Source: Oerskovia jenensis
Lineage (GTDB): Bacteria; Actinomycetota; Actinomycetes; Actinomycetales; Cellulomonadaceae
Reading direction: 5' to 3'
Assembly (NCBI RefSeq): GCF_016907235.1
Contig: NZ_JAFBBO010000001.1
Coordinates: 2,108,001 to 2,172,000, forward strand
Length of the DNA: 64,000 nt
The notes beneath the pieces are model-generated. The model ran no database searches, had not been told where the DNA came from, and saw only the letters and a list, made by a program, of their open reading frames with translations. The translations under genes were made by a program, and so were the position numbers. How positions within the stretch are numbered: position 1 is the first letter of the stretch; each line of letters opens with the position of its first letter. Below are positions 1 through 64,000 of the stretch, piece by piece.

Positions 1-1091
1 GGATCGACGTCGAGGACATACCCCGTCGCAGGAGTCAGGCTGTAGATGATGTCTTCAACAACGTGGGGCGACAGCACCGCCCCGTGTACCTGGACACCAT
101 CCGTCGCGCGGCCCAGCACCGTGATGCTCAGCTCGTTGGCCCCGCACGGGCAGTCCGCGGAGGCCACGACCTCGTCCCCCGTGTCGTACCGCAGCAGGGG
201 GCGAGAGTAGAGGTTCAGCGGGGTCACGACGAGTTTTCCCCGGGATCCGTGCTCCAAGGGCGTCAGCCCGTGGGACGTCTCCACCTCGGCATAGTTCGAT
301 GCTGCGAGCAGGTGCAGACGGTCCATCGAGCACGCCGCTGCCAGCGTTCCCGTCTCGGTGCTCCCGTAGCTGGAGTCGAAGACACGGGCGCCCCACCACG
401 CGCCGAGGCGTGCCCGCATCGCGGGCACGCTGACCTCGCCGAGAAGGTTGATCGTGCGGACCGACCCACTCAGTTCGGCAAGGAGTCCGCGCTGCTGGAG
501 CAGCCGTGTGAGCTGGAGCGCAACCCCCGGTGCCATGAATACCACCGTTGGCCGTAGCGTTCGCCACAGGCCGATCACGCGCTCCCAGTCAGAGATGCCC
601 GTGGCGAACGGATAGGCACGTGCGTGCGGTACATCCAGGTACTCGCACACCGAGGCGACCAGGTCACCGACTGGGACGATGTCGGACGGGAGCAGGCTGA
701 GTGCTCGCTCGTCCTTCGAGAGCAGTTCACGCCATGCCGACGCGACAGAGACGACGTTCCAGATCACGTCGTCGGCGAGCCTCGGTGTCGGGGTCCCCGT
801 CCCGGTCGTCCCAGTCGTCTCGTAGTACTTAGCACTTGATTCCAGACCTGTCGCAACGAAATGCCAGGGCTCTGCCCGCAGCCGCGTCTTGGCCGTGACC
901 GGCAGTTCGGTGAACGCCTGCCAGCTGTACGGGCCGAATCCCCGGTAGGCTGGTGACTCCGCCGCCCGCTCCCACAGCTTCCCCATCTTCTGGTCGTAGA
1001 AGCCGTCGGACACGGAAGAGGCGCGGATCTCGTCGTACTCGCGCTGGGCGTCGAATAGCGTGGTCAGTCGTTCGCGGGTGTTGATGAGCAT
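1..1091 (-). CDS. PaaK-type adenylate-forming enzyme (C-terminus beyond window)
   Basis: Partial gene; the reading frame is open to the window edge (about 363 codons visible). It resembles phenylacetate-CoA ligase-like AMP-binding enzymes, which activate a carboxylic acid as an acyl-adenylate. Visible motifs are the Gly/Thr-rich ATP loop YYETTGTTGTGTP near residue 100, DSSYGSTETG near 235, RYDTGDEV near 300, a CPCG cysteine pair typical of PaaK relatives, and GRATDGVQVHG before the C-terminal subdomain. The ATG at 1091 shares one base with the stop codon of the upstream ATP-grasp gene (TGATG), so translation is probably coupled. It is the last visible gene of a five-gene operon. Its substrate cannot be told from sequence. 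Confidence 0.85.
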   Translation of the reverse strand, partial: MLINTRERLTTLFDAQREYDEIRASSVSDGFYDQKMGKLWERAAESPAYRGFGPYSWQAFTELPVTAKTRLRAEPWHFVATGLESSAKYYETTGTTGTGTPTPRLADDVIWNVVSVASAWRELLSKDERALSLLPSDIVPVGDLVASVCEYLDVPHARAYPFATGISDWERVIGLWRTLRPTVVFMAPGVALQLTRLLQQRGLLAELSGSVRTINLLGEVSVPAMRARLGAWWGARVFDSSYGSTETGTLAAACSMDRLHLLAASNYAEVETSHGLTPLEHGSRGKLVVTPLNLYSRPLLRYDTGDEVVASADCPCGANELSITVLGRATDGVQVHGAVLSPHVVEDIIYSLTPATGYVLDVD

Positions 1092-2479
1092 CAGATTCTC
1101 CTCGTCTCGTCGACGGGTGCATGGAAGATGCAGCCCACGTGAGAGCCGTCTCCGAGGTACCGGATGTCCTGCTCGCGGTCGAGGACGCCCTTGACGAAGC
1201 CGCCGCTGAGGCCTGCGTCCGTGACGAAAAGGCCCCAGTGCAGGAAGCACCCCGCCGACCGGTGCTCGTTGTCCGTGGGGTCGAGAAGCGGGAAGCGCTC
1301 CGCGACGGAGGGCACACGGCGTTGCACCACGTAGCCGCCCAGCACGGCGGTGCGTACGAGTTGCGCCCACTCGTCATCTTCGGTCATCCAGCCAGCAACT
1401 ACCCCGCGTCCGGCGTGACCGATGCTCGGCTTCAGGACGAGCTCGCGGCGCTCGCGCATGACATGCTCGGCGAGCGACCCGGTCCCGTCACAAGCACGCT
1501 GGTCGGCACCGGTCATCGACCGGGTCCACGGCACAAGCCGGTCTATCACCCCGAGCTCGGCAGGAGAGAAAGCGTGCTTGTTCTCCTCGTCGCTCAGCAT
1601 CGCGAAGCAAGCCTTGGACCCAAAGAGGTCGGAGTTCAGCGGCGAGAATAGGAACACGTCACCCCGGGCCACCGCATGTGCAAGGGGGCGGAGTGCATCG
1701 GCGCTGTGCTCTCCCTCGGCCAGAGTCTTCAGCAGAAACGTCCGATACACGACATCCACGCGCACCCCCTGCAGATGGACGCCATCGGTGCGGATCTCCA
1801 GGTCCGAGAGCTTCCCTGCCACCACCGTGAACCCGAGGTCTTGCAGCAGACCGGTAAACAAGGAGGCATCGACGATGAACGGCTCGGTCAACCAGCCGAC
1901 CAGGGCCACGACCGGTGGGTCGTCAGGGTCTCGACCCGTGAGTTTCAGGAGCGTGTCGGCGAGCAGGGCCATTGGGTCGCGGTAGGTGAGCCCGAGCCGT
2001 CCGGCGGCACCTGCGAACGCTGGGTCGGCGAGCACCGCACGGCAGAGCTCACCAAACTCGAACGATCCCAGCGAACTCGACGTGTTGAACTCCACGACCT
2101 GGAAGCCGTTCGGGCTCTTCACCAGGTCGGCCCGACCGACGGGCATCGGCGGGCCCGATAGGAGTTCCAGCGCAGCCGTAGCGAGCTCCCCATCCCAACC
2201 CAGCGCCCGCGCGAACGCGGTCTCGTCGCCGTCGAAGAGCCTCTTCGGCAACTCCTGCAGAAGGCGCAGGAGCGCTGGCAGGTCCTCAGCGAGTGAGGCG
2301 GTCTCCTCAGCATCGAGCACCGCAGGTCGTCCAAGCAGCGGCCTGGTGAACCACGCCCGAAACCGGTCGTACTCCGGGCGCTGCGGGTTGAGGGTGACGT
2401 TGTCCCTGGTCAGGGCTCTCGTAGGGGCGTTCTCCGCCACTTTGGTCAGAGGACGTTCCAAGGTCCGTGCGTCGGTCAT
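1091..2479 (-). CDS. ATP-grasp ligase, circularly permuted type
   Basis: 462 aa from an ATG at 2479 that overlaps the upstream stop as ATGA. A longer in-frame reading exists but would run into the upstream gene. An early segment has VVEFNTSSSLGSFEFGE, resembling the E-x-N metal-binding strand. A middle segment reads VALVGWLTEPF and VDVVYRTFL. A C-terminal segment reads LVLKPSIGHAGRGVVAG then GYVVQRRVP, the nucleotide-binding lysine/glycine-loop pattern. This order is that of permuted ATP-grasp proteins such as glutathionylspermidine-synthase-like enzymes, which form amide bonds through acyl-phosphates. Lying between two adenylating enzymes, it probably joins an amine to an activated acid, but donor and acceptor are unknown. 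Confidence 0.75.
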   Translation of the reverse strand: MTDARTLERPLTKVAENAPTRALTRDNVTLNPQRPEYDRFRAWFTRPLLGRPAVLDAEETASLAEDLPALLRLLQELPKRLFDGDETAFARALGWDGELATAALELLSGPPMPVGRADLVKSPNGFQVVEFNTSSSLGSFEFGELCRAVLADPAFAGAAGRLGLTYRDPMALLADTLLKLTGRDPDDPPVVALVGWLTEPFIVDASLFTGLLQDLGFTVVAGKLSDLEIRTDGVHLQGVRVDVVYRTFLLKTLAEGEHSADALRPLAHAVARGDVFLFSPLNSDLFGSKACFAMLSDEENKHAFSPAELGVIDRLVPWTRSMTGADQRACDGTGSLAEHVMRERRELVLKPSIGHAGRGVVAGWMTEDDEWAQLVRTAVLGGYVVQRRVPSVAERFPLLDPTDNEHRSAGCFLHWGLFVTDAGLSGGFVKGVLDREQDIRYLGDGSHVGCIFHAPVDETRRI

Positions 2480-3651
2480 GTGAGTGCTCCGATCTTGAAG
2501 TCGAGCTCGGCGGCGTCGCGCCACAGCACGGGAAGGACCTTGTGCGTAAGGGGATGCTGCTTGAGCTCGGTGACAACCTCGACCCGAACTGCGTCGGGGG
2601 TGTGCCGATCGCAGGCCTCAAGCTCGTTCAGACCGCGTAGGAGGGCTCGCCGGACCTCAGCCGCATCCTGGGTCCCGGTACAGCGGACGAGCACGCCCTT
2701 GACGGCGGCAGAGATGTCGGCGTCGCGGAAGAGGACGACCTGCGCATCGATGATTCCCTCCACCGACCGGGTCACCGAGAGGAGATCGCTCGTACGCACT
2801 AGGCCGCCGTACAGCTTGAAGGCGTCGTCGGCACGTCCGAGCACCTGGAACGCGTCTTCGTCGCCGCACGGGCAGGTGGCGCTCCCGATGCGGTCGCCGA
2901 GCCGGAAGCGCCACGCAGGGATCGGCCACCCTTCCCCCACCCTGGTCAGGAGCGCACCTGAGTCGTCGAGCTCAAGTTGCTGTCCAGGAAGGAGGTGCTG
3001 CAGCCCCAACCCGCAGTCCGGCCTGCTTACCCCGATGACGAAGGTCTCGATTGATCCGTAGTTGCCCCATAATCCGACGCCGGGGAACGTGGCAGCCAGA
3101 GCAGCGGCGTGTCCCGCAGTGAGCGGCTCGCCCGACCACAAGGCTGACCTCACAGGCAGGCGGATCCCACTGAGCGCCACCGCCTCGGCAAACCGGGCGA
3201 GAACGTTAGGCGCACCGGCGAGCGCGGTCACACCGAGCTCGCCGATGACGTCGGCCCAAGCCGTGAGTTCCTGCGGCGCGAGCGCGCCCATGGGGACCGT
3301 ACTGGCCTTCGAGTGCAGCGCCACTGCGTTGTAAAAGTAGTGCGCGCCCCACATCCGTCCGGGCGGGAACAGGTTGAGCAGAACGTCGTTCTCACCGAGC
3401 GGCTGCCAGGCGGCAGCAACGAGTGGCACGCCGAGGTGTGGCGCGAGTGCGATGATCTTCGGGGAACCAGTGGTGCCTCCGCTCGCGACCACGAAGCTGC
3501 CGTCGACCTCGGCTCGCTGCCAGCCTGCCGTCCTGAGTTCGGCGTAGCCCCAGGGATCAGGCCGTCCACTGTCAGGAGCGCCAGGCGGCAAGTACCGGGC
3601 GGCAGCGGATCGCAACTGATCTCTGGTCAGGGTACCGATGGTGGTCGTCAC
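2476..3651 (-). CDS. PaaK-type adenylate-forming enzyme
   Basis: 391 aa, starting at a GTG at 3651 that overlaps the upstream stop as GTGA. AMP-binding family: the ATP loop SGGTTGSPK lies near residue 60, WGNYGSIETF near 195, a CPCG motif near 260, and GRADDAFKLYGG marks the hinge to the C-terminal subdomain, which ends with HPLTHKV. It is shorter than classical PaaK (about 430 aa) but complete. It is a second, divergent copy of the enzyme type encoded at 1-1091, so the operon probably activates two different acids, or one of the two transfers rather than activates. There is no adjacent carrier protein, which argues against ordinary NRPS logic. Confidence 0.85.
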   Translation of the reverse strand: MTTTIGTLTRDQLRSAAARYLPPGAPDSGRPDPWGYAELRTAGWQRAEVDGSFVVASGGTTGSPKIIALAPHLGVPLVAAAWQPLGENDVLLNLFPPGRMWGAHYFYNAVALHSKASTVPMGALAPQELTAWADVIGELGVTALAGAPNVLARFAEAVALSGIRLPVRSALWSGEPLTAGHAAALAATFPGVGLWGNYGSIETFVIGVSRPDCGLGLQHLLPGQQLELDDSGALLTRVGEGWPIPAWRFRLGDRIGSATCPCGDEDAFQVLGRADDAFKLYGGLVRTSDLLSVTRSVEGIIDAQVVLFRDADISAAVKGVLVRCTGTQDAAEVRRALLRGLNELEACDRHTPDAVRVEVVTELKQHPLTHKVLPVLWRDAAELDFKIGALT

Positions 3652-4670
3652 TCACGTACTCCTTTCACCGACGTCGCCGCCAGGATCCGTTCACGGGTGT
3701 GCTCCTCGAGACGGGTCTCGTAGGCGCGGAAACGTGCACCGACAACCCGGTCCATCACCTCGGGGTCGTCGAACAGCGCAGAGACTGCGCCATCGAGTTC
3801 TAGCTCCGAGAGGTAGAGCTCGCCCCTCGCGTTCACTAGGACGTCGATGCAGACATATGGAAGGTCGAACCGTTCATAAACCAGGGTGACCAACTCGTGC
3901 AGCGCCTGCTCCACGTGCTGCCGGGGTCGCACGGTCGCGCCCCGACTTACGTTCGCCACATGCGACGAATCACTCGGGAGCCGGTCATAGGCGGCGACGA
4001 CCTTGCCCTCGACGGCCACGATCCGGGTGTCTGCGACCACCTCTCCGACAGACGGTTGGACGAGCATGCACGCCCCGCTGCCCGAGGCGAGCCCGAGTAC
4101 AGCGTCGAGCGTCGCGCGATCGGGGCACAGCACGCAGCCGAGCCCACGACCCCATGACGCCGGCTTGGTGAACACCGGGAACCAGTCGTCCGGGACGAGC
4201 TCCTGGTAGGAGATCCGGTCGGTGTCTCTTCCCGTCGTCACCCGAACAGAGGGGATCAACGGGACTGGGGAGTTCGCGAGTTCGACCGCAGTCGCGTACT
4301 TGTCATTGAAAAGAATCGCGTCGTCGAGCCGGATCGCGGTCCAGAAACCTAGCGCCTCGAGTGACCTGACTAGGGTCATACTGGTCCACAGATCTACATC
4401 ATGAACAGGGCCACTGCGAATATCGTAAACAATGATGTCATAAGAAGGGTCAAGCAGCCCTCCTTTCCAATATGCTGAATCCGCAGACAGCACGACATGC
4501 TCGGGAACCACGACGTCAAATGCAAGCCCGCACCGCAGCGCGACATCTCTATAAGCTGGCCAGAAAGATACTTCCTCCCACAGCCGGGACTCCGAGCTGG
4601 CCCTGTCAGGAAAGAGGTAGAGAATGCGGGCAGGTCTCGCGGAGTTCGCAATTGGGGCCATTCGAATCAC
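3648..4670 (-). CDS. ATP-grasp domain protein (RimK/D-Ala-D-Ala ligase-like)
   Basis: About 340 aa. The start is taken as GTG at 4670 because it overlaps the SDR stop as GTGA; an in-frame ATG at 4661 is the alternative. The N-terminal part (ARILYLFPDRASSESRLWEE) is a Rossmann-like pre-ATP-grasp region. The ATP-grasp core shows VFTKPASWGRGLGCVL near residue 175, with the binding lysine and glycine loop. It ends with DVLVNARGELYLSELELDGA, where the usual E-x-N metal strand reads ELELDG. The protein is therefore ATP-grasp-like with a slightly atypical catalytic end. Family members ligate amino acids or peptides through acyl-phosphates. Parts of this gene are clearly richer in A/T than the flanking chromosome. 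Confidence 0.75.
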   Translation of the reverse strand: MIRMAPIANSARPARILYLFPDRASSESRLWEEVSFWPAYRDVALRCGLAFDVVVPEHVVLSADSAYWKGGLLDPSYDIIVYDIRSGPVHDVDLWTSMTLVRSLEALGFWTAIRLDDAILFNDKYATAVELANSPVPLIPSVRVTTGRDTDRISYQELVPDDWFPVFTKPASWGRGLGCVLCPDRATLDAVLGLASGSGACMLVQPSVGEVVADTRIVAVEGKVVAAYDRLPSDSSHVANVSRGATVRPRQHVEQALHELVTLVYERFDLPYVCIDVLVNARGELYLSELELDGAVSALFDDPEVMDRVVGARFRAYETRLEEHTRERILAATSVKGVRE

Positions 4671-5419
4671 CGACCCAGGAGCGCGCCGCCGTTGACGCTC
4701 AGCACCTGGCCGGTCACCCACGACGCCTCGTCCGACGCGAGGAAGGCCACGGCCCCAGCGATGTCCTCCGGGGTTCCGGCACGTCCGACGAGCGTCTGCG
4801 CCACAAGGCTCTCGTGCCGTGTCGAGCGTCCGGATTCGTCGAAGAACTCGGTATCCTGGACATAGCCGGGTGCAACGGCATTGACGGTAATACCGTGCGG
4901 CCCCCCGCGCGCCGCGAGCTCGAGGCTCCACGCAACGAGGCCAGCCTTCGCCGCACCGTAGGCACCACCACCACCGCGTTGACCTGCAATCGAACTGATG
5001 TTGACCACACGCCCGCCCGGCCGGGACAGCGAGGGCCACAGCGCCTCGGTCAACATCATCGCGGACAGGAGATTTTGCTCTAGAAGGCTGCGGAACCTGT
5101 CAAAGGTGGCCTCGAGCCCCGCGGCAGGCGGCCCGCCGACCCCACCGGCGTTGTTCACGAGGACGTCGATCTCCCGCCCGGCGAGGGCATCGACGACGCC
5201 CAGCACTCCGGCTGGATCGGTGAGATCGACGGGGATGGCATGCATGACCCCGGATGCGCTCTCCTCCACGGCGCGCGCCAGGACGTCCGGCCGACGACCG
5301 AGGATGTACGTCTCGGCTCCGTCCGCGAGGAATCGTCTGGCAATGGCACGGCCCATTCCCGTGCCGCCTCCCGTCACGACGACGATGCGCGATTCTTTCA
5401 AACTGCTTCTTGCTGACAC
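4667..5419 (-). CDS. Short-chain dehydrogenase/reductase (SDR)
   Basis: 250 aa from a GTG at 5419 preceded by a strong GGGGGGAG ribosome-binding site; longer readings upstream have no such site. It is a classical NAD(P)-dependent SDR: TGGGTGMG nucleotide loop near residue 17, NNAGG near 90, catalytic NISSIAG and YGAAK near 135-155, and a C-terminal GQVLSVNGG. It is the first gene of the five-gene operon and overlaps the ATP-grasp gene by four bases. It probably oxidises or reduces a hydroxyl/keto group of the pathway product or a precursor. Its similarity to FabG-type enzymes does not fix the substrate. Confidence 0.85.
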   Translation of the reverse strand: MSARSSLKESRIVVVTGGGTGMGRAIARRFLADGAETYILGRRPDVLARAVEESASGVMHAIPVDLTDPAGVLGVVDALAGREIDVLVNNAGGVGGPPAAGLEATFDRFRSLLEQNLLSAMMLTEALWPSLSRPGGRVVNISSIAGQRGGGGAYGAAKAGLVAWSLELAARGGPHGITVNAVAPGYVQDTEFFDESGRSTRHESLVAQTLVGRAGTPEDIAGAVAFLASDEASWVTGQVLSVNGGALLGR

Positions 5420-5973
5420 CAAGTCACTCCCCCCTGCCACAGCGATATGGACGCAGAGCAGACCTGTGCGGTGTTCTCCTGCCCCGGTTGGCGACTGTAG
5501 CACCTCCATGGGGTCTGGCACGAGGCTCTCCAATTTGACCAAGCGGTAGCATTTCGGCGCCTCTTGTCGGCAGCTTCGATTCATGCTAACGATGACACCG
5601 GCGGCTCAATGCAGATACGGGAGAGGCAATAGTCTGAAGGTATCGACACCCAGGCGTGATCGCCATGAAGCGGGTCAGATTTGTGTAAGCCGAGGACGGA
5701 GGCGTTCGAGCCAGCCGTTGACCACTTCGGCCGGACAGTCGCTGGTGCGGGGCAGTCGACGACCGCGAGCGCGCCTGGCAGAACGGGTCCTCGATCGCAG
5801 GGGCACCTGGTGCTCGGGCACCGCCGCGCGGGCATGCACCCGTTTACCGACCACGACAGACTGACCTCTTCCAGGCATACGACGGCAGCATCACCCCCGT
5901 CAGGGTCTTTCTCGATGGACTGGGGTAGGAACCGGAGACGGGCGGCGGCAAGGTCCGGCCGTAGAGTGTTGAC
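5420..5973. other. Intergenic region upstream of the biosynthetic operon
   Basis: About 550 bp between the SDR start and the small regulator. I see no convincing gene. Short open frames exist on both strands but lack a good start, family motifs or a consistent ribosome-binding site. A short plus-strand stretch near 5860-5930 (FQAYDGSITPVRVFLDGLG then stop) could be the tail of a decayed gene, but nothing upstream supports it. The region should contain the operon promoter (minus strand). Confidence 0.5.
5962..5967 (+). promoter_or_regulatory. Leaderless-type -10 element
   Basis: TAGAGT lies six bases before the ATG at 5974, so transcription would start at or next to the start codon. No Shine-Dalgarno sequence is present. 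Confidence 0.5.
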
Positions 5974-6285
5974 ATGCCCCGCCGCAGCCAGGAGTACCGC
6001 ACCCCTCGTGACTGGCTCGCGGAGGGTGATTGGCCCGAGGGCACCTTCACCGCTGACGCGCCGACCGCGGTCGCATACGCGGTGGAGATCGCGCGCCGCT
6101 TAGGGTGCAGTCTCGAAGGCCAGACCAAGACCAGCTTGGCTCGACAGGCTGGCCTCGAGCGCACCACCATCTACGACCTCCTAGCCGGACGCACCTGGCC
6201 GGACGCGGTCACATTGGCCAAGCTCGAGGAGGCGCTGGAGACTCGGCTGTGGCCCGACCACCCTGTGCCCCCGCTACGCTCCTAG
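5974..6285 (+). CDS. Small XRE-like helix-turn-helix regulator
   Basis: 103 aa. The second half has a helix-turn-helix of the Cro/C1 type: TKTSLARQAGLERTTIYDLLAGRTWPD (residues about 53-78) followed by a helix over TLAKLEEALETRLWP, as in XRE domains. The N-terminal half is rich in aromatic residues and has no assigned domain. It is transcribed away from the SDR operon and towards the integrase genes, which point at it from the other strand. Small XRE proteins of this kind often control excision or cargo of integrative elements; that role here is inferred from position only. Confidence 0.7.
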   Translation: MPRRSQEYRTPRDWLAEGDWPEGTFTADAPTAVAYAVEIARRLGCSLEGQTKTSLARQAGLERTTIYDLLAGRTWPDAVTLAKLEEALETRLWPDHPVPPLRS

Positions 6286-6420
6286 CCCTTGCGGCCGTAC
6301 CCCACGGTCGCAGGAGCCAACGTGATCGCAGGTTGCGGGTGTACGCACACCCCATGACCGGGCCATCCGACCAGCGGATCGCACCCTGGTGCAGGACCGG
6401 CACCCCGGGCGGCCGCGCAC

Positions 6421-6777
6421 TCAGTTCGGCGATTGCCCCAAGTCAGGTTGTGAGCGAGGGGCAATGCCAGCGACCGGCGTAGTGACCCGTACGGTCGCCT
6501 CGCCGTCGGGCCCGAGGGGTTCGAGCACGAAGAGCACGCACCTGCCCAGGCTGATGCCGGCGGTCAGTCCATCGAGGTGGTCATAGCTGCCCCAAGCGAC
6601 AACCTCGATCGGGGTGTGGTCACGGCGCAGCCCGCGTTGCGGCGCGGAGCCCCCGATTCCGGGACGGCGCACGACGGTGGCCCGGGCGTCCGGGGGAACC
6701 CGCAGGCGGTACACCGCGCCCGAGTAGGTTGTGATGTCCCACACACCGGTCTGCTCGGGGTCGATTCGCTCGATCAC
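6421..6777 (-). CDS. Small hypothetical protein coupled to the integrase
   Basis: 118 aa. The GTG start at 6777 overlaps the integrase stop (GTGA), which is why this short reading is preferred over a longer one running into the integrase. The N-terminus (IDPEQTGVWDITTYSGAVYRLRVPPDARATVVRRPG) looks like a small beta-rich domain and ends near SLGRCVLFVLEPLGPDGEATVRVTTPVAGI. I do not recognise the family. No membrane segment or catalytic motif is visible. Being third in a recombinase/excisionase operon, it is presumably part of the mobile-element module. Confidence 0.6.
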   Translation of the reverse strand: MIERIDPEQTGVWDITTYSGAVYRLRVPPDARATVVRRPGIGGSAPQRGLRRDHTPIEVVAWGSYDHLDGLTAGISLGRCVLFVLEPLGPDGEATVRVTTPVAGIAPRSQPDLGQSPN

Positions 6778-8486
6778 GGGATCCGCCCAACCACCGCGAC
6801 GCGTTCGCTGGAGGCCCAAGCCCAAGCGTCCTCCCAGCCGGTCCAGATCCGCCTGGCGTCCGCGGAATGCGTGACGCCGGCATAGTGGTTGATCAGGATG
6901 GTGTGGTCATGCCCGGCCAGCTCGGCGACGTCGAGGAGGTTCATCCCCGACCGTAGGAGCCAGGTGATGGCCCCCTTGCGCAGCCAGTGCAGTGTCAGGT
7001 TGCGCAGTTGCGGTTCAGCCGCGTGCCCCAGGACTTCGCGTACGGCAGGACGCCAGTAAGTCTCGACGTGGTTCCCCCACCTCAGCGGTCCACCGCCTGG
7101 CCCAGTGAACAGGTGGTCACGGCTGGCGTACCCTGCGGCGAGGTGAGCGTCTAGGACCTCGGCTACGGCCCGCGGGATCGGAACTTCGCGAACCTGTCCA
7201 GGTGCCCGGCCTTTCAACGAGCCCGAGTGGGCGTAGGAGGTGCCGTCTCGGGTCCCGGCGGTGTGTGCCGGGCCAGCCGAGGTTCGAAAAACCAGCCGGG
7301 GTTCAGGGCCAGAGCGGTAGTCGTCGGGGCGCAGGGCCGCATACTCGCTCGGCCGCCCGGCCGCCACCGAGGCCAGCACCAGGGCGCGGAACCGGTCCCC
7401 GACGGCGCACCCAGTGCGCGGGTCGGTGGGGCCTTGCCGGGCGATGGCTTCGGCCAAATCAATCACGGTGCCCAACGGGACAACGTTTCGTTCGTGGATG
7501 GCCATGGGTTGGGGGCGCCGGAATCCAGCCACCGAGCGGGTGCGGCCGGCGAAATGCGGGAACGGATTGCGGCCGGGTAGCAGGCCATGGTCAGCGGCGT
7601 GGTTCAGCAGCATCTGGATGGCCTTTGCAAACAACTCCTCTGTGCGGGCTGAGACCTCGGACTCGACCGGCAACAGCTCGAGTGTGTCGGCAGGCCGGGC
7701 GGGGAGACGCCCCCCGCGCCGAATGCCTGCCGCCCGGGCCCGCTGGGCATCGTCGTACCTGGTCCAGGACTGGTGCCAGGCCAGCTGGCGCTGGACGTTG
7801 AGCAGGTCTGCGCGCCGGTTGGAGTACCGGCGCAGCGAGATCGCCTCCGTGAGGTCCGGCGGCAGGATGAGTGCCACGTGCAGCGACCCGCCCTCCATCA
7901 CCCCATCCAGCTCGAGCCGCGCCCGCTTCCAGGCAACCACCTCGGGGGTGTCGTTCAGGTTCGGCTCACGGTATACCATCACGTGCTCCACGAAGGCCAA
8001 GACATTGCGCATGTTGACGTTGTGCGCGGGGCTCCACCCCGGGGCCCGCTCCGCCACCACCATCCGGATCACGTCGGCGATCGTTGCCCCCAACGGGTAC
8101 TCGCCCGCCGCGATCCTGCCGAGTAGGGCGTTGTGCGGCCCAACCACGCCCAGTGGATCGGAGTCGGAGTGTGCGGCATGGACCGGCTTAGGCAGGGCGG
8201 GCCTGGCGGAGGTCGGCGCAGTGGGTACCGGGCTACCATCCGCTGCGACGGTCCAGGACCCAGGATTGGCGCTGGCGGCGACGAGAGTGCGCAGCAGGGG
8301 TGCCAGGGCGGCGTCAGCGGCCCAGAGCGTACGGGATCGCGGGTTCTTGCCACCTGGTGCGCGCCAGCGGACCCGGACCTTGCCCGCGACAGGCAGATCG
8401 GCGAAGCCCCAGTCTGCGGGCACCGACCACGAGGTGGTGCCCTTCGACGTGGTGACCGTGACCCAGGGGCCGCTCCAGTCACTCAT
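6774..8486 (-). CDS. Tyrosine recombinase / site-specific integrase
   Basis: 570 aa, longer than typical phage integrases because of an extended N-terminal region. The C-terminal catalytic domain shows the expected residues: Arg in GRPSEYAALR (about residue 378), H-x-x-R in LHWLRKGA (about 499-502), the following histidine in LAGHDHT (about 525) and the tyrosine in INHYAGVT (about 533). It would catalyse integration and excision through a covalent 3'-phosphotyrosine intermediate. The gene lies just beyond the 3' end of tRNA-Arg(ACG) and overlaps its neighbours on both sides by four bases, forming an excisionase-integrase-partner operon. A tRNA 3' end is a common attachment site for such enzymes. 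Confidence 0.9.
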   Translation of the reverse strand: MSDWSGPWVTVTTSKGTTSWSVPADWGFADLPVAGKVRVRWRAPGGKNPRSRTLWAADAALAPLLRTLVAASANPGSWTVAADGSPVPTAPTSARPALPKPVHAAHSDSDPLGVVGPHNALLGRIAAGEYPLGATIADVIRMVVAERAPGWSPAHNVNMRNVLAFVEHVMVYREPNLNDTPEVVAWKRARLELDGVMEGGSLHVALILPPDLTEAISLRRYSNRRADLLNVQRQLAWHQSWTRYDDAQRARAAGIRRGGRLPARPADTLELLPVESEVSARTEELFAKAIQMLLNHAADHGLLPGRNPFPHFAGRTRSVAGFRRPQPMAIHERNVVPLGTVIDLAEAIARQGPTDPRTGCAVGDRFRALVLASVAAGRPSEYAALRPDDYRSGPEPRLVFRTSAGPAHTAGTRDGTSYAHSGSLKGRAPGQVREVPIPRAVAEVLDAHLAAGYASRDHLFTGPGGGPLRWGNHVETYWRPAVREVLGHAAEPQLRNLTLHWLRKGAITWLLRSGMNLLDVAELAGHDHTILINHYAGVTHSADARRIWTGWEDAWAWASSERVAVVGRIP

Positions 8487-8821
8487 CGAACCACCTCACC
8501 AAGCGCCGCGCGGGTGAAGTAGGGGGCGCCGTCAATCAGCACGAACGCTGGTAGGCGGGCGGGCGCCTGCGTGGCCCAGTGCCGGACGATGGCGGCCGGG
8601 TATCCCAGTGCGGCCCCGGCCGAATTGGCGTCCAGCAGGTCGGCTGGAACGGCCGGAGGGGGCACGGCAGGTTGGGAGGCAGGGACGGAGCGTGCGCACA
8701 GTTCGCGGTAGGGAGCCAAGGGCTTTCGCACCCAGCCCTGCAGGGCACCGCCCCGGGGAGCTGGACGGAGGCTGCGCATGTCGGAGCGGCGCACCACGAG
8801 GGAGGAGATGGGCGATGTCAT
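8483..8821 (-). CDS. Excisionase-like DNA-binding protein
   Basis: 112 aa from an ATG at 8821; its stop overlaps the integrase start as ATGA. The C-terminal half resembles a winged-helix excisionase/MerR-like fold: DLLDANSAGAALGYPAAIVRHW, then a short linker, then AFVLIDGAPYFTRAALGEVV, matching the usual layout of recognition helix, wing and final helix. The N-terminal 50 residues are proline-rich and unassigned. Position and coupling suggest it directs the neighbouring integrase, as Xis-type proteins do. A longer in-frame extension runs through the tRNA-Arg gene and is not credible. Confidence 0.65.
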   Translation of the reverse strand: MTSPISSLVVRRSDMRSLRPAPRGGALQGWVRKPLAPYRELCARSVPASQPAVPPPAVPADLLDANSAGAALGYPAAIVRHWATQAPARLPAFVLIDGAPYFTRAALGEVVR

Positions 8822-9066
8822 GCGAAGGATCGGTCCGGCGACGGGGCGATCGTGCAATGCCCGCACGTCGGGCGTCCACCGGCGCCGCATCGGCCGGGGG
8901 TGAGACGGCGGGCGGGCCGGTGAGCAAGCCCTCGCATGATCCCCGTGCGACGGCGTCGGAGCCGTGTCTGGGCGTGTCAGGCCGGTGCGTCGCCGTGTCG
9001 GAGCAGAAAGGGTGCCCCAACACGGGAAGGCCAGGAACCGTGACGGTTCCTGGCCTTCGCGTACTG
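8822..9066. other. Junction region between tRNA-Arg and the integrase operon
   Basis: About 245 bp without a credible gene. It should contain the promoter of the excisionase-integrase operon, the terminator hairpin at 9027-9057, and the island boundary if the attachment core lies in the tRNA 3' end. The partner attachment site is not in this window, so the core cannot be defined here. Confidence 0.5.
9027..9057 (-). terminator. Hairpin downstream of tRNA-Arg
   Basis: A perfect 14-bp inverted repeat (arms 9027-9040 and 9044-9057, loop of three bases) lies just past the tRNA 3' end. There is no clear U-tract, as is common for high-GC actinobacterial hairpins. Confidence 0.7.
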
Positions 9067-9139
9067 TGCGCCCGGAGGGATTCGAACCCCCAACCTTCTG
9101 ATCCGTAGTCAGATGCTCTATCCGTTGAGCTACGGGCGC
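9067..9139 (-). tRNA. tRNA-Arg (anticodon ACG)
   Basis: 73-nt cloverleaf read on the minus strand: acceptor GCGCCCG pairs with CGGGCGC, discriminator A, anticodon loop CTACGGA with ACG at 34-36, and GGTTCGAATCC T-arm. No CCA is encoded. Its 3' end faces the integrase, making it the probable attachment site of the island on the left. Confidence 0.95.
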
Positions 9140-9322
9140 CCGGCCGCTCTGCGATTTCTCTTGAGCAGCCGTCGAGAAGACTACAACGAGTTTCGCTGGA
9201 TACTCAAACCGATACGGGCTGACCAGCCACTTCGTGACGCACGACACCACGGTGGCCACGTCGCGACCTGTCCTGGCTCGACGGGGAACCGCGAAATCCT
9301 GCCACTTCCACCGCACGAGGCG

Positions 9323-11293
9323 CTACAGCGGCACGTCCCGGCTCAGCACGATGGTCCGCTCGCGGGGCAGGTCGAGGGTCTCGACCGGGTCGGGCACGAG
9401 CCGGTACAGGCCGAGGAAGAGGCGTTGGGACCAGCGCGGCATCCTGGACCGCGGGGTCGAACGGGGTACCGACAGCGACACGAAGTAGGTCGCGGTCCCG
9501 AGGTCGACGCCGTGCATCAGGTCGGGCGCGTCTCGCTGAACCTGGGCCAGCAGGCGGACGACTCGTGGGCGTTCGCGGAACCCGTAGGTCGCGACGATCT
9601 CGACGACGCCCTCGTCCCCGACGGGGGCCGCCCGGTACCTCTCGCCGGCCGGGACGACGGGGCGGTCGCTCGTCGCCCAGCTCACGAGCAGGACGTGCCG
9701 CTGGAGCGCGTGGTTCTGCTCGACCATGGATCGCAGGGCGAGCGGCACGACGCCGCGGTGCCTGCTGAGGAAGACCGCGGTCCCCCGGGTCCTGGTCACG
9801 GAGCCGTGCGCCTCCAGGACGTCCTCGACGCGTTGGACAGTGGTCTCGAGCGCGAGGCGCCCGCGGTCGACGTGCCGCCGGCCCGTCCACCAGGTGGTCA
9901 TGACGACGAACACGAGGGCGCCGACCGTCAGGGGCAGCCATCCGCCCGAGCCGACCTTGGCGAGGTTGGCGGCGAGGAGGACGAGGACGAGGACGAGGAT
10001 CGAGCCGGCGACGACGAACCGGCCGGTAGGGCGCCGTCGGGACGTCCAGGTGTGGGCAAGGTAGACGACCGTGGTGATCGAGATGGTCAGCGTCACGGCG
10101 ATGCCGTACGCGGAGGCGAGCGCTCCCGAGGACCGGAACGCCAGGACGATGAGCAGGACCGCCACCGCCAGGAGGACGTTCACGGCGGGCAGGTAGATCT
10201 GTCGGCTGTTCGCGGACGAGGTGTGGACGGTCCGCAGGGGTGGGAGGACCCCGAGGCGACCGCCCTGGTGGACGACCGAGAAGGCTCCCGAGACCACGGC
10301 CTGTGACGCGATGATGGTCGCAAGGGTCGCGAGGACGACGACGGGCATCGCCAGGGGGGCGGGGACGAGCGAGAAGAACGGGTTGCGGGCGGCCTCGGGC
10401 GAGGCGATGAGGTGACCACCCTGCCCCAGGTAGCTCAGGGCGAGCGCGGGGAACACGACGAAGGTCCAGGCGCGGGCGATGGGCCGTCGCCCGAAGTGCC
10501 CGAGGTCGGCGTACAGGGCCTCGGCCCCGGTCACGGCGAGGACCACGGCGCCCAGCGACAGGAAGGCCGCCGCGGGGTGGTCGAGGAAGAACAGCACGAC
10601 CCAGTGCGGGGAGACGGCCACCAGGACGTCGGGCGTCTCGACCACGCCGCGGACGCCGCACGCGGCGAGGGTCGCGAACCAGAGCAGCATGACGGGCCCG
10701 AAGAGCCGTCCGATCGCCCGGGTGCCGAACCGCTCGACGAGGAACAGGCTCGCGAGGATCGCGAGGGCCAGCGGCACCACGAACCGCGCGAGCGAAGGTT
10801 CGACGACCTCGAGGCCCTCGACGGCCGACAGGACGGAGATGGCCGGGGTGATGACGCTGTCCCCGAGGAACATCGCGGCTCCGAGCATGCCGAGCACGGT
10901 GACGACGAGGGTCGCCCTGCGCCCACCGTGCGACCGGCCGAGGGTGCGCCGGAGCAGTCCGAGCAGGGCGAGCAGCCCACCCTCGCCGTCGTTGTCCGCC
11001 CGGAGGAAGAGTCGGACGTACAGGATGCTCACGACGAGGGTCAGGGTCCACAGGATCGTCGAGGTCATCCCGTAGACGAAGGTCCGGTCGGGCTCGACCC
11101 CCGCGCCCCGTGCCGTGGCGACCACGGCCGTCGCTGCGTACAGGGGGCTCGTCCCGATGTCTCCGAACACGACGCCGAGCGCCCCGACGAGGGCGAGGGC
11201 GCTCGTGGCCCGCCCGCGCCCCGCCGGGGCCTGGGTCACGCCGTCCGCCGTGCGTGCGATGGTGCCTCCCCGCCGTGCGCCGCGGGGCGGCAT
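9323..11293 (-). CDS. kup: Kup-type low-affinity potassium transporter
   Basis: 656 aa, the normal Kup length. The N-terminus has ALVGALGVVFGDIGTSPLYA, a hallmark of the KUP/HAK/KT family, followed by about twelve membrane segments (for example WTLTLVVSILYVRLFL, FLGDSVITPAISVLSAVEGL, ALAIDVWP-type loops absent) and a cytoplasmic C-terminal domain from about residue 500. It mediates proton-coupled K+ uptake in other bacteria. The ATG at 11293 has no strong ribosome-binding site, and GTG at 11239 is an alternative start closer to the conserved region. It stands alone, divergent from the FAH-family gene. Confidence 0.92.
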   Translation of the reverse strand: MPPRGARRGGTIARTADGVTQAPAGRGRATSALALVGALGVVFGDIGTSPLYAATAVVATARGAGVEPDRTFVYGMTSTILWTLTLVVSILYVRLFLRADNDGEGGLLALLGLLRRTLGRSHGGRRATLVVTVLGMLGAAMFLGDSVITPAISVLSAVEGLEVVEPSLARFVVPLALAILASLFLVERFGTRAIGRLFGPVMLLWFATLAACGVRGVVETPDVLVAVSPHWVVLFFLDHPAAAFLSLGAVVLAVTGAEALYADLGHFGRRPIARAWTFVVFPALALSYLGQGGHLIASPEAARNPFFSLVPAPLAMPVVVLATLATIIASQAVVSGAFSVVHQGGRLGVLPPLRTVHTSSANSRQIYLPAVNVLLAVAVLLIVLAFRSSGALASAYGIAVTLTISITTVVYLAHTWTSRRRPTGRFVVAGSILVLVLVLLAANLAKVGSGGWLPLTVGALVFVVMTTWWTGRRHVDRGRLALETTVQRVEDVLEAHGSVTRTRGTAVFLSRHRGVVPLALRSMVEQNHALQRHVLLVSWATSDRPVVPAGERYRAAPVGDEGVVEIVATYGFRERPRVVRLLAQVQRDAPDLMHGVDLGTATYFVSLSVPRSTPRSRMPRWSQRLFLGLYRLVPDPVETLDLPRERTIVLSRDVPL

Positions 11294-11462
11294 CGGTCCG
11301 CCGGCCCGTCCTCCTCAGTGTCGTGCCGGGTCCCCGTGTCAGCCACGCCAGCCATCACATCGGACGTCATACCTCCTGTAGTCTCACGGGAGCCGGCACG
11401 ACCGCGCCGACCCCCGCGGGCCACACCCGCGGACGGATTGCCCGCAGACGGAGGAACCCACC

Positions 11463-12200
11463 GTGAGACTCGCTCGGATCGACACCCCCACCGGCCCTCG
11501 ACCCGTCGTCCAGGACGGTGACGTCTGGGCCGTCGTCGTCGACCACTACGCCCCGGTCCTCGAGCGCACGGGCGAGACCCACCCCGTCAACGGTGCCCGC
11601 CTCCTCGCGCCGTGCGAGCCGCGGGTCGTGCTCGGCATGGCGCACAACAGCGGCCCCGCGGACCGCCTCGTCCCGCCGCAGGCGTTCGCCAAGTCGGCAC
11701 GCACCGTGATCGGCCCGGGGGAGCCCGTGCGGCTCGACCCGGCCGCGGGCAAGGTCGTGGTCGAGGGCGAGCTCGCGATCGTCATCGGCCGCACGTCCCG
11801 CCACCTCACGCCCGAGCAGGTCCCCGGTGCGATCCTGGGCTGGACCGTCGGCAACGACGTCACGGCGTACGAGCAGAGCGCGCTCGACGACAAGTTCACG
11901 CAGTCCAAGAACGGCGACGGCTTCACGCCGCTCGGCCCCTGGATCGAGACGGACCTCGCCACCCCGGGCGCCCTCGCGATCGACGTCCAGGTCGACGGCG
12001 CCACCCAGGCCGAGGCGTCGACGTCGGGCCTCGCGTGGGACGTCGTCGAGCAGCTCGTCTACCTGACGTCGCACCTGACCCTCGGTCCGGGCGACGTGGT
12101 CCTCACGGGGTCGCCGAGCACGTCGGCGCACGTCGTGCCGGGTCAGACCGCCGACATCACGATCGAGGGCATCGGGACGCTCACCAACCCGATCACCTGA
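11463..12200 (+). CDS. Fumarylacetoacetate hydrolase family protein
   Basis: 245 aa from a GTG at 11463 with GGAGGAA just upstream. FAH-family fold: the metal-binding segment VVEGELAIVIGRTSRHL near residue 95 supplies acidic ligands, followed by GWTVGNDVTAYE, FTPLGPWIE and a C-terminal DVVLTGSPS. The family contains 2-hydroxyhepta-2,4-diene-1,7-dioate isomerases, acylpyruvases and oxaloacetate tautomerases, so the reaction cannot be chosen from sequence. It is monocistronic: kup is divergent, and a hairpin at 12216-12259 follows the stop. Confidence 0.85.
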   Translation: MRLARIDTPTGPRPVVQDGDVWAVVVDHYAPVLERTGETHPVNGARLLAPCEPRVVLGMAHNSGPADRLVPPQAFAKSARTVIGPGEPVRLDPAAGKVVVEGELAIVIGRTSRHLTPEQVPGAILGWTVGNDVTAYEQSALDDKFTQSKNGDGFTPLGPWIETDLATPGALAIDVQVDGATQAEASTSGLAWDVVEQLVYLTSHLTLGPGDVVLTGSPSTSAHVVPGQTADITIEGIGTLTNPIT

Positions 12201-12215
12201 CCCGCGCTCAGACAG

Positions 12216-12259
12216 TTGTCAGAACCAGCGTGACCTCGAGCTCACGCTCGTTCTGACAA
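12216..12259. terminator. Long interrupted inverted repeat after the FAH-family gene
   Basis: Arms 12216-12225 and 12250-12259 are perfect 10-bp complements. An inner 7-bp pair (12227-12233 with 12242-12248) continues the stem around an 8-base loop. Sited 15 bp after the stop codon, it probably terminates transcription. Confidence 0.55.
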
Positions 12260-12305
12260 GCGTGCGGGCACGCGTGCGGGCAGGCGTGCGGGCACGCGTG
12301 CGGGC
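12260..12305. repeat. Tandem 12-bp repeat
   Basis: Almost four head-to-tail copies of GCGTGCGGGCAC or GCGTGCGGGCAG, starting directly after the hairpin and before the ABC transporter gene at 12423. Confidence 0.85.
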
Positions 12306-12422
12306 CGTCGAGACGTACGCCGCGAGGACGGCGACCGGTCCCCCCAGGGCATGACCCGCCGTCGGGCAGGTCCCCACCGTGGCCGGACGCGGTGCACCCC
12401 GTCCTCGCCGAAGGATGGGGGC

Positions 12423-13268
12423 ATGACGAACCTCGGCCCTGCCCCCTCGACCGGCTCGCCCCTCGTCGCCTCCGGGCTGACGAAGGTCTACGGCACCGAC
12501 CACACCGCCACGCACGCCCTCGCGGGCGTCTCCCTCACAGTCTCCCCCGGCGAGTCCGTCGCCATCATGGGCCCTTCGGGCTCGGGCAAGACGACGCTCC
12601 TGCACTGCCTCGCGGGCATCGTCAAGCCCACCTCGGGCACGGTGTCCTGGCGCGGGGAGGACCTCACGACCCTGAGCGAGAGCCGGCGCACGGCCCTGCG
12701 CCGCGAGGACTTCGGCTTCGTCTTCCAGTCGGGCCAGCTCCTGCCCGAGCTCCCCGCGGTCGAGAACGCCGCCCTGCCGCTCATGCTCGCGGGCACCCCG
12801 CGCGCCCAGGCCACGCAGGTCGCGGCGGCCTGGCTCGCGCACCTGGGACTGGCCGGCATGGAGCAGCGTCGACCGGGCGAGCTCTCGGGAGGCCAGGCGC
12901 AGCGCGTCGCGATCGCACGTGCCCTCGTCGGGTCGCCAGGCGTCGTGTTCGCCGACGAGCCCACCGGGGCGCTCGACCAGGGCACGGGCGCCGAGGTCCT
13001 GTCGGTGCTGACGGCCGCGGTCCAGGCGTCGGGCGCCGCGCTCGTGATCGTCACGCACGACGCGGGCGTGGCCCGCTACTGCTCGCGCACCGTCACGATG
13101 CGCGACGGTCGCATCTCGGGCGAGTTCCACGCGAACGCGCCCGCGCAGCAGCAGCCCGCCCCGCCGCCGCACGCGCCCGACGACGCCACGCGCGCAGCCA
13201 TGGCCGCGCACCCCGCGAACGGCGCACCCTCGGCGCAGCACGACCCCACGCAGGGGGTCTCCCGATGA
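12423..13268 (+). CDS. ABC exporter ATPase, LolD/MacB type
   Basis: 281 aa from the ATG at 12423. Complete ATPase: Walker A GPSGSGKTT near residue 55, Q-loop VFQSGQLLPELPAVENAALPLML, signature LSGGQAQRVAIARAL, Walker B VVFADEPTGALD and H-loop IVTHD. The EPTGALD and Q-loop pattern are those of the LolD/MacB/FtsE group, which work with FtsX-like permeases. An extra Ala/Pro/Gln-rich C-terminal tail of about 45 residues follows the ATPase core. The stop overlaps the permease start by four bases (ATGA), so the two form a transporter. The substrate is unknown; macrolide, peptide or lipoprotein transport are family precedents. Confidence 0.9.
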   Translation: MTNLGPAPSTGSPLVASGLTKVYGTDHTATHALAGVSLTVSPGESVAIMGPSGSGKTTLLHCLAGIVKPTSGTVSWRGEDLTTLSESRRTALRREDFGFVFQSGQLLPELPAVENAALPLMLAGTPRAQATQVAAAWLAHLGLAGMEQRRPGELSGGQAQRVAIARALVGSPGVVFADEPTGALDQGTGAEVLSVLTAAVQASGAALVIVTHDAGVARYCSRTVTMRDGRISGEFHANAPAQQQPAPPPHAPDDATRAAMAAHPANGAPSAQHDPTQGVSR

Positions 13269-14629
13269 AGGCGACCCTCGACCTGTGGTGGCTCCTGCGC
13301 CGCCGCAGCTCCGACGCGCGCGACCCCCAGGGCCTGACCAACGTCCTGGCGATCATCGCGTTCGCCGCGACGACCGCGATCCTGCTCGTCGTCGTCGGCG
13401 GCGTGGGGGCCTTCGTGGCTCGCGCCGGCGGGTTCGACGGTATGGCGAACGGGCCCGAGGCGGGCGCAGGCTCCTACGACAGCCAGTACCCGATCTTCGC
13501 GGCCATCGCGTCCCTCCTGCTGCTCATCCCGCTCGTGACGCTGGGCGGTGCCGCGGCCCGCCTCGCGGTGGCTCGCCGCGACGCCCGCCTCGCGTCGCTG
13601 CGCCTCGCGGGGGCGACGACCGGCCAGGTCGCCACGCTCACGGTCCTCGACGCGGCCGCGCAGGCCCTCGTGGGCGCCCTGGTGGGTCTGGTCGGCTACG
13701 CGGCCCTGCTGCCGCTGGTGGCCCAGCTGCGCTTCCAGGGGCGGACGTTCGAGATCTCCGAGCTGTGGGTCGGCGTGCCCGTGCTGCTGCTCGCGGTCGT
13801 GGGCGTCGTGCTCGTCGCCCTGGTCTCGGCCGCCGTCTCGTTGCGCCGGGTCGCGATCACTCCCCTGGGCGTCGCGGCCCGTGTGACCCCGCCGGGCATG
13901 AAGGCGGTCCGTCTGCTCTCGATCGCGGTCGCCTTCATCGCGATGCTCGTCGTCACGAACGTCTCGTTCGGCGGCGCCGGTGTCACGATCGCGATCCTCA
14001 CCCTCGTGCTCGTGGCCGGTTTCGCGACGCTCAACGTCGTCGGCCCGTTCGTCATCTGGGTCGTCGGCCGCCTGACCGCGCGAGGCGCGCGCAACGTCCC
14101 GACGCTCCTCGCAGGCCGCCGCATCGTCGACTCGCCCAAGACCGCGTGGCGGTCGGTCGGCGGCGTCGCCCTCGCGACCTTCATCGCCGGGATCACGAGC
14201 GTCCTCGCGCTGTTCGACCCGAGCATGGGCGCCGACCCCGAAGAGGTCCAGTTCGTGGTCGACCTGGTCACGGGCGGCTTCCTGACCCTCGCGATCGCGG
14301 GCGTCCTGGCTGCTGTCTCGACGGGGGTCATGCAGGCCGGACGCGTGATCGACCAGCGGGGCGAGTATCGCGCGCTGACCCTCGCGGGCACCGACCTCAA
14401 GACCCTCGACAAGGCGCGGTTCCGCGAGACCGTCATCCCGCTGGCAGCGAGCGTGGGCCTCGCGACCGTCGCCTCGCTCCTGTTCATGGTGCCCGTCCTC
14501 GGGATCAACGCGTTCGCGAACGTCGACGTGGTGCTGCAGTTCCTGGCGTGCGTCGCGGGGGCCTCGGCGCTCGTGCTGGCCGGGGCGGCCGCGTCACGGT
14601 TCGTGGTGCGCTCGGCCATGGCCGCCTGA
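13265..14629 (+). CDS. FtsX-like ABC permease
   Basis: 454 aa starting at the ATG that overlaps the ATPase stop; upstream in-frame codons belong to the ATPase gene. About eight membrane segments are visible, including AIIAFAATTAILLVVVGGVGAFV near the N-terminus and paired segments around 95-235, 250-300 and 340-450. ARLASLRLAGATTGQVATLTVLDAAAQALVG is the coupling region typical of FtsX/MacB-fold permeases, and a second related RALTLAGTDLKTLDKARFRE occurs near residue 380, giving the usual two-repeat layout. There is no large extracellular domain, which suggests a small-molecule or peptide exporter rather than a cell-division FtsX. Confidence 0.85.
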   Translation: MKATLDLWWLLRRRSSDARDPQGLTNVLAIIAFAATTAILLVVVGGVGAFVARAGGFDGMANGPEAGAGSYDSQYPIFAAIASLLLLIPLVTLGGAAARLAVARRDARLASLRLAGATTGQVATLTVLDAAAQALVGALVGLVGYAALLPLVAQLRFQGRTFEISELWVGVPVLLLAVVGVVLVALVSAAVSLRRVAITPLGVAARVTPPGMKAVRLLSIAVAFIAMLVVTNVSFGGAGVTIAILTLVLVAGFATLNVVGPFVIWVVGRLTARGARNVPTLLAGRRIVDSPKTAWRSVGGVALATFIAGITSVLALFDPSMGADPEEVQFVVDLVTGGFLTLAIAGVLAAVSTGVMQAGRVIDQRGEYRALTLAGTDLKTLDKARFRETVIPLAASVGLATVASLLFMVPVLGINAFANVDVVLQFLACVAGASALVLAGAAASRFVVRSAMAA

Positions 14630-14651
14630 TCGCGGCCCGTGCCACGCACTG

Positions 14652-14695
14652 CCGGTGCCCGACGGCGGGGCTCGCGTCCCGCCGTCGGGCACCGG
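14652..14695 (+). terminator. Hairpin after the FtsX-like permease
   Basis: Perfect 18-bp stem (14652-14669 with 14678-14695) around an 8-base loop, 22 bp after the stop. Its arm contains the CCGCCGTCGGGC motif also found in the hairpin at 62408. Confidence 0.8.
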
Positions 14696-14771
14696 TCGTG
14701 CGTCGAGCACGGGGGTGCGGGCGGCCGGGAAGGAGTGTCGGGTGGCGCGGCGGCGCGCACTCCCGGGCAAC

Positions 14772-14806
14772 AGAAAAGGCCCCGGGCCTGACGCAGCCGG
14801 GACCTT
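14772..14806 (-). terminator. Intrinsic terminator of tRNA-Ser(GCT)
   Basis: On the minus strand a 10-bp stem (one G-U pair; arms 14797-14806 and 14776-14785) is followed by four T residues, just past the tRNA 3' end. Confidence 0.75.
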
Positions 14807-14812
14807 CCTGAG

Positions 14813-14901
14813 CGGAGACGGAGGGATTTGAACCCTCGAACGGGTTGCCCCGTTACCACCTTAGCAGGGTGGCGCACTAGACCTGACTATGCGACGTCTC
14901 C
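14813..14901 (-). tRNA. tRNA-Ser (anticodon GCT)
   Basis: 89-nt class II tRNA with a long variable arm. Acceptor GGAGACG pairs with CGTCTCC, discriminator G, anticodon loop CTGCTAA, T-loop GGTTCAAATCC. No encoded CCA. Confidence 0.95.
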
Positions 14902-15035
14902 ATGCTCGGATGCTAGGCACCGAGCGTCGCAAGGCTACCTTCTCGGGGCACTGCGGAGCAAAACAGCGGCGTGAGTCGCGCGTTCTCCGCGCCCTCCCGC
15001 CCCGTGGCGCCGCGCAGCAGCCCGCCGGGAGACGG

Positions 15036-15074
15036 CCGGAGCCGCCCTCCTCTCGGTGAGGAGGGCGGCTCCGG
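15036..15074 (-). terminator. Terminator hairpin of the MMPL gene
   Basis: Perfect 17-bp stem (15036-15052 with 15058-15074), 5-base loop, 30 bp after the stop of the MMPL transporter. Confidence 0.8.
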
Positions 15075-15104
15075 CGGTGTCGCTGCGGGCCTGTGCCGTG
15101 GGCG

Positions 15105-17717
15105 TCAGCCCCGGACGCCCGCGGCGTCCTTGTCGAGGTCGTCCTCGGGAGCGGCCTCCGAGACGCCGGCGGCCGCGTGCGGGTGGCGACGTTCGAGCGA
15201 GGCGCCCTCCACGTCGACGTCGGGCAGGATCCTGTCGAGCCAGCGCGGCAGCCACCACGCCTTGTCGCCCGCGAGGTGCATGAGCGCGGGCACGACCATC
15301 ATGCGGATCACGAACGCGTCGACGAGCACGCCGAACGCGAGCGCGAAACCGATCGGCCGGATCATCGCGCTGTGCGAGAAGATGAAGCCGCCGAACACCG
15401 CGATCATGATGATCGCCGCGGCCGTCACGACCGAGCGCCCGGCCCGGACCCCCTGCACGACCGCGACACGCGCCGGCGCACCGTGCGCGTACGCCTCCCG
15501 CATGCCCGACCCGAGGAAGAGCATGTAGTCCATCGCGAGCCCGAACAGGATGCCGACCAGGATCGTCGGCAGGAAGTTCAGGATCGGGCCCGGGCTCTCG
15601 ACGCCGAACACGCCGCCCAGCCAGCCCCACTGGTAGATCGCGACGACCCCGCCGAGGGCGGCGAAGTACGACAGGATGAAGCCGAGCGTCGCGATGACCG
15701 GGACGAAGATCGACCGGAACACCAGGACCAGGATGATCAGCGACAGGCCGACCACGACCGCGAGGTAGACCGGCAGCGCGGACGCGAGCTTCTCCGAGAT
15801 GTCGACGTTGCCGCTCGCCGAGCCCGCGACGCCGATCTCGTACGTCCCGTCAATGGGCGACATGTCGCGCAGCGTGTGCACGAGCTCCTCGGTCGACTCG
15901 CTCGTGGGGCCCTCGGCGGGCACGACCTGGAACGCCGCGACCGTCCCGTCCTCGGACGTGCCGATGGGCGCGACCGCCACGACGTCCTCCTGGTCGAAGA
16001 GCGCCTGGGCGATCTCCACCTGGGCCGCCATGGACTCGGCCTCGGCCTCAGACCCCGCCTCGACGGCGGGCAGGTCGGCGACGACGAGCAGCGTCCCGTT
16101 CTGGCCCTCGCCGAACTTCTCGGCGAGCGTCGAGTACGCCTGGTACTGCGTCGAGTCGTGCGGCTCGGTCGAGCCGTCGGGCAGGTTGAGCCGCAGGTCG
16201 AGCGCGGGCAGCGCCACGAGCAGGAGCGCCGCGATACCGACGACGACGCGCACCACGGCCCAGCCGGTCGACATGGGACGGACCTCGGCGGGCGCAGGGG
16301 CGACCACCTGCGCGTCCTGCGCGCCCTGCTCACCCGTCGCACCGTTCGCCGTGCCCGCGAGGCGCGCACGCTCCTTCGTGCTGAGGATCCGCTGACCCAC
16401 GAGCCCGAGCAGTGCGGGCGTGAGCGTCACGGCGATGAGCACCGCGATCGCGATGCACGCCGCGCCGACCGTGCCCATGAGGCCCAGGAACGGGATGCCC
16501 GTGACGTTGAGGGCGAGCAGTGCGACGAGCACCGTGGTGCCCGCGAACACGACCGCGTTGCCCGACGTCCCGTTGGCGAGCGCGATCGACTCGTGCAGGT
16601 CGTCGCCCGCCTTGAGCTGACGACGGTGCCGGTTGACGATGAAGAGCGAGTAGTCGATCCCGACCGCCAGCCCGAGCATGAGCCCGAGCACGGGCGTCAC
16701 CGACGCCATCTCGACGACCCCGGAGAGCGACAGCGCACCCAGCGCGCCGATACCGACGCCGATGAGGGCCGTGAGGATCGGCAGACCGGCACCGATGAGC
16801 GTGCCGAGCATCACGACGAGCACGACCGCGGCGACCAGCAGGCCGACGATCTCCCCCGCGCCGATGATGCTCGGGGCGCCCATGGTCATGTCGGCCGAGA
16901 GGTCCACGTCGAGGTCCGAGGGGGCGGCGTCGAAGACCGAGACGAGCTCGTCCTTGGTCTCCTGCGGGATCTCCATCTGCGGGTCCGTGAACGAGATCAT
17001 GACGATCGCGGTCGTGCCGTCCTCGGAGACCATGCGGATCTCGGAGGCCATGTCGAGCAGGGTCGCTCCCTGCTCGAGCTGGGCGGCCTGCTCCTCGAGC
17101 TGGGTCGCACCGTCGTCGAGGGTCGTCTGCTGCGCGTCGAGGGCAGCGCGCCCCTGGTCGATCGTCGCCTGCTGGGCGTCGAGCTGCGGCTGGGCCTGCG
17201 CGAGCATGCCCGCGGCCTCGGCCTGGGCGCGAGCGGCGTCGAGCTGGGCCTGACCGGCCTCGACCTGGGCGCGGGCCGCGTCGAGCTGGGCCTGACCCGC
17301 GACGAGCTGAGCACGGCCCGCCTCGACCTGGGCGCGACCGTCCTCGACCTGCTGGCGCTGCGTGGCCCGGTCCGCCTCGGTCGTGAACGGGTCCATGACC
17401 GAGGTCACACCGTCGACCTGGGCGGCGTCGGCGACCAGTGCGGCGACCTCCTCCTGCTGGTCGGCCGTGAACTTCTCGCCGTCCGCGGTCTGGACGACGA
17501 CGGTCCCCGTCCCGCCCGAAGCATCCGGGAAGTCGCTCTGCAGGCGGTCGGTCACCTCGGCCGTGGGGGTGCCGGGGATGGAGAAGGTCGTCGCGAGGGT
17601 GCCCGCGCCGAGCGCGAACGCCACACCTGCCGCGACGAGGATCGCGAGCCACGCGACGATCACCGTCTTTGCGCGTCGCGCCGACCAGCGGCCGACGCGG
17701 TAGAGAAATTCAGCCAT
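15105..17717 (-). CDS. MMPL/RND-family membrane transporter with heptad-repeat insert
   Basis: 870 aa. RND-type architecture: one membrane segment at about 18-40, a first extracytoplasmic domain, six segments at about 290-470, a second extracytoplasmic domain and six more segments at about 630-830. GLAVGIDYSLFIVNRHRRQL and GLAMDYMLFLGSGMREAY are the two copies of the MMPL motif with the proton-relay aspartates. The first external domain contains about 14 near-identical heptads (residues 123-221, for example QVEAGRAQLVAGQAQLDAAR), predicting a long coiled coil not usual in MMPL proteins. It follows a TetR gene by 39 bp, so it is probably a repressor-controlled exporter of a drug or lipid. Confidence 0.9.
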   Translation of the reverse strand: MAEFLYRVGRWSARRAKTVIVAWLAILVAAGVAFALGAGTLATTFSIPGTPTAEVTDRLQSDFPDASGGTGTVVVQTADGEKFTADQQEEVAALVADAAQVDGVTSVMDPFTTEADRATQRQQVEDGRAQVEAGRAQLVAGQAQLDAARAQVEAGQAQLDAARAQAEAAGMLAQAQPQLDAQQATIDQGRAALDAQQTTLDDGATQLEEQAAQLEQGATLLDMASEIRMVSEDGTTAIVMISFTDPQMEIPQETKDELVSVFDAAPSDLDVDLSADMTMGAPSIIGAGEIVGLLVAAVVLVVMLGTLIGAGLPILTALIGVGIGALGALSLSGVVEMASVTPVLGLMLGLAVGIDYSLFIVNRHRRQLKAGDDLHESIALANGTSGNAVVFAGTTVLVALLALNVTGIPFLGLMGTVGAACIAIAVLIAVTLTPALLGLVGQRILSTKERARLAGTANGATGEQGAQDAQVVAPAPAEVRPMSTGWAVVRVVVGIAALLLVALPALDLRLNLPDGSTEPHDSTQYQAYSTLAEKFGEGQNGTLLVVADLPAVEAGSEAEAESMAAQVEIAQALFDQEDVVAVAPIGTSEDGTVAAFQVVPAEGPTSESTEELVHTLRDMSPIDGTYEIGVAGSASGNVDISEKLASALPVYLAVVVGLSLIILVLVFRSIFVPVIATLGFILSYFAALGGVVAIYQWGWLGGVFGVESPGPILNFLPTILVGILFGLAMDYMLFLGSGMREAYAHGAPARVAVVQGVRAGRSVVTAAAIIMIAVFGGFIFSHSAMIRPIGFALAFGVLVDAFVIRMMVVPALMHLAGDKAWWLPRWLDRILPDVDVEGASLERRHPHAAAGVSEAAPEDDLDKDAAGVRG
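17054..17351 (-). repeat. 21-bp tandem repeats encoding a heptad coiled coil
   Basis: Within the MMPL gene, units such as QVEAGRA, QLVAGQA and QLDAARA recur with a strict seven-residue period. On DNA this is an imperfect 21-bp tandem array, prone to copy-number change. Confidence 0.8.
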
Positions 17718-17756
17718 GAGAGTCCTTCGGTTGCGCGCGAGTACGCGGTGGGAGGG

Positions 17757-18413
17757 TCAGCGGGTGCGACGTGACGAGGCGACCGAGCCGTGGCCGGTCC
17801 GGGTCGCGTCGAGGAGCCGTTCGAGGAGTGTCGTCCAGGTCTCGCGCGAGGCGCCGTCGTCGACGGCGCCCGTCACGTCGACCCAACGGAGATAGATCAC
17901 GATGAGCCCGCTCATGAGTGCCCCGACCAGGAGCTCGATGTCGAACGGGTCCTCGTCGGGGTGGCTCGCGGCCAGGGCCGTCGTGAGACGCATGCTCACC
18001 TCTGCGAAGACCTTGATGAGGGTGAGTGCCCTGCGGGGCGACGGGCCGCCCTCGTCGCCGAGCACCCTGGTCAGGTAGGCCAAGGGAGTCACGAAGTCGG
18101 TCGTGCGCAGCGCCTGGGCGACCTCGTCGAAGAGGGCCAGGTCGGGCCCCTCGCCCTGGTCGTCCGACGCGAGCGCGTCGAGCCGGTCGAGCGCCGCCCC
18201 GACGACCTCGCTGCAGACCTCGGTCACGACGTCGTCGAGCGACGCGAAGTGGTTGAACACCGTGCGCCGGGAGACGTCGGCGCGCTCCGCGAGCTCGTCG
18301 ACCGAGAACGTGGTCCCGCCCGACTCGCCGATCAGGGCCGCGGCCGCGTCCACGATGGCGCGCCGATGACGTGCCTTGAGCGCGGACCGGCGGTCGACGA
18401 CGGGGAGGGACAT
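17757..18413 (-). CDS. TetR-family repressor
   Basis: 218 aa. The N-terminal TetR DNA-binding domain has RAIVDAAAALIGESGGTTFSVDELAERADVSRRTVFNHFASLDDVV (residues about 18-62), ending in the typical FNHF recognition helix. The rest is a helical ligand/dimerisation domain without an assigned ligand. It precedes the MMPL transporter in the same direction with a 39-bp gap, the common layout of an autoregulated efflux operon. The start is ATG at 18413, seven bases after a TAGCGT -10 element; the palindrome just upstream is the likely operator. Confidence 0.9.
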   Translation of the reverse strand: MSLPVVDRRSALKARHRRAIVDAAAALIGESGGTTFSVDELAERADVSRRTVFNHFASLDDVVTEVCSEVVGAALDRLDALASDDQGEGPDLALFDEVAQALRTTDFVTPLAYLTRVLGDEGGPSPRRALTLIKVFAEVSMRLTTALAASHPDEDPFDIELLVGALMSGLIVIYLRWVDVTGAVDDGASRETWTTLLERLLDATRTGHGSVASSRRTR

Positions 18414-18420
18414 GCCCTCT

Positions 18421-18442
18421 ACGCTAAGTGCATCGATGCACT
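18421..18442 (-). promoter_or_regulatory. TetR/MMPL promoter with palindromic operator
   Basis: AGTGCATCGATGCACT (18427-18442) is a perfect 16-bp palindrome. Directly next to it, at 18421-18426 on the minus strand, is TAGCGT, a -10 element seven bases before the TetR ATG. A repressor bound here would cover the -35/-10 spacer, consistent with autoregulation of the operon. Confidence 0.65.
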
Positions 18443-18480
18443 CGGTGCAACAAGCCTGGTCAGGGCTCGCAGGCCTCCGG

Positions 18481-19752
18481 CTACCGCTCGAACGTCCAGT
18501 TCTTGTCCGTGAGCATGCGGGCGACCGCGAGCCCGATCGAGAGCGCGACGATCACGAGCCCCGCCTCGACCGTCGACGCCAGGGCGTCGACCGTCGCCCC
18601 GCTGTTGAACTCGTAGACAGCACGGTAGGCCGTGACGCCCGGCACCATGATGACGACCGCGGGCACCGACATCGTGATGCGCGGCACCTTCATGGCCGGC
18701 GCGATGTAGGCGGCGAGGACCCCGACGATGAGCGCGGTCGCCGCCGCGGCGGCCTGCGACGCGAAGCCCGCGTCGATGAGCTCGAGGCGCGCCACGTTCG
18801 CGACCATGCCGATCGACGCCGCTCCCACGGCCATCTTCCACGGGCTGTTGAACATCAGCGCGAAGCCGAGCACGCCCGCGAAGCTCGCGAGCGCGCGCAG
18901 AGCCACGAACAGCGTCTCGTCCAGGGCCGGCGGAGGGAGCCTGTCGGGCTGGAGCCCGGCGATCGCGGAGATCGCCCACACCGCGAGGGCAGCCGACGCC
19001 AGGATCATCAGGGCGTACGTCATGCGGGCGATGCCCGCGGAGAAGTCGAGCTTGGCGAGGTCGAGCGCGGCGGTCACCAGGGCGAACCCCGGGACGAGGA
19101 ACAGGACCGCCGACACGTAGCCCGCCTCGTGGCCCCCCGCGACCCCCATCAGGTTCTCGAAGACGAGCACGATCAGCAGGTAGGCCGTCGCGGCCACGGT
19201 CGCTGCGAGCATCGTGGTGCCGAACTGGTTGATGCCCTTGTGCAGCATGGCCCGACGCACCATCTGACCGAAGAACGCCCCGACGAACACGGCACCGCAC
19301 TCGATGACCCCGCCGTTGTTGAGGAACGCGAACGCCGCACAGGCGATCGCGGCCCACAAGGCGTTGAGGAACGCGCCGTAGAGCAACGGCTTGGCAGCGA
19401 TCCGTTCGAGCTCCGCGTCGACCTCCGCCGCCGTGACCTGCTCCGGCAGGTCGCCGACGTAGGCCTCGAGCTCGGACAGCCGGTCGGAGTTGATGCCGAC
19501 CGCCCGGACCTCGGCGACCTCGGTCCGGAAGTTGCGGTCCCGGTAGGACGTCGCGGTGATCTCGGTGAGCGTCACGTGCGCTGCGGTGCGGTCGAGGCCC
19601 AGCGCCCGGCCCACGCGCGTCATGTGGGACTTCACGCGGTAGCTGCCGGTCCCGGCCGAGAGTGCGAGGTGGCCGACCCTCAGGACCGTCCCCGACTGCC
19701 GGACCAGCTCGCTCGGGCCCAGGCCTGGTTCGTCGGTCGCGTGTGCTGTCAC
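18481..19752 (-). CDS. ThrE/YjjP-type threonine/serine exporter family protein
   Basis: About 423 aa from a GTG at 19752, chosen because GATCAT stands six bases upstream (leaderless pattern); further upstream codons run into tRNA-Ser. Family layout: a soluble N-terminal domain (residues 1-145; LSAGTGSYRVKSHMTRVGRALGLD and a TEITAT segment) with the YjjP/ThrE fold, then about ten membrane segments, including GVIECGAVFVGAFFGQMVRRAML and SVPAVVIMVPGVTAYRAVYEF. The fused N- and C-terminal halves correspond to YjjP and YjjB of enterobacteria. It may export threonine, serine or small dicarboxylates; the substrate is inferred from family only. Confidence 0.85.
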   Translation of the reverse strand: MTAHATDEPGLGPSELVRQSGTVLRVGHLALSAGTGSYRVKSHMTRVGRALGLDRTAAHVTLTEITATSYRDRNFRTEVAEVRAVGINSDRLSELEAYVGDLPEQVTAAEVDAELERIAAKPLLYGAFLNALWAAIACAAFAFLNNGGVIECGAVFVGAFFGQMVRRAMLHKGINQFGTTMLAATVAATAYLLIVLVFENLMGVAGGHEAGYVSAVLFLVPGFALVTAALDLAKLDFSAGIARMTYALMILASAALAVWAISAIAGLQPDRLPPPALDETLFVALRALASFAGVLGFALMFNSPWKMAVGAASIGMVANVARLELIDAGFASQAAAAATALIVGVLAAYIAPAMKVPRITMSVPAVVIMVPGVTAYRAVYEFNSGATVDALASTVEAGLVIVALSIGLAVARMLTDKNWTFER

Positions 19753-19859
19753 CCCGACATGATCGCCCGTCGAGCGCCCCGGTGCACCCATTGCCCGGTG
19801 CGGTGAGACGGACCGGTCCATGCTCCCCGGACACCGCGGAGCACGGCCGGGATGCCGAG

Positions 19860-19888
19860 AGGCCCCGGACCACGTGGGTCCGGGGCCT
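19860..19888 (-). terminator. Hairpin downstream of tRNA-Ser(TGA)
   Basis: Perfect 12-bp stem (19860-19871 with 19877-19888) with a 5-base loop, 12 bp past the tRNA 3' end. Confidence 0.75.
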
Positions 19889-19899
19889 TGCTCTGGCGG

Positions 19900-19984
19900 C
19901 GGAGGGCGAGGGATTCGAACCCCCGGTTGCTTGCGCAACAACGGTTTTCAAGACCGTCACATTAGGCCGCTCTGTCAGCCCTCC
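19900..19984 (-). tRNA. tRNA-Ser (anticodon TGA)
   Basis: 85-nt class II tRNA. Acceptor GGAGGGC pairs with GCCCTCC, discriminator G, anticodon loop CTTGAAA (TGA), long variable arm, GGTTCGAATCC T-arm. Confidence 0.95.
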
Positions 19985-20072
19985 ATGGTGCTCCGACGCA
20001 CATTCTGGCACGTCCGAGCCTCCGGTCGTCCACGCCACCTTCGGTCAGGGGCACGTCCGCCCGGTGCACGAC

Positions 20073-20107
20073 GACGGCGGGTCACCCTCACGAGGTGGCC
20101 CGCCGTC
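20073..20107 (-). terminator. Terminator hairpin of the conservon operon
   Basis: 14-bp stem with one wobble (20073-20086 with 20094-20107) and a 7-base loop, about 50 bp after the cvnD stop. Confidence 0.7.
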
Positions 20108-20158
20108 AGCGGTCGAGCGTCGCACGACGAGCCCCAGGGGCCGTCGCTGCGGACCGGG

Positions 20159-21109
20159 TCAGGCAGCGCCCGAGCGGAGCTGACGCATCGCGAGCTGCAC
20201 GAGCGAGATCAGCGTCTGCTTGGTCGCCGCACGCGACCGCGCGTCCGTGTACAGCATCGGGACGTGAGCAGGGATCTGGAGCGCCTCGCGCACGTCCTCG
20301 AGCTTGTGCTTGGCCACGCCGTCGAAGCAGTTGACGCCCACGACGAACGGGATGCCCCGCGACTCGAAGTAGTCGATCGCCGGGAAGCACTGCTCGAGGC
20401 GGTCGGTGTCGACGAGCACGACGGCACCGATCGCACCGCGCACCAGGTCGTCCCACATGAACAGGAAGCGGTCCTGGCCCGGCGTGCCGAACAGGTAGAG
20501 CCAGAGCGATCCAGGCAGCTCGATACGGCCGAAGTCCATGGCGACCGTGGTCGTCATCTTGCGGTCGCTCACGCCACCCGCGTCGTCGACCCCCACCGAG
20601 TGCTCCGTCATCGCGGCCTCGGTGTTGAGCGGCTCGATGTCCGAGATGGAGCCGATGAAGGTCGTCTTGCCGACCGCGAACCCGCCCGCGACGACGATCT
20701 TCACGACCGTCGGCGCCGTGCGCGTCGCCTGGGGGGCAGTCGTCGCGGCGGGAGCCACGGGCTGCGGTGCCGTCGGGGCCGGGCTCGCCTGCTGCTGGAC
20801 GGGCGGGGTCTGGTGGACCGTCGGCGCCTGCTGCGTGGCGACGGGAGCCGGAGCCTGCGGAGCCGGCGCCGGCGTGCTGCCGGGCTGACCGCCGAGGACG
20901 CTCTGGCGGACCGGAGCCGAGGTCGGCGATCCTGCGGACGGGGCCGAGACGGCCGGAGCCTGCGCTGCGGCCGCCGGAGCCGAGACGGGAGACCACGAAG
21001 GCCCCGACGCGCCGGCGGGTGCCGACGACCCGGGGGCGCCCGTGATCAGACCGGTACCACCAGCAGCCTGCGGCTGGCCGGCAGCACCGTCAGAGGGTGG
21101 AAATGCCAT
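20159..21109 (-). CDS. cvnD: CvnD-like small GTPase of a conservon
   Basis: About 316 aa. The first 135 residues are a low-complexity Ala/Pro/Gln-rich extension; the GTPase core follows: P-loop VVAGGFAVGKTTF, switch region TTVAMDFGRIEL, LFGTPGQDRF (the DxxG position reads GTPGQ, usual for this family), and a GVNCFD segment in place of NKxD. CvnD proteins are Ras-like switches that act with a histidine-kinase-like CvnA, a roadblock protein and a DUF742 protein at the membrane. ATG at 21109 is preferred over GTG at 21118, which sits too close to the GGAG site. The start overlaps the end of the DUF742 gene. Confidence 0.9.
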   Translation of the reverse strand: MAFPPSDGAAGQPQAAGGTGLITGAPGSSAPAGASGPSWSPVSAPAAAAQAPAVSAPSAGSPTSAPVRQSVLGGQPGSTPAPAPQAPAPVATQQAPTVHQTPPVQQQASPAPTAPQPVAPAATTAPQATRTAPTVVKIVVAGGFAVGKTTFIGSISDIEPLNTEAAMTEHSVGVDDAGGVSDRKMTTTVAMDFGRIELPGSLWLYLFGTPGQDRFLFMWDDLVRGAIGAVVLVDTDRLEQCFPAIDYFESRGIPFVVGVNCFDGVAKHKLEDVREALQIPAHVPMLYTDARSRAATKQTLISLVQLAMRQLRSGAA

Positions 21110-21506
21110 TGAGAACACTCTCCAAGATGCTCAGGGACAGTCCCGAGTTGCTGCTGCCGTGACCGGTGTGGACGTTGAGCGGGGTCGACGTGTGCACCGT
21201 GAGGTAGTTCTCCTCGGCGAGGTCGGCGACCAGGATGCGGGTGACGCCCAAGGGCATCCGCAGGAGCGCCGAGAGCTCGGCGATCGACACGTAGTTGTGC
21301 GCTGCGTGCTGGAGGATCGCACGCTTCTCGGGAGGCAGGCCGTAGCTGTTCACAGCACCCGGCATCACCTCGACCAGCGCCTCGAGCGGGAGGTCCGAGG
21401 TCGCCGAACGGACACGTCCGCCGGTCACCGCGTACGGACGCACCGTCGCGGCCTCGTACGAGTCCGAGCTGTGCGCTCCCAAGCTGCCAAAAGGTGCGTT
21501 CGTCAT
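21090..21506 (-). CDS. cvnC: CvnC-like DUF742 protein
   Basis: About 138 aa. A DUF742-type winged helix: TVRPYAVTGGRVRSATSDLPLEALVEV, then AILQHAAHNYVSIAELSALLRMPLGVTRILVADLAEENYLTVH, as in conservon CvnC proteins. The ATG at 21506 has a good AGGACAGG site; the alternative TTG at 21548 would overlap cvnB. Family members are thought to bridge CvnA/CvnB and the GTPase or to bind DNA; the exact role is not settled. Confidence 0.88.
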   Translation of the reverse strand: MTNAPFGSLGAHSSDSYEAATVRPYAVTGGRVRSATSDLPLEALVEVMPGAVNSYGLPPEKRAILQHAAHNYVSIAELSALLRMPLGVTRILVADLAEENYLTVHTSTPLNVHTGHGSSNSGLSLSILESVLNGISTL

Positions 21507-21516
21507 CGACCTGTCC

Positions 21517-21966
21517 TCATCCCACCGGGGCTCGTGTTGCTCCGTCAACGGGCAGGCTACCGCGCATCTCCGAGATGAGCTGAGGCGTCAACGTCGCCTC
21601 CGTGCGGGAGACGAGGAGGGCCATCTCGTAGCCGATGAGCCCGATGTCGCACGTTGACTCGGCGACGACCCCGAGGACGGACCCGTTCGAGACGTTCATG
21701 AGGAAGAGGAACCCGTTGTCCATCTCGACGATCGACTGGCGGACGTTGCCCCCGTTGAGCTGGCGGGCCGCACCGCGGGTCAGGCTCGACATGCCGGACA
21801 CGATCGCCGCGAGCTGGTCGCCGCTCGTCCGGTCGAGCTGGTCGGACATCGCCATGAGCAGACCGTCGGCCGACACCACCAGCGTGTGCCGGCTTCCCGG
21901 GACGGTCCGCACGAAGTTGTCGAGCAACCACCCGAAATTGGTTGCTTCGGTGCTGAGCGCGTTCAC
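21517..21966 (-). CDS. cvnB: CvnB-like roadblock/LC7 protein
   Basis: 149 aa from a GTG at 21966 preceded by AAGGAGGAA. Roadblock/LC7 fold: NFGWLLDNFVRTVPGSRHTLVVSADGLLMAMS, QLAAIVSGMSSLTRGAARQLNGG and a central strand SIVEMDNGFLFLMNVSNGSVLGVVA. Such proteins act as GTPase-activating or scaffolding partners of the conservon GTPase. It sits 40 bp after the sensor gene. Confidence 0.9.
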   Translation of the reverse strand: MNALSTEATNFGWLLDNFVRTVPGSRHTLVVSADGLLMAMSDQLDRTSGDQLAAIVSGMSSLTRGAARQLNGGNVRQSIVEMDNGFLFLMNVSNGSVLGVVAESTCDIGLIGYEMALLVSRTEATLTPQLISEMRGSLPVDGATRAPVG

Positions 21967-22006
21967 ACTTCCTCCTTGTCAGTTGCCACAGACGGCGAGC
22001 TGTACG

Positions 22007-25000
22007 TCACCGCGACTGCGGCGCTGAGTCGGGGACATCATTGCCGTGCGAGGCACGTTCAGTCGAACCTGTCTCGTCGTCGGCCTCGACCCGTCCCCGT
22101 GCGGTCGCCGACTGGAACGCCGCGAGACGTGCCCGCAGCTGCTCCGGGTCACGATCGATCTTGGCCGTGAACCGGTCGACGTACTCCTCGCGGTTCACGG
22201 TCCGGGCCCGACGCGTCAGGCCCGAGGTCGTCACGTCCGGACGCTCCTGGGGGCTGTAGGTCCCCGCGGAGTCGGCGTACGCCTTGCCCTGGACCTCCGG
22301 GCCGTTGCGGAGCAGCGTCGACATCTCCTCGTAGAGGACCGCCGAGGCGGTCCAGTCCGAGCGAGCCTCGACCGAGTCCGACACGTAGCCCTCGTCGAGG
22401 GGCTCGATCTGCTCCTGCGCCGGACGGCGCACCAGCGGGGTCGGGCCGGCCGTCGCGACCGGGGCCTGCTGGCCCACCGATGGCATCGCCGCCGGGGCCG
22501 GAGCGAAGGCGGTCGGCGCCGCAGGCTGCTGGTAGGCGACCGGCTGCTGCGCCTGCGCGGGTTGCTGGTAGGCCGTCGGTTGCTGCACCGGGGCGGCCTG
22601 CTGCGTGAGCGGCACCGCACCGGCCGGCTGCGAGGCGAGCGCCGCGGCGGAGGGGGTCACGACGGGCATGGCCCCCGTGCGGGGGCGCCGGTTGAAGATG
22701 CCGCGCTTGCGCGCCTGGCTCTCCCGCAACGACCTGCGCGTCGGCAGGTCGGCCATGAGGTCCTCGAACTTGGGGAGCGCCTCGAAGGACAGCTCCTCCG
22801 GGATCTCCTCGCGCGCCTCGACCTCGGGTGCGACCTGCGCCGCGGGGGCCTGGGGCTGCTGGTCCTGGTACTGCTGGACCGGCTGCAGGAGGGCGGGCTC
22901 CGCCGGGGACGGCCGCTGGTCCGCGTACTGCTGGGGGGCGGGAGCACGGTACGTGTCGACGTGGGCGACGGGAACCTCGTACTGCGTCGGCTGCGGCGCC
23001 GGGGCCGGGGCCTGGCGCTGCGGGAGCTCGGCCGCAGGGGTCTCGACGACCTGCTCGCTCTCGACCGGCGCAGCGGCCGCGGGGGGACCCGCGACCGGGG
23101 CCGACGCCTCGTTCTGCGTGAGCGGCTCGATCGCGAACTGCGGGGCCCACGTGCCGTCGTCGGGCACGAAGTCGGGGACCGAGATGTCGGTAGCCGACAC
23201 GTCCGGGGCGGCATCGAGCTCGATGGCCTGCTGCTCCGACGTCGTGGGGTCCGCCGCACCGAGGGCACGGAAGCTCGAGAACATGGCCGAACGCGTGCTC
23301 ACGTCGAGCACCGGGATCTCGGCCGACTGCGGCTGGACGGGCGGCATGACGCCCGTGGTCTCGGCGGGGCTCGCGGCACGGGCACGGCTGGGCAGGGAGC
23401 TGCCCGACGAGGCCACGCCCTCCGGAGGGGACCAGGCCTCGGGCGTGCCGGGCATGTCGAGCGGGAGCGACGGCGTCGCGAGCGGCGGCAGGACGATCGA
23501 GCCGGTCTGCGGACCCGGGACGAACGAGGCGCTCGGCGCCGACCCCGCGGGGTCCATGCCGCGCGGGCGACGGCGAGGCATGCCCGTCGAGGTCGCACCG
23601 TCGGTCAGGGCTGCGAGGTCGACCGGGATCGCGACGGGCGCGTCGTGGTCGATCTGCGGGGTCGAGGTCGTGGCCGGTCCCGAGTAGACGGGGGCCGTGG
23701 GCTGCGCGGGCGGTGCGGAGAGCTGGTTCGCGGCGACCTGTGTGCGGTTGTCGAGCGGGTCCGTCGGCATCGGCAGCGGGACGTTGGAGTCCGGCACGAA
23801 GAGGACGTTCGGGAAGCTGACGGTGACGAGCGTCCCCGCGCCCTCGGGAGCACGCTCGAACGTGACGCTCGCGCCGAGACGGTCCGAGATGCGCCCGACC
23901 ACGTACAGGCCCAGTCGCTGCGATCCCACGACGTCCGAGGCGGCGTGCGCGTTGACCTTGCGGTTCGCCTCGACGATCTCCTCGGGGGTCATACCCAGGC
24001 CGTGGTCGCGGATGATGATCTTGACGAACCGCTCGTCGCGCGCCGTGCTGACCTCGACCGGCGTGTGCGGCTCCGAGAACATGGTCGCGTTCTCGAGGAG
24101 CTCGGCGATGAGGTGCGCCGCGTTGAGCGCGTTGTGCCCCAGCATGAGCGGGTCGACGACGAGGTTCAGCCGGACGCGGTCGTACAGCTCGATCTCGGAC
24201 GACGCCGTACGGATGACGTCGGAGGCCGGCATGGGCTGGCGCACGCGACGACCCGAGTCGATGCCCGCGAGCACGAGGAGGGACTCGGCGTTGCGGCGCA
24301 TACGGGTCGCGAGGTGGTCCAGGCGGAAGAGGTTCGACAGCGTGTTCGCGTCTTCCTCGGAACGCTCGAGGTCGTCGAGGAACGCGAGCTGACGGTTGAG
24401 CAGCACCTGGTCGCGGCGAGCCACGTTGACGAACATCTCGGCGATCGATCCACGCAGCGCGGCCTGCTCGCGGGCCACCTGGATCGTCGTGGAGTTCACG
24501 TCGTTGAACGCGTTCGCGAGCTGACCGACCTCGTCGCTCGACTCGACCGTGATGGGCTGGATGCTGATGCCCGGGCCCTGGCCGGGCACCGAGACCTGCT
24601 CGACCATGCGCGGGAGCTGGTCCCGGACGTCCTGGGCCGCGGTCGTGAGGCGGCGCAGCGGGTTCACGATCTGGCGGGCGATGGCACCGGCCACGAGGAT
24701 GCTGGCACCGAACGCGACGAGGGTCACGAGGATGGTCAGGACGGCTCGGGTCACGGCCGCGGCCGCGATGTCCGACGCCGTCTCGCCGGCGTTCTTGCGG
24801 ACCTCGTCACGGACCGGGGTGATGTCCGCGAGGTCGTTGGCGGAGGCCGCGGCCCACTCGTCCTTGTTCGTCACGCCGACCGCGGCGTTGGCCGCGAGCG
24901 AGTTTCGCAGGTTGACGTAGGAACCGATCGGCGACGGGATCGCGAGACCGGTGCGCAGCTCGCGGACCGCCTTGCGGGCGGCCGCTGCCTTGGTCTCGCC

Positions 25001-25684
25001 CTCGCTGACGAGTCGGGCGGCGCGCTGGGAGTCGTCGCTGACGCCCGGCGAGACCGTGCCGCCGTTGGTCGTCTGGTCCTGGGCGATGTCCTGGAAGAGG
25101 AACGAGACGACGGGGAGCTCGAGCGCGACCTGGCTCATGAGCACGTTGGACGCGACGTACGCGTCGAGCACCTGGGCGAGGCCACGGTCCTGCGCGGTGT
25201 CGGCCAGCACGCGCGGCACGTCGAGCGCGTCGTCGATCAGGGTGTTGTACGACGACGTGAGGCCGAGCTCCTGGATCGTGCCGTTGTCGATCTTCTTGCG
25301 CAGGGCGTCGAGCTCGGTGCGGTCCTTGACCGTCGCCTCGACGGCTCGGTTCACGCGGGGGTCCAGCATGGACAGCGCGACGTCGCCGTACATCCGGTCG
25401 CGACGGTCGAGCGCCTTGTCGGTCTCGGCGCGCGCCTCCTCGACCAGCGCGTCGGCGTTCTCCACGCCGCGCGCCCGCTGGATCTCTGCGGCGCGCTCGG
25501 CGGCCACGGCCTTTCCTGCGACGTCCTGGGAGGCGAAGGCCTCCACCAGGGCGACGGTCTGGTTGGCCACGCGCGCCTCGTTGATCGCCTGAACCGAGAA
25601 GACCGTTGCGGCCAGGAACAGGACGAAGACAGGCAGCGCGAGTGCCGCAAGGATCTTCCCGCGAACGCTCAACCTGCGGAGCAT
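22007..25684 (-). CDS. cvnA: CvnA-like sensor histidine kinase with very long Pro/Gln-rich tail
   Basis: 1225 aa. The ATG at 25684 is chosen for its GAGAGAGG site. Order: membrane segment (10-32), extracellular nitrate/nitrite-sensing-like (NIT) helical domain (about 45-300), membrane segment (about 315-340), HAMP-like region, FRLDHLATRMRRNAESLLVLAG dimerisation helix (about 450), and an HATPase domain with ELLENATMF, RDHGLGMTPEEI and LGLYVVGRISDRLG (about 525-630). The last 590 residues are low complexity, rich in Pro, Ala and Gln. These kinases in conservons lack an adjacent response regulator and signal to the CvnB-C-D proteins encoded downstream. The tail is much longer than the kinase needs and may tether partners or sit near the wall-membrane zone; that is inference. 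Confidence 0.9.
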   Translation of the reverse strand: MLRRLSVRGKILAALALPVFVLFLAATVFSVQAINEARVANQTVALVEAFASQDVAGKAVAAERAAEIQRARGVENADALVEEARAETDKALDRRDRMYGDVALSMLDPRVNRAVEATVKDRTELDALRKKIDNGTIQELGLTSSYNTLIDDALDVPRVLADTAQDRGLAQVLDAYVASNVLMSQVALELPVVSFLFQDIAQDQTTNGGTVSPGVSDDSQRAARLVSEGETKAAAARKAVRELRTGLAIPSPIGSYVNLRNSLAANAAVGVTNKDEWAAASANDLADITPVRDEVRKNAGETASDIAAAAVTRAVLTILVTLVAFGASILVAGAIARQIVNPLRRLTTAAQDVRDQLPRMVEQVSVPGQGPGISIQPITVESSDEVGQLANAFNDVNSTTIQVAREQAALRGSIAEMFVNVARRDQVLLNRQLAFLDDLERSEEDANTLSNLFRLDHLATRMRRNAESLLVLAGIDSGRRVRQPMPASDVIRTASSEIELYDRVRLNLVVDPLMLGHNALNAAHLIAELLENATMFSEPHTPVEVSTARDERFVKIIIRDHGLGMTPEEIVEANRKVNAHAASDVVGSQRLGLYVVGRISDRLGASVTFERAPEGAGTLVTVSFPNVLFVPDSNVPLPMPTDPLDNRTQVAANQLSAPPAQPTAPVYSGPATTSTPQIDHDAPVAIPVDLAALTDGATSTGMPRRRPRGMDPAGSAPSASFVPGPQTGSIVLPPLATPSLPLDMPGTPEAWSPPEGVASSGSSLPSRARAASPAETTGVMPPVQPQSAEIPVLDVSTRSAMFSSFRALGAADPTTSEQQAIELDAAPDVSATDISVPDFVPDDGTWAPQFAIEPLTQNEASAPVAGPPAAAAPVESEQVVETPAAELPQRQAPAPAPQPTQYEVPVAHVDTYRAPAPQQYADQRPSPAEPALLQPVQQYQDQQPQAPAAQVAPEVEAREEIPEELSFEALPKFEDLMADLPTRRSLRESQARKRGIFNRRPRTGAMPVVTPSAAALASQPAGAVPLTQQAAPVQQPTAYQQPAQAQQPVAYQQPAAPTAFAPAPAAMPSVGQQAPVATAGPTPLVRRPAQEQIEPLDEGYVSDSVEARSDWTASAVLYEEMSTLLRNGPEVQGKAYADSAGTYSPQERPDVTTSGLTRRARTVNREEYVDRFTAKIDRDPEQLRARLAAFQSATARGRVEADDETGSTERASHGNDVPDSAPQSR

Positions 25685-25881
25685 ACGAACCTCTCTCCAT
25701 ACCCTGTGACCAGCGGATCGTCGTGAGGTCCGGTCGGCACCGACCATCCCCCACTCGCCAGACGTGCGTACTAACTATCGGTGCACTTGCCCCAGGGACC
25801 TAATCCGGTCATCCAGGGCAAGCCGGAGGCTTCGCGGAGGATTCCGACGAGGCCGGACACCCGCCCTCGTCCACGAGGCCG

Positions 25882-25887
25882 TAGTGT
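25882..25887 (+). promoter_or_regulatory. Leaderless-type -10 element
   Basis: TAGTGT seven bases before the GTG at 25895; no ribosome-binding site is visible. Confidence 0.5.
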
Positions 25888-25894
25888 CTTTCGC

Positions 25895-26872
25895 GTGCGA
25901 GCCGTCACGATAGCCGCCCCGGGTGGCCCAGGGGAACTCACCCTGTCCGACCTCCCCGACCCCGTCCCGGGTCCGGACGAGGTGCTGATCGACGTCGTTT
26001 CGAGTGGCGTGAACCCTGCTGACCTGCTACAACGTGCCGGAAAGTACCCTCCGCCGGCAGGTGCACCGGTATGGCCGGGTCTCGAGGTTTCTGGGGTGAT
26101 TTCGTCCGTCGGCTCCCGTCTCACAGGGTGGGACGTCGGTGACGAGGTCGTCGCACTGCTCGACGGCGGTGGCTACGCGGAGAAGGTCCGCGTCCGCGCG
26201 TCGCAGGTGCTCCCCCTGCCCGCCGGCGTCTCGCTCGTCGACGGCGCCGCGCTCCCCGAGGCGGTGTGCACCGCGTGGAGCAACCTGGTCGACGTGGGCC
26301 GTCTTGGTCGGGGCGACGTCCTGCTCGTGCACGGCGGGTCGGGCGGGGTCGGCTCGGTCGCGACGCAGATCGGTGCCGCGCTCGGTGCGCGCGTGGTCAC
26401 GACGGCGGGCGGTCCCGAGCGCGCTGCGCGGTGCCTCACGCTGGGGGCCGACGTGGCCGTCGACCACCGGACCCAGGACTTCGTCGCCGCGGTGCGTGAG
26501 GCGTCCCAGGGAGCGGGCGCCGACGTGGTGCTCGACGTCGTCGGGGCCGCGTACCTGGCCGACAACCTCCGGGCGCTCGCGACGGGCGGTCGGCTGGTCG
26601 TGATCGGGATGCAGAAGGGGCGCCGCGGCGAGCTCGACCTGGGCCTGCTGCTCGCCAAGCGAGCCCTGGTCGCCGGGACCACGCTGCGCGCCCGCCCGGC
26701 GGACGAGAAGGCCCGGCTGGTCCGCGACGTCCTGACGCACGTGTGGCCCCTGATCGAGGACGGGCGCGTACGGCCCGTGGTCCACGCGCAGCTTCCCCTC
26801 GACCGGGCGGGCGACGCTCACCGCCTCATGGAGTCGGGCGAGGTGTTCGGCAAGGTCCTGCTCGTGCCGTGA
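25895..26872 (+). CDS. Quinone oxidoreductase / MDR-family zinc-free alcohol dehydrogenase
   Basis: 325 aa from GTG at 25895. Medium-chain reductase fold: VTIAAPGGPGELTLSDLPDPVPGPDEVLIDV, NPADLLQRAGKYPPPAG, PGLEVSGVISSVG, and the Rossmann motif LVHGGSGGVGSVATQIG near residue 150. The PIG3/QorA-like pattern NPADLLQR and the lack of catalytic zinc cysteines mark it as an NADPH quinone oxidoreductase type enzyme. It is divergent from the conservon and probably monocistronic or read with the Bpa gene 56 bp downstream. Confidence 0.88.
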   Translation: MRAVTIAAPGGPGELTLSDLPDPVPGPDEVLIDVVSSGVNPADLLQRAGKYPPPAGAPVWPGLEVSGVISSVGSRLTGWDVGDEVVALLDGGGYAEKVRVRASQVLPLPAGVSLVDGAALPEAVCTAWSNLVDVGRLGRGDVLLVHGGSGGVGSVATQIGAALGARVVTTAGGPERAARCLTLGADVAVDHRTQDFVAAVREASQGAGADVVLDVVGAAYLADNLRALATGGRLVVIGMQKGRRGELDLGLLLAKRALVAGTTLRARPADEKARLVRDVLTHVWPLIEDGRVRPVVHAQLPLDRAGDAHRLMESGEVFGKVLLVP

Positions 26873-26928
26873 GCGTCATGAGCGCCGCGGGCGTCGCGCA
26901 CGGCGCCCGTTCGGGACAGACTGGGTCC

Positions 26929-27603
26929 ATGAGCGACGACGCACGAGGCGACCAGTCCCCCGACCCGTCCGAGCAGCGCGCGGCCGCGGACCGTGCGCAG
27001 GGCGGGGACGCCGACGACCGGGCCAGGCGGGGCTACACGATCATCTCCCCCGACGGGACGCAGGTCACGCCGGACGAGCCCGCGACGGACGAGGACGCCG
27101 CGGGCGACGGCCGGCCGGACGAGGACCGCGATCCGGGGGCAGCCGTCGAGGAGCCTGCGAAGGTCATGCGCATCGGCGGCATGATCAAGCGACTGCTCGA
27201 GGAGGTCCGCGACGCCCCTCTCGACGAGGCGGCCCGCAGCCGTCTCGCGGAGATCCACGAACGGTCGCTCAAGGAGCTCGAGGAGGGCCTGTCCCCCGAG
27301 CTCGTCGCGGAGCTGCACCGCATCTCGTTGCCCTTCACCGACGACTCCGTGCCGTCCGACGCCGAGCTGCGCGTCGCGCAGGCGCAGCTCGTGGGGTGGC
27401 TCGAGGGGCTGTTCCACGGCATCCAGACCGCCCTCGTGGCGCAGCAGATGGCCGCGCAGGCGCAGCTCTCGCAGATCCGTCGCGCGCTGCCCCCGGGCGC
27501 GATCCCCGTCCCGGGCATGCCGGGGCACCCCGCGCAGGCCGTCCCCCCCGGTGCCCGGCGCGAGGGTGACGACGGCCGCCCGTCGCCCGGGCAGTACCTC
27601 TGA
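26929..27603 (+). CDS. bpa: Bacterial proteasome activator Bpa/PafE
   Basis: 224 aa. The core EEPAKVMRIGGMIKRLLEEVRDAPLDEAARSRL, the SLKELEEGLSPELVAELHRISLPF helix and VPSDAELRVAQAQLVGWLEGLFHGIQTAL match the four-helix Bpa/PafE family closely. The protein ends in GQYL, the docking motif that opens the 20S proteasome gate in Mycobacterium. The first 75 residues are an acidic, disordered extension longer than in M. tuberculosis. Bpa makes a ring that feeds unfolded proteins to the 20S core without ATP or pupylation. No proteasome genes are in this window. CAGACT lies six bases upstream of the ATG at 26929, suggesting a leaderless transcript. Confidence 0.92.
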   Translation: MSDDARGDQSPDPSEQRAAADRAQGGDADDRARRGYTIISPDGTQVTPDEPATDEDAAGDGRPDEDRDPGAAVEEPAKVMRIGGMIKRLLEEVRDAPLDEAARSRLAEIHERSLKELEEGLSPELVAELHRISLPFTDDSVPSDAELRVAQAQLVGWLEGLFHGIQTALVAQQMAAQAQLSQIRRALPPGAIPVPGMPGHPAQAVPPGARREGDDGRPSPGQYL

Positions 27604-27682
27604 GGCGACCTGGGGCGCCCGGCGCCGGCTCGGACCCGAACCCCGTGTGCGCGGCCTGCGTGCCCGGCGCGGGCTGCGCCCG

Positions 27683-28576
27683 CTACGCGGGCGGGGGATC
27701 CGTCCGCTGGGCGGTCATGGCGATGGCCCCGGACACGAGCAGCAGCCCGACGAGCTCGAGCCACGAGGGGAACTGCTGCAGCACGACGGCGCCGATCACC
27801 ACCGCGGTCGCCGGCAGCATCGCGAGGAGCACCGAGAACGTCGCCGCGCTGACGCGCCGCAGGATGAGCTGTTCGAGCACGTAGGGCACGACGGACGAGC
27901 ACACGGCGATCCCGACGACCGCGAGCAGGAGCTGCCAGTCCTCGAGCACGGCTCCCGACGACGGCGCGAGGAACGGCGCGAACACGAGCGCCCCCGCGGT
28001 CATCGCCACGGAGAGCGACGTGACCCCCGACCCGGCCAGCGCGACGCGACGCCCGAGCAGGATGTACGCGGCCCAGCACGCGGCCGCGATGCCGATCGCG
28101 ACGAGCCCGATCACGACGTCCTCGCGCGGCAGGTCGGACGTGAGCGTGACCCCCGCGAGGAGCACGACCCCGACCGCGGCGACCGCGATCCCGCCGCGTT
28201 CGCGCCAGCCCCGGCCCGTGATCGCCGCGACCGCCACGGGGCCGATGAACTCGATCGCGACCGCGGACCCCAGCGGCAGGTGGTCGATCGCGACGTAGAA
28301 GGTCACGTTCATCGCGGCGAGCGCGACGCCGAACACCGCGGCCCAGGCGAGCGTCCGCCAGGTCCAGCGCTGCCGCCACGGCCGTCGCCAGGCGAGCAGC
28401 AGCACGGCGGCCACGACGATGCGCAGCCAGGCGACCTCGGGCGCCCCGACGACGGCGAACAGACCGACCGCGATCGCGGCGCCGAGGTACTGGGTCAGCC
28501 CCGAGACGACGAAGAGGGCGGGCGGCGGGATGCGGCCCGCCACGTTGCCGAGGGCATGACCGGGACGCGAAGACAC
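27683..28576 (-). CDS. EamA-family (RhtA-like) permease
   Basis: 297 aa with about ten membrane segments in two EamA halves: ALFVVSGLTQYLGAAIAVGLF, VAWLRIVVAAVLLLAWRR, AVFGVALAAMNVTFYVAIDHLPLGSAVAIEFIGPVAVA in the first half, and a repeat ending SVVPYVLEQLILRRVSAATFSVLLAMLPATAVVIGAVVL in the second. The FYVAIDHLPLGSAVAIEFIGP stretch is typical of RhtA-like threonine/homoserine exporters. GTG at 28576 stands six bases after TAGGGT. The substrate is probably an amino acid or small amine, but this is a family inference. Confidence 0.85.
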   Translation of the reverse strand: MSSRPGHALGNVAGRIPPPALFVVSGLTQYLGAAIAVGLFAVVGAPEVAWLRIVVAAVLLLAWRRPWRQRWTWRTLAWAAVFGVALAAMNVTFYVAIDHLPLGSAVAIEFIGPVAVAAITGRGWRERGGIAVAAVGVVLLAGVTLTSDLPREDVVIGLVAIGIAAACWAAYILLGRRVALAGSGVTSLSVAMTAGALVFAPFLAPSSGAVLEDWQLLLAVVGIAVCSSVVPYVLEQLILRRVSAATFSVLLAMLPATAVVIGAVVLQQFPSWLELVGLLLVSGAIAMTAQRTDPPPA

Positions 28577-28923
28577 CCGACGACCCTACGTCGCGCGAGC
28601 GACCCCCGGGACCGCCGGGGCCGGGCCGTCCCGAAGGAGCCGGGCCCCGCCGTCGGGCCGCACGACGCCACCCACGCCGCGAGCGACGCACCGACCGGAG
28701 CCGAGCACCGCCGTCGGGCGACGGACACCACCCCGCCCACGCCAGGAGCCCCCACCCGCACCATCACCCCCATGAGCCCACCACGGCACCAGGGCGGGGA
28801 ACCCACAGCCGTCGGGCGGGGTCGCTCGCACGGCCGTGGCCGGGCCTGGCGGGAGGCCCCGAGGGACGAGGGGCCGGATGGAAGGCCGTGCGAGCGACCC
28901 CGCCCGACGGCGGAGCAGGTAAC
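28577..28923. other. Intergenic region with repeated CCGTCGGGC motifs
   Basis: About 350 bp without a gene. It holds the leaderless -10 element of the EamA gene (TAGGGT, 28583-28588, minus strand), two plus-strand copies of CCGCCGTCGGGC-like sequence (near 28649 and 28707) and the long inverted repeat at 28808-28911. Apparent open frames here are GC-driven. Confidence 0.6.
28808..28911. repeat. 28-bp perfect inverted repeat with structured loop
   Basis: Arms 28808-28835 and 28884-28911 are exact reverse complements. The 48-base loop contains a further GGCCCC/GGGGCC pair (28855-28860, 28871-28876). It lies 13 bp after the stop of the sugar permease gene, so it probably works as the operon terminator, but it is far longer than needed. 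Confidence 0.85.
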
Positions 28924-29862
28924 TCACCCCTTGACGGAACCCGCCAGGAGGCCCCGGACGAAGTACCGCTGCAGCGCCAGGAACACGATGAGCGGCACGA
29001 TCATCGACACGAACGCGCCCGCCGTCAGCAGGTGCCAGGCGTTGCCGCGCGTCCCGGCGAGGTCGGCGACCGCGACCGTGAGCGGGCGCGAGTCCTGGTT
29101 GGCGAACGTGAGGCCGACGAGGAGGTCGTTCCACACCCACAGGAACTGGAAGATCGCGAACGACGCGATCGCGGGCACGAGCAGCGGCATGAGGACCTGG
29201 AAGAAGATCTTGACGTGCCCTGCGCCGTCCATGCGCGCGGCCTCGATGAGGGACGCCGGGATCTCCTTCATGAAGTTGTGCAGGAGGAAGATCGCGAGGG
29301 GCAGCGCGAAGATCGAGTGGGACAGCCACACGGTCCAGAACGTGCCGTTGATGTCGGCGTCGACGTAGGCCGACAGGAGCGGGATGAGCGTGATCTGGAT
29401 CGGCACGATCTGCAGCGCGAACACCGCGACGAACAGCAGGTTGCGTCCCTTGAAGTCGATCCACGCGAACGCGTAGGCGGCCAGCAGCGCGATCGAGATG
29501 GGGATGACGACCGCCGGGAGCGTGATGACGATCGAGTTGACGAAGAACGACGCGAGGTCGGCGGACCCGAAGAGGACGTCGTTGTAGTTGTCGAGCGTGA
29601 ACTGGGGGTCGCTGAGCGTGGTCCACCAGCCGGAGCGGCGGATGTCGAGGGCGGGCCGGAACGACGTGACGAGCAGGCCGACCGACGGGATCGTCCACAG
29701 GATCGCGATGATGATCGCGAGGCCCGACGCCCACGGGGAGCTGAGCCTGCCCTTGACGGCGATCGCTCGTCGTTCGGCGCGCGAGAGCTTGCCGACGCGC
29801 TGGATGTCCTTCGACGCCTCCGCGTCGACGGAAGCAGGCAGCGTGGGCGGGACGGCGGTCAT
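28924..29862 (-). CDS. Sugar ABC transporter permease (MalG type)
   Basis: 312 aa from the ATG at 29862, which overlaps the MalF-type stop (ATGA) and has GGAGGTCCG in front. Six membrane segments are visible, from LAIIIAILWTIPSVGLLVTSF to the last. The EAA loop ASLIEAARMDGAGHVKIFFQVLMPLLVPA contacts the ATPase. The C-terminus QRYFVRGLLAGSVKG is the classical ending of MalG-type permeases. It works with the adjacent MalF-type permease and binding protein to import an oligosaccharide or glycoside. No ATPase gene is in the operon, so a shared MsiK-type ATPase elsewhere is expected. Confidence 0.92.
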   Translation of the reverse strand: MTAVPPTLPASVDAEASKDIQRVGKLSRAERRAIAVKGRLSSPWASGLAIIIAILWTIPSVGLLVTSFRPALDIRRSGWWTTLSDPQFTLDNYNDVLFGSADLASFFVNSIVITLPAVVIPISIALLAAYAFAWIDFKGRNLLFVAVFALQIVPIQITLIPLLSAYVDADINGTFWTVWLSHSIFALPLAIFLLHNFMKEIPASLIEAARMDGAGHVKIFFQVLMPLLVPAIASFAIFQFLWVWNDLLVGLTFANQDSRPLTVAVADLAGTRGNAWHLLTAGAFVSMIVPLIVFLALQRYFVRGLLAGSVKG

Positions 29863-30848
29863 CGGACCTCCTCGGAGAGGCGGAGCTGGCGGACGTTGTA
29901 GACCACGATCGGGATGACGAGGACGAACAGGATGACCGCGAGCGCGGCTCCCAGCCCTTCGTTGGACTGGCGGAAGCTCTGCGTGTAGAACTCGTTCGCC
30001 ACGACCGACGTCCCGAACTGGCCGCCCGTCATGGTCCGGACGATGTCGAAGACCTTGAGGGTGCCCATGGCGATGGTCGTGACGACGACGACGAGCGCGG
30101 GTCGGATGCTGGGCACGGTGATGTAGCGGAACATCCCGATGCCGTGGAGCCCGTCGAGACGCGCGGCCTCGACGATGTCGTCGGGGATGGCCTTGATCGC
30201 GGCCGACAGGATCGTCATCGCGAACCCGGTCTGGATCCAGATCATGACGACGATGAGGAACAGCGTGTTGGTCGGCTGGTTGATGAGGAACTGCTGCGGG
30301 GGGATGCCGATCCACACGAGGAGCTGGTTGAGCAGGCCGGTCTGCTGGATGTTCGCCTGGTCGGGGCGGTACTCGTAGACGAACTTCCAGATGATCGAGG
30401 CGCCCACCATGGAGATCGCCATGGGCAGGAAGATCAGGCCCTTGGCGACCTTCTCGAACCGGGTGCGGTCGACGAGCACCGCGTACACGAGGCCGATGAA
30501 CGTCGAGACGATCGGCACGAGGATGACCCAGATCGCGGTGTTGCGCAGCACGATCTGGAACTGGTCGGTCGTGAACGCCGTGACGTAGTTGTCGAGACCG
30601 ACCCACTCGGCCCCGGTCTTGTTCTTGAACGACGAGAGGATGGTCAGGATCCCGGGATAGACGAGGCCGAAGATCACCAGGAGGACGGCCGGCCCGAGGA
30701 AGCAGAGGACCACGACCCACCGCGGGACACGTTTGGGCTTGTCGACGGCGAAGAGCAGGCCCCCCATCACGACGACGAAGAGGAGCATCGCGAAGACCAT
30801 CAGGCCGAGCTTCTCGGCGGTGGTCTCCGGTGTGGTGAAGAAGTCCAT
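29859..30848 (-). CDS. Sugar ABC transporter permease (MalF type)
   Basis: 329 aa. An extra N-terminal membrane segment (EKLGLMVFAMLLFVVVMGGLLFA) precedes the standard six, as in alpha-glucoside AglF-type permeases. The EAA loop reads DDIVEAARLDGLHGIGMFRYITVPSIRPAL near residue 230. FLGPAVLLVIFGLVYPGILTILSSF and the NYVTAF loop are typical of the MalF family. It is the middle gene of the operon, separated from the binding-protein gene by a strong hairpin and coupled to the MalG-type gene by a 4-bp overlap. Confidence 0.92.
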   Translation of the reverse strand: MDFFTTPETTAEKLGLMVFAMLLFVVVMGGLLFAVDKPKRVPRWVVVLCFLGPAVLLVIFGLVYPGILTILSSFKNKTGAEWVGLDNYVTAFTTDQFQIVLRNTAIWVILVPIVSTFIGLVYAVLVDRTRFEKVAKGLIFLPMAISMVGASIIWKFVYEYRPDQANIQQTGLLNQLLVWIGIPPQQFLINQPTNTLFLIVVMIWIQTGFAMTILSAAIKAIPDDIVEAARLDGLHGIGMFRYITVPSIRPALVVVVTTIAMGTLKVFDIVRTMTGGQFGTSVVANEFYTQSFRQSNEGLGAALAVILFVLVIPIVVYNVRQLRLSEEVR

Positions 30849-30964
30849 GAGGGCCTCCGGTCTGCCCGACGGCGTCGGCGGGCTGGGGCGGTTCGGTCAC
30901 CCGCGGTCGTGGTCCGGCGGGCGGGGTGCTGCGCTGATGCTCGGTCGCCTGCGGGGACGTGCTG

Positions 30965-31002
30965 AGCCGGGGCCCGTCGCGTGGACGACGGGCCCCGGCT
31001 CC
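30965..31002 (-). terminator. Intercistronic hairpin between binding-protein and permease genes
   Basis: Perfect 16-bp stem (30965-30980 with 30987-31002) and 6-base loop, 26 bp after the binding-protein stop. Such hairpins raise binding-protein expression over the permeases by partial termination or by protecting the upstream mRNA. Confidence 0.8.
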
Positions 31003-31028
31003 TCACGCCTCGTTGCTGGCGTCCTCGG

Positions 31029-32417
31029 TCAGGAGGCGGGCCAGGACGCCTCGATCTGGTCGACGACCTCCTGGGTGCTGGCCCCGGTGAGCCAGTTGAC
31101 GATCCCGGTCCAGAACGTCCCGGCGCCCACGGCGCCCGGCATCAGGTCGGAGGCGTCGAAGCGGCTGACGGTCAACGGGTCGGCGAGGATGTCGGCCGAG
31201 AGCTTGTCGAACTCGGTCGAGAGGTTCTCCGGGTCGAGCCCCTTGTTGGCGCTGACCCACCCGCCGTCGGGCGTGGCCTTTGCCTTGGCGTTGGCCCACT
31301 CGGCGCTCGACAGGTACGTCTGGAAGGCCTGGACCTCGGGGCGGTCGTTGAACGCGGCGACGAACTCGCCGCCCACCTCGACGGGCTTGATGTCGGTCTG
31401 GTTGGTGGGCAGGTAGAACGCGAAGACGTCGCCGTCCTTCGACACGTCCGTGCCCTCGGGGAACTGCGTCTGGTAGAAGTTCGCGGCGCGGTGCAGGAAG
31501 CACGTCCCGTCGAGCAGACCGAAGCCCGCGTCGGTCCACGGGGTCGTGGCGATCGAGTCGACCCCGCCGAGGCCTGCGTTGACCATGGCCGGGTCCTTGA
31601 GGACCTCGCCGGCGGCGTCGAACGCCGTGACGACCTGGGGGTCGTTGAAGGGGATCTCGTGCTTGTACCACTGGTCGTAGACGTCCGGACCTGCGGTGCG
31701 CAGCATCATGTCCTCGACGAAGTCGGTGCCCGGCCAGCCGGTCGCGTCACCGGACTCGACTCCTGCGCACCACGGGAGGGCCCCGTCGTTGTCCTCGGAG
31801 TACTGGGCAGACAGCGCCATGAGGTCGTCCCACGTCTCGGGGACCTCGTAGCCGCTGTCCTCGAACACGGCGGGCGAGTACCAGACGTACGACTTGACGT
31901 TGGCGCCGAGCGGGGCGGCGTAGAAGACGCCGTCGACCGTGCCGTAGTCCTTCCAGGAGGCCTCCCAGTTCTCGTCGACGTTCTTCACGGTCGCGTCCGG
32001 CGCCGGGACGATGGTGCCGGTGTCCTGCACGATCGTCTGGAGGAGGCCGGGCTGCGGCAGGTAGGCGATGTCAGGTGCGTTGCCCGCCTTGACGCGGACG
32101 AGGAGCTGGGCCTCGAACTCGCGGGAGCCCTCGTAGTCGATCGTCACGCCCGTGCAGTCCTCGAACGGCTTGTAGGAGTCCTTCTGGGTCTGTGCCTCCG
32201 GGTCGACGATCGAGGTGTAGACGTTGACGGACGTGCCGTCGAGGTCGCCGAACTCCTCGTAGGGGGCGCAGTCGATGCTGGACGCCTCGCCGGACGAGCC
32301 GGACGTCTCGTCGCCTCCTCCGCTACCGCCGCAGGCGGTGAGCACGAGCGCGAGACTTGCTCCGCCGGCGACGGCCGCGAGGGCACGGCGCTTGGGTGAC
32401 AGGGTGCTTCTGGTCAT
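31029..32417 (-). CDS. Sugar ABC transporter substrate-binding lipoprotein
   Basis: 462 aa from the ATG at 32417 with GGAGGAATGTC in front. The lipoprotein signal RRALAAVAGGASLALVLTACGG has the lipobox LTAC, so the mature protein is anchored at Cys. The mature part is a cluster B (MalE/UgpB-like) solute-binding fold: TSVNVYTSIVDPEAQTQKDSYKPFEDCTGVTIDYEGS, NAPDIAYLPQPGLLQ, and a glycoside-type C-terminal lobe. It is the first gene of the operon and sits directly behind a perfect LacI-type operator, so it is probably induced by its sugar. Similar to alpha-glucoside AglE-like proteins, but the sugar is not determined. Confidence 0.9.
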   Translation of the reverse strand: MTRSTLSPKRRALAAVAGGASLALVLTACGGSGGGDETSGSSGEASSIDCAPYEEFGDLDGTSVNVYTSIVDPEAQTQKDSYKPFEDCTGVTIDYEGSREFEAQLLVRVKAGNAPDIAYLPQPGLLQTIVQDTGTIVPAPDATVKNVDENWEASWKDYGTVDGVFYAAPLGANVKSYVWYSPAVFEDSGYEVPETWDDLMALSAQYSEDNDGALPWCAGVESGDATGWPGTDFVEDMMLRTAGPDVYDQWYKHEIPFNDPQVVTAFDAAGEVLKDPAMVNAGLGGVDSIATTPWTDAGFGLLDGTCFLHRAANFYQTQFPEGTDVSKDGDVFAFYLPTNQTDIKPVEVGGEFVAAFNDRPEVQAFQTYLSSAEWANAKAKATPDGGWVSANKGLDPENLSTEFDKLSADILADPLTVSRFDASDLMPGAVGAGTFWTGIVNWLTGASTQEVVDQIEASWPAS

Positions 32418-32508
32418 GACATTCCTCCACAGCGTTGTGGTGCTGACATCGCGGTCGGCCCGCGGGTGTCGCGGTCCGTCGTCCTCGACTCGACCGCCCC
32501 ACTTGCCA

Positions 32509-32522
32509 TGCAAGCGTTTACA
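32509..32522. promoter_or_regulatory. LacI/GalR-family operator
   Basis: TGCAAGCGTTTACA (minus strand TGTAAACGCTTGCA) fits the TGNAANCGNTTNCA consensus with the central CG. It lies about 90 bp upstream of the binding-protein ATG and is the expected target of the adjacent LacI-family gene product. Confidence 0.8.
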
Positions 32523-32555
32523 TCGCTGTTGCGCAAGCGCAGGAGGCCCGTTCGC

Positions 32556-32575
32556 GAGTAACGATTCCGTTACTC
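32556..32575. promoter_or_regulatory. Second inverted repeat in the sugar operon promoter
   Basis: GAGTAACG, four bases, CGTTACTC: a perfect 8-bp dyad with a different sequence from the LacI site, about 35 bp further upstream. It could bind an activator or a global regulator. Confidence 0.45.
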
Positions 32576-32704
32576 ATGACGCCTTGCAACCGCTCACGGT
32601 GGTCGCGCTCCCACCGCTGGTGACCTGCGGAAGCCCGTCAGCGCGCCGAGAACCGTGGCCGACCCGAGCGAACCGTGCTCAGTGCGACCGGATCACCGAC
32701 CGGA

Positions 32705-33712
32705 TCACCGACGTCGCGGCTGCGACGTCGACGAGCGACGGACCAGGTGCGTCGGGTACGTCAGGCTGTCGGGCACGGGGGCGCCGTTGATCATCTCCAT
32801 GAGGAGCATCGACGCGTCCGCGCCCTGCTGGTAGGCGTCCTGCCCGATCGTCGTCAGCCCGACGAGCTCCCCCAGGTCGTGCCCGTCGACCCCGATCACC
32901 GACAGGTCGCCCGGCACGTCCAGCCCCAGGTCGCGCGCCGCGAGGATCGCGCCCATGGCCATCTCGTCCGACGCCGCGAAGATCGCCGTGATGTCGGGGC
33001 GCCTCCGCAGCAGCGACTTGGTCGAGGACCGTCCCCCCGCGACGTCGAACCCGCCGTTCACCACGAGGTCCGGTGACGGGTCGATCCCCGCCTTCCGGAG
33101 CGCGCGCTCGTACCCCGTCGACCGCTCGACCGGCGGCGACCAGGACGAGACCAGGTCCGGCTGACCCGTGATGTGCCCGACCACCCGGTGCCCCAGGTCC
33201 AGCAGGTGGCGGGTCGCGAGCGAACCGGTCCGCACGTCGTCGAGGCGGACCGTCACCTGGTCCGCCGGCCCCGAACCCACGAAGGCCAGGGGCGTCCCCA
33301 GCGCCACGAGCGAGGCCACCTCGTCGTCCTCGAGCGGGAGCCCGACGACGAGCGTGCCGTCGACACGGCGCCGCAGGACCGTCGGGTCGACCTTGCGGCG
33401 CGGACGCCCGTCGTCGACCTCGAACGTGTAGAGCAGCACGTCGTAGCCCACCGAGCGCAGCGCGCGCTCCGCGCCCTCGATGACGTTCGCGAAGAACCAC
33501 CGGTTCACCCACGGCGTGATCACGCCGATCGTCCGGGTCCGCCCGGTCGCGAGCGAGGCCGCCGACGGCGACGGGACGTACCCCAGCCGCTCGGCCTCGG
33601 CCCGCACGCGCGCCCGCGTCGAGGCCGACACGTTCGGCAGCCCCCGCAGCGCGCGCGAGACCGTCGCCGTCGATACCCCGGCTGCTTGCGCTACGTCGTC
33701 AATTCCTGCCAC
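32705..33712 (-). CDS. LacI-family transcriptional regulator
   Basis: About 335 aa. LacI helix-turn-helix at the start: IDDVAQAAGVSTATVSRALRGLPNVSASTRARVRAEAERLGYVPS, with the hinge helix SAASLATGRTRTIGVI. A periplasmic-binding-protein-like core follows, with LGHRVVGHITG, FAASDEMAMGAILAARDLGLDVPGDLSVIGVDGHD. The GTG at 33712 is chosen because it precedes the HTH by one residue; a longer frame exists but has no family support. It lies upstream of the sugar ABC operon in the same direction and probably represses it via the operator at 32509. Confidence 0.9.
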   Translation of the reverse strand: MAGIDDVAQAAGVSTATVSRALRGLPNVSASTRARVRAEAERLGYVPSPSAASLATGRTRTIGVITPWVNRWFFANVIEGAERALRSVGYDVLLYTFEVDDGRPRRKVDPTVLRRRVDGTLVVGLPLEDDEVASLVALGTPLAFVGSGPADQVTVRLDDVRTGSLATRHLLDLGHRVVGHITGQPDLVSSWSPPVERSTGYERALRKAGIDPSPDLVVNGGFDVAGGRSSTKSLLRRRPDITAIFAASDEMAMGAILAARDLGLDVPGDLSVIGVDGHDLGELVGLTTIGQDAYQQGADASMLLMEMINGAPVPDSLTYPTHLVRRSSTSQPRRR

Positions 33713-33940
33713 GAGGAGCGATTGTCCCCCGTCCACGGAGCAGAAGCGATTCACGGTGCGGGCGAGGCGAGGGTGATCGGCACGCCCGGAGGCCACCCCG
33801 AGGGCGCCCGGCGGCGATCCCGGGGAGACTCACGGTTGCGCCCGGGGCACCCGCACGTGACACCCTGGGAACAGGTCGGTGAGCCCCGCGGAACCCCGCG
33901 GTGGAACCGGCACACCCGAGCACGCACCGAGAGGAACACC

Positions 33941-34723
33941 ATGATCGAGCTGAGGACCCCCGCCGAGATCGAGCAGATGCGCCCGGCGGGCCGCTTCGTC
34001 GCGGACGTCCTCACGCAGGTCGGCGCGGCCGCGAAGGTCGGCGTCAACCTGCTCGAGCTCGACGCTCTCGCGCACCGGATGATCAAGGACCGCGGTGCCG
34101 AGTCCTGCTACATCGACTACCACCCGTCGTTCGGCGCGAGCCCGTTCGGCAAGGTCATCTGCACGTCGGTCAACGACGCCGTCCTGCACGGTCTGCCGTT
34201 CGACTACCGCCTCCAGGACGGCGACCTGCTGAGCCTCGACTTCGCGGCGTCGGTCGACGGCTGGGTCTCGGACAGCGCCGTGTCGTTCGTCGTCGGGACC
34301 CCGCGCGCGGGCGACCGTGGCGCCGCGGACCAGAAGCTCATCGTCGCGACCCAGGACGCCCTCGCCGCAGGCATCGCGGCCGCGCAGCCGGGCAACAAGG
34401 TCGGTGACATCTCGGCGGCCATCGCAGCCGTCGGGCACGGGGCCGGCTACCGGATCAACACCGACTTCGGCGGTCACGGCGTGGGCCGCACCATGCACGG
34501 CGACCCGCACGTGCCCAACGACGGACGCAAGGGCCGCGGCTTCCCGCTCAAGCCCGGCCTGGTCATCGCGATCGAGCCGTGGTTCCTCGAGACGACCGAC
34601 GAGATCTTCACCGACCCCGACGGGTGGACCCTGCGCAGCGCCGACGGCTCGCGCGGCGCCCACTCGGAGCACACCGTCGCGATCACGGAGGACGGCCCGC
34701 TCGTCCTGACGGCGCGCGACTGA
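33941..34723 (+). CDS. map: Methionine aminopeptidase, type I
   Basis: 260 aa from the ATG at 33941 with GAGAGGAAC upstream. Pita-bread fold with the metal ligands in place: DLLSLDFAASVDG, WVSDSAVSF, GGHGVGRTMHGDPHVPN (His), VIAIEPWF (Glu) and SEHTVAI (Glu). It removes the initiator Met from nascent proteins. There is no N-terminal SH3-binding extension. It is not next to the secY-adk ribosomal region where one bacterial map gene often lies, so this may be a second copy; that cannot be checked in the window. Confidence 0.92.
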   Translation: MIELRTPAEIEQMRPAGRFVADVLTQVGAAAKVGVNLLELDALAHRMIKDRGAESCYIDYHPSFGASPFGKVICTSVNDAVLHGLPFDYRLQDGDLLSLDFAASVDGWVSDSAVSFVVGTPRAGDRGAADQKLIVATQDALAAGIAAAQPGNKVGDISAAIAAVGHGAGYRINTDFGGHGVGRTMHGDPHVPNDGRKGRGFPLKPGLVIAIEPWFLETTDEIFTDPDGWTLRSADGSRGAHSEHTVAITEDGPLVLTARD

Positions 34724-34741
34724 CGCGTGGCCCCGGGGCCG

Positions 34742-34812
34742 CGAGGTAGAGGGCAACCGTCGAGGTAGAGGCCTGCAGCCCTCTACCTCGACGCAAGCCC
34801 TCTACCTCGGCG
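34742..34812. repeat. 71-bp hairpin repeat, copy 1
   Basis: Contains GAGGTAGAGG/CCTCTACCTC inverted pairs, including a perfect 13-bp stem (GTCGAGGTAGAGG). By hand alignment it matches copy 2 at 35269-35339 at 60 of 71 positions without gaps and in the same orientation. It lies between the convergent map and GNAT genes, and the TAG stop of the GNAT gene falls inside it. Confidence 0.85.
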
Positions 34813-35248
34813 CGACCGGCTTCTTGTAGAACGTCGCCGAGTCCTCGTAGCCGAGCGCGCGGTAGAAGTCGCCCGACCGTCTGCTCGCGAGCGCGACGTA
34901 CGCCGCACCCGAGTCCGCAGCCCACTGCGCTGCCGCCGTCATGAGCTCGCGGCCCAGCCCCTGACCGCGCAGCTCCGCGTCGACCGCGACCTCCTCGACC
35001 CAGACGACGGGCGCGTCGGCGAGGAACGTCCGGTGCCGGTGCGCCAGCAGGTACCCGACGACGTCGCTCGCCCTCGCCACGACCAGCAGCAGGGCGTCGG
35101 GGACCGTCAGCAGCGCACCGAACGTCGTCTCGAAGGGCTCCCTGCGCGGCGTGAACGACGTCGCGAAGTCCCGCGCGAGCGGCCAGACGGCATCGAGGTC
35201 GTCGGCCGTCGCCCGTCGGACGACGGGGGCCGGGTCTGCTGCGTCCAC
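34802..35248 (-). CDS. GNAT-family N-acetyltransferase
   Basis: 148 aa from GTG at 35248, six bases behind TAGGCT (leaderless pattern). GNAT fold: RRATADDLDAVWPLARDF, then WVEEVAVDAELRGQGLGRELMTAA with the acetyl-CoA pyrophosphate loop RGQGLG, then LASRRSGDFYRALGYEDSATFYKKP. The family acetylates small amines or protein N-termini; the substrate is unknown. The gene is bracketed by the two 71-bp repeats, and its last codons and stop overlap copy 1, so the current C-terminus may have been set by the repeat's arrival. Confidence 0.88.
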   Translation of the reverse strand: MDAADPAPVVRRATADDLDAVWPLARDFATSFTPRREPFETTFGALLTVPDALLLVVARASDVVGYLLAHRHRTFLADAPVVWVEEVAVDAELRGQGLGRELMTAAAQWAADSGAAYVALASRRSGDFYRALGYEDSATFYKKPVAPR

Positions 35249-35254
35249 GCGCGC

Positions 35255-35260
35255 AGCCTA
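35255..35260 (-). promoter_or_regulatory. Leaderless-type -10 element of the GNAT gene
   Basis: TAGGCT on the minus strand, six bases before the GTG at 35248. Confidence 0.5.
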
Positions 35261-35268
35261 GCGGCACA

Positions 35269-35339
35269 CGAGGTAGAGGGCTGCCGTCGAGGTAGAGGTC
35301 CGTAGCCCGCCATCTCGACGCAAGCCCTCTCTCTCGACG
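35269..35339. repeat. 71-bp hairpin repeat, copy 2
   Basis: Same orientation and length as the copy at 34742, with 11 substitutions, several of which weaken the hairpin. It lies between the GNAT promoter and the end of the HAD gene. Confidence 0.85.
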
Positions 35340-35353
35340 CCGGCTCCCGCGCC

Positions 35354-36295
35354 TCAGACCAGGCTGCGCAGCACCGCGACCGCACCGGCCTCGTCGATGC
35401 TGCCCGTGACCTCGTCCGCCGCCGCCTTGACCTCGGGCTCGGCGTGGCCCATGGCCACCCCGCGACCCGCCCAGCGCAGCATGTCGATGTCGTTGCTGCC
35501 GTCGCCCACGGCCACGGTCGCGCCCGGCGCCACGCCCAGCAGGCCGCGCACGCGCTCGAGGGCGCTCGCCTTGGTCACGCCGAGCGGCGCGATGTCCATC
35601 CACGCGGTCCAACCCACCGCGTACGTGACGTCACTCAGCCCCAGGGACCCGGCCAGCGCGCTGAACTCCTCGCTCGTCGACCCCGGGTTGCGCACCACGA
35701 CACGCGTGACCTCGCCCGACCACAGCTCCTCGAAGTCGACCACGTCGTGCACGCCGTCGAGCTCGCCGTGCGGGAAGAGGTCGTTCATGCGGAAGCCGAT
35801 CCCGACGTCCTCGACCGCGAACAGCGCGTCGGGGAGCTGGTCGCGCAGCAGGCGCAGCGCGTTCTCCGGGTTGAACGTGATCATCTCGTCGACCACGTAG
35901 CCCGTGGGCGACGCGTCGTCGAAGCGGGCCGTCACGGCGCCGTTCGAGCACACCATGTACCCCTCGGCGAGCCCCAGGCGCTCGGCGATGGGCAGCACCG
36001 CGATGAGCGACCGGCCCGACGAGAGCAGCACGTGGTGCCCCGCTGCGCGCACGGCCGCGATCGCGTCCGCGACGCCGTCGCTCAGGACGTCGTCGTGGCT
36101 CAGGATCGTGCCGTCGATGTCGAGCGCGACGAGCAGCGGCCCCTGCCCCGGACGGGCCGGGTGGGCGGCACCGGCCGCGTCGGACCGGGCGTCCGTGCCC
36201 GACGGCGCCACCTCGCCCGGGCGGGACGACGCGCCTGCGGGAGCGACGTCGTCGGGCCGGGGGGTGCTCGTGGCAGCCTGCGAAGGGCCCGTCAC
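35354..36295 (-). CDS. HAD-family (Cof-type) phosphatase
   Basis: 313 aa; the GTG at 36295 overlaps the serS stop (GTGA). About 50 low-complexity residues precede the catalytic domain. HAD motifs: [12 protein letters not shown] (nucleophile Asp), LLSSGRS, and [17 protein letters not shown] ... [26 protein letters not shown] (motifs III and IV). The large cap between motifs II and III is of the Cof (C2) type, whose members dephosphorylate sugar phosphates or cofactors. It is translationally coupled to serS, a pairing often seen in actinobacteria, although no functional link is established. Confidence 0.9.
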
Positions 36296-37611
36296 TCTGC
36301 GCCCCTCGACGTGCCCTTCGACGAGCCCGACGCGACCACGGGCTCCAGGACCTCGAGCCCGCCCAGGTAGGGCCGCAGGCCCTCCGGGACGCGGACCGAG
36401 CCGTCGGGCTGCTGGTGGTTCTCGAGGATCGCGACGATCCAGCGCGTCGTGCCCAGCGTGCCGTTGAGCGTCGCGACCGTGCGGGTCTCGGACTTGCCGT
36501 CGACCTCGACACGCTCGCGCACGCCCAGGCGGCGGGCCTGGAACGTGGTGCAGTTCGAGGTCGAGGTCAGCTCGAGGTAGCGCTCCTGCGTGGGCAGCCA
36601 GGCCTCGCAGTCGAACTTGCGCGCGGCGCTCGACCCGAGGTCGCCCGCCGCGGTGTCGATCACGCGGTACGGCAGCTCGCACGCGCGCAGCATGGCCTCC
36701 TCCCAGCCCAGGAGACGCTGGTGCTCGGCCTCGGCCTCGGCCGGGTCGATGTAGCTGAACATCTCGACCTTGTGGAACTGGTGCACGCGGATGATGCCGC
36801 GCGTGTCCTTGCCGTACGAGCCGGCCTCGCGGCGGTAGCACGCGCTCCAGCCCGCGTAGCGCTTGGGGCCGTCCGACAGGTCGAGGATCTCGCCCGAGTG
36901 GTAGCCCGCGAGCGCGACCTCGCTCGTGCCGACGAGGTACAGGTCGTCGGCCTCGAGACGGTAGATCTCGTCCGCGTGCTCGCCCAGGAAGCCCGTGCCC
37001 TGCATGATCTCGGGGCGCACGAGCGTGGGCGTGATGACAGGTGTGAAGCCCGCCTGGATCGCCTGGTCCATGGCCGCGTTGAGCAGCGCGAGCTCGAGGC
37101 GCGCCCCGACCCCGGTCAGGTAGTAGAAGCGGGCGCCCGACACCTTGGCGCCGCGCTCGGTGTCGATCGCGCGCAGGCCCTCGCCCAGCTCGAGGTGGTC
37201 GCGGGGCGTGAAGCCCTCGGCCGCGAAGTCGCGGATGGTGCCCTCCTCGCGGAGCACGACGTAGTCGTCCTCGCCGCCGGGGGGCGCACCCTCGATCACG
37301 TTCGAGATCTTGTACAGGATCGTCTTGAGCTGGGCCTCGGCGTCGTCGGCGTCCTTCTGACGCGCCTTGACGCCTTCCGCGAGCTGCTTGGTGTGCGCGA
37401 GCAGGGCGGTCTTCTCCTCGCCCTTGGCCTGCGCGACCTTCTTGCCCAGGGACTTCTGCTCGGCACGCATCTGCTCGAAGTCCGTCAGCGCGCTGCGACG
37501 GCGGGAGTCGGCGTCCAGCGCCTGGTCCACGAGGGCGGGGTCGTCGCCGCGAGCCACCTGGCTGGCGCGGACGACGTCGGGGTTGTCGCGCAGAAGTCGA
37601 AGATCGATCAC
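36292..37611 (-). CDS. serS: Seryl-tRNA synthetase
   Basis: 439 aa if started at the GTG at 37611, which sits six bases behind TACCCT; a preceding GTG at 37614 is the alternative. The N-terminal coiled-coil arm (residues about 30-105, [24 protein letters not shown]) contacts the tRNA. The class II core shows motif 1 near 180 ([24 protein letters not shown]), motif 2 [24 protein letters not shown] and motif 3 [18 protein letters not shown]. It charges tRNA-Ser with serine; two tRNA-Ser genes are in this window. Confidence 0.97.
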
Positions 37612-37617
37612 CACTAG

Positions 37618-37623
37618 AGGGTA
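37618..37623 (-). promoter_or_regulatory. Leaderless-type -10 element of serS
   Basis: TACCCT on the minus strand, six bases before the second of two adjacent GTG codons (37611). The spacing favours that codon as the start. Confidence 0.5.
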
Positions 37624-37651
37624 TCCAACGCGCAGAGGAGCGCGGCACGGG

Positions 37652-37677
37652 GCCCGCCGACGGCAGGTGCTGCGGGC
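37652..37677 (-). terminator. Possible terminator of the siderophore operon
   Basis: GCCCGC (37652-37657) pairs with GCGGGC (37672-37677) just after the ATPase stop. The stem is short, so the call is tentative. Confidence 0.4.
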
Positions 37678-37684
37678 GGACTGC

Positions 37685-38590
37685 TCACCCTCGGCGCCCC
37701 AGCGGGATCACGAGCGGCGTCCCCGTGACCGGGTCGTCGATGATCGTGCAGCGCAGCCCGAACACCTCCTCGACCAGCTCGGCCGTCACGATCTCGCCCG
37801 GCGCCCCCTGCGCGACCACGGCCCCGTCCTTCATCGCGACGAGGTGCGTCGCGTAGCGGCAGGCGTGGTTGAGGTCGTGCAGCACCGCGACGAGCGTGCG
37901 GCCCTCGCGGTTGAGGTCGCCGAACAGCTCGAGCAGCTCGATCTGGTGCGCGATGTCGAGGAACGTCGTGGGCTCGTCGAGCAGCAGCAGCTCGGTCTCC
38001 TGCGCGAGCACCATCGACACCCACACGCGCTGGCGCTGCCCACCGGACAGCTCGTCGACGGGCCGGGCCGACAGCGGCGTGACCTGCGTGGCCGCGAGCG
38101 CCCGCACGACGGCGTCCTCGTCCTCGCGCGACCACTGCCGCAGGAGCTTCTGGTGCGGGTAGCGGCCGCGGGCCACCAGGTCCGCGACCGTGATCCCGTC
38201 GGGCGCGATCGACGTCTGGGGCAGGAGCCCGAGCCGCCGCGCGACCTCCTTGGCCTTGTAGGACGTGATGGTCTTCCCGTCGAGCACGACCTGCCCCGCG
38301 CTCGGGGTGAGCAGCCGCGACAGGGCCCGCAGCAGCGTCGACTTGCCGCACGCGTTGGGCCCGACGATCACGGTGAAGGACCGGTCGGGGATCGCGACGT
38401 CGAGCCCCTGGGACACGATGCGCTCGTGGTACCCGATGCTGAGGCCCTCGGCGCGCAGCCGGGGTTCACCGGGCTCGCCCGGCGCACCAGGCACAGCCGG
38501 CCCGACGGCGAGGCTCCCCGCGGGCGCGTCGGCCGGGGTCGTGGTCGCCGGGTGCGCCGGGGTCGCCGGCGTCGTGGTCGTGGCGGTCAT
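37685..38590 (-). CDS. Iron-siderophore ABC transporter ATPase
   Basis: 301 aa from ATG at 38590, which has GAGGAG in front; a GTG at 38647 overlapping the permease stop would add 19 residues. The first 45 residues are Pro/Thr/Ala-rich. FepC/FecE-type ATPase: Walker [14 protein letters not shown]-loop [28 protein letters not shown], signature [14 protein letters not shown], Walker [14 protein letters not shown]-loop [12 protein letters not shown]. It powers uptake through the two FecCD permeases upstream. It is the last gene of the operon. Confidence 0.95.
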
Positions 38591-38643
38591 CGCCGTCTCC
38601 TCGGGAGGGGTGGGGCTGGTCGGGGCCGTGCGGGTCCGGGTGC

Positions 38644-39783
38644 TCACTGGCGCCTCGCCTCCCGGGCGAGCAGCCACACGAGGTAGCAGCCGCCGATGCT
38701 GACGGTCACGACGCCCACGGGGAGCTGCGTGGGCGCGAACGCGCGCTGCGCGACGAGGTCGCTCGCGGCGAGCAGCGCTGCCCCCATGGCAGCCGAGGAC
38801 GCGAGGCCGACGGTCGCGCCGCGCGTGAGGCGTCGGGCGAGCTGGGGGGCGGCGAGCGAGATGAACGCGATGGGTCCGGCCGCGGCCGTGACGAGCGCGG
38901 TGAGCGCGACCCCCACGACGACGAGCGAGAGCCGCGTGCGTTCGGAGCGGACGCCGAGGGCCTGCGCGGCGTCGTCGCCCATCTCGAGGACGTTCATGCG
39001 TCGCCCCAGGAGGAGCAGGGGCGGCACGAGGACCGCGAGGATGAGCACGACGGGCAGCACCTGGGTCCAGGACAGCCCGTTGAGGCTGCCCGCTCCCCAG
39101 GTCGCGGCGGCCATGGCGCGCGCGAGGTCGGCCTTGAGGATGAGCCACGTGTTGACCGACGCGAGCATGGCGCTGATCGCGATGCCGACGATGATGAGCC
39201 GGAAGCCCTGGACGCCGTTCTTGTACGCGAGCAGGTAGACGATGCCCGCGGTCGCGAGCCCGCCGATCATGGCCCCGGCGGCGACCGCGCTGTACGAGCC
39301 GCCGAGCAGCAGGATCACGACGAGCGCCCCGGTGTACGCGCCCGTGTTGAACCCGATGATGTCCGGGCTGCCGAGGGGGTTGCGGGTCAGGGACTGGAAG
39401 ATCGCGCCGCTCATGCCGAGAGCACCGCCGAGCAGGATCGCGAGCAGGACGCGCGGCAGGCGCCACTCGACGACGACCATGCGGATCACCTCGGGGGCGT
39501 CGCCCGTGAGGGCGCGCAGCACGTCGGGCACGGCGACGGCGTAGTCGCCGACCCCGAGCGCGACGACGCCCACGGCCGCGGCGAGCACCACGAGCACGAG
39601 GGTCACGACGGCGGCGCGCACGTCGAGGCGGGCGGAGAACCGTCCGCGGCGCGAGCGCACGACGCGGGTCGGTCGGCCGAAGTCGAGGCGGGCGCGCGGT
39701 GCCCCCGGGCCTCCCGTCGCTCCCGGGGGCGTCCCGGGAGCCGCGGCGTCCTCGGCACGCGGCGTCTGCACGGGCGCGGTCAC
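38644..39783 (-). CDS. Iron-siderophore ABC permease (FecCD family), second subunit
   Basis: 379 aa; GTG at 39783 overlaps the preceding stop (GTGA). After a 55-residue hydrophilic N-terminus there are about nine membrane segments. FecCD signatures: EWRLPRVLLAILLGGALGMSGAIFQSLTRNPLGSPDIIGFNTGA, LGVRSERTRLSLVVVGVALTALVTAAAGPIAFISLAAPQLARRL and a C-terminal AFAPTQLPVGVVTVSIGGCYLVWLL. It pairs with the other permease to form the transport channel. Confidence 0.95.
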   Translation of the reverse strand: MTAPVQTPRAEDAAAPGTPPGATGGPGAPRARLDFGRPTRVVRSRRGRFSARLDVRAAVVTLVLVVLAAAVGVVALGVGDYAVAVPDVLRALTGDAPEVIRMVVVEWRLPRVLLAILLGGALGMSGAIFQSLTRNPLGSPDIIGFNTGAYTGALVVILLLGGSYSAVAAGAMIGGLATAGIVYLLAYKNGVQGFRLIIVGIAISAMLASVNTWLILKADLARAMAAATWGAGSLNGLSWTQVLPVVLILAVLVPPLLLLGRRMNVLEMGDDAAQALGVRSERTRLSLVVVGVALTALVTAAAGPIAFISLAAPQLARRLTRGATVGLASSAAMGAALLAASDLVAQRAFAPTQLPVGVVTVSIGGCYLVWLLAREARRQ

Positions 39784-40883
39784 AGCCCGCTCACCTGCCT
39801 GCGTCGCACGAGCCAGATGAGGACCGGGGCGCCGACGAACGCGGTCACGATGCCGACCTGCAGCTCGGCGGGCCGCAGGACCAGGCGCGCTGCGACGTCG
39901 GACACCAGGAGCAGGACGGGCGACAGGACGAGCGTGTAGGACAGGATCCACCGCTGGTCCGGGCCCACGATCCAGCGGGCGACGTGCGGGACCATGAGCC
40001 CCACGAACCCGATGGGGCCCGCGGCGGCCGTCGCGGCCCCGCACAGGAGGGTCACGGCGATCACGACGATCGTGCGGGTGCGGTGGATGCTGGCCCCGAG
40101 GGACCGGGCGAGGTCGTCGCCGAGCGCGACCGCGTTGAGCGGGCGTGCGGCGACGACCGCGAGCACGACGCCCACGAGGATGAACGGCGTGACCGTCCCG
40201 ACCATCTCCCACGAACGGTTGCTGAGCGTGCCCGCCCCCCAGTAGCGCATCTTGTCGAAGACCTGCGGGTTGAGCAGCGTGATCCCCGACGAGATCCCGC
40301 CCAGCACGGCGCCGATCGAGATGCCGGCGAGCGTGAGGCGGATCGGTGTCGCTCCCCCGCGCCCGAGCGAACCGATGAGGTAGACCACGACGGTCGTCAC
40401 GATGGCCCCGAGGAACGCGAACCAGATGTACTGCTGGATGTTGACGACGCCGAACGTCGCGACCCCGAGCACCACGGCGAACCCCGCGCCCGCGTTGACG
40501 CCCAGGATGCCGGGGTCGGCGAGCGGGTTGCGGGTCAGCGCCTGGATGAGTGCGCCCGAGAGCCCGAGCGCGACCCCGACCAGCAGGCCCAGGGCCGTGC
40601 GGGGCAGGCGCAGGTCGCGCAGGATGACCACGTCGTTCGGGTCGGCGCCGGGCGCGCCGACGAGCGCCGACCACACCGCGGCGAGCGGGATCGTCTTGGA
40701 GCCCACGGCGAGGCTCACGAAGACCATCACGACCAGGACCCCGACGGCGACGAGCAGCCACGCGGTCCGCGTCGCGTTGGTCGCGGCGAGCCCGGGCGCC
40801 TTGTCGGGGGTGCTCGCGGCCTGGGCCGCGCCGGGTGGCGGGCCGTCCTGGGTGGGTGCGGGGACGCGTTCGGTCGTCGTCAT
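39780..40883 (-). CDS. Iron-siderophore ABC permease (FecCD family), first subunit
   Basis: 367 aa from ATG at 40883, two bases after the stop of the reductase gene. FecCD signatures: DLRLPRTALGLLVGVALGLSGALIQALTRNPLADPGILGVNAGA, AAGPIGFVGLMVPHVARWIVG, LRPAELQVGIVTAFVGAPVLIWLVRR. About nine membrane segments. It forms a heterodimer with the product of the next gene. Confidence 0.95.
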   Translation of the reverse strand: MTTTERVPAPTQDGPPPGAAQAASTPDKAPGLAATNATRTAWLLVAVGVLVVMVFVSLAVGSKTIPLAAVWSALVGAPGADPNDVVILRDLRLPRTALGLLVGVALGLSGALIQALTRNPLADPGILGVNAGAGFAVVLGVATFGVVNIQQYIWFAFLGAIVTTVVVYLIGSLGRGGATPIRLTLAGISIGAVLGGISSGITLLNPQVFDKMRYWGAGTLSNRSWEMVGTVTPFILVGVVLAVVAARPLNAVALGDDLARSLGASIHRTRTIVVIAVTLLCGAATAAAGPIGFVGLMVPHVARWIVGPDQRWILSYTLVLSPVLLLVSDVAARLVLRPAELQVGIVTAFVGAPVLIWLVRRRQVSGL

Positions 40884-40884
40884 C

Positions 40885-41760
40885 TCACAGCCCCAGCGAC
40901 TCGAGCTTGTCGAAGTACGCGTCGGTGATCTCTTCCTCGTCACGGTCCTCGTCCGCCCACAGGGCGTCGATCCACGCCTTGACGCTCGGGTCGAGGTTCT
41001 CCCAGCGCTCCTCCCACTCCTCGGCACCCGCGGTCCAGTACCCGATGCTCTTGTAGGCCGTGACCGGCAGGCCGCGCTCGTGGCGCAGGTACTTGCGGAC
41101 GGCGCGCAGCACCGTGGTCTCGCCCGCGAACCAGACGTACCCGACGCCGTCGGGCAGGTCGATGCTCCGCAGGATCTCCTCGAGCCGGCACGGGCCGTGG
41201 CCGTTGCCGCCGTAGACCCACGCGATGTCGACGTCGGGGTTCACGGGGAAGGACTGGCGGTGGCCCGCGTCGGGCACCTCGACGACGACGCGCGTGCGCA
41301 CGCCCGCCGGGGCCTGCTCGATCAGCCGGCCGACCGCTGGCAGGCCCGTCGCGTCCGCGAGGAGGATCTGCCAGGCGAGGTCCGCGGGCGGGTCGTAGAG
41401 CCCGCGCGGGGAGTTCAGCCCGACGACGTCGCCCGGCTTCGCGTGCTGCGCCCAGGTCGCGGCGACTCCCCCGTCGTGCACGACGAAGTCGATCACGACC
41501 AGGCCCGACGCGGGCACGGCGCGGATCGTGTAGGTCCGCATGGGCGAGGGCACCACGCCCTCGGGGTAGTCCCACGAGTCCTCGGTCGCGAACGGCAGGA
41601 CCGGCTCGGCCTCGCCCGGAGCAGGGAGGAACACGCGCACGTACTCGTCGCCGACGCCCGTGGACTCGAAGTCCGCGAGGCCCTCGCCGCCCAGCGTGAC
41701 CCGGATCATGCCGGCGGTCAGGCGCTCGACGGCCACGACCTCGGCGCGGTGGATGCGCAT
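40885..41760 (-). CDS. Siderophore-interacting protein (ferric-siderophore reductase)
   Basis: 291 aa; its ATG shares one base with the stop of the binding-protein gene (TGATG). It is a ViuB-type flavin reductase: the FAD-binding motif MRTYTIRAV near residue 80, a second FAD segment HAKPGDVVGLNSPRGLY, and the NAD(P)H-binding SIP C-terminal domain with WVYGGNGHG, YVWFAGETTVLRAVRKYLRHERGLP and YWTAG. It reduces imported Fe(III)-siderophore in the cytoplasm to release Fe(II). Its position between binding protein and permeases couples import to iron release. Confidence 0.93.
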   Translation of the reverse strand: MRIHRAEVVAVERLTAGMIRVTLGGEGLADFESTGVGDEYVRVFLPAPGEAEPVLPFATEDSWDYPEGVVPSPMRTYTIRAVPASGLVVIDFVVHDGGVAATWAQHAKPGDVVGLNSPRGLYDPPADLAWQILLADATGLPAVGRLIEQAPAGVRTRVVVEVPDAGHRQSFPVNPDVDIAWVYGGNGHGPCRLEEILRSIDLPDGVGYVWFAGETTVLRAVRKYLRHERGLPVTAYKSIGYWTAGAEEWEERWENLDPSVKAWIDALWADEDRDEEEITDAYFDKLESLGL

Positions 41761-42752
41761 CACGGCAGCAGCGCCTTCTCGACGACCTCGAGGAACGCGT
41801 ACTGGCCGCTGGGCGAGCCGTAGATCATCTCGAGGTCGTGCACGGCGATGTTCCCGTTCGCGACGAACGGCAGCGACGTCCACAGGCCGTTGCCCGCGAG
41901 CTCGGCGAACGGGTCGGTGAGCTCGCCCGTCTTCTCGTCGGGGGCCGTCGAGGTGAAGACCCAGTCGATGCCCGCGAGCTGCTCGAGCTGCTCGGTGCCG
42001 AGCGTGGTGCCCTCCGCACCCTCGGCGAGCGGCGTGATCTTCAGGCCGAGGTCGTCGAAGACGAGGCACGGCGTGCCGTAGCAGGACACGATGACGTCCC
42101 CCTCGCCGTAGCCGACCGGCCCGACGACCGGGTCGATGCCCGCTGCGGCGAGCCGCGCCTTCACGTCGTCGACCTTGGCCTGGTACCTCGCGGTCCAGGC
42201 GTCGTGCTCGGCGACCTTGTCGAACGCCTTCGCGACCTCGGCGAAGCTCTCGCGCCAGTCGCGGCCGTCGAACCCGTTGAAGCTGTACGTCGGGGCGATG
42301 TCGGGGAGCTTGGTCACGAGCTCGTCGTCGTAGCCCAGGCCGTTGAGGATCACGTCGGGCTCGGCGGCGAGGATCTCCTCGTAGTTGTACTCGGGGAAGT
42401 TCTCGAACGTCTTGATGCCCTCGAGGGCCTTCTGGTCGAAGAACGACGGGAAGGTCGTGTACCCCTGCGAGCGGATCGGCTGGGAGTCCGCGAGCGGGAT
42501 GCCGAGCGTGATGAGCATGTCGAGGTCGGTCGTGTAGACGCCGAGCGCGGCCTGCGGGTCGGCCGGGATCGTGGTCTCGCCGAACGCGCTCTCGACCGTG
42601 CGGGTCCCGGCCTCGCCGGCACCGGAGCCGGCGCCGGAGCCCGCGTCGGTGCCCGAGGCGCACGCGCCGAGCAGCAGGGCGAACGTCGCCGCGGAGGCGG
42701 CGAGCAGGGCTGAGCGGGTGGTGCGGGCGGTGCGGGTGGCGCGTGCGGTCAT
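41760..42752 (-). CDS. Iron-siderophore binding lipoprotein, first copy
   Basis: 330 aa. The signal peptide SALLAASAATFALLLGACASG ends with a lipobox. The mature protein has the two-lobe periplasmic-binding fold of FepB/FhuD type: VESAFGETTIPADPQAALGVYTTDLDMLITLGIP, YNYEEILAAEPDVILNG, and GIDWVFTSTAPDE. It delivers a ferric siderophore to the FecCD permeases. The start is ATG at 42752 with AGGACG in front. A different binding-protein gene lies directly upstream, so the importer probably handles more than one siderophore form. Confidence 0.9.
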   Translation of the reverse strand: MTARATRTARTTRSALLAASAATFALLLGACASGTDAGSGAGSGAGEAGTRTVESAFGETTIPADPQAALGVYTTDLDMLITLGIPLADSQPIRSQGYTTFPSFFDQKALEGIKTFENFPEYNYEEILAAEPDVILNGLGYDDELVTKLPDIAPTYSFNGFDGRDWRESFAEVAKAFDKVAEHDAWTARYQAKVDDVKARLAAAGIDPVVGPVGYGEGDVIVSCYGTPCLVFDDLGLKITPLAEGAEGTTLGTEQLEQLAGIDWVFTSTAPDEKTGELTDPFAELAGNGLWTSLPFVANGNIAVHDLEMIYGSPSGQYAFLEVVEKALLP

Positions 42753-42845
42753 GGGACGTCCTGATTCGGGAGGGGCCGCGGGAGCCGCGGCGGATGGGTC
42801 GGGGTGGCGGGTGGGACCGGTGGGTCCGCGGCCGGGTGCGTGGGC

Positions 42846-42899
42846 CGGGCGGGCGTGGGCCGGGCGCCGGCCCGGGCCGGGCCGTCGGCCGGGCCGCGA
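42846..42899 (-). repeat. GC-only inverted-repeat cluster between the two binding-protein genes
   Basis: The 154-bp gap holds overlapping GGGCCGGGC/GCCCGGCCC repeats that can form several hairpins, suggesting partial termination or mRNA processing between the two genes. Confidence 0.45.
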
Positions 42900-42906
42900 C
42901 CCAGGG

Positions 42907-43938
42907 TCAGAGCAGGCGCGCGGCCTCGCGCAGGTCTTCGGCGAAGACCTGCGCCGTCAGGGCGAGCCCGTTGTTGCGGTCGTAGCCGAGCTCGGCGACG
43001 CGGCCCGCCTGGACGGCGGGCACTGCCAGCCACGCGGGGTTGGTGGCCGCGGGGTCGTCGGGGTTCTGGAGGACGATCAGGTCGGCGTCGTGGAAGACGT
43101 CGAGGTTCTCGAACGAGTACCTCGACACCGAGCCGTTGCTCTGCCCGGCCTCGGGAAGCACGAGGTCCATGCCGACGTCGCGCGCGACGCCCGAGCAGAA
43201 GCTGTCGGGCTCCTGGATCCAGAACCCCTCCGCGTCGCACCCGGCGACGACGACCTTGCGGCCCGCCACGAGCGGGGCGATCTCGGCGGCGACGTCCGCG
43301 ACCGTGGCGTCGTAGGCGTCGATCGCCTCGGTCGCCTGCTGCTCGCGGCCGAACGCGGCGAGCTGGCGACGCAGCGACGCCTTCCAGTCGGGGTCGTCGT
43401 CGCCGACGACGAGGACGGGAGCGATGCCCTCGGCCAGCAGCTCGTTCTCCTGGTAGAAGTTCCACCATCCCGCGCCGACGACGAGCATGTCGGGCGAGTG
43501 GGACAGGATCGCCTCCGCGTTGGGCTCCATGTTGGAACCGCCGAGATGCTCGACCCCCTGCGGCAGGTGCGCCATGAGGTGGCTCTCGTCGGACCACTCG
43601 GTCGCCACGATCGGCAGCCCGGCGAGCAGCGCGAACTCGAGTCCCGCGCGGGCCTCGAGGACGACGACGCGCTCGGGGTGCAGGGGAAGGTCGGTGCGGT
43701 AGCCGTCGTGCTCGAACGGCTGGGTCTCCCCGCCCGAGGCCGAGCCGGACCCGGCCTGTCCGTCGCCGCACGCGGCGAGGATCCCGGCGACCGTCAGCGC
43801 CCCGGCGCCGATCAGGAAGTCGCGGCGGGTGATCGCCGCGACGATCCGCTGCCAGTGCTCCTCGGCGACGGGAGGACGCTCGGCGACGTGGGACGTCACG
43901 TCGGATGCGTCGGGACGGGCAGGCAGGACGAGGGTCAC
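42907..43938 (-). CDS. Iron-siderophore binding lipoprotein, second copy (Tat-type signal)
   Basis: 343 aa from GTG at 43938 with GGGAGC in front. The N-terminus is unusual: about 35 polar residues, then TRRDFLIGAGALTVAGILAACG, combining a twin-arginine motif (RRDF) with a lipobox. The mature part is a FhuD-like fold: HPERVVVLEARAGLEFALLAGLPIVAT, AILSHSPDMLVVGAGWWN, and a C-terminal lobe ending QVFAEDLREAARLL. It differs clearly from the neighbouring binding protein, so the two may recognise different siderophores, or ferri- and apo-forms. The iron box at 43989 lies about 50 bp upstream. Confidence 0.9.
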   Translation of the reverse strand: MTLVLPARPDASDVTSHVAERPPVAEEHWQRIVAAITRRDFLIGAGALTVAGILAACGDGQAGSGSASGGETQPFEHDGYRTDLPLHPERVVVLEARAGLEFALLAGLPIVATEWSDESHLMAHLPQGVEHLGGSNMEPNAEAILSHSPDMLVVGAGWWNFYQENELLAEGIAPVLVVGDDDPDWKASLRRQLAAFGREQQATEAIDAYDATVADVAAEIAPLVAGRKVVVAGCDAEGFWIQEPDSFCSGVARDVGMDLVLPEAGQSNGSVSRYSFENLDVFHDADLIVLQNPDDPAATNPAWLAVPAVQAGRVAELGYDRNNGLALTAQVFAEDLREAARLL

Positions 43939-43988
43939 AGAAGCTCCCGGGCAGGGGACGGTGACGCGACAGTCCCCGTCAGAGGTGG

Positions 43989-44007
43989 TTAGGTATCCCT
44001 ACCCTAA
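43989..44007. promoter_or_regulatory. DtxR/IdeR-type iron box (siderophore uptake operon)
   Basis: TTAGGTATCCCTACCCTAA matches the DtxR consensus TTAGGTTAGGCTAACCTAA at 14 of 19 positions, with intact outer TTAGG/CCTAA arms. It precedes the binding-protein gene and overlaps the stop codon of the AraC gene. Iron-loaded DtxR/IdeR should repress here. Confidence 0.8.
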
Positions 44008-44994
44008 CCAGGCTCGCGACTCCGGGACGGGCCGATCGTCGCCACCAGCGGCCAGGGGATGTTCCGCATCGGCCCTCACCGAGGCCACGTACCAGCCCGG
44101 CGTGTGGCCGAGCACCCGCCGGAACGACTGCACGAACGCGCTCGGCGTCCGGTAGCCGACCCGGCGCCCCACGGTCCCCACCGGCATCCCGCCCGCGAGC
44201 AACCCGATCGCGACCCGGACCCGCGCGTGGATCCGCCACTGCGCGAAGGTCATGCCCGTCTCCCGGTGGAACAGCCGGGAGAAGTTGCGCACGCTCACCG
44301 ACACCTCGCGCGCCCACGCCTCGAGCGAACGCGTGTCGGCGGGGTCGTCCAGCAGGCGCCTGGCGACCGACGCCAGGCGCGCGTCCGAGGGCATGGGCAG
44401 CACCATGGGCGTGACGTCCACGGGAGACAGGAGGTCGACGACCACACGCTCGCTGCGCCGTCGGGCCGCCGGGGCCATGTCGCGCTGCGACAGGTGGACC
44501 ATGAGCTCGCGCGCCGCGGGCGGCACCGAGACCGCCGTGGTGCGGTGCGCACGGTCGAGGACCGCGACGAAGGGGTCGTCCGCGAGCGCCTCGCCGGACG
44601 CCGGTGGCGCGGGCGACGCCGACACGTCCGCGTCCACGTACGTGCAGTAGAAGCCCGTGCCCCCGGCGGTCTGGACCGCGTGCGCGACCCCCGCCGGGAT
44701 CCACAGGCCGATCGTCGGCGGGACCGCGAAGAAGCCGTGCTCGGTCTCGACGGTCAGCACGCCCTGCGTGCCCCAGAGCAGCTCGTGGAACGCGTGGACG
44801 TGCACGGGCCACAGGCCCGGGGTGCTGGGCGGGAAGTGCGACGTCGACACGGACCGGACCTCGCGCGCGGCCGCCAGGAGCGCGGCGGCCTCGGCGACGT
44901 CGGAGTCGCGCGGGTCGCCCGTGGTCTCGTGACCAGCACCCGGGAACCGGACGGGCACGAGGGGGGCGGAGAGTTCCTGGCCGATGAGCGACAT
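43999..44994 (-). CDS. AraC-family regulator of the iron locus
   Basis: 331 aa from ATG at 44994. The N-terminal half is cupin-like: HFPPSTPGLWPVHVHAFHELLWGTQGVLTVETEHGFFAVPPTIGLWIPAGVAHAV. The C-terminal AraC domain has two helix-turn-helix units: ARLASVARRLLDDPADTRSLEAWAREVSVSVRNFSRLFHRETGMTFAQW and VGTVGRRVGYRTPSAFVQSFRRVLGHTPGWY. It is divergent from the exporter pair and precedes the siderophore uptake operon, so like YbtA or RipA it probably senses a ferric siderophore and activates one or both flanking operons. Confidence 0.9.
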   Translation of the reverse strand: MSLIGQELSAPLVPVRFPGAGHETTGDPRDSDVAEAAALLAAAREVRSVSTSHFPPSTPGLWPVHVHAFHELLWGTQGVLTVETEHGFFAVPPTIGLWIPAGVAHAVQTAGGTGFYCTYVDADVSASPAPPASGEALADDPFVAVLDRAHRTTAVSVPPAARELMVHLSQRDMAPAARRRSERVVVDLLSPVDVTPMVLPMPSDARLASVARRLLDDPADTRSLEAWAREVSVSVRNFSRLFHRETGMTFAQWRIHARVRVAIGLLAGGMPVGTVGRRVGYRTPSAFVQSFRRVLGHTPGWYVASVRADAEHPLAAGGDDRPVPESRAWLG

Positions 44995-45025
44995 GATCCG
45001 GCAGGCTATCCCACATCGGCTCACG

Positions 45026-45042
45026 AAGGTAAGCATTACCTT
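45026..45042. promoter_or_regulatory. DtxR/IdeR-like iron box (divergent AraC/exporter promoter)
   Basis: AAGGTAAGCATTACCTT is a perfect 7-bp dyad with 3-base spacer in the 55-bp gap between the AraC gene and the exporter pair. It matches the DtxR consensus less well than the site at 43989 (12 of 19 in the extended window) but keeps the AGGTNA/TNACCT core. Confidence 0.65.
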
Positions 45043-45049
45043 AGCAAGC

Positions 45050-46813
45050 ATGCCCCTCCGATCTCGCCGTCCCGCACGCCCGGAGCCGGGCTCTCCTCCC
45101 CCGCCGACGGCAGGCGACGCAGCACCGACGACCGTCGGCGGCATCTTCCGCCTCGTCCTGGCGGGCAACCGCCGCTGGCTCCTGCTGACCGCGGGCGCGA
45201 GCAGCTTCATGGTCCACCAGGTCGCCGAGGCGCTCGTCCCCGTGCTGATCGGTGTCGTCGTGGACCGCGCGATCATGCCGCGCGACGGCGCGGCGCTCGG
45301 GCTGTGGCTCGGCGTCCTCGCCGCGGTCTTCCTCGTCCTGACCATGGCGTGGCGCATCGGCATGCGCTCGACCGTCCGCGCGTTCTCGTTCGCCGCGCAC
45401 GACCTGCGCCAGCTCACCGTCGAGCGCGTCCTCGACCCGCGCGGCATGGCCCGGCGCCGCGCCGCGGGCGAGACCCTGACCATCGCGTCCTCCGACACGA
45501 ACCGGGTCGCGGGGATCGCCTGGCTCGTCACCGGACAGCTCGGCGCGCTCGCCGCGATCGGCACGACGGCCGTGAGCCTCCTGCTCGTCTCCGTCCCGCT
45601 CGGCGTCGCGGTCCTCGTGGCGACCCCCGTGATGCTGCTCGTCATGCACCGGCTGTCGGTGCCGCTCGAAGCCCGCAGCGAGGCCGAGCAGGAGACCGCG
45701 GCGCGCGCGGGCGGCCTCGCGACCGACCTCGTCACGGGCCTGCGCGTCCTCAAGGGCCTGGGCGCGGAGCAGGCCGCCGCCGACCGCTACCGCCGCGCGA
45801 GCCGCGGCTCCCTCGCGGCCGCGTTGCGCGCCGTCCGCTCCCGCGCCGCGTACCAGGCCGTCAGCGAGGTGCTCTCGGTGGTCTTCCTCGCGGCGGTCGC
45901 GCTGTTCGCAGGCCGCATGGCGCTCGCCGGGCAGATCACCGTGGGTGAGCTCGTCGCCGTCGTGGGGCTCGCGCAGTTCGTCCAGGAGCCCATGTCCCGG
46001 ACCGGGTTCCTGGGCGTCGAGCTCGCGCAGAAGCGGGCGTCCGCCCGCCGCCTGCTCCGCCTGCTCGGCGAGCCGACCGTCCACAGCGCCGCGGCCCGGC
46101 CTGTGGACACGGGCGTGGCCGCCGCGACGCCCTCGGGCGCCTCGCTGACCCTCGCCGGAACCTTCGGCGGCTCCGCGCTCGGGCCCGTCACGGTCCGCCG
46201 CGGCCAGGTCGTGGGCGTCGTCGTGCCCGACGCCGGAGACGCGGCCGCGCTCGTCGACGTCCTCGGGTGCCGCGCACCCGCCCCGCCCGGGGCTGTCGTC
46301 GTCGACGGGACCGACCTCTCGACGCTCGACCCCGCGACCGGACGCACCCTCGTCTTCGCGGCCCGGCACGACGCGACGCTGTTCAGCACGACCGTGCGCG
46401 ACAACCTCGCGCCCGACACGCCGCTCGACCCGCGCGCCCTCGACGCGTCCGGGACGACCGAGGTGCTCGGGCACCTGCCCGACGGCCTCGACACGCACCT
46501 GACGGGCCGTGGCCAGCACCTGTCCGGCGGACAGCGCCAACGCCTCGTCCTCGGCCGGGCGCTGCACCGCCCCGAACCCGTCCTCGTGCTGCACGACCCG
46601 ACGACCGCCGTCGACACCGTGACCGAGGCCCGGATCGCCGCGGGGCTCCGCGAGCTCCCCGACCGGGCGCTGCTGCTCGTCACGACCAGCCCGACGCTGC
46701 TCGCGGTGTGCGACCACGTGGTGGTGGCGGCGAGCGCGAGCCGAACCGGCGACGCCGCCCGTGCCGCCGTGCCCGGCGCGCGCGGCTCCGACGCCGAGCT
46801 GGTCGCCTCGTGA
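45050..46813 (+). CDS. ABC half-exporter with degenerate ATPase site (Walker A, Walker B, H-loop altered)
   Basis: 587 aa from ATG at 45050, eight bases after the iron box. The N-terminal six-helix exporter domain (about 35-320) is normal. In the ATPase domain the Walker A region reads VVGVVVPDAGDAAAL (about 386-400) with no GKS/T, Walker B reads VLVLHDPTTAVD (Asp to His, catalytic Glu to Asp, about 510) and the switch His is Thr (LVTTSPT, about 543). The signature LSGGQRQRL is intact (about 490). It therefore cannot hydrolyse ATP alone but can complete a partner's site. It overlaps the next half-exporter by four bases. With the siderophore genes around it, the pair probably exports a siderophore or works like IrtAB/YbtPQ in uptake. 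Confidence 0.9.
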   Translation: MPLRSRRPARPEPGSPPPPTAGDAAPTTVGGIFRLVLAGNRRWLLLTAGASSFMVHQVAEALVPVLIGVVVDRAIMPRDGAALGLWLGVLAAVFLVLTMAWRIGMRSTVRAFSFAAHDLRQLTVERVLDPRGMARRRAAGETLTIASSDTNRVAGIAWLVTGQLGALAAIGTTAVSLLLVSVPLGVAVLVATPVMLLVMHRLSVPLEARSEAEQETAARAGGLATDLVTGLRVLKGLGAEQAAADRYRRASRGSLAAALRAVRSRAAYQAVSEVLSVVFLAAVALFAGRMALAGQITVGELVAVVGLAQFVQEPMSRTGFLGVELAQKRASARRLLRLLGEPTVHSAAARPVDTGVAAATPSGASLTLAGTFGGSALGPVTVRRGQVVGVVVPDAGDAAALVDVLGCRAPAPPGAVVVDGTDLSTLDPATGRTLVFAARHDATLFSTTVRDNLAPDTPLDPRALDASGTTEVLGHLPDGLDTHLTGRGQHLSGGQRQRLVLGRALHRPEPVLVLHDPTTAVDTVTEARIAAGLRELPDRALLLVTTSPTLLAVCDHVVVAASASRTGDAARAAVPGARGSDAELVAS

Positions 46814-48672
46814 GCGCCGCCACCGCGACCGGGGCGGACCGCACCCACCCGGCGCACGAGATCCTGCCCGTCGCCTCGACCACAGCGACCAACGCGACCC
46901 TGTGGCGCATGCTCACGCGGCGACGGTGGCTGTTCGCCGGGACCGTCGCGGTGCTCCTGGCCGGGTCGGTCGCGGGCCTCGCGACCCCGGCACTGCTCGG
47001 GGTCCTGGTCAACGTCGTGGTCGAGGGCGGCGAGGTCTCCGACCTCGTGCGCTACGGGCTGCTGCTCCTCGGGGCCGGCGTGCTGAGCGCGGCGCTCGGC
47101 TACCTGGGCCAGACCCTGCTCGCCCGGATCTGCGAGGGGGCGCTCGCCGACCTCCGCGAGGACGTCCTCGCGAGCGCCCTCGACCTGCCGCTCGAGCAGG
47201 TCGAGAAGGCAGGCGTCGGCGACGTCGTCGCGCGCGTCTCGGGGGACGTCGACGCCGTGAGCGAGGCGATCTCGGGCGTGCTGCCCGCGGTCACGTCGGC
47301 CGCGTTCACGATCGTCCTGACGCTGGTGGGTCTCGGCGCCCTGGACTGGCGCTTCGCGCTCGCCGCGGTCGCCGCCGCGCCCCTGCAGGTCGTGTCGCTG
47401 CGCTGGTTCCTGCGCCGCTCGGGCCCCGTGTACCGGCAGGTGCGCGTCGCCGAGGCGCAGCGCACCGAGCAGGTCATCGAGACCGTCGCGGGTGCGACGA
47501 CCGTCACGACGCTCGGGCACGGCGACCGGCACGAGGCGCTCGTCGCGCAGTCGTCGCTGCGGGCGATCGACCTGTCCCTGACCGGGATCGGGCTGCTCAC
47601 CCGGTTCTACAACCGGCTCAACATCGCCGAGCTCGTCGGCCTCGCCGCCGTGCTGGCCGTGGGCTTCTGGCTCGTCTCGGGCGACGCCGTGACCGTGGGG
47701 GCCGCGACCGCGGCCGCGCTGTACTTCCACCGGCTCTTCGGGCCCATCGGGACGGTGCTCGGCGAGTTCGACGAGATCCAGAAGGCGGGCGCGGGCCTCG
47801 CGCGCCTCGTGGGCGTGACGACGGCGACGGCGACGCCAGGGACCGCCGAGGATGACCGGCGCTCCGCCCAGGGTGACCCCGGCCCTGCGGCCACCTCCCG
47901 GCAGACACGCTCCGCCGTCGCGCTCCGGGGCGTGACCTTCGCCTACTCCCCGGGGCGCGACGTCGTCACGGACGTGGACCTCAACATCGCCGAGGGCGAG
48001 CACGTCGCACTCGTCGGCGCGTCGGGGGCCGGCAAGACCTCGGTCGCGAAGCTCGCGATGGGCATCCACCGCCCCACGCGCGGCGCCCTGCACGTGCTGG
48101 GCGAGGTCCCGGGGCGACGCCGTCGGGCCAGGGACGGCGCCGACACCGACGCCCCCCGGTCCGGCGCCGCGATGGTGAGCCAGGAGGTCCACGTGTTCAG
48201 CGGGACGCTCGCCGAGGACCTGCGGCTCGCGGCCCCCGACGCGAGCGACGCCGAGCTCGCCGCGGCCCTCGACGCGGTCGAGGCGCACTGGGTGTGGGAC
48301 CTGCCCGACGGCCTCGCCACGGTCGTCGGTGCGGGCGGTCTCGACCTGTCGCCCGACCGTGCGCAGCAGCTCGCCCTCGCACGGGTCCTGCTCCTCGACC
48401 CGGCCGTCGTCGTGCTGGACGAGGCGACCGCCGAGGTCGGGACCGACGGTGCCGCGACCCTCGACCGTGCCGCCCGTGCGGCACTGTCCGGGCGGACCGC
48501 GCTCGTCATCGCCCACCGGCTGAGCCAGGCCCAGGCGGCCGACCGCGTGGTCGTCATGGAGGCCGGGCGGATCGTCGAGTCGGGGACGCACGACGAGCTG
48601 CGCGACGCCGGCGGCCAGTACGCGCGGCTCTGGGCGGCCTGGGAGCGGGGGACGGCCGACCGCCGAGGATGA
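46810..48672 (+). CDS. ABC half-exporter with intact ATPase site but degenerate signature motif
   Basis: 620 aa; GTG at 46810 overlaps the partner's stop (GTGA). Exporter membrane domain at about 30-330, with a coupling-helix region VVARVSGDVDAVSEAISGVLP. ATPase: intact Walker A VGASGAGKTS (about 402-411), Q-loop SQEVHVFSG, Walker B AVVVLDEATAEVG and H-loop VIAHRLSQ. The signature reads LDLSPDRAQQLALAR instead of LSGGQ. These losses complement those of the upstream half-exporter, so a heterodimer would have exactly one working composite ATP site. A variable insert (GRRRRARDGADTDAPR) follows the Walker A helix. Confidence 0.92.
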   Translation: MSAATATGADRTHPAHEILPVASTTATNATLWRMLTRRRWLFAGTVAVLLAGSVAGLATPALLGVLVNVVVEGGEVSDLVRYGLLLLGAGVLSAALGYLGQTLLARICEGALADLREDVLASALDLPLEQVEKAGVGDVVARVSGDVDAVSEAISGVLPAVTSAAFTIVLTLVGLGALDWRFALAAVAAAPLQVVSLRWFLRRSGPVYRQVRVAEAQRTEQVIETVAGATTVTTLGHGDRHEALVAQSSLRAIDLSLTGIGLLTRFYNRLNIAELVGLAAVLAVGFWLVSGDAVTVGAATAAALYFHRLFGPIGTVLGEFDEIQKAGAGLARLVGVTTATATPGTAEDDRRSAQGDPGPAATSRQTRSAVALRGVTFAYSPGRDVVTDVDLNIAEGEHVALVGASGAGKTSVAKLAMGIHRPTRGALHVLGEVPGRRRRARDGADTDAPRSGAAMVSQEVHVFSGTLAEDLRLAAPDASDAELAAALDAVEAHWVWDLPDGLATVVGAGGLDLSPDRAQQLALARVLLLDPAVVVLDEATAEVGTDGAATLDRAARAALSGRTALVIAHRLSQAQAADRVVVMEAGRIVESGTHDELRDAGGQYARLWAAWERGTADRRG

Positions 48673-48830
48673 CCCGCCTCGGGGCCGGAGCGCCCGAGGG
48701 ACCGACAGGCGCCGACGGGGCGAGGGGCGGGGGCCCACCGCGCGCCCCTCGGTGGGCGGGCCCGTCACCGCCGGCAGTCGGGTACGTCACCTTCGACGGG
48801 CTCGGACGTCACCGCCCGCACCCCGGGCGC

Positions 48831-48836
48831 TACCGT
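48831..48836 (+). promoter_or_regulatory. Leaderless-type -10 element
   Basis: TACCGT seven bases before the ATG at 48844; no ribosome-binding site. Confidence 0.4.
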
Positions 48837-48843
48837 GTCGGAC

Positions 48844-50091
48844 ATGGGTTGGGAGATGTGGTTGGGGGTCGCGGCGGTCGCCATCTCCGCCGTCGCGCTC
48901 ACCGTCGCGATGACGGTCTGGTCGCAGCAGCGCCGCCGACGACGCCTCGACCCGCCGCTCGCGGTGACCGAGGCCCTCGCGGAGGACGTCGGTCAGCTCA
49001 TCGCGTTCGTCGCGAACCCCTCCAAGCCCGCGGTCGCGAACCTCGAACGGACGGTCCGGCGCGTGTGCGCCGACGCCGACCTGCCCGAACCCCTGTGGCT
49101 CGAGACCACGATCGAGGACCCGGGCGTGGGGCAGACCCGTGAGGCTCTCGCCCGCGGCGCCGACATCGTCGTCGCGGTCGGCGGCGACGGCACGGTCCGG
49201 GCCGTCGCCGAGGGCATGGTCGGCACGGGCAAGCCCATGGGCCTCGTGCCGCTCGGCACGGGAAACCTCCTCGCCCGCAACCTCGACCTGCCCATCACCG
49301 ACCCGGACGAGGCCCTGCGCATCGTCGTCGCGGGCGCGGACCGCGTGATCGACGTCGGGTGGGCGCGCGTCCTGGAGTTCGCGCAGCCCGACGGCGCCGC
49401 GCACGACCCCGCACGGTCCGGCACCCCGGGAGCGGGCACGGCAGGCGACGAGTCCCCCGGCAACCTCCCCGGGACCGGCGGGGCGGACGAGGCCGGCGCG
49501 GGGACCGGGACGTCCACCGCGAACGACACGTCGCAGGACGTCCTCCCCGAGCAGGACACCCGGACCGCGCACATCTTCCTCGTGATCGCGGGCCTCGGGT
49601 TCGACGCCGCGATGGTCGCCGACGCCGACGCGACGCTCAAGGCCAGGGTCGGCTGGGTCGCGTACTTCGTCGCGGGCATCCGGCACCTGCACGGCCGCCG
49701 CCTGCGCGCGACCATCCAGCTCGACGACTCCCCCCCGGTCACCGCCAAGCTCCGCACGCTCCTGGTGGGCAACTGCGGCAAGCTGCCCGGCGGTATCACG
49801 CTGCTCCCGGACGCGGTGCTGGACGACGGCATCCTCGACGTCGCCGCGATCGACACGCGCGGCGGTGTCGTCGGCTGGGCCCAGCTCTTCGGCGACGTCG
49901 TCATGCAGGGGTTCGGCGTGCGCAACGACCTGCCCGCGAAGATCGGCCGGATCGACCACGCGCGCGCCAAGCGCGTCCGGGTCCGCGTCGAGGGCGGCGA
50001 GCAGGCGCAGGTGGACGGCGACCTCCTGGGCCGGGCCGTCGAGCTCGAGACCTGGGTAGAGCCGGGTGGGTTGGTCGTGCGGACCGCCTGA
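48844..50091 (+). CDS. Diacylglycerol kinase-like lipid kinase
   Basis: 415 aa. One N-terminal membrane segment (WLGVAAVAISAVALTVAMTVW), then the DAGK catalytic domain: FVANPSKP, VVAVGGDGTVRAVAEGMVGTGKPMGLVPLGTGNLLARNL (GGDGT and PLGTGN are nucleotide-loop motifs), later AGLGFDAAMVADAD and GGITLLPDAVLDDGILDV. A 65-residue Gly/Ala/Asp-rich insert splits the domain at about 190-240. Family members phosphorylate diacylglycerol, sphingoid or related lipids. GTG at 48835 is an in-frame alternative; ATG at 48844 is favoured by the -10 spacing. Confidence 0.88.
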   Translation: MGWEMWLGVAAVAISAVALTVAMTVWSQQRRRRRLDPPLAVTEALAEDVGQLIAFVANPSKPAVANLERTVRRVCADADLPEPLWLETTIEDPGVGQTREALARGADIVVAVGGDGTVRAVAEGMVGTGKPMGLVPLGTGNLLARNLDLPITDPDEALRIVVAGADRVIDVGWARVLEFAQPDGAAHDPARSGTPGAGTAGDESPGNLPGTGGADEAGAGTGTSTANDTSQDVLPEQDTRTAHIFLVIAGLGFDAAMVADADATLKARVGWVAYFVAGIRHLHGRRLRATIQLDDSPPVTAKLRTLLVGNCGKLPGGITLLPDAVLDDGILDVAAIDTRGGVVGWAQLFGDVVMQGFGVRNDLPAKIGRIDHARAKRVRVRVEGGEQAQVDGDLLGRAVELETWVEPGGLVVRTA

Positions 50092-50147
50092 CCGGCAGGC
50101 ATCATTCGACCTGACGCCCGCACTTCACCACCGAGGAGCACCACCAG

Positions 50148-51386
50148 ATGACCGCACTGCAGGACGCCCCTCGACCCCCGGGCCTCGCGCCGTCGACCCG
50201 CACCCTGCTCAGCCTCGCCGCCGCGGTCATCGTCCTCGCCGGTGTCTACGTCGCGCGGGGGCTCTTCGGGCCGCTGGCGCTCGCGGCGGTCGTCGTCATC
50301 ATCGTGCAACCGGTCCGGGCCCCGCTGCAGCGTCGCGGCTGGTCCCGCTGGGCGGCCACCACCGCGACGATCGTCGTCGCCTACCTGATCCTGGGCGCGC
50401 TCGCGGCGCTGCTGGCGTTCGCGGGGGTGCAGTTCGCGAGCCTCGTGGGGCAGTACCTCGACGACCTGTCGACCATGGTCGAGCAGGCGACGACGTGGCT
50501 CGAGTCGTTCGGCGTCGAGGGGCAGGTCACGGACGCCGTGGCGTCGTGGCTCGACCCGAGCACCCTCGCGGGCTTCGCCGCGACGATCGGGGGGACCGCC
50601 ATGTCGGTCCTGACGGCCTTCTTCTTCGTGCTCGCCTACGTGATCTTCATGGCGGCCGACGCGACCCGCTACCAGGACGCCCGTTCGCGCTTCGGGCTGC
50701 AGCGTCCCGCGACCCTCGACCGCATCACCGCGTACAACTCGGGCGTCCGACGCTACTTCGTGGTCAACGCGTCGTTCGGCGCAGTCGTCGCGGTGATCGA
50801 CGGGGTCGCCCTGTGGTGGATGGGCGTCCCCGCGCCTGCCGTCTGGGCGATCCTGGCGTTCGTCACGAACTTCGTCCCCAACATCGGGTTCGTGCTCGGC
50901 CTGGTCCCGCCGGCGGTCATGGCGCTCGTGGTGGGCGGTTGGCCGCTCGCCCTGGGCGTGGTCGCCGTCTACTGCGTCGTGAACGTGGTCCTGCAGGTCC
51001 TGGTGCAGCCCAAGTTCGTGGCCGACGCCGTGAACCTGAGCCTCACGCTGAGCTTCTTCTCGGTCGTGTTCTGGACGCTCGTCATCGGCCCGCTGGGCGC
51101 GATCCTGGCGATCCCGCTGACCCTGCTCACCCGGGCGCTCGTCATCGAGGGCGACCCGGGTTCCGGCTGGTTGCGGTACCTGTCGGGGGACACGTCGGCG
51201 GCGCCCCGCGCGGAGCCTCCCGAGGCCCCCGGCGAGGAGCGGCCCGACGCCGACGGACCGGGCGGCACCCCTGCCGAGGGCACCGACACCCCGCCGAACC
51301 CCGAGGACGCGGCACCCGGCCGTCCCGCGGACGGCTCGTCCCCCGGGGGCCCCGACGACGGACCACGGGCCTCCGCCGGCTCCTGA
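50148..51386 (+). CDS. AI-2E family transporter (PerM/YdiK-like)
   Basis: 412 aa with GAGGAGCACC before the ATG. Eight predicted membrane segments in the family order: two near 20-60, one near 65-95, a soluble stretch with QYLDDLSTMVEQATTWLES, then a cluster with AFVTNFVPNIGFVLGLVPPAVMALVVGG (the conserved N-P-G region) and VQPKFVADAVNLSLTLSFFSVVFWTLVIGPLGAILAIPL. A hydrophilic Pro/Gly/Asp tail of about 70 residues follows. Family members are exporters or Na+/H+ antiporters; AI-2 transport is not implied. It follows the lipid kinase gene by 56 bp. Confidence 0.88.
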   Translation: MTALQDAPRPPGLAPSTRTLLSLAAAVIVLAGVYVARGLFGPLALAAVVVIIVQPVRAPLQRRGWSRWAATTATIVVAYLILGALAALLAFAGVQFASLVGQYLDDLSTMVEQATTWLESFGVEGQVTDAVASWLDPSTLAGFAATIGGTAMSVLTAFFFVLAYVIFMAADATRYQDARSRFGLQRPATLDRITAYNSGVRRYFVVNASFGAVVAVIDGVALWWMGVPAPAVWAILAFVTNFVPNIGFVLGLVPPAVMALVVGGWPLALGVVAVYCVVNVVLQVLVQPKFVADAVNLSLTLSFFSVVFWTLVIGPLGAILAIPLTLLTRALVIEGDPGSGWLRYLSGDTSAAPRAEPPEAPGEERPDADGPGGTPAEGTDTPPNPEDAAPGRPADGSSPGGPDDGPRASAGS

Positions 51387-51522
51387 CCCGTGGCCCGTCT
51401 CGGGTCGCGGGCCGACGTCCCAGCAGGCCGATCTCCCGACCGGCCGGCCTCCCGATGAGCCGACCTCGTGGAGGAACAGTGCCCGACCCGCTGGTCGAGC
51501 GGGCCCCCGGATACGCTCCCCG

Positions 51523-51528
51523 TACGCT
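51523..51528 (+). promoter_or_regulatory. Leaderless-type -10 element
   Basis: TACGCT six bases before the GTG at 51535 of the large membrane protein gene. Confidence 0.5.
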
Positions 51529-51534
51529 GGTCCG

Positions 51535-54500
51535 GTGACGAATCCGGCCGCTGACCTGCCCTTCTCGCGACCGCGCACGCTCCGGACGGCCGTCGCCGTC
51601 CTGCTCGCGCTGGTCTGCCTGATCGGTACCGCGCTGCCCGGGCACGCCCTGCCGGGCGGTCCGGACACCTCGGTGAGCGGCTCGTCCCCGGCCCAGCCGC
51701 CAGCGCCGGCGTCGGTCGTGGCGACCGAGGAACCGACGCCGACCATCCTCGTCGCCGTGGCGGGCCTCTACTGGCGTGACATCTCCCGCGCAGCCACCCC
51801 GACGCTCTGGAGCATGATCCGCACCGGCTCGGTCGCCTCCGTGGCCGTCGGACGGACGGCCTGCACCACCGACGCCTGGCTGACCCTCTCGGCGGGCCAG
51901 ATGGTCTCGACGACCACGAGCCCCACCCCGACCGACGCTGCCACCGAGGCGGACGAGACGGATCCCACGGCCACCGGCTGCCCGGAGCTTCCGCAGCCGA
52001 TCACGACGAGCCAGGACGTCGAGGGCCCCGCCGAGGTCCCCGGGTGGGCCGCCCTGACCCGGCAGCCCGACGACGTCACCACGCAGCACCCGGCGGGCGC
52101 CGTCGCCGCTCGGCTCACCGACGTCGGCGTCTGCTCGACGGCGGTCGGCCCCGGCGCTGCGGTCATGCTCGCCGACCGGACCGGGACCGTGTCCCACTAC
52201 GTCTCGGGTCTCGACCAGATCCCCGCGGGAGACCTGCAGTCGTGCCCGGTCACCGTGATCGACCAGGGGGAGCTCCTCGACGGCTCCGCGCGGCGGGGCG
52301 AGAGCCTCGAGGCGCTCGACGCGACCTTGCGCCGCATCGTGAAGGAGGCCGACCCCGGCACCCGGGTCCTGGTCGCCGGGGTCTCGGCCGGACCGGTCGG
52401 TGAGCCCGGGCTCCAGGTCGTCGTCGACTGGCGCCCCGAGGTCGCGACCGGCACGTGGCTCCACTCGCCCTCGACCCAGCAGGACGGGATCGTCCAGCTC
52501 GTCGACCTCGCCGCGACGATCGTCCACGACGCCGGGGGGAGCACCGAGGGTCTCGACGGCGCGCCCATCACCCTCGGCGAGACCCGCCGCATGGACGTGG
52601 CCCGGACCGTCGAGAACCGTCAGTACCTGAACGTCCTGACGGACACGATCCCGAACCTCTACCCCGTGCTCGTCGGTCTGCTGATCACGGCGCTCGTCGT
52701 CACGCTGGGCGGGGTCCTGTGGGTGCGTCGGGCCGCCCAGCGCCGCGGCTCCCCGCGACCCGCGCCGCCCGGCCCGGTGGGCAGGCGCGTCATGACGGCG
52801 GTCCTCCTCGTGGTCGCCTCGGCGCCGGTCGGCGCGTCGCTCGCGAGCCTGTCGCGCTGGTGGGTCTGGAGTGCACCGAAGGCCGCTGTGACGCTCACCC
52901 TGACCGTGGCGACGGTGCTGGTCGCGCTCGTGGCCTGGGCCTGCTCGCGCCTGCTGCCCCGGCGCCCGTGGGCCTTGCCGACGTCGCTCGCGGGGGTCAC
53001 GTGGCTGGTGCTCACGATCGACGGGGCGACGGGCACCACGTTGCAGCAGGCGTCGCTGCTCGGGACGTCCGCGGTGCGCAACTTCACGCGCTTCTACGGG
53101 TTCAACAACGTCACCTTCGCCGTCTACGCGGTCGCGGGCCTCGTCCTCGCGGGAGGACTGGCGTCCGCCGCTCTCCCCCGAGGACGACGACTCGCGGCCT
53201 CCCTCGTCGTGGCCGTCGGCGTGGTCACGGTCATCATCGACGGGTGGCCCGGTTTCGGCGCGGACTTCGGCGGGATCCTGGCCCTCGTCCCGGCCTTCGC
53301 CGTCCTCGCGCTCCTGGTCGGCAAGGTCCGGCTGACACCTCTGCGGGTCGCGGTCGTGGCGGGGGCGACAGTCCTCGTCGTGGCGGTGATCGCCGTGGTC
53401 GACTGGCTCTCCCCGACCAGCAGCTCGCACCTGGGAGGCTTCGTCCAGTCGTTGCTCGACGGCGGGGCCTTCGAGGTCGTCGCCCGCAAGGCTGCCGGAG
53501 CGTGGAAGACGATCGCGAACCCGGGGGGTGTGCTCGCCACCGTCCTCGTCGTCGGGCTGAGCGTCGTCCTCCTGCGCCCCGATCGGTGGCGCCTGCCGGA
53601 GGTGGCCGCGGCGTATCGGGCGTGGCCGCTGCTCAAGCCCCTGGCGATCGCGCTGGTGGTCGCCGCGGGGGTCGGGTCCGTCCTCAACGACTCGGGCATA
53701 ATCATCGGGATCATGGTCATCGTCGTCGGGTCGGCGATGCTCGTCCCGGGCTTCACGGCGGACGCCCCCACCACGCGGGGCGGCGACGACGGTTCACCGC
53801 GCTCGGCCGGCGCCACGGCGAAGAACGCCTTCCCCGAGCCCGGCGTCCGTCGTCTGCCCACCATGGTCGCGGCGCTGGGGGGCGGTATGTTCCTCGTGAT
53901 CCTCCTCGCCTCGAGCGTGCTCGGTGCAGCCGGGGTGCGCCAGCCGTCCGCCTCGGTACCCGCAGGGACGGAGGTCGCCCCGGTCAGGTCCGACGTGATC
54001 GCCACGGACCAGCCGCTGGTCGTGGTGGGCACCGCAGGCGTCACCTGGGACGACGTCTCGTCCGAGAACACGCCCACGCTCAACGACATGCTCACCGACG
54101 GCGCGGGCGCGGCAGGCGTCTCGCAGCCCACGGGGGCTGCCAGCCGGTGCGTCGCCGGTGGGTGGCTCGCCCTGTCCGCGGGCCAGCTCGCCGAGGTCAC
54201 GAGCGGACGCGGGCCCGACGGCACCTGGGCCTGTCCCGACCTCGTCCCGGTCGCGACCGGCGACGGCGCGCAGGTCTCGGGCTGGGCGGACGTGGCCTCC
54301 TTGCAGCGCGGCTCGACCTACCAGGCCAGGCTGGGTGTGCTGGGGGGCGCCCTGTCCTCCGCGACGTGCGCGACCGCCGTCGGGCCGGGGGCTGCAGCCG
54401 CCCTCGCGGCCCCGGACGGCTCCGTCTCCCGCTACCGCGACCCGTCCGTGGCCTTCGCGCCGGGGGCCGACACCTTCGTGTGCCCCGTCACGGTGATCGA

Positions 54501-56190
54501 CGCAGGCGACGCGACCCTGCCGCCCCTGGACCCGAGCCGGACGGCTGCCGAGCAGGCCGCCGACCGCGCGGCCCTCCGGGCCGAGCGTCTGCGCGCCGTC
54601 GACGAGCGCGTGCGCACGGTCCTCGACCGCGCGCCGTCCCGCGCGACGGTGCTGGTCGTGGACGTGAGCGGCACCCCGGGTGCGCGCCCCGTCCTCGGCG
54701 TCGCCCTCGCCCGCCCGTCGCTCGACGGTCCGGAGCAGGCGCGCTTCCTCACGAGCGCGGCCACCCGGACCGACGGCGTGGCGCGGCTCCTCGACGTCCC
54801 CGCGACGATCCTGAGCGCGGCGGGCGTGACGCCTCCGCCGCGCATCCAGGACACGCCGCTCGCGTGGGGCTCGGTCCGGGCGCCGGACGCAGCCACGACG
54901 GCGGCGTCGCTGACGGACCTGACGTCGCGCGACCACGTGCGACGCACCGTGTACTCGTTCTTCGTCGACGCCCCTCTCTACGCGGCCCTCGCCCTCGGGG
55001 TCGTGTGCCTCGCGCTCGCTCCGGTGGCGTCGCGCGCTCGCTCGACCCGGGCCCGGGCGTGGTGGGCGCGCGGCTGGGCGTGGGCGCGGGGCGCGGCTCT
55101 CGTGATCGCCGCGGTCCCCGCCGCGGCGTTCCTCACCTCGCTCACGGGGTGGTGGCAGTTCGCGAACCCGACGCTCGCGCTCGTCGTGGCGACGGTCGGT
55201 GTGACGGCGACCGTCGCGGCGCTCGGGGCGCTCGCTCCCCGCCGGCCCGTCTGGTTGGCCCCGGGGATCGTCGCGGGCATCACCTTCGTGGCGCTGAGCC
55301 TCGACGGGGTGATCGGCACCCCGCTCAACCGCGCCAGCCCGCTCGGGTCGGCACCGACGTTCGGCGCGCGCTTCTACGGGTTCGGGAACCCGACGTTCTC
55401 CGTCTACGCCGTGGCGGCCCTGTTCCTCGCGGCCGCCCTCGCGCAGTGGCTCGTGCTGCGGCACCGGCGGGTCGCCGCGGCCGTGAGCGTCGGCGTCATC
55501 GGCGTCGTCACGATGGCGATCGACGTGTGGCCCACGTGGGGCGCGGACCTGGGCGGTGGCCTGGTCCTCGTCCCCGCGTTCGCGGTGCTGGGTCTCGCGG
55601 CGTCGGGAGCGCGGGTCACGTGGCGAAGATTCCTCGCGGTCGCGGCGACGGGCGTCGCGGCGGTCGCCGTGGTGGGCGTCCTCGACTGGATGCGCCCGCC
55701 GGACCAGCGGTCGCACCTCGGCCGCTTCGTCACGCAGGTGCTGGACGGCAGCGCCTGGGAGACCCTCGCCCGCAAGGCCGGGTACGCCCTGCGCTCGGTC
55801 CTGGGTGGTGTGCCCGTGTGGCTCACGCTCCTGGTGCTCGTCGCGGCAGCCCTGCTCCTCTTCGGCTCCAGGCGGTTCACGCCGCGCTGGTTCGCCCGCA
55901 CCGAAGCGGCCTGGCCGCTCCTGCGCCCGGCTCTGCTCGCGCTGTGGATCGTCTGTGTCGCGGGGTCCGTGGTGAACGACTTCGGGGTGCGGATCGCGAT
56001 GATCGCCCTCATCCCCGCCGTCCCGCTCCTGACGGTCGCGGTCCTGCACGCGTCGGCGCGGCCGACCCCCGGCCCGGACGGGGACGCCACGGGTGGCGCG
56101 GCCGCCGTCGGGTCGGGCGTGCCGGACGAGGCGCCCGACGACGGAGCCGCACCGCCCGACGCGACGGAACCTGCGGCGTCGGGCAGGTAG
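51535..56190 (+). CDS. 1551-aa membrane protein: tandem duplication of an AlkP-like plus multi-TM module
   Basis: Two homologous halves with a period near 760 residues. Each half has an exported domain then a cluster of membrane segments. Matching landmarks: ILVAVAGLYWRDI (68) and LVVVGTAGVTWDDV (825); STAVGPGAAVMLADRTG and ATAVGPGAAAALAAPDG; CPVTVID in both; VQLVDLAATIVHDAG and ARLLDVPATILSAAG; FTRFYGFNNVTFAVYAV (about 517) and GARFYGFGNPTFSVYAV (about 1277); GADFGGILALVPAFAV and GADLGGGLVLVPAFAV. The exported domain resembles the alkaline phosphatase superfamily (TPTL and VDLAATI segments), but the first metal-ligand Asp is replaced (VAVAGL, VVGTAG), suggesting a non-catalytic domain. A signal-anchor precedes the first half. 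I know no assigned function. Confidence 0.85.
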   Translation: MTNPAADLPFSRPRTLRTAVAVLLALVCLIGTALPGHALPGGPDTSVSGSSPAQPPAPASVVATEEPTPTILVAVAGLYWRDISRAATPTLWSMIRTGSVASVAVGRTACTTDAWLTLSAGQMVSTTTSPTPTDAATEADETDPTATGCPELPQPITTSQDVEGPAEVPGWAALTRQPDDVTTQHPAGAVAARLTDVGVCSTAVGPGAAVMLADRTGTVSHYVSGLDQIPAGDLQSCPVTVIDQGELLDGSARRGESLEALDATLRRIVKEADPGTRVLVAGVSAGPVGEPGLQVVVDWRPEVATGTWLHSPSTQQDGIVQLVDLAATIVHDAGGSTEGLDGAPITLGETRRMDVARTVENRQYLNVLTDTIPNLYPVLVGLLITALVVTLGGVLWVRRAAQRRGSPRPAPPGPVGRRVMTAVLLVVASAPVGASLASLSRWWVWSAPKAAVTLTLTVATVLVALVAWACSRLLPRRPWALPTSLAGVTWLVLTIDGATGTTLQQASLLGTSAVRNFTRFYGFNNVTFAVYAVAGLVLAGGLASAALPRGRRLAASLVVAVGVVTVIIDGWPGFGADFGGILALVPAFAVLALLVGKVRLTPLRVAVVAGATVLVVAVIAVVDWLSPTSSSHLGGFVQSLLDGGAFEVVARKAAGAWKTIANPGGVLATVLVVGLSVVLLRPDRWRLPEVAAAYRAWPLLKPLAIALVVAAGVGSVLNDSGIIIGIMVIVVGSAMLVPGFTADAPTTRGGDDGSPRSAGATAKNAFPEPGVRRLPTMVAALGGGMFLVILLASSVLGAAGVRQPSASVPAGTEVAPVRSDVIATDQPLVVVGTAGVTWDDVSSENTPTLNDMLTDGAGAAGVSQPTGAASRCVAGGWLALSAGQLAEVTSGRGPDGTWACPDLVPVATGDGAQVSGWADVASLQRGSTYQARLGVLGGALSSATCATAVGPGAAAALAAPDGSVSRYRDPSVAFAPGADTFVCPVTVIDAGDATLPPLDPSRTAAEQAADRAALRAERLRAVDERVRTVLDRAPSRATVLVVDVSGTPGARPVLGVALARPSLDGPEQARFLTSAATRTDGVARLLDVPATILSAAGVTPPPRIQDTPLAWGSVRAPDAATTAASLTDLTSRDHVRRTVYSFFVDAPLYAALALGVVCLALAPVASRARSTRARAWWARGWAWARGAALVIAAVPAAAFLTSLTGWWQFANPTLALVVATVGVTATVAALGALAPRRPVWLAPGIVAGITFVALSLDGVIGTPLNRASPLGSAPTFGARFYGFGNPTFSVYAVAALFLAAALAQWLVLRHRRVAAAVSVGVIGVVTMAIDVWPTWGADLGGGLVLVPAFAVLGLAASGARVTWRRFLAVAATGVAAVAVVGVLDWMRPPDQRSHLGRFVTQVLDGSAWETLARKAGYALRSVLGGVPVWLTLLVLVAAALLLFGSRRFTPRWFARTEAAWPLLRPALLALWIVCVAGSVVNDFGVRIAMIALIPAVPLLTVAVLHASARPTPGPDGDATGGAAAVGSGVPDEAPDDGAAPPDATEPAASGR

Positions 56191-56195
56191 GACGA

Positions 56196-56230
56196 CGAAG
56201 CGCCCGGGCGGAGACCGCCCGGGCGCTTCG
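56196..56230. terminator. Bidirectional terminator between convergent genes
   Basis: Perfect 15-bp stem (56196-56210 with 56216-56230), 5-base loop, between the large membrane protein and the GT2 gene. Confidence 0.85.
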
Positions 56231-56241
56231 TGGTGAGAGGA

Positions 56242-57123
56242 CTACTTCGAGTGCTTGCTGCCGCTCAGCGCGTCGATCGCGCTGCGCACGCGGCGCGACC
56301 CGACCGCGAGCTGCACGTCGCGGTACTGGTTCGCGCGGTGGATCTGGCCCTTGAGGTCCGAGCCGGACGGGCGGTGGCGCAGGTCGCACGGCACCTCGAC
56401 CGCGACGTACCCCTTGCGGAGCAGGTCGATGGTCAGGCCCGTCTCGACGCCCCAGCCCCGCGCGAGCGGCGTCGCGGCCTCGAAGGCCTCGCGGGTCAGG
56501 CAGCGCATGCCCGACAACGGCTGCGTGGGCGTCCACCCCGTCATCGACTGGATCGCACGGCGCGCGGCACCCACGACGATGCCACGGCCACCCGCGCCGG
56601 GCTGCGGCGGGAGCAGCGCGATCGACATGTCCGCGGCCCCGTTGAGCACCGGGTCGACGAGCGGTGCCGTGTTGACCGCCGTCTCCCCCAGGTCGCCGTC
56701 GATGAAGAGCAGGAGGCGCGCGGGCCGGTCCGCGACGTCACGCATCGCGACGACCGCGGCGCCCGTCTCCATGGCCGCGGCCTTGCCACGGTTGTGCGAG
56801 TGACGCACGACGACGGCCCCCGCCTCGCGCGCGACGTGCTGCGTGCTGTCCTCGCTGCCGTCGTCGACGACCAGGACCAGGTCCACGTGCGGGATCGCCT
56901 TGGCCGCGCGGACCGTCGCCGCGATGCGGCGCGCCTCGTCCTTGGCGGGGATGATCACCGCCACGCGCTGCTTCTGCCTGCCGCCACCCGTGAGCGGTGC
57001 GGGGCGCGGGGTCTTCGCCACCGGGAGCGCGTGCGTCCCGTTCGCGGGGACGCCGACGGCCTCGCCGGTGGTTCCGGTAGTGGTGTTCTTTCCTGACTCG
57101 GTCGACCGATGGTCCGCGTTCAC
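56242..57123 (-). CDS. Family 2 glycosyltransferase
   Basis: 293 aa from GTG at 57123. After a 50-residue polar leader comes a GT-A domain: RVAVIIPAKDEARRIAATVRAAKAI, LVLVVDDGSEDSTQHVAREAG, SHNRGKAAAMETGA, LLLFIDGDLGETA (metal-binding acidic motif) and a C-terminal acceptor part with GMRCLTREAFEAATPLARGWGVETGLTIDLLRKGYVAVEVPCDLRHR. There is no membrane segment. It resembles dolichyl-phosphate-sugar synthase or glucosyl-phosphoglycerate synthase-like enzymes; donor and acceptor are unknown. It converges on the 1551-aa protein. Confidence 0.85.
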   Translation of the reverse strand: MNADHRSTESGKNTTTGTTGEAVGVPANGTHALPVAKTPRPAPLTGGGRQKQRVAVIIPAKDEARRIAATVRAAKAIPHVDLVLVVDDGSEDSTQHVAREAGAVVVRHSHNRGKAAAMETGAAVVAMRDVADRPARLLLFIDGDLGETAVNTAPLVDPVLNGAADMSIALLPPQPGAGGRGIVVGAARRAIQSMTGWTPTQPLSGMRCLTREAFEAATPLARGWGVETGLTIDLLRKGYVAVEVPCDLRHRPSGSDLKGQIHRANQYRDVQLAVGSRRVRSAIDALSGSKHSK

Positions 57124-57130
57124 GCCGTCC

Positions 57131-57136
57131 AGCCTA
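57131..57136 (-). promoter_or_regulatory. Leaderless-type -10 element of the GT2 gene
   Basis: TAGGCT on the minus strand, seven bases before the GTG at 57123. Confidence 0.45.
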
Positions 57137-57297
57137 GTAGTGCAAAGAGTTTCCCGCAGTTTGCCACATTCTTGGTGGCAAAGTCACGGCCGTCTTCCCA
57201 GGATCCCCCCGGGAACGGTGTGCCCGGGTTCTTGACGAGGTATTGCGCCTCGTCGTCCCCCCGCACGTCGCGACGTCGCGACCTGCCGACGGACCGT

Positions 57298-57335
57298 CAG
57301 CACCCGGGCGCCGTACCGGCGACGCCCGGGTGCTG
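57298..57335 (-). terminator. Terminator hairpin of the DUF5926 gene
   Basis: Perfect 13-bp stem (57298-57310 with 57323-57335), 12-base loop, about 40 bp past the stop. Confidence 0.75.
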
Positions 57336-57373
57336 TCGCCCCCTGCCGAACCTCTATGCCCGTGGTGCCCTGA

Positions 57374-58198
57374 TCAGCGCAGCGTGACCTGGCGCGAGAC
57401 GATGCCTGCCCGCGCACGACGCTCGTTCGCGTCGAGCGGCTCGGTGACCGCGAGCGCCGCGTCCAGCTTCGCCTTGAGCTCCTTCGCGGGCTCCTCCAGG
57501 TCCGCCGCCTGCGTGCCACGCGGCAGCTCCCACACCGGGACCAGCAGCCCGCTCGAGCGGAACGCGCCGACGAACTTGCCGCCCCCCAGACCCGACTCGC
57601 GCTTGGCGTGCAGACGCGAGATCGCGTCGATCAACGCCTCCTCGCCCACGGGCCAGGCCCAGCGCAGGAACTCGCGGCTCATCGAGCACCAGTAGGCCGA
57701 CTCGACCGACGAGAGCTTGACCGTGGGGACGATCGACTCGGACGCCTGGTCGAGCGACGCCTTGAGGTCCGGCGTGACGTCCGTCGTCGGGTCGAGCCAG
57801 AACGAGAAGTCGTCGTGGACCGTGACCTCGAACGGCACCGACAGGTCCAGGACGTCCTGCAGGCGCGGGCCCGGACCGGGCAGCTCGCCCAGCTCGATCG
57901 ACGTGCCCGGCTCGGCCTCGACGGCCTCCAGGAGAGCGGCCGCCAGGTCGCGGCTCGTGTCGCCCGACCCCGCGATGGTCTGGAGCGCCAGGAGGATCGT
58001 GCCGTCCTGACGGTGCAGCGCCGCCCACCCGGCCGGCAGGACCGTGACCACGAGCACGTCGCGCGCGCCGAACTCCTTGGTGGTGCGGGCAGGTGCCGAG
58101 GCCGAGGGGACGACCTCCCGCAGGGCGACCCAGTCGGTCTCGCCGGGAAGTCCCTCGAAGGGGCGCAGCACGAAGTCGGGCGTCGAGTTCTTGGCCAT
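57374..58198 (-). CDS. DUF5926 family protein
   Basis: 274 aa from ATG at 58198. The opening (DFVLRPFEGLPGETDWVALREVVPSASAP) and later AYWCSMSREFLRWAWPVGEEALIDAISRLHA are what I recall of the actinobacterial DUF5926 family, which has no assigned function. It is soluble, acidic and without known catalytic motifs. TACACT (58205-58210, minus strand) lies six bases before the start codon. Its neighbours are on other transcription units, so context gives no hint. Confidence 0.8.
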   Translation of the reverse strand: MAKNSTPDFVLRPFEGLPGETDWVALREVVPSASAPARTTKEFGARDVLVVTVLPAGWAALHRQDGTILLALQTIAGSGDTSRDLAAALLEAVEAEPGTSIELGELPGPGPRLQDVLDLSVPFEVTVHDDFSFWLDPTTDVTPDLKASLDQASESIVPTVKLSSVESAYWCSMSREFLRWAWPVGEEALIDAISRLHAKRESGLGGGKFVGAFRSSGLLVPVWELPRGTQAADLEEPAKELKAKLDAALAVTEPLDANERRARAGIVSRQVTLR

Positions 58199-58204
58199 GG
58201 GGGA

Positions 58205-58210
58205 AGTGTA
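58205..58210 (-). promoter_or_regulatory. Leaderless-type -10 element of the DUF5926 gene
   Basis: TACACT on the minus strand, six bases before the ATG at 58198. Confidence 0.5.
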
Positions 58211-58309
58211 GTAGGACTGAACTGCACGCCGACCCCTGTGACGCATCAGGCCCTGACGCGCACGGCGCGCCGATGGCGACCTCCTTCATGATCGGCAAGG
58301 CTGGACCCG

Positions 58310-60139
58310 ATGACCACCGCACACCGCACGCCTCCCCGATGGGTCCGCTGGACCCTCGCCGTCATCGCGGTGCTCATCCCCTGCACGGTCTGGGGCGTGA
58401 CCACCGCGACCGCCGACCTCAGCCTCGGCCCCCACGAAGCGCGCTACGAGGTGACGACCGACGGCCTCGTGACGGTCGACCTGGGCCCCCTGGGCACCCT
58501 GCAGATCGACTCGCCCCTTCCTGCCGGGCTCGGCGCGAGCGTCACGGTCAAGGAGATCCCGGCGGACCTCACCGCGGTCGACCAGGCCACGACGCTCGCC
58601 GGCCTCACGAACGACCTCGAGAGCTACCTGCAGTTCTTCAGCGGACCCGAGGAGTCGATCGGGCACGCCGTCCGCGCGCTCGCCGTCGACGCGCTCCGAC
58701 GCACCGGGCTCGCGATCCTCGTCGCCGGCGCGGCCGGGGCTCTCGGGTACGTGGTGCTCGGGGCCGCCCGACGGCGCGAGCTGACCGGCATCCTCGCCCC
58801 CCGCACCTGGGAGATCACCGCGAGCGTGGTGCTCGTGTCCCTCGTCGCCGGGTCGCTGTCGTCGTCGACCCGCGAGGTCGAGCAGGACACGACGACCACC
58901 ACCTCGGCCGTCTTCGCCGGGACTCCCCTCGAAGGGGCCCGCATCACCGGACGGCTCGCCGGGATCGTCGACACCTACGGGGGCATGGTCGTCGACTTCC
59001 TGCGGAAGAACGACGAGTTCTACGACAACGCCGACAAGAACCTGGTCGCCGCCTGGGACGAGCGCGACGCGATCGACGAGGCGGAGGCCGAGGCGGCTGA
59101 AGCGGCCGCGGCTGCCGCGGAGGCCGAGGCTGCGGCGCAGGCCGGCGCCGCCGGCGGGGAGGCCGGTGCGGGCACCACGCCGCCGGACGCGGCCGACGGC
59201 ACGGAGGGCACCACCGGACCCGGCGCGAGCGACGAACCGTCCGCTCCCACGCCCTCCCCCTCCTCCTCGCCCACGGACGACGCCGAGCTCGTGACGATGC
59301 TGCTCATCAGCGACCTGCACTGCAACATCGGGATGGCACCACTGATCCGGACGACCATCGAACGCTCCGACGCGACCCTGGTCCTCAACGCGGGCGACAC
59401 CACCATGAACGGGACCGCCGTCGAGAACTTCTGCGTCGACGCCTACATGTCGGCCCTCCCGAAGGGCACGACCATGGTCGTCGCCGACGGCAACCACGAC
59501 TCGACCGAGACGTCCGCCCGCGAACGGTCCCGAGGCGCCAAGGTCCTCGACGGCGAGGTCCTCGACATCCAAGGGATCCGCTTCCTCGGCGACAGCGACG
59601 CCATGGCGCCCGGCCTCATCGAAGGCCCCACCACCCGCGCCGGAGGAGCGACCGCCCAGGCCGAGCGACTGACCGAGGTCGCGTGCCAGGACCCCGACGG
59701 GATCGACATCCTGCTCATCCACACCCCACGGGTGGGCAACGTCCCCATGGACTCCGGCTGCGTACCCGCCCAGCTCTCCGGGCACATGCACACACGGGCC
59801 GACCCGGAACAGGTCGGCGGCGGCATCCGGTACGTCAACGGCAGCACCGCGGGCGCCATCGCGAACGCCTCCCGCATCGGCCCCCTCAAGGGAACCGCCG
59901 AGATGACCCTGCTGCGCTTCGACCCGACCGAACGGCGGATCGTGGACTGGCAGGTCGTGTCCGTGACCCCCGACGGGGCAGCCGCCGTCGGGCCACGGCA
60001 ACCGTGGCCGCTCGTCGTCGAAGAAGCCACCCCCGACGAGGGCGCGGTGCCCCCGGGCGAGGAAGGCGCCGACGTGCCGCCGGCCGACGAGGTACCGCCG
60101 GCCGACGACGCTCCGGTGGATGGGGTCCCGGCAGGGTAG
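58310..60139 (+). CDS. Membrane-anchored calcineurin-like metallophosphoesterase
   Basis: 609 aa. N-terminal membrane segment (15-35), an external domain of about 100 residues, two more membrane segments (about 130-155 and 165-185), an Ala/Glu/Gly/Pro-rich linker (about 245-320), then a metallophosphoesterase domain with all usual motifs: ISDLHCN (about 332), NAGDTT, DGNHDS, LIHTPR and SGHMHT. A proline/acid-rich tail follows. By the order of segments the enzyme would face the outside with the N-terminal domain. Substrates of such proteins range from lipid-linked pyrophosphates to nucleotides; none is indicated. Confidence 0.88.
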   Translation: MTTAHRTPPRWVRWTLAVIAVLIPCTVWGVTTATADLSLGPHEARYEVTTDGLVTVDLGPLGTLQIDSPLPAGLGASVTVKEIPADLTAVDQATTLAGLTNDLESYLQFFSGPEESIGHAVRALAVDALRRTGLAILVAGAAGALGYVVLGAARRRELTGILAPRTWEITASVVLVSLVAGSLSSSTREVEQDTTTTTSAVFAGTPLEGARITGRLAGIVDTYGGMVVDFLRKNDEFYDNADKNLVAAWDERDAIDEAEAEAAEAAAAAAEAEAAAQAGAAGGEAGAGTTPPDAADGTEGTTGPGASDEPSAPTPSPSSSPTDDAELVTMLLISDLHCNIGMAPLIRTTIERSDATLVLNAGDTTMNGTAVENFCVDAYMSALPKGTTMVVADGNHDSTETSARERSRGAKVLDGEVLDIQGIRFLGDSDAMAPGLIEGPTTRAGGATAQAERLTEVACQDPDGIDILLIHTPRVGNVPMDSGCVPAQLSGHMHTRADPEQVGGGIRYVNGSTAGAIANASRIGPLKGTAEMTLLRFDPTERRIVDWQVVSVTPDGAAAVGPRQPWPLVVEEATPDEGAVPPGEEGADVPPADEVPPADDAPVDGVPAG

Positions 60140-60155
60140 GTCCGCCGGGGTGCAC

Positions 60156-60479
60156 CTACCGCTCGACCGGGAAACCCCGCTGCGACCACGCGACCATGCC
60201 GCCGTCGAGGTTGGTCGCGTCGAAGTCGCCCTGGTTGAGCCAGGCGGCGGCGCGCGCCGACCGGCCGCCCGAGTGGCAGATCACGAGGATCGGCACGTCG
60301 GGGTCGAGCTCGCCCCACCGGACGGGGAGCTCGCCGAGAGGGATGTGGACGGCGTCGGGCGCGTGGCCCGCGTCCCACTCGTCCTGCTCGCGCACGTCGA
60401 GGAGCACGACGCCCTCGGGGACGGGGTGCTCGGCGTCGAGCTCGGACACGTCGGTCGTGGGTACCTGAGGCGGGAACAT
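60156..60479 (-). CDS. Single-domain rhodanese-like protein
   Basis: 107 aa from ATG at 60479. One rhodanese domain: VVLLDVREQDEWDAGHAPDAVHIPLGEL and the active-site loop CHSGGRSA (catalytic Cys followed by the six-residue loop), ending LDGGMVAWSQRGFPVER. It probably transfers sulfane sulfur, or acts as a thiol phosphatase-like protein. TAGGCT (60487-60492, minus strand) stands seven bases before the start, suggesting a leaderless transcript. Confidence 0.92.
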   Translation of the reverse strand: MFPPQVPTTDVSELDAEHPVPEGVVLLDVREQDEWDAGHAPDAVHIPLGELPVRWGELDPDVPILVICHSGGRSARAAAWLNQGDFDATNLDGGMVAWSQRGFPVER

Positions 60480-60486
60480 GGTGACC

Positions 60487-60492
60487 AGCCTA
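60487..60492 (-). promoter_or_regulatory. Leaderless-type -10 element of the rhodanese gene
   Basis: TAGGCT on the minus strand, seven bases before the ATG at 60479. Confidence 0.45.
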
Positions 60493-60709
60493 CGTTTCTG
60501 ACGAGACGTCGTCGGGCTGCGTGCACGGGCCAGGCCCACCCGAGACCCGCCGAGCATGCGGTCAGCGTCCGAATCCGGCCAGATCACGACGACAACCGCA
60601 TGCTCGGCACCGGGACCCGGCCGAAGGCTCGGCCGAGGGGCGGGCCACGGACCGGGCCGCAGGCCGGGCCACCCGGCGCCGAGCCCCTCACCAGTGGCAG
60701 GATCGGTCC

Positions 60710-62392
60710 ATGGACCCACGCGCCGGTACGCCCGCCCAGCCCCAGGACCTCATCGACGTGGACGCCGTGGTCGGCGCCTACTACGACCTGACCCCCGACG
60801 TCGACGACCCGGCGCAGAAGGTGGTGTTCGGGACGTCCGGCCACCGCGGGTCGAGCCTGGACCACGCGTTCAACGAGGCGCACATCCTCGCGATCACCGC
60901 GGCGATCGTGGAGTACCGCCGTGCGCAGGGCACCGACGGTCCGCTGTTCATCGGCCGCGACACGCACGCCCTGTCGCTGCCCGCGTGGCAGACCGCGATC
61001 GAGGTCCTCACGGCCGCGGGCGTCCAGACGTACATCGACGCGCGCGACTCCTACACGCCGACGCCGGCCGTGTCGCAGTCGATCCTGCTGCACAACGGTG
61101 CGGCCACCGAGGAGGGGGTCCGCACGAGCGGCCCCGCGCTCGCGGACGGCATCGTGGTGACGCCGTCGCACAACCCGCCGCGCGACGGCGGCTTCAAGTA
61201 CAACCCGCCGCACGGCGGCCCGGCGGACTCGGAGGCGACGGGCTGGATCGCGGACCGCGCGAACGAGATCCTGCGCTCGGGCGTCGGGCAGGTCAGGCGC
61301 GTCCCGCTCGAGCGTGCGCTGACCGCGGAAACCACGCACCGGCACGACTTCCTGACGGCGTACGTCGACGACCTCGCGAACGTGCTCGACCTCGACGCGA
61401 TCCGTGGCGCGGGCGTCTCGATCGGCGCCGACCCCCTGGGCGGGGCGTCGGTCGAGTACTGGGGCGAGATCGGCGAGCGCTACGGGCTGGACCTGACGGT
61501 CGTGAACCCGCAGGTGGACCCGCGCTGGGCGTTCATGACGCTCGACTGGGACGGCAAGATCCGCATGGACTGCTCGTCGCCCTACGCCATGGCCTCGCTC
61601 GTGCAGAAGATGACGGACCCGGACGCCACCTCCACGTTCGACATCGCGACGGGCAACGACGCGGACTCGGACCGCCACGGGATCGTGACCCCGGACGCGG
61701 GCCTCATGAACCCCAACCACTACCTCGCGGTCGCGATCGACTACCTGTACGGCGGGGCCCGCCCCGGCTGGCGCGCGGACGCCGCGATCGGCAAGACCCT
61801 CGTGTCCTCCTCGCTCATCGACCGGGTCGGCGCGGGTCTGGGCCGGCGCGTCGAGGAGGTCCCGGTGGGCTTCAAGTGGTTCGTGCCGGGCCTGCTCGAC
61901 GGTTCGGTCGGGTTCGGCGGCGAGGAGTCTGCGGGGGCCTCGTTCCTGCGCACGAACGGCGGGGTGTGGACCACGGACAAGGACGGCCTGCTGCTCGCGC
62001 TGCTCGCCTCGGAGATCCTCGCGACCACGGGGAGGACCCCGTCGCAGCACCACGCCCGGCTCGTCGAGCAGTACGGCGAGTCCTGGTACGCCCGCGTCGA
62101 CGCCCCGGCCTCGCTCGAGGAGAAGTCCGCGCTGGCGAAGCTCAGCCCCGAGCAGGTCACGTCGACGACGCTCGCGGGCGAGGAGATCACCGCGAAGCTG
62201 ACCACGGCGCCAGGCAACGGTGCGGCGATCGGCGGCCTCAAGGTCACCACGGAGAACGCGTGGTTCGCGGCGCGCCCCTCGGGCACGGAGAACGTGTACA
62301 AGATCTACGCCGAGTCGTTCGTCTCGGCCGAGCACCTGACGCAGGTGCAGGACGAGGCCAAGCAGGTCGTCTCGGACGCCCTGGGCGGCTGA
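60710..62392 (+). CDS. pgm: Phosphoglucomutase (alpha-D-glucose phosphate-specific)
   Basis: 560 aa from ATG at 60710 (CAGGAT six bases upstream). Phosphohexomutase domains: [21 protein letters not shown] near residue 40, the phosphoserine loop [22 protein letters not shown] near 150, metal loop [12 protein letters not shown] near 310, sugar-binding [11 protein letters not shown] near 400 and the phosphate-binding C-terminal [16 protein letters not shown]. It interconverts glucose 1- and 6-phosphate for glycogen, trehalose and UDP-glucose supply. Confidence 0.96.
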
Positions 62393-62407
62393 CGCGCGGG
62401 GCGAGGT

Positions 62408-62437
62408 GCCCGACGGCGGCGCGCACCGCCGTCGGGC
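62408..62437 (+). terminator. Terminator hairpin of pgm
   Basis: Perfect 12-bp stem (62408-62419 with 62426-62437), 6-base loop, sharing the GCCCGACGGCGG motif with the hairpin at 14652. Confidence 0.8.
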
Positions 62438-62602
62438 CTCCTGCCTTCCCGCAGCCCCCTTGCTCCGTATCACGTGGCGGCGGCCCCGACGCCCGCCGTC
62501 GGCTATCTCACATGGGCACTTCGCACCATCAGAAACACGGTCTGCCGCCGATCTCTACTCCTAGTATCGAAGTCGTTCCCTCGTCGATCCTCTGGAGTCC
62601 CC

Positions 62603-63310
62603 ATGCGCACGTCACGAGCAGCTCTCGCGCTGCCCCTCGCCCTCGCCGCCGTCCTCGGCCTGTCCGCCTGCGCGGGTGACGACGCCCCCGAGGAGACCAC
62701 CTCGGCCTCGACGAGCGTCGAGAAGCCGGCCACGGAGGAGACCCCCGCGGAGGAGGAGACCGAGGCAGGGTCCGCCGCCACGGGCGACAAGCCCGCCTGG
62801 GGCGCGTCGAACGAGGTCGTCGGCACCAAGCTCGGCACGGCCGAGGGCGACGGCTTCACGGTGGACGTCTACCAGGTGAGCACCGCGACCGCGACGAAGA
62901 CCGGCCAGTTCGCGGACGAGTCGGGCAAGCCGATCCTCAACCCGGGCGACCCGCTCGTGTTCGTCAACTACGTCCTGACCAACACGGGGGACGCCGACCT
63001 GCCCCTGAGCTACACGATCGTGGGCGTCGACGCCCGCTACGCCGACTGGCCCTACATGCAGGGCATGGACAGCATCGTCGACTCGGCCCTCTTCGAGGCG
63101 GCCGGTGTCGTCGACTCCCCGATCGCGCCGGGCTCGGGCGAGGCGCCGTTCGTCCTCGCTCCGGGGCAGTCCGTGGCCTACGGCGAGAACTTCAAGCACC
63201 AGCCCGGCTCGCCCATCGAGTTCGAGGTCACGCTGACCCCGGCCGACGCCGCGGGCGACCTGGTCCACGACCTGCGCCAGGAGGTCACGCTCTCCGCGAC
63301 CATCGCCTGA
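62603..63310 (+). CDS. Secreted lipoprotein of unknown function
   Basis: 235 aa from ATG at 62603 with TGGAG upstream. The signal peptide RAALALPLALAAVLGLSACAG ends in a lipobox, followed by a Glu/Thr/Ala-rich spacer to about residue 65. The rest is a beta-rich domain (FTVDVYQVSTATATKTGQF, PLVFVNYVLTNTGDADLPLSYTIVGVDARY), an immunoglobulin-like layout reminiscent of DUF4352-type proteins; the assignment is tentative. It is monocistronic, ending at a hairpin. Confidence 0.8.
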   Translation: MRTSRAALALPLALAAVLGLSACAGDDAPEETTSASTSVEKPATEETPAEEETEAGSAATGDKPAWGASNEVVGTKLGTAEGDGFTVDVYQVSTATATKTGQFADESGKPILNPGDPLVFVNYVLTNTGDADLPLSYTIVGVDARYADWPYMQGMDSIVDSALFEAAGVVDSPIAPGSGEAPFVLAPGQSVAYGENFKHQPGSPIEFEVTLTPADAAGDLVHDLRQEVTLSATIA

Positions 63311-63322
63311 CCCGGGCGCACC

Positions 63323-63369
63323 CCGAGCGGGGCGGGCTCTCGTCACCGACGAGGGCCCGCCCCGCTCGG
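63323..63369. terminator. Bidirectional terminator
   Basis: Perfect 15-bp stem (63323-63337 with 63355-63369) between the convergent lipoprotein and small GNAT genes. Confidence 0.8.
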
Positions 63370-63390
63370 TCGTTCACGGGACGGCAGGCG

Positions 63391-63690
63391 TCAGCGCGCG
63401 ACCAGGTCCTGGTACTCCTCGTGGAGCTGCACGAACGCCCGGATGAACGGGCACAGCGGGACGACCTTCTGCCCCGAGGCCCGGACCTGGTCGAGCGCCC
63501 CGCGCGCGAGGGTCGATCCGACGCCGTGGCCCGCGTACGCGTCGTCGACCTCGGTGTGCGTGAACACGACCTGCCCGGGTTGTCGCACGTACGCGGAGAA
63601 GCCCGCCACCTCCCCCTCGGGGGTGCGTGCCTCGAACCGCTCCTCGGCCGGGTTGTCGACGACCGCGATCTCCTGCGTCTGCTCGCTCAC
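63391..63690 (-). CDS. Small GNAT-like acetyltransferase (YjdJ type)
   Basis: 99 aa. A minimal GNAT domain: NPAEERFEARTPEGEVAGFSAYVRQPGQVVFTHTEVDDAYAGHGVGSTLARGALDQVRASGQKVVPLCPFIRAFVQLHEEY. GHGVGSTL is the acetyl-CoA loop, and the LCPFIRAFVQLHEEY end is typical of the YjdJ/Gcn5-like single-domain family (PF14542). The substrate is unknown. Confidence 0.9.
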   Translation of the reverse strand: MSEQTQEIAVVDNPAEERFEARTPEGEVAGFSAYVRQPGQVVFTHTEVDDAYAGHGVGSTLARGALDQVRASGQKVVPLCPFIRAFVQLHEEYQDLVAR

Positions 63691-63833
63691 CCGTTCATCA
63701 TGCGGGCCGCGATCGGTTCGCGCGCGCCCGGTGGAGCGGTGACACTCGGTACGTGCCGGTGTGGGACCGGCACGGGCCGGGCGCGCGCTGGACAGGCGCC
63801 GTCGACCGGGGCAACGGATGGGAGAATGGCACG

Positions 63834-64000
63834 GTGGTACAAGACCCCTCTCGCGCAGCGGCAGACGACTCCCGCAACCCCTACCGCGTCGTCCTCAGCA
63901 AGCCGGGGGCGCTGAACTTCTCGGCCGCCGCCGTCGTCGCGAGGCTCCCGATGTCCATGGTCGGCATCGGCATCGTCCTGATGATCCAGGGCATCTACGG
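63834..64000 (+). CDS. N-terminus of a membrane transporter, probably MFS (cut by window end)
   Basis: Open frame from GTG at 63834 to the window edge, 55 codons. After a polar leader (VQDPSRAAADDSRNPYRVV) comes a membrane segment starting SKPGALNFSAAAVVARLPMSMVGIGIVLMI, like the first helix of MFS drug exporters. GAGAAT lies six bases upstream. The family call rests on the first helix only. Confidence 0.55.
   Translation, partial: MVQDPSRAAADDSRNPYRVVLSKPGALNFSAAAVVARLPMSMVGIGIVLMIQGIY

Follow-up and report, generated by a model that had tools for sequence, protein, structure and literature searches.

The window considered here, a stretch of 64,000 nucleotides from Oerskovia jenensis, opens with the first genes of an island-borne, 12-gene operon, whose best reading is that of a horizontally acquired, specialised-metabolite cluster of the coumarate-peptide type. 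With moderate confidence, we favor a pathway in which tyrosine would be converted to p-coumarate, loaded onto a carrier domain, reworked by a tautomerase, a toroid protein and a short-chain dehydrogenase/reductase (SDR), and then joined to amino acids.

Organization of the operon and its genomic island

The operon spans 14.0 kb of the minus strand and reaches 8.6 kb beyond the left edge of the window; features lying there are given in the coordinates of the operon's own locus, L003, where a position equals the window coordinate plus 12000. The first gene, A (4667..5419, minus strand), encodes an SDR oxidoreductase of 250 aa (PF13561, 7.1e-47), with homologues of 58% identity in genome G315 and 56% in G807. 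It is followed on the same strand by gene B (3648..4670), a RimK-like ATP-grasp ligase of 340 aa (PF08443, 9.3e-9, over the cut-off), gene C (2476..3651), a short AMP-forming ligase of 391 aa (PF00501, 2.2e-11, over the cut-off), gene D (1091..2479), a putative circularly permuted, glutathione-synthetase-type ATP-grasp enzyme of 462 aa, and gene E (window 1091 to -216, that is, to L003:11784), a PaaK/BagE-like adenylating enzyme of 435 aa. The junctions from A to E read GTGA, GTGA, ATGA and TGATG, with overlaps of 1 or 4 bases. The initial annotation had described five minus-strand genes starting at 5419 and overlapping in this manner, and both its coordinates and its junctions are confirmed.

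The same annotation expected the operon to continue to the left, and seven further minus-strand genes, F to L, indeed occupy the 8.6 kb of left flank. They encode a double alpha/alpha-toroid protein (F, L003:11787-10072), a Pro-1 tautomerase fused to an acyl carrier protein (G, L003:10059-9352), an AMP ligase (H, L003:9355-8303), an MFS exporter (I, L003:8306-7008), a third ATP-grasp enzyme (J, L003:6957-5572), a metallo-hydrolase of the MBL type (K, L003:5602-4883), and an aromatic ammonia-lyase (L, L003:4886-3375). In total, the operon holds three AMP-forming or adenylating ligases (C, E, and H) and three ATP-grasp ligases (B, D, and J). Its description as a single biosynthetic operon, whose ATP-grasp and adenylating enzymes carry the usual motifs, stands. 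A promoter and terminator scan returned 0 promoters, and terminators at chance level.

The island that carries the operon is 19.1 kb long and is bounded by a 54-bp exact direct repeat, with the left copy at L003:2004-2057 (window -9996 to -9943) and the right copy at 9064..9117, at the tRNA-Arg(ACG) gene (9066..9139, minus strand) that serves as the integration target. It includes a tyrosine-recombinase integrase of 570 aa (6774..8486, minus strand; PF00589, 5.5e-7) and an XRE-type helix-turn-helix protein encoded divergently from the operon (5974..6285, plus strand; PF01381, 4.1e-7). The uninterrupted junction is found in three of six congeners, a count that rests on 46 bases of the left flank. 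An integrase, a duplicated tRNA 3' end and an uninterrupted site in relatives together identify the element as an integrative island.

Related loci and the shared cassette

The core of the operon recurs elsewhere as a cassette. The order PaaK ligase, toroid, tautomerase, carrier protein, and AMP ligase (E-F-G1-G2-H) is kept in 15 of 17 loci, of which 12 are actinobacterial and five alphaproteobacterial, the latter from rhizobia including the biocontrol strain K84, where the cassette lies on plasmid pAtK84c. The two failures are L059 (G836), with a truncated toroid, no match to E and the lyase in two overlapping pieces, and L052, where an IS256 transposase gene separates G2 from a shortened H. 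Across 15 loci, the identities of E, F, and H vary together, with Mantel r of 0.98-0.99 (0 of 2000 permutations each). One cluster in another genus has homologues of all 12 genes at 46-58% identity, the tautomerase half of G being at 40%, and the SDR, the short AMP ligase and the PaaK ligase belong to a more widely shared gene set.

The 17 loci do not include L030 (G171), which has homologues of D and the MFS exporter and weak ATP-grasp matches only. In G731 and G673, the toroid is matched over half its length (E about 1e-33 and 1e-32, respectively); both were left out because the surrounding 20 kb gave no E, G, or H match. Wider stretches around four D homologues (L031-L034) contained the D homologues, together with weak E and SDR matches in L033.

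A DAHP synthase gene accompanies the cassette in 10 of the 12 actinobacterial loci, with family scans on single members, and is absent from the Oerskovia island itself. The lyase gene is present in 11 of these 12 loci; it was not found in the fetched stretch of any of the five alphaproteobacterial loci, nor on the K84 plasmid, so that p-coumarate either is not the substrate of every version of the pathway or is supplied from elsewhere. Agrocin 434 was considered as a product of the K84 cassette and rejected, as the 23.6 kb inspected has no annotated nucleoside genes and a literature search showed no link.

The lyase, the toroid and the starting acid

Gene L belongs to the aromatic-lyase fold family (PF00221, 1.4e-104, over the cut-off), and the MIO triad Ala-Ser-Gly (ASG) occurs in all 11 loci with a lyase gene; its substrate is probably tyrosine. 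A profile built from four lyases (L003, L028, L055, and L054) scores 296 bits against 2o6y, presumably the Rhodobacter tyrosine ammonia-lyase, at most 260 against histidine lyases, and 231 against a tyrosine aminomutase (2qve). The last comparison bears on a rival reading, in which L would be an aminomutase supplying beta-tyrosine that is carrier-loaded and capped by the ATP-grasp ligases. L does match the tyrosine 2,3-aminomutase model TIGR03832 (4.9e-59, below the cut-off), and beta-amino acids would suit amide ligases. However, the profile scores 2o6y 65 bits higher than the aminomutase, gene H resembles 4-coumarate ligases (its best NCBIfam match is a 4-coumarate-CoA ligase, at 9.5e-25 and 87 of 335 cut-off bits), and the one Streptomyces cassette scanned, L038, has a BagA/FevV-like lyase (2.1e-203, below the model cut-off), all of which makes a beta-tyrosine start unlikely.

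Another rival reading concerns gene F. It shares its repeat family (PF00432, 2.9e-27) and its fold with squalene-hopene cyclase and the beta subunits of protein prenyltransferases, which came first in the fold search, and on these matches F might be a true terpene cyclase or an enzyme that binds prenyl groups, with a meroterpenoid as product. F differs from these proteins in its motifs. The DXDD acid motif of class II terpene cyclases is present in none of 16 F sequences. Protein prenyltransferase beta subunits bind zinc through D-x-C and a histidine; D-x-C is absent from 10 of the 16 sequences, and the 114 residues invariant among them, a set of F's own that accompanies a conserved C-terminal tail, include no such pair. 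Since both motif tests failed, F was rejected as a terpene cyclase or prenyltransferase. Over its full length, F also superposes poorly on squalene-hopene cyclase (TMq 0.47, rmsd 10.6) and no prenyl-diphosphate synthase or prenyltransferase is encoded among the 12 genes, so a meroterpenoid appears doubtful.

If the tethered acid were urocanate, or derived from another amino acid, the rest of the scheme could be kept. Histidine lyases are the best NCBIfam models for L (301 of 524 and 282 of 539 cut-off bits, none reaching its cut-off), and when the L003 lyase is searched alone against the PDB, the histidine lyase 1gkm comes first with 181.6 bits, followed by 2o6y (164.1) and the aminomutase (149.6). 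By alignment, however, L has His-Leu where 1gkm has Ser-His; we take the former to be the tyrosine-type selectivity pair and the latter that of histidine lyases. His-Leu, as in 2o6y, is found in all 11 loci with a lyase gene. Tyrosine is favored by this pair and the four-sequence profile only, whereas single-sequence searches rank a histidine lyase first; the DAHP synthase of the related loci also points to an aromatic amino acid, and we regard a substrate other than tyrosine as improbable.

ATP-grasp and adenylating ligases

The assignment of gene D is accepted on fold only. In Pfam, D matches just PF14403 (6.4e-5; 22.5 bits, where the cut-off is 32), and its profile found no sequence match among PDB chains at E 0.01; for these two reasons D was not taken as a curated CP_ATPgrasp_2 member. 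In a fold search with its AlphaFold model (m0140c1553c7c; pLDDT 65, moderate confidence), glutathione synthetase is the top hit and glutathionylspermidine synthase ranks sixth (best E 3.9e-12, TM about 0.54). Residues D118, E130, and N132, a D...E-x-N pattern that we take to be the ATP-grasp metal site, are invariant in the four sequences aligned, as are K289 and K350. The earlier suggestion that one ATP-grasp enzyme is circularly permuted is supported by the predicted fold and the retained residues.

The claim of two PaaK-type enzymes fares less well. It applies to E, which matches the BagE/FevW model NF041217 (2.8e-27, 96 of 800 cut-off bits) and PF00501 below the cut-off. C is a short AMP-binding enzyme of no special type; amino-acid adenylation domains match it better (2.3e-7) than PaaK does (0.0044), neither reaching the cut-off, and the label is loose for this reason. 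In A. radiobacter K84, the C homologue is fused to an SDR.

The RimK-like character of B would fit an operon that tailors a protein or a ribosomal peptide instead of a free small molecule, and ATP-grasp enzymes do form part of graspetide pathways, as the consulted part of PMC13097080 describes. We consider such tailoring quite improbable: the carrier, the aryl-acid-type ligase, the ammonia-lyase, the MFS exporter and the DAHP synthase of related loci all speak for a small molecule, and B and D are lineage-specific, being present in three of the 17 loci and absent from 14. These are the two ATP-grasp genes that had drawn notice in the initial annotation.

Tautomerase and carrier domains of gene G

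The second domain of G is a carrier (PF00550, 4.1e-6, over the cut-off). It sits 1.9 kb off the window edge, within L003:9352-10059, and its predicted phosphopantetheine serine lies in a DSL context in all eight sequences listed as well as in L003. The first domain resembles the tautomerase superfamily (PF14832, 4.2e-4, below the cut-off), and its match to cis-CaaD structures is no better than E about 1. A proline directly follows the presumed start in all 15 tautomerase sequences, and in an alignment of 11 this residue is invariant together with R79 and R84.

The carrier domain in gene G makes the claim of a route without carrier proteins wrong. Pairs of the two enzyme types are known, namely DdaG/DdaF (dapdiamide), CysC/CysD (cystargolide), and Cp1D/Cp1B (E-64), from the consulted part of PMC12568646. 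For the whole operon, a scheme in which free acids and amines are linked solely by two adenylating enzymes and two ATP-grasp enzymes is contradicted by this domain and its counterparts in related loci; it is a most improbable account overall, although the last steps, in which amides are formed, might still proceed in this way.

Proposed pathway and its significance

For the p-coumarate pathway, the substrates and the order of steps that we infer are as follows. L would deaminate L-tyrosine to p-coumarate, which H would adenylate and load onto the carrier domain of G. The tethered enoyl chain would then be reworked by the Pro-1 tautomerase domain, the double toroid F and probably the SDR A, perhaps through a Michael-type conjugate addition to the beta-carbon, followed by a redox reaction or ring closure within the toroid. 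E resembles bagremycin synthetase, and its gene overlaps the one for F; using adenylation, it would condense the acyl group with a nucleophile. Amino acids would be added as amides by C together with the ATP-grasp ligases J, B, and D. Finally, the product would be released or trimmed by K and exported by I.

More tentatively, the cassette may be a new carrier-bound assembly unit, in which a terpene-cyclase-like toroid, no longer equipped with terpene machinery, cyclises or condenses a hydroxycinnamoyl (or other enoyl) chain held on the carrier, after conjugate addition by the tautomerase. Its products would then form an undescribed class of natural products of actinobacteria and rhizobia, K84 among them. 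If the proposed pathway is right, the operon represents a route, both conserved and mobile, in which a toroid and a tautomerase act on carrier-bound acids, two roles absent from the searched literature; its three ATP-grasp and three adenylating ligases would be a useful amide-making set. A toroid gene beside those of a PaaK ligase and a carrier protein would offer a handle for genome mining, and the plasmid of K84, a crown-gall biocontrol strain, would hold an apparently unstudied metabolite locus.

Comparison with known systems

A full-text literature search returned no counterpart of the full gene set, nor of its toroid, tautomerase and carrier part. The initial annotation had regarded the combination of enzymes as unmatched, which holds, within this search, for the full set and fails for the pairing of adenylating and ATP-grasp enzymes, already described in the consulted part of PMC12568646.

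Among known clusters, those of bagremycin and ferroverdin in Streptomyces have a DAHP synthase, a PaaK-type synthetase and a tyrosine ammonia-lyase as neighbors, according to the portion of PMC6692506 consulted. Shared with them are the lyase, the PaaK-type condensing ligase and, in related loci, the DAHP synthase; BagE/FevW is the best NCBIfam match of E and BagA that of the L038 lyase, both below the cut-off. The same portion of PMC6692506 mentions no carrier protein, toroid, tautomerase, or ATP-grasp enzyme for these clusters. In turn, the 12 operon genes include neither the 3,4-AHBA genes nor the p-coumarate (UbiD/UbiX) decarboxylase of bagremycin and ferroverdin.

With fungal E-64, the likeness is in the predicted structure of D, whose model matches, among ATP-grasp enzymes of the glutathione-synthetase type, Cp1B (9cjn) at TM 0.54; no epoxysuccinate-forming gene is present among the 12. 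The NRPS-independent amide pathways of the dapdiamide type likewise combine a stand-alone adenylating ligase with an ATP-grasp ligase in one cluster. The ATP-grasp protein of K84 matches the DdaF model NF041595 (3.3e-56, 191 of 840 cut-off bits), after the unnamed family PRK07206, which comes first (3.2e-97, over the cut-off). Ammonia-lyase, toroid, and tautomerase are extras of the Oerskovia operon. Dapdiamide is built from fumarate and 2,3-diaminopropionate, whereas the lyase and the DAHP synthase of related loci point to aromatic acids as the substrates of the operon described here.

Operon layout and genomic setting

The initial annotation described five minus-strand genes at window 1-5419 with GTGA, GTGA, ATGA and TGATG overlaps and held that their operon continued to the left, and both points are borne out in the 4.45 Mb genome, which is a single contig. 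Seven more genes follow, giving an operon of 12 minus-strand genes over 14,045 bp, 5,419 bp of which lie inside the window (L003:17419 to 3375, where L003 is the stretch that includes the left flank and its positions are window positions plus 12,000). These encode an SDR (A), a RimK-like ATP-grasp protein (B), a short AMP ligase (C), a glutathione-synthetase-type ATP-grasp protein (D), a PaaK/BagE-like ligase (E), an alpha/alpha toroid of 571 aa (F), a tautomerase-ACP fusion of 235 aa (G, parts G1 and G2), a short AMP ligase of 350 aa (H), an MFS protein (I), an ATP-grasp protein with weak L-amino-acid-ligase features (J), a metallo-beta-lactamase-fold hydrolase with HGHLDH (K), and an aromatic amino acid lyase of 503 aa (L), the sole PF00221 match in a genome-wide family search. 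With the starts chosen, four-base overlaps occur at seven of the 11 junctions (A/B, B/C, C/D, E/F, G/H, H/I, K/L), D/E overlap by one base and J/K by 31, and gaps of 12 and 50 bases separate F/G and I/J.

The operon lies, together with an XRE protein and an integrase, between two exact copies of a 54-bp repeat (L003:2004-2057 and window 9064-9117) that bound a mobile island with a repeat unit of 19,060 bp, the right copy being the 3' part of tRNA-Arg(ACG) (window 9066-9139). Three of the six congeners (L073, L074, L076) have an uninterrupted junction, in which the flank of the left repeat runs straight into the tRNA and the right flank. Since congener flanks diverge further left, this call rests on the 46 bases immediately beside the left repeat, of which 46, 43 and 46 are identical, respectively; for the bases next to the right repeat on its island side, the figure is 27-28 of 46. 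The other three congeners carry the tRNA end more than once, and tRNA-Arg(ACG) thus looks like an integration hot spot. In genomes G297, G298 and G301, extra tRNA-end copies are seen on the same contig at distances of roughly 8, 11 and up to 57 kb. A homology search found no toroid F in any of the remaining six genomes of the genus.

Distribution of the cassette

Toroid F was used as the search tag for the cassette E-F-G1-G2-H. It was matched in 2 of 221 genomes of the same family (1e-10), 2 of 394 of the same class (1e-30; this genome and one half-match), 2 of 297 of the family to which Rhizobium sp. CG5 belongs (1e-30; CG5 itself being one), and 9 of 343 of the Streptomyces-like genus g8 (1e-20), the last comprising six full cassettes, one truncated, and two half-matches without a cassette. 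A scan of genome_contigs with two short peptide patterns only gave four toroid loci (three Streptomyces, one Rhizobium), and 72,556 plasmid records gave three, all from R. rhizogenes, including pAtK84c of the biocontrol strain A. radiobacter K84. The K84 cassette lies at L050:6586-19319 (CP000631.1 368,851-381,584) and those of the R. rhizogenes C5.7 and Colt5.8 plasmids in L051 and L052, all three accompanied by DdaF-like ATP-grasp, GNAT, amidase, MFS and LysR genes; among the papers listed by a literature search, none linked a product to this plasmid cassette.

Comparisons were made among 17 loci (L003, L028/29, L037-L040, L050-L059 and L085, with L040 and G883 counted once as one genome), which may not all be distinct strains, as the named Streptomyces could coincide with g8 genomes.

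Constant and variable genes

The cassette keeps its order and strand in 15 of the 17 loci, the exceptions being L059, with a truncated F and no E match, and L052, where an IS256 gene separates G2 from a shortened H. O. jenensis has the tautomerase and ACP as one fused protein; other loci, e.g., L028, L037 and L050, encode them as separate genes. E, F and H show correlated pairwise identities across 15 loci, L052 and L059 being left out (r 0.98-0.99; 0 of 2000 permutations), a correlation to which common species history is expected to contribute. In the retrieved stretches, a class I or II DAHP synthase was matched at 10 of 12 actinobacterial loci (all but L003 and L055) and the lyase at 11 of 12 (all but L053), the latter having no match in any of the five alphaproteobacterial loci.

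Homologues of C are found in seven of the 17 loci at 1e-5; for the 350-aa ligase of L037 and L039, the match to C reaches about 3e-4 only. A J-type or DdaF-like ATP-grasp gene occurs in eight, and B and D in three (L003, L028/29, L055). The five genes first singled out belong to a real biosynthetic operon, larger than reported, and their two ATP-grasp genes are its variable part. The contiguous set E-F-G1-G2-H-C-A-ATP-grasp-amidase in L085 and the fusion of C to A in K84 (Arad_12482) suggest that C and A work together.

Five Streptomyces-type loci (L037, L038, L039, L057, L058) additionally encode a member of the aldehyde dehydrogenase family, an AMP ligase of 350 aa, and a barrel protein that resembles allene oxide cyclase and, weakly, dirigent proteins. 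Family scans covered L038 only, homologues occur in all five loci, and the set reads as if the acid were reduced and coupled. A SARP/AfsR-type regulator (BTAD, NB-ARC, TPR; L029:1432-4569) is oriented divergently from the orthologous cluster of genome G315. In L030 (G171, g8), a distant D homologue (33%) adjoins an MFS gene and a weak ATP-grasp match, next to an ORF resembling a type I PKS by eye, apparently another unexplained cluster with a D-type ATP-grasp.

Conserved residues and folds

The AlphaFold model of F (pLDDT 86.6) has a toroid fold, with a Rab-type prenyltransferase beta subunit as best match (E 4.1e-9) and a TMq of 0.47 to squalene-hopene cyclase. Among 16 sequences, 114 residues are invariant, DXDD is absent, and there is no invariant D-x-C. 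The tail LPxLxL stands at the C-terminus or one residue before it in 14 of the 16 (LPALTI in L056, APALAL in L085). In these toroids a weakly conserved linker leads into a highly conserved end of six or seven residues, LPxLxL(S) (L003:10072-10110), perhaps a docking tail.

In the tautomerase, proline directly follows the presumed start in 15 of 15 sequences, and M, P, T3, T24, G52, A69, V71, R79 and R84 are invariant in 11. The P-loop and YGSTE of E appear in all 14 sequences listed; later motif patterns in that scan were loosely defined and left some rows unmatched, so that gaps there carry no meaning. H keeps GSTE in 15 of 15 and the P-loop pattern in 14. D has D118, E130, N132, K289 and K350 in 4 of 4. 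B keeps K169, D276 and E289, and in 3 of 3 has Glu (E291) in place of the metal-binding Asn of RimK, which makes its predicted metal site unusual.

A four-sequence profile of the lyase ranks the PDB structure 2o6y first (296 bits), ahead of histidine lyase (260) and aminomutase (231). Although titled 'putative histidine ammonia-lyase', 2o6y is presumably the Rhodobacter tyrosine lyase. ASG and His-Leu are kept in 11 of 11 lyases. The O. jenensis sequence alone favors histidine lyase in the PDB (182 vs 164 bits), as does NCBIfam, and the assignment to tyrosine therefore leans on the profile and the His-Leu pair.

Proposed pathway and comparison with known systems

Most likely, L would convert tyrosine to p-coumarate, which H would load on the carrier of G; the tautomerase, toroid F and SDR A would rework the carrier-bound acid, E would condense the reworked acyl group, C, J, B and D would add amino acids, K would release the product, and I would export it. 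Only the homologies and linkage are observed; the substrates and the step order are inferred.

The operon is real, conserved, mobile and biosynthetic. It is more interesting than the five genes first reported, for a partly different reason: not the ATP-grasp pair, but the toroid-tautomerase-ACP cassette, which lies off the window and is the constant part. Neither this cassette, nor the combined gene set, nor coumaroyl-ACP or cinnamoyl-ACP was found described in the literature searched, which misses most subscription papers, so that these negatives are weak evidence of novelty. Among known systems, the bagremycin/ferroverdin cluster provides a precedent both for a condensing ligase of the PaaK type and for the supply genes (PMC6692506), and dapdiamide, cystargolide and E-64 are precedents for the ligase pairs (PMC12568646).
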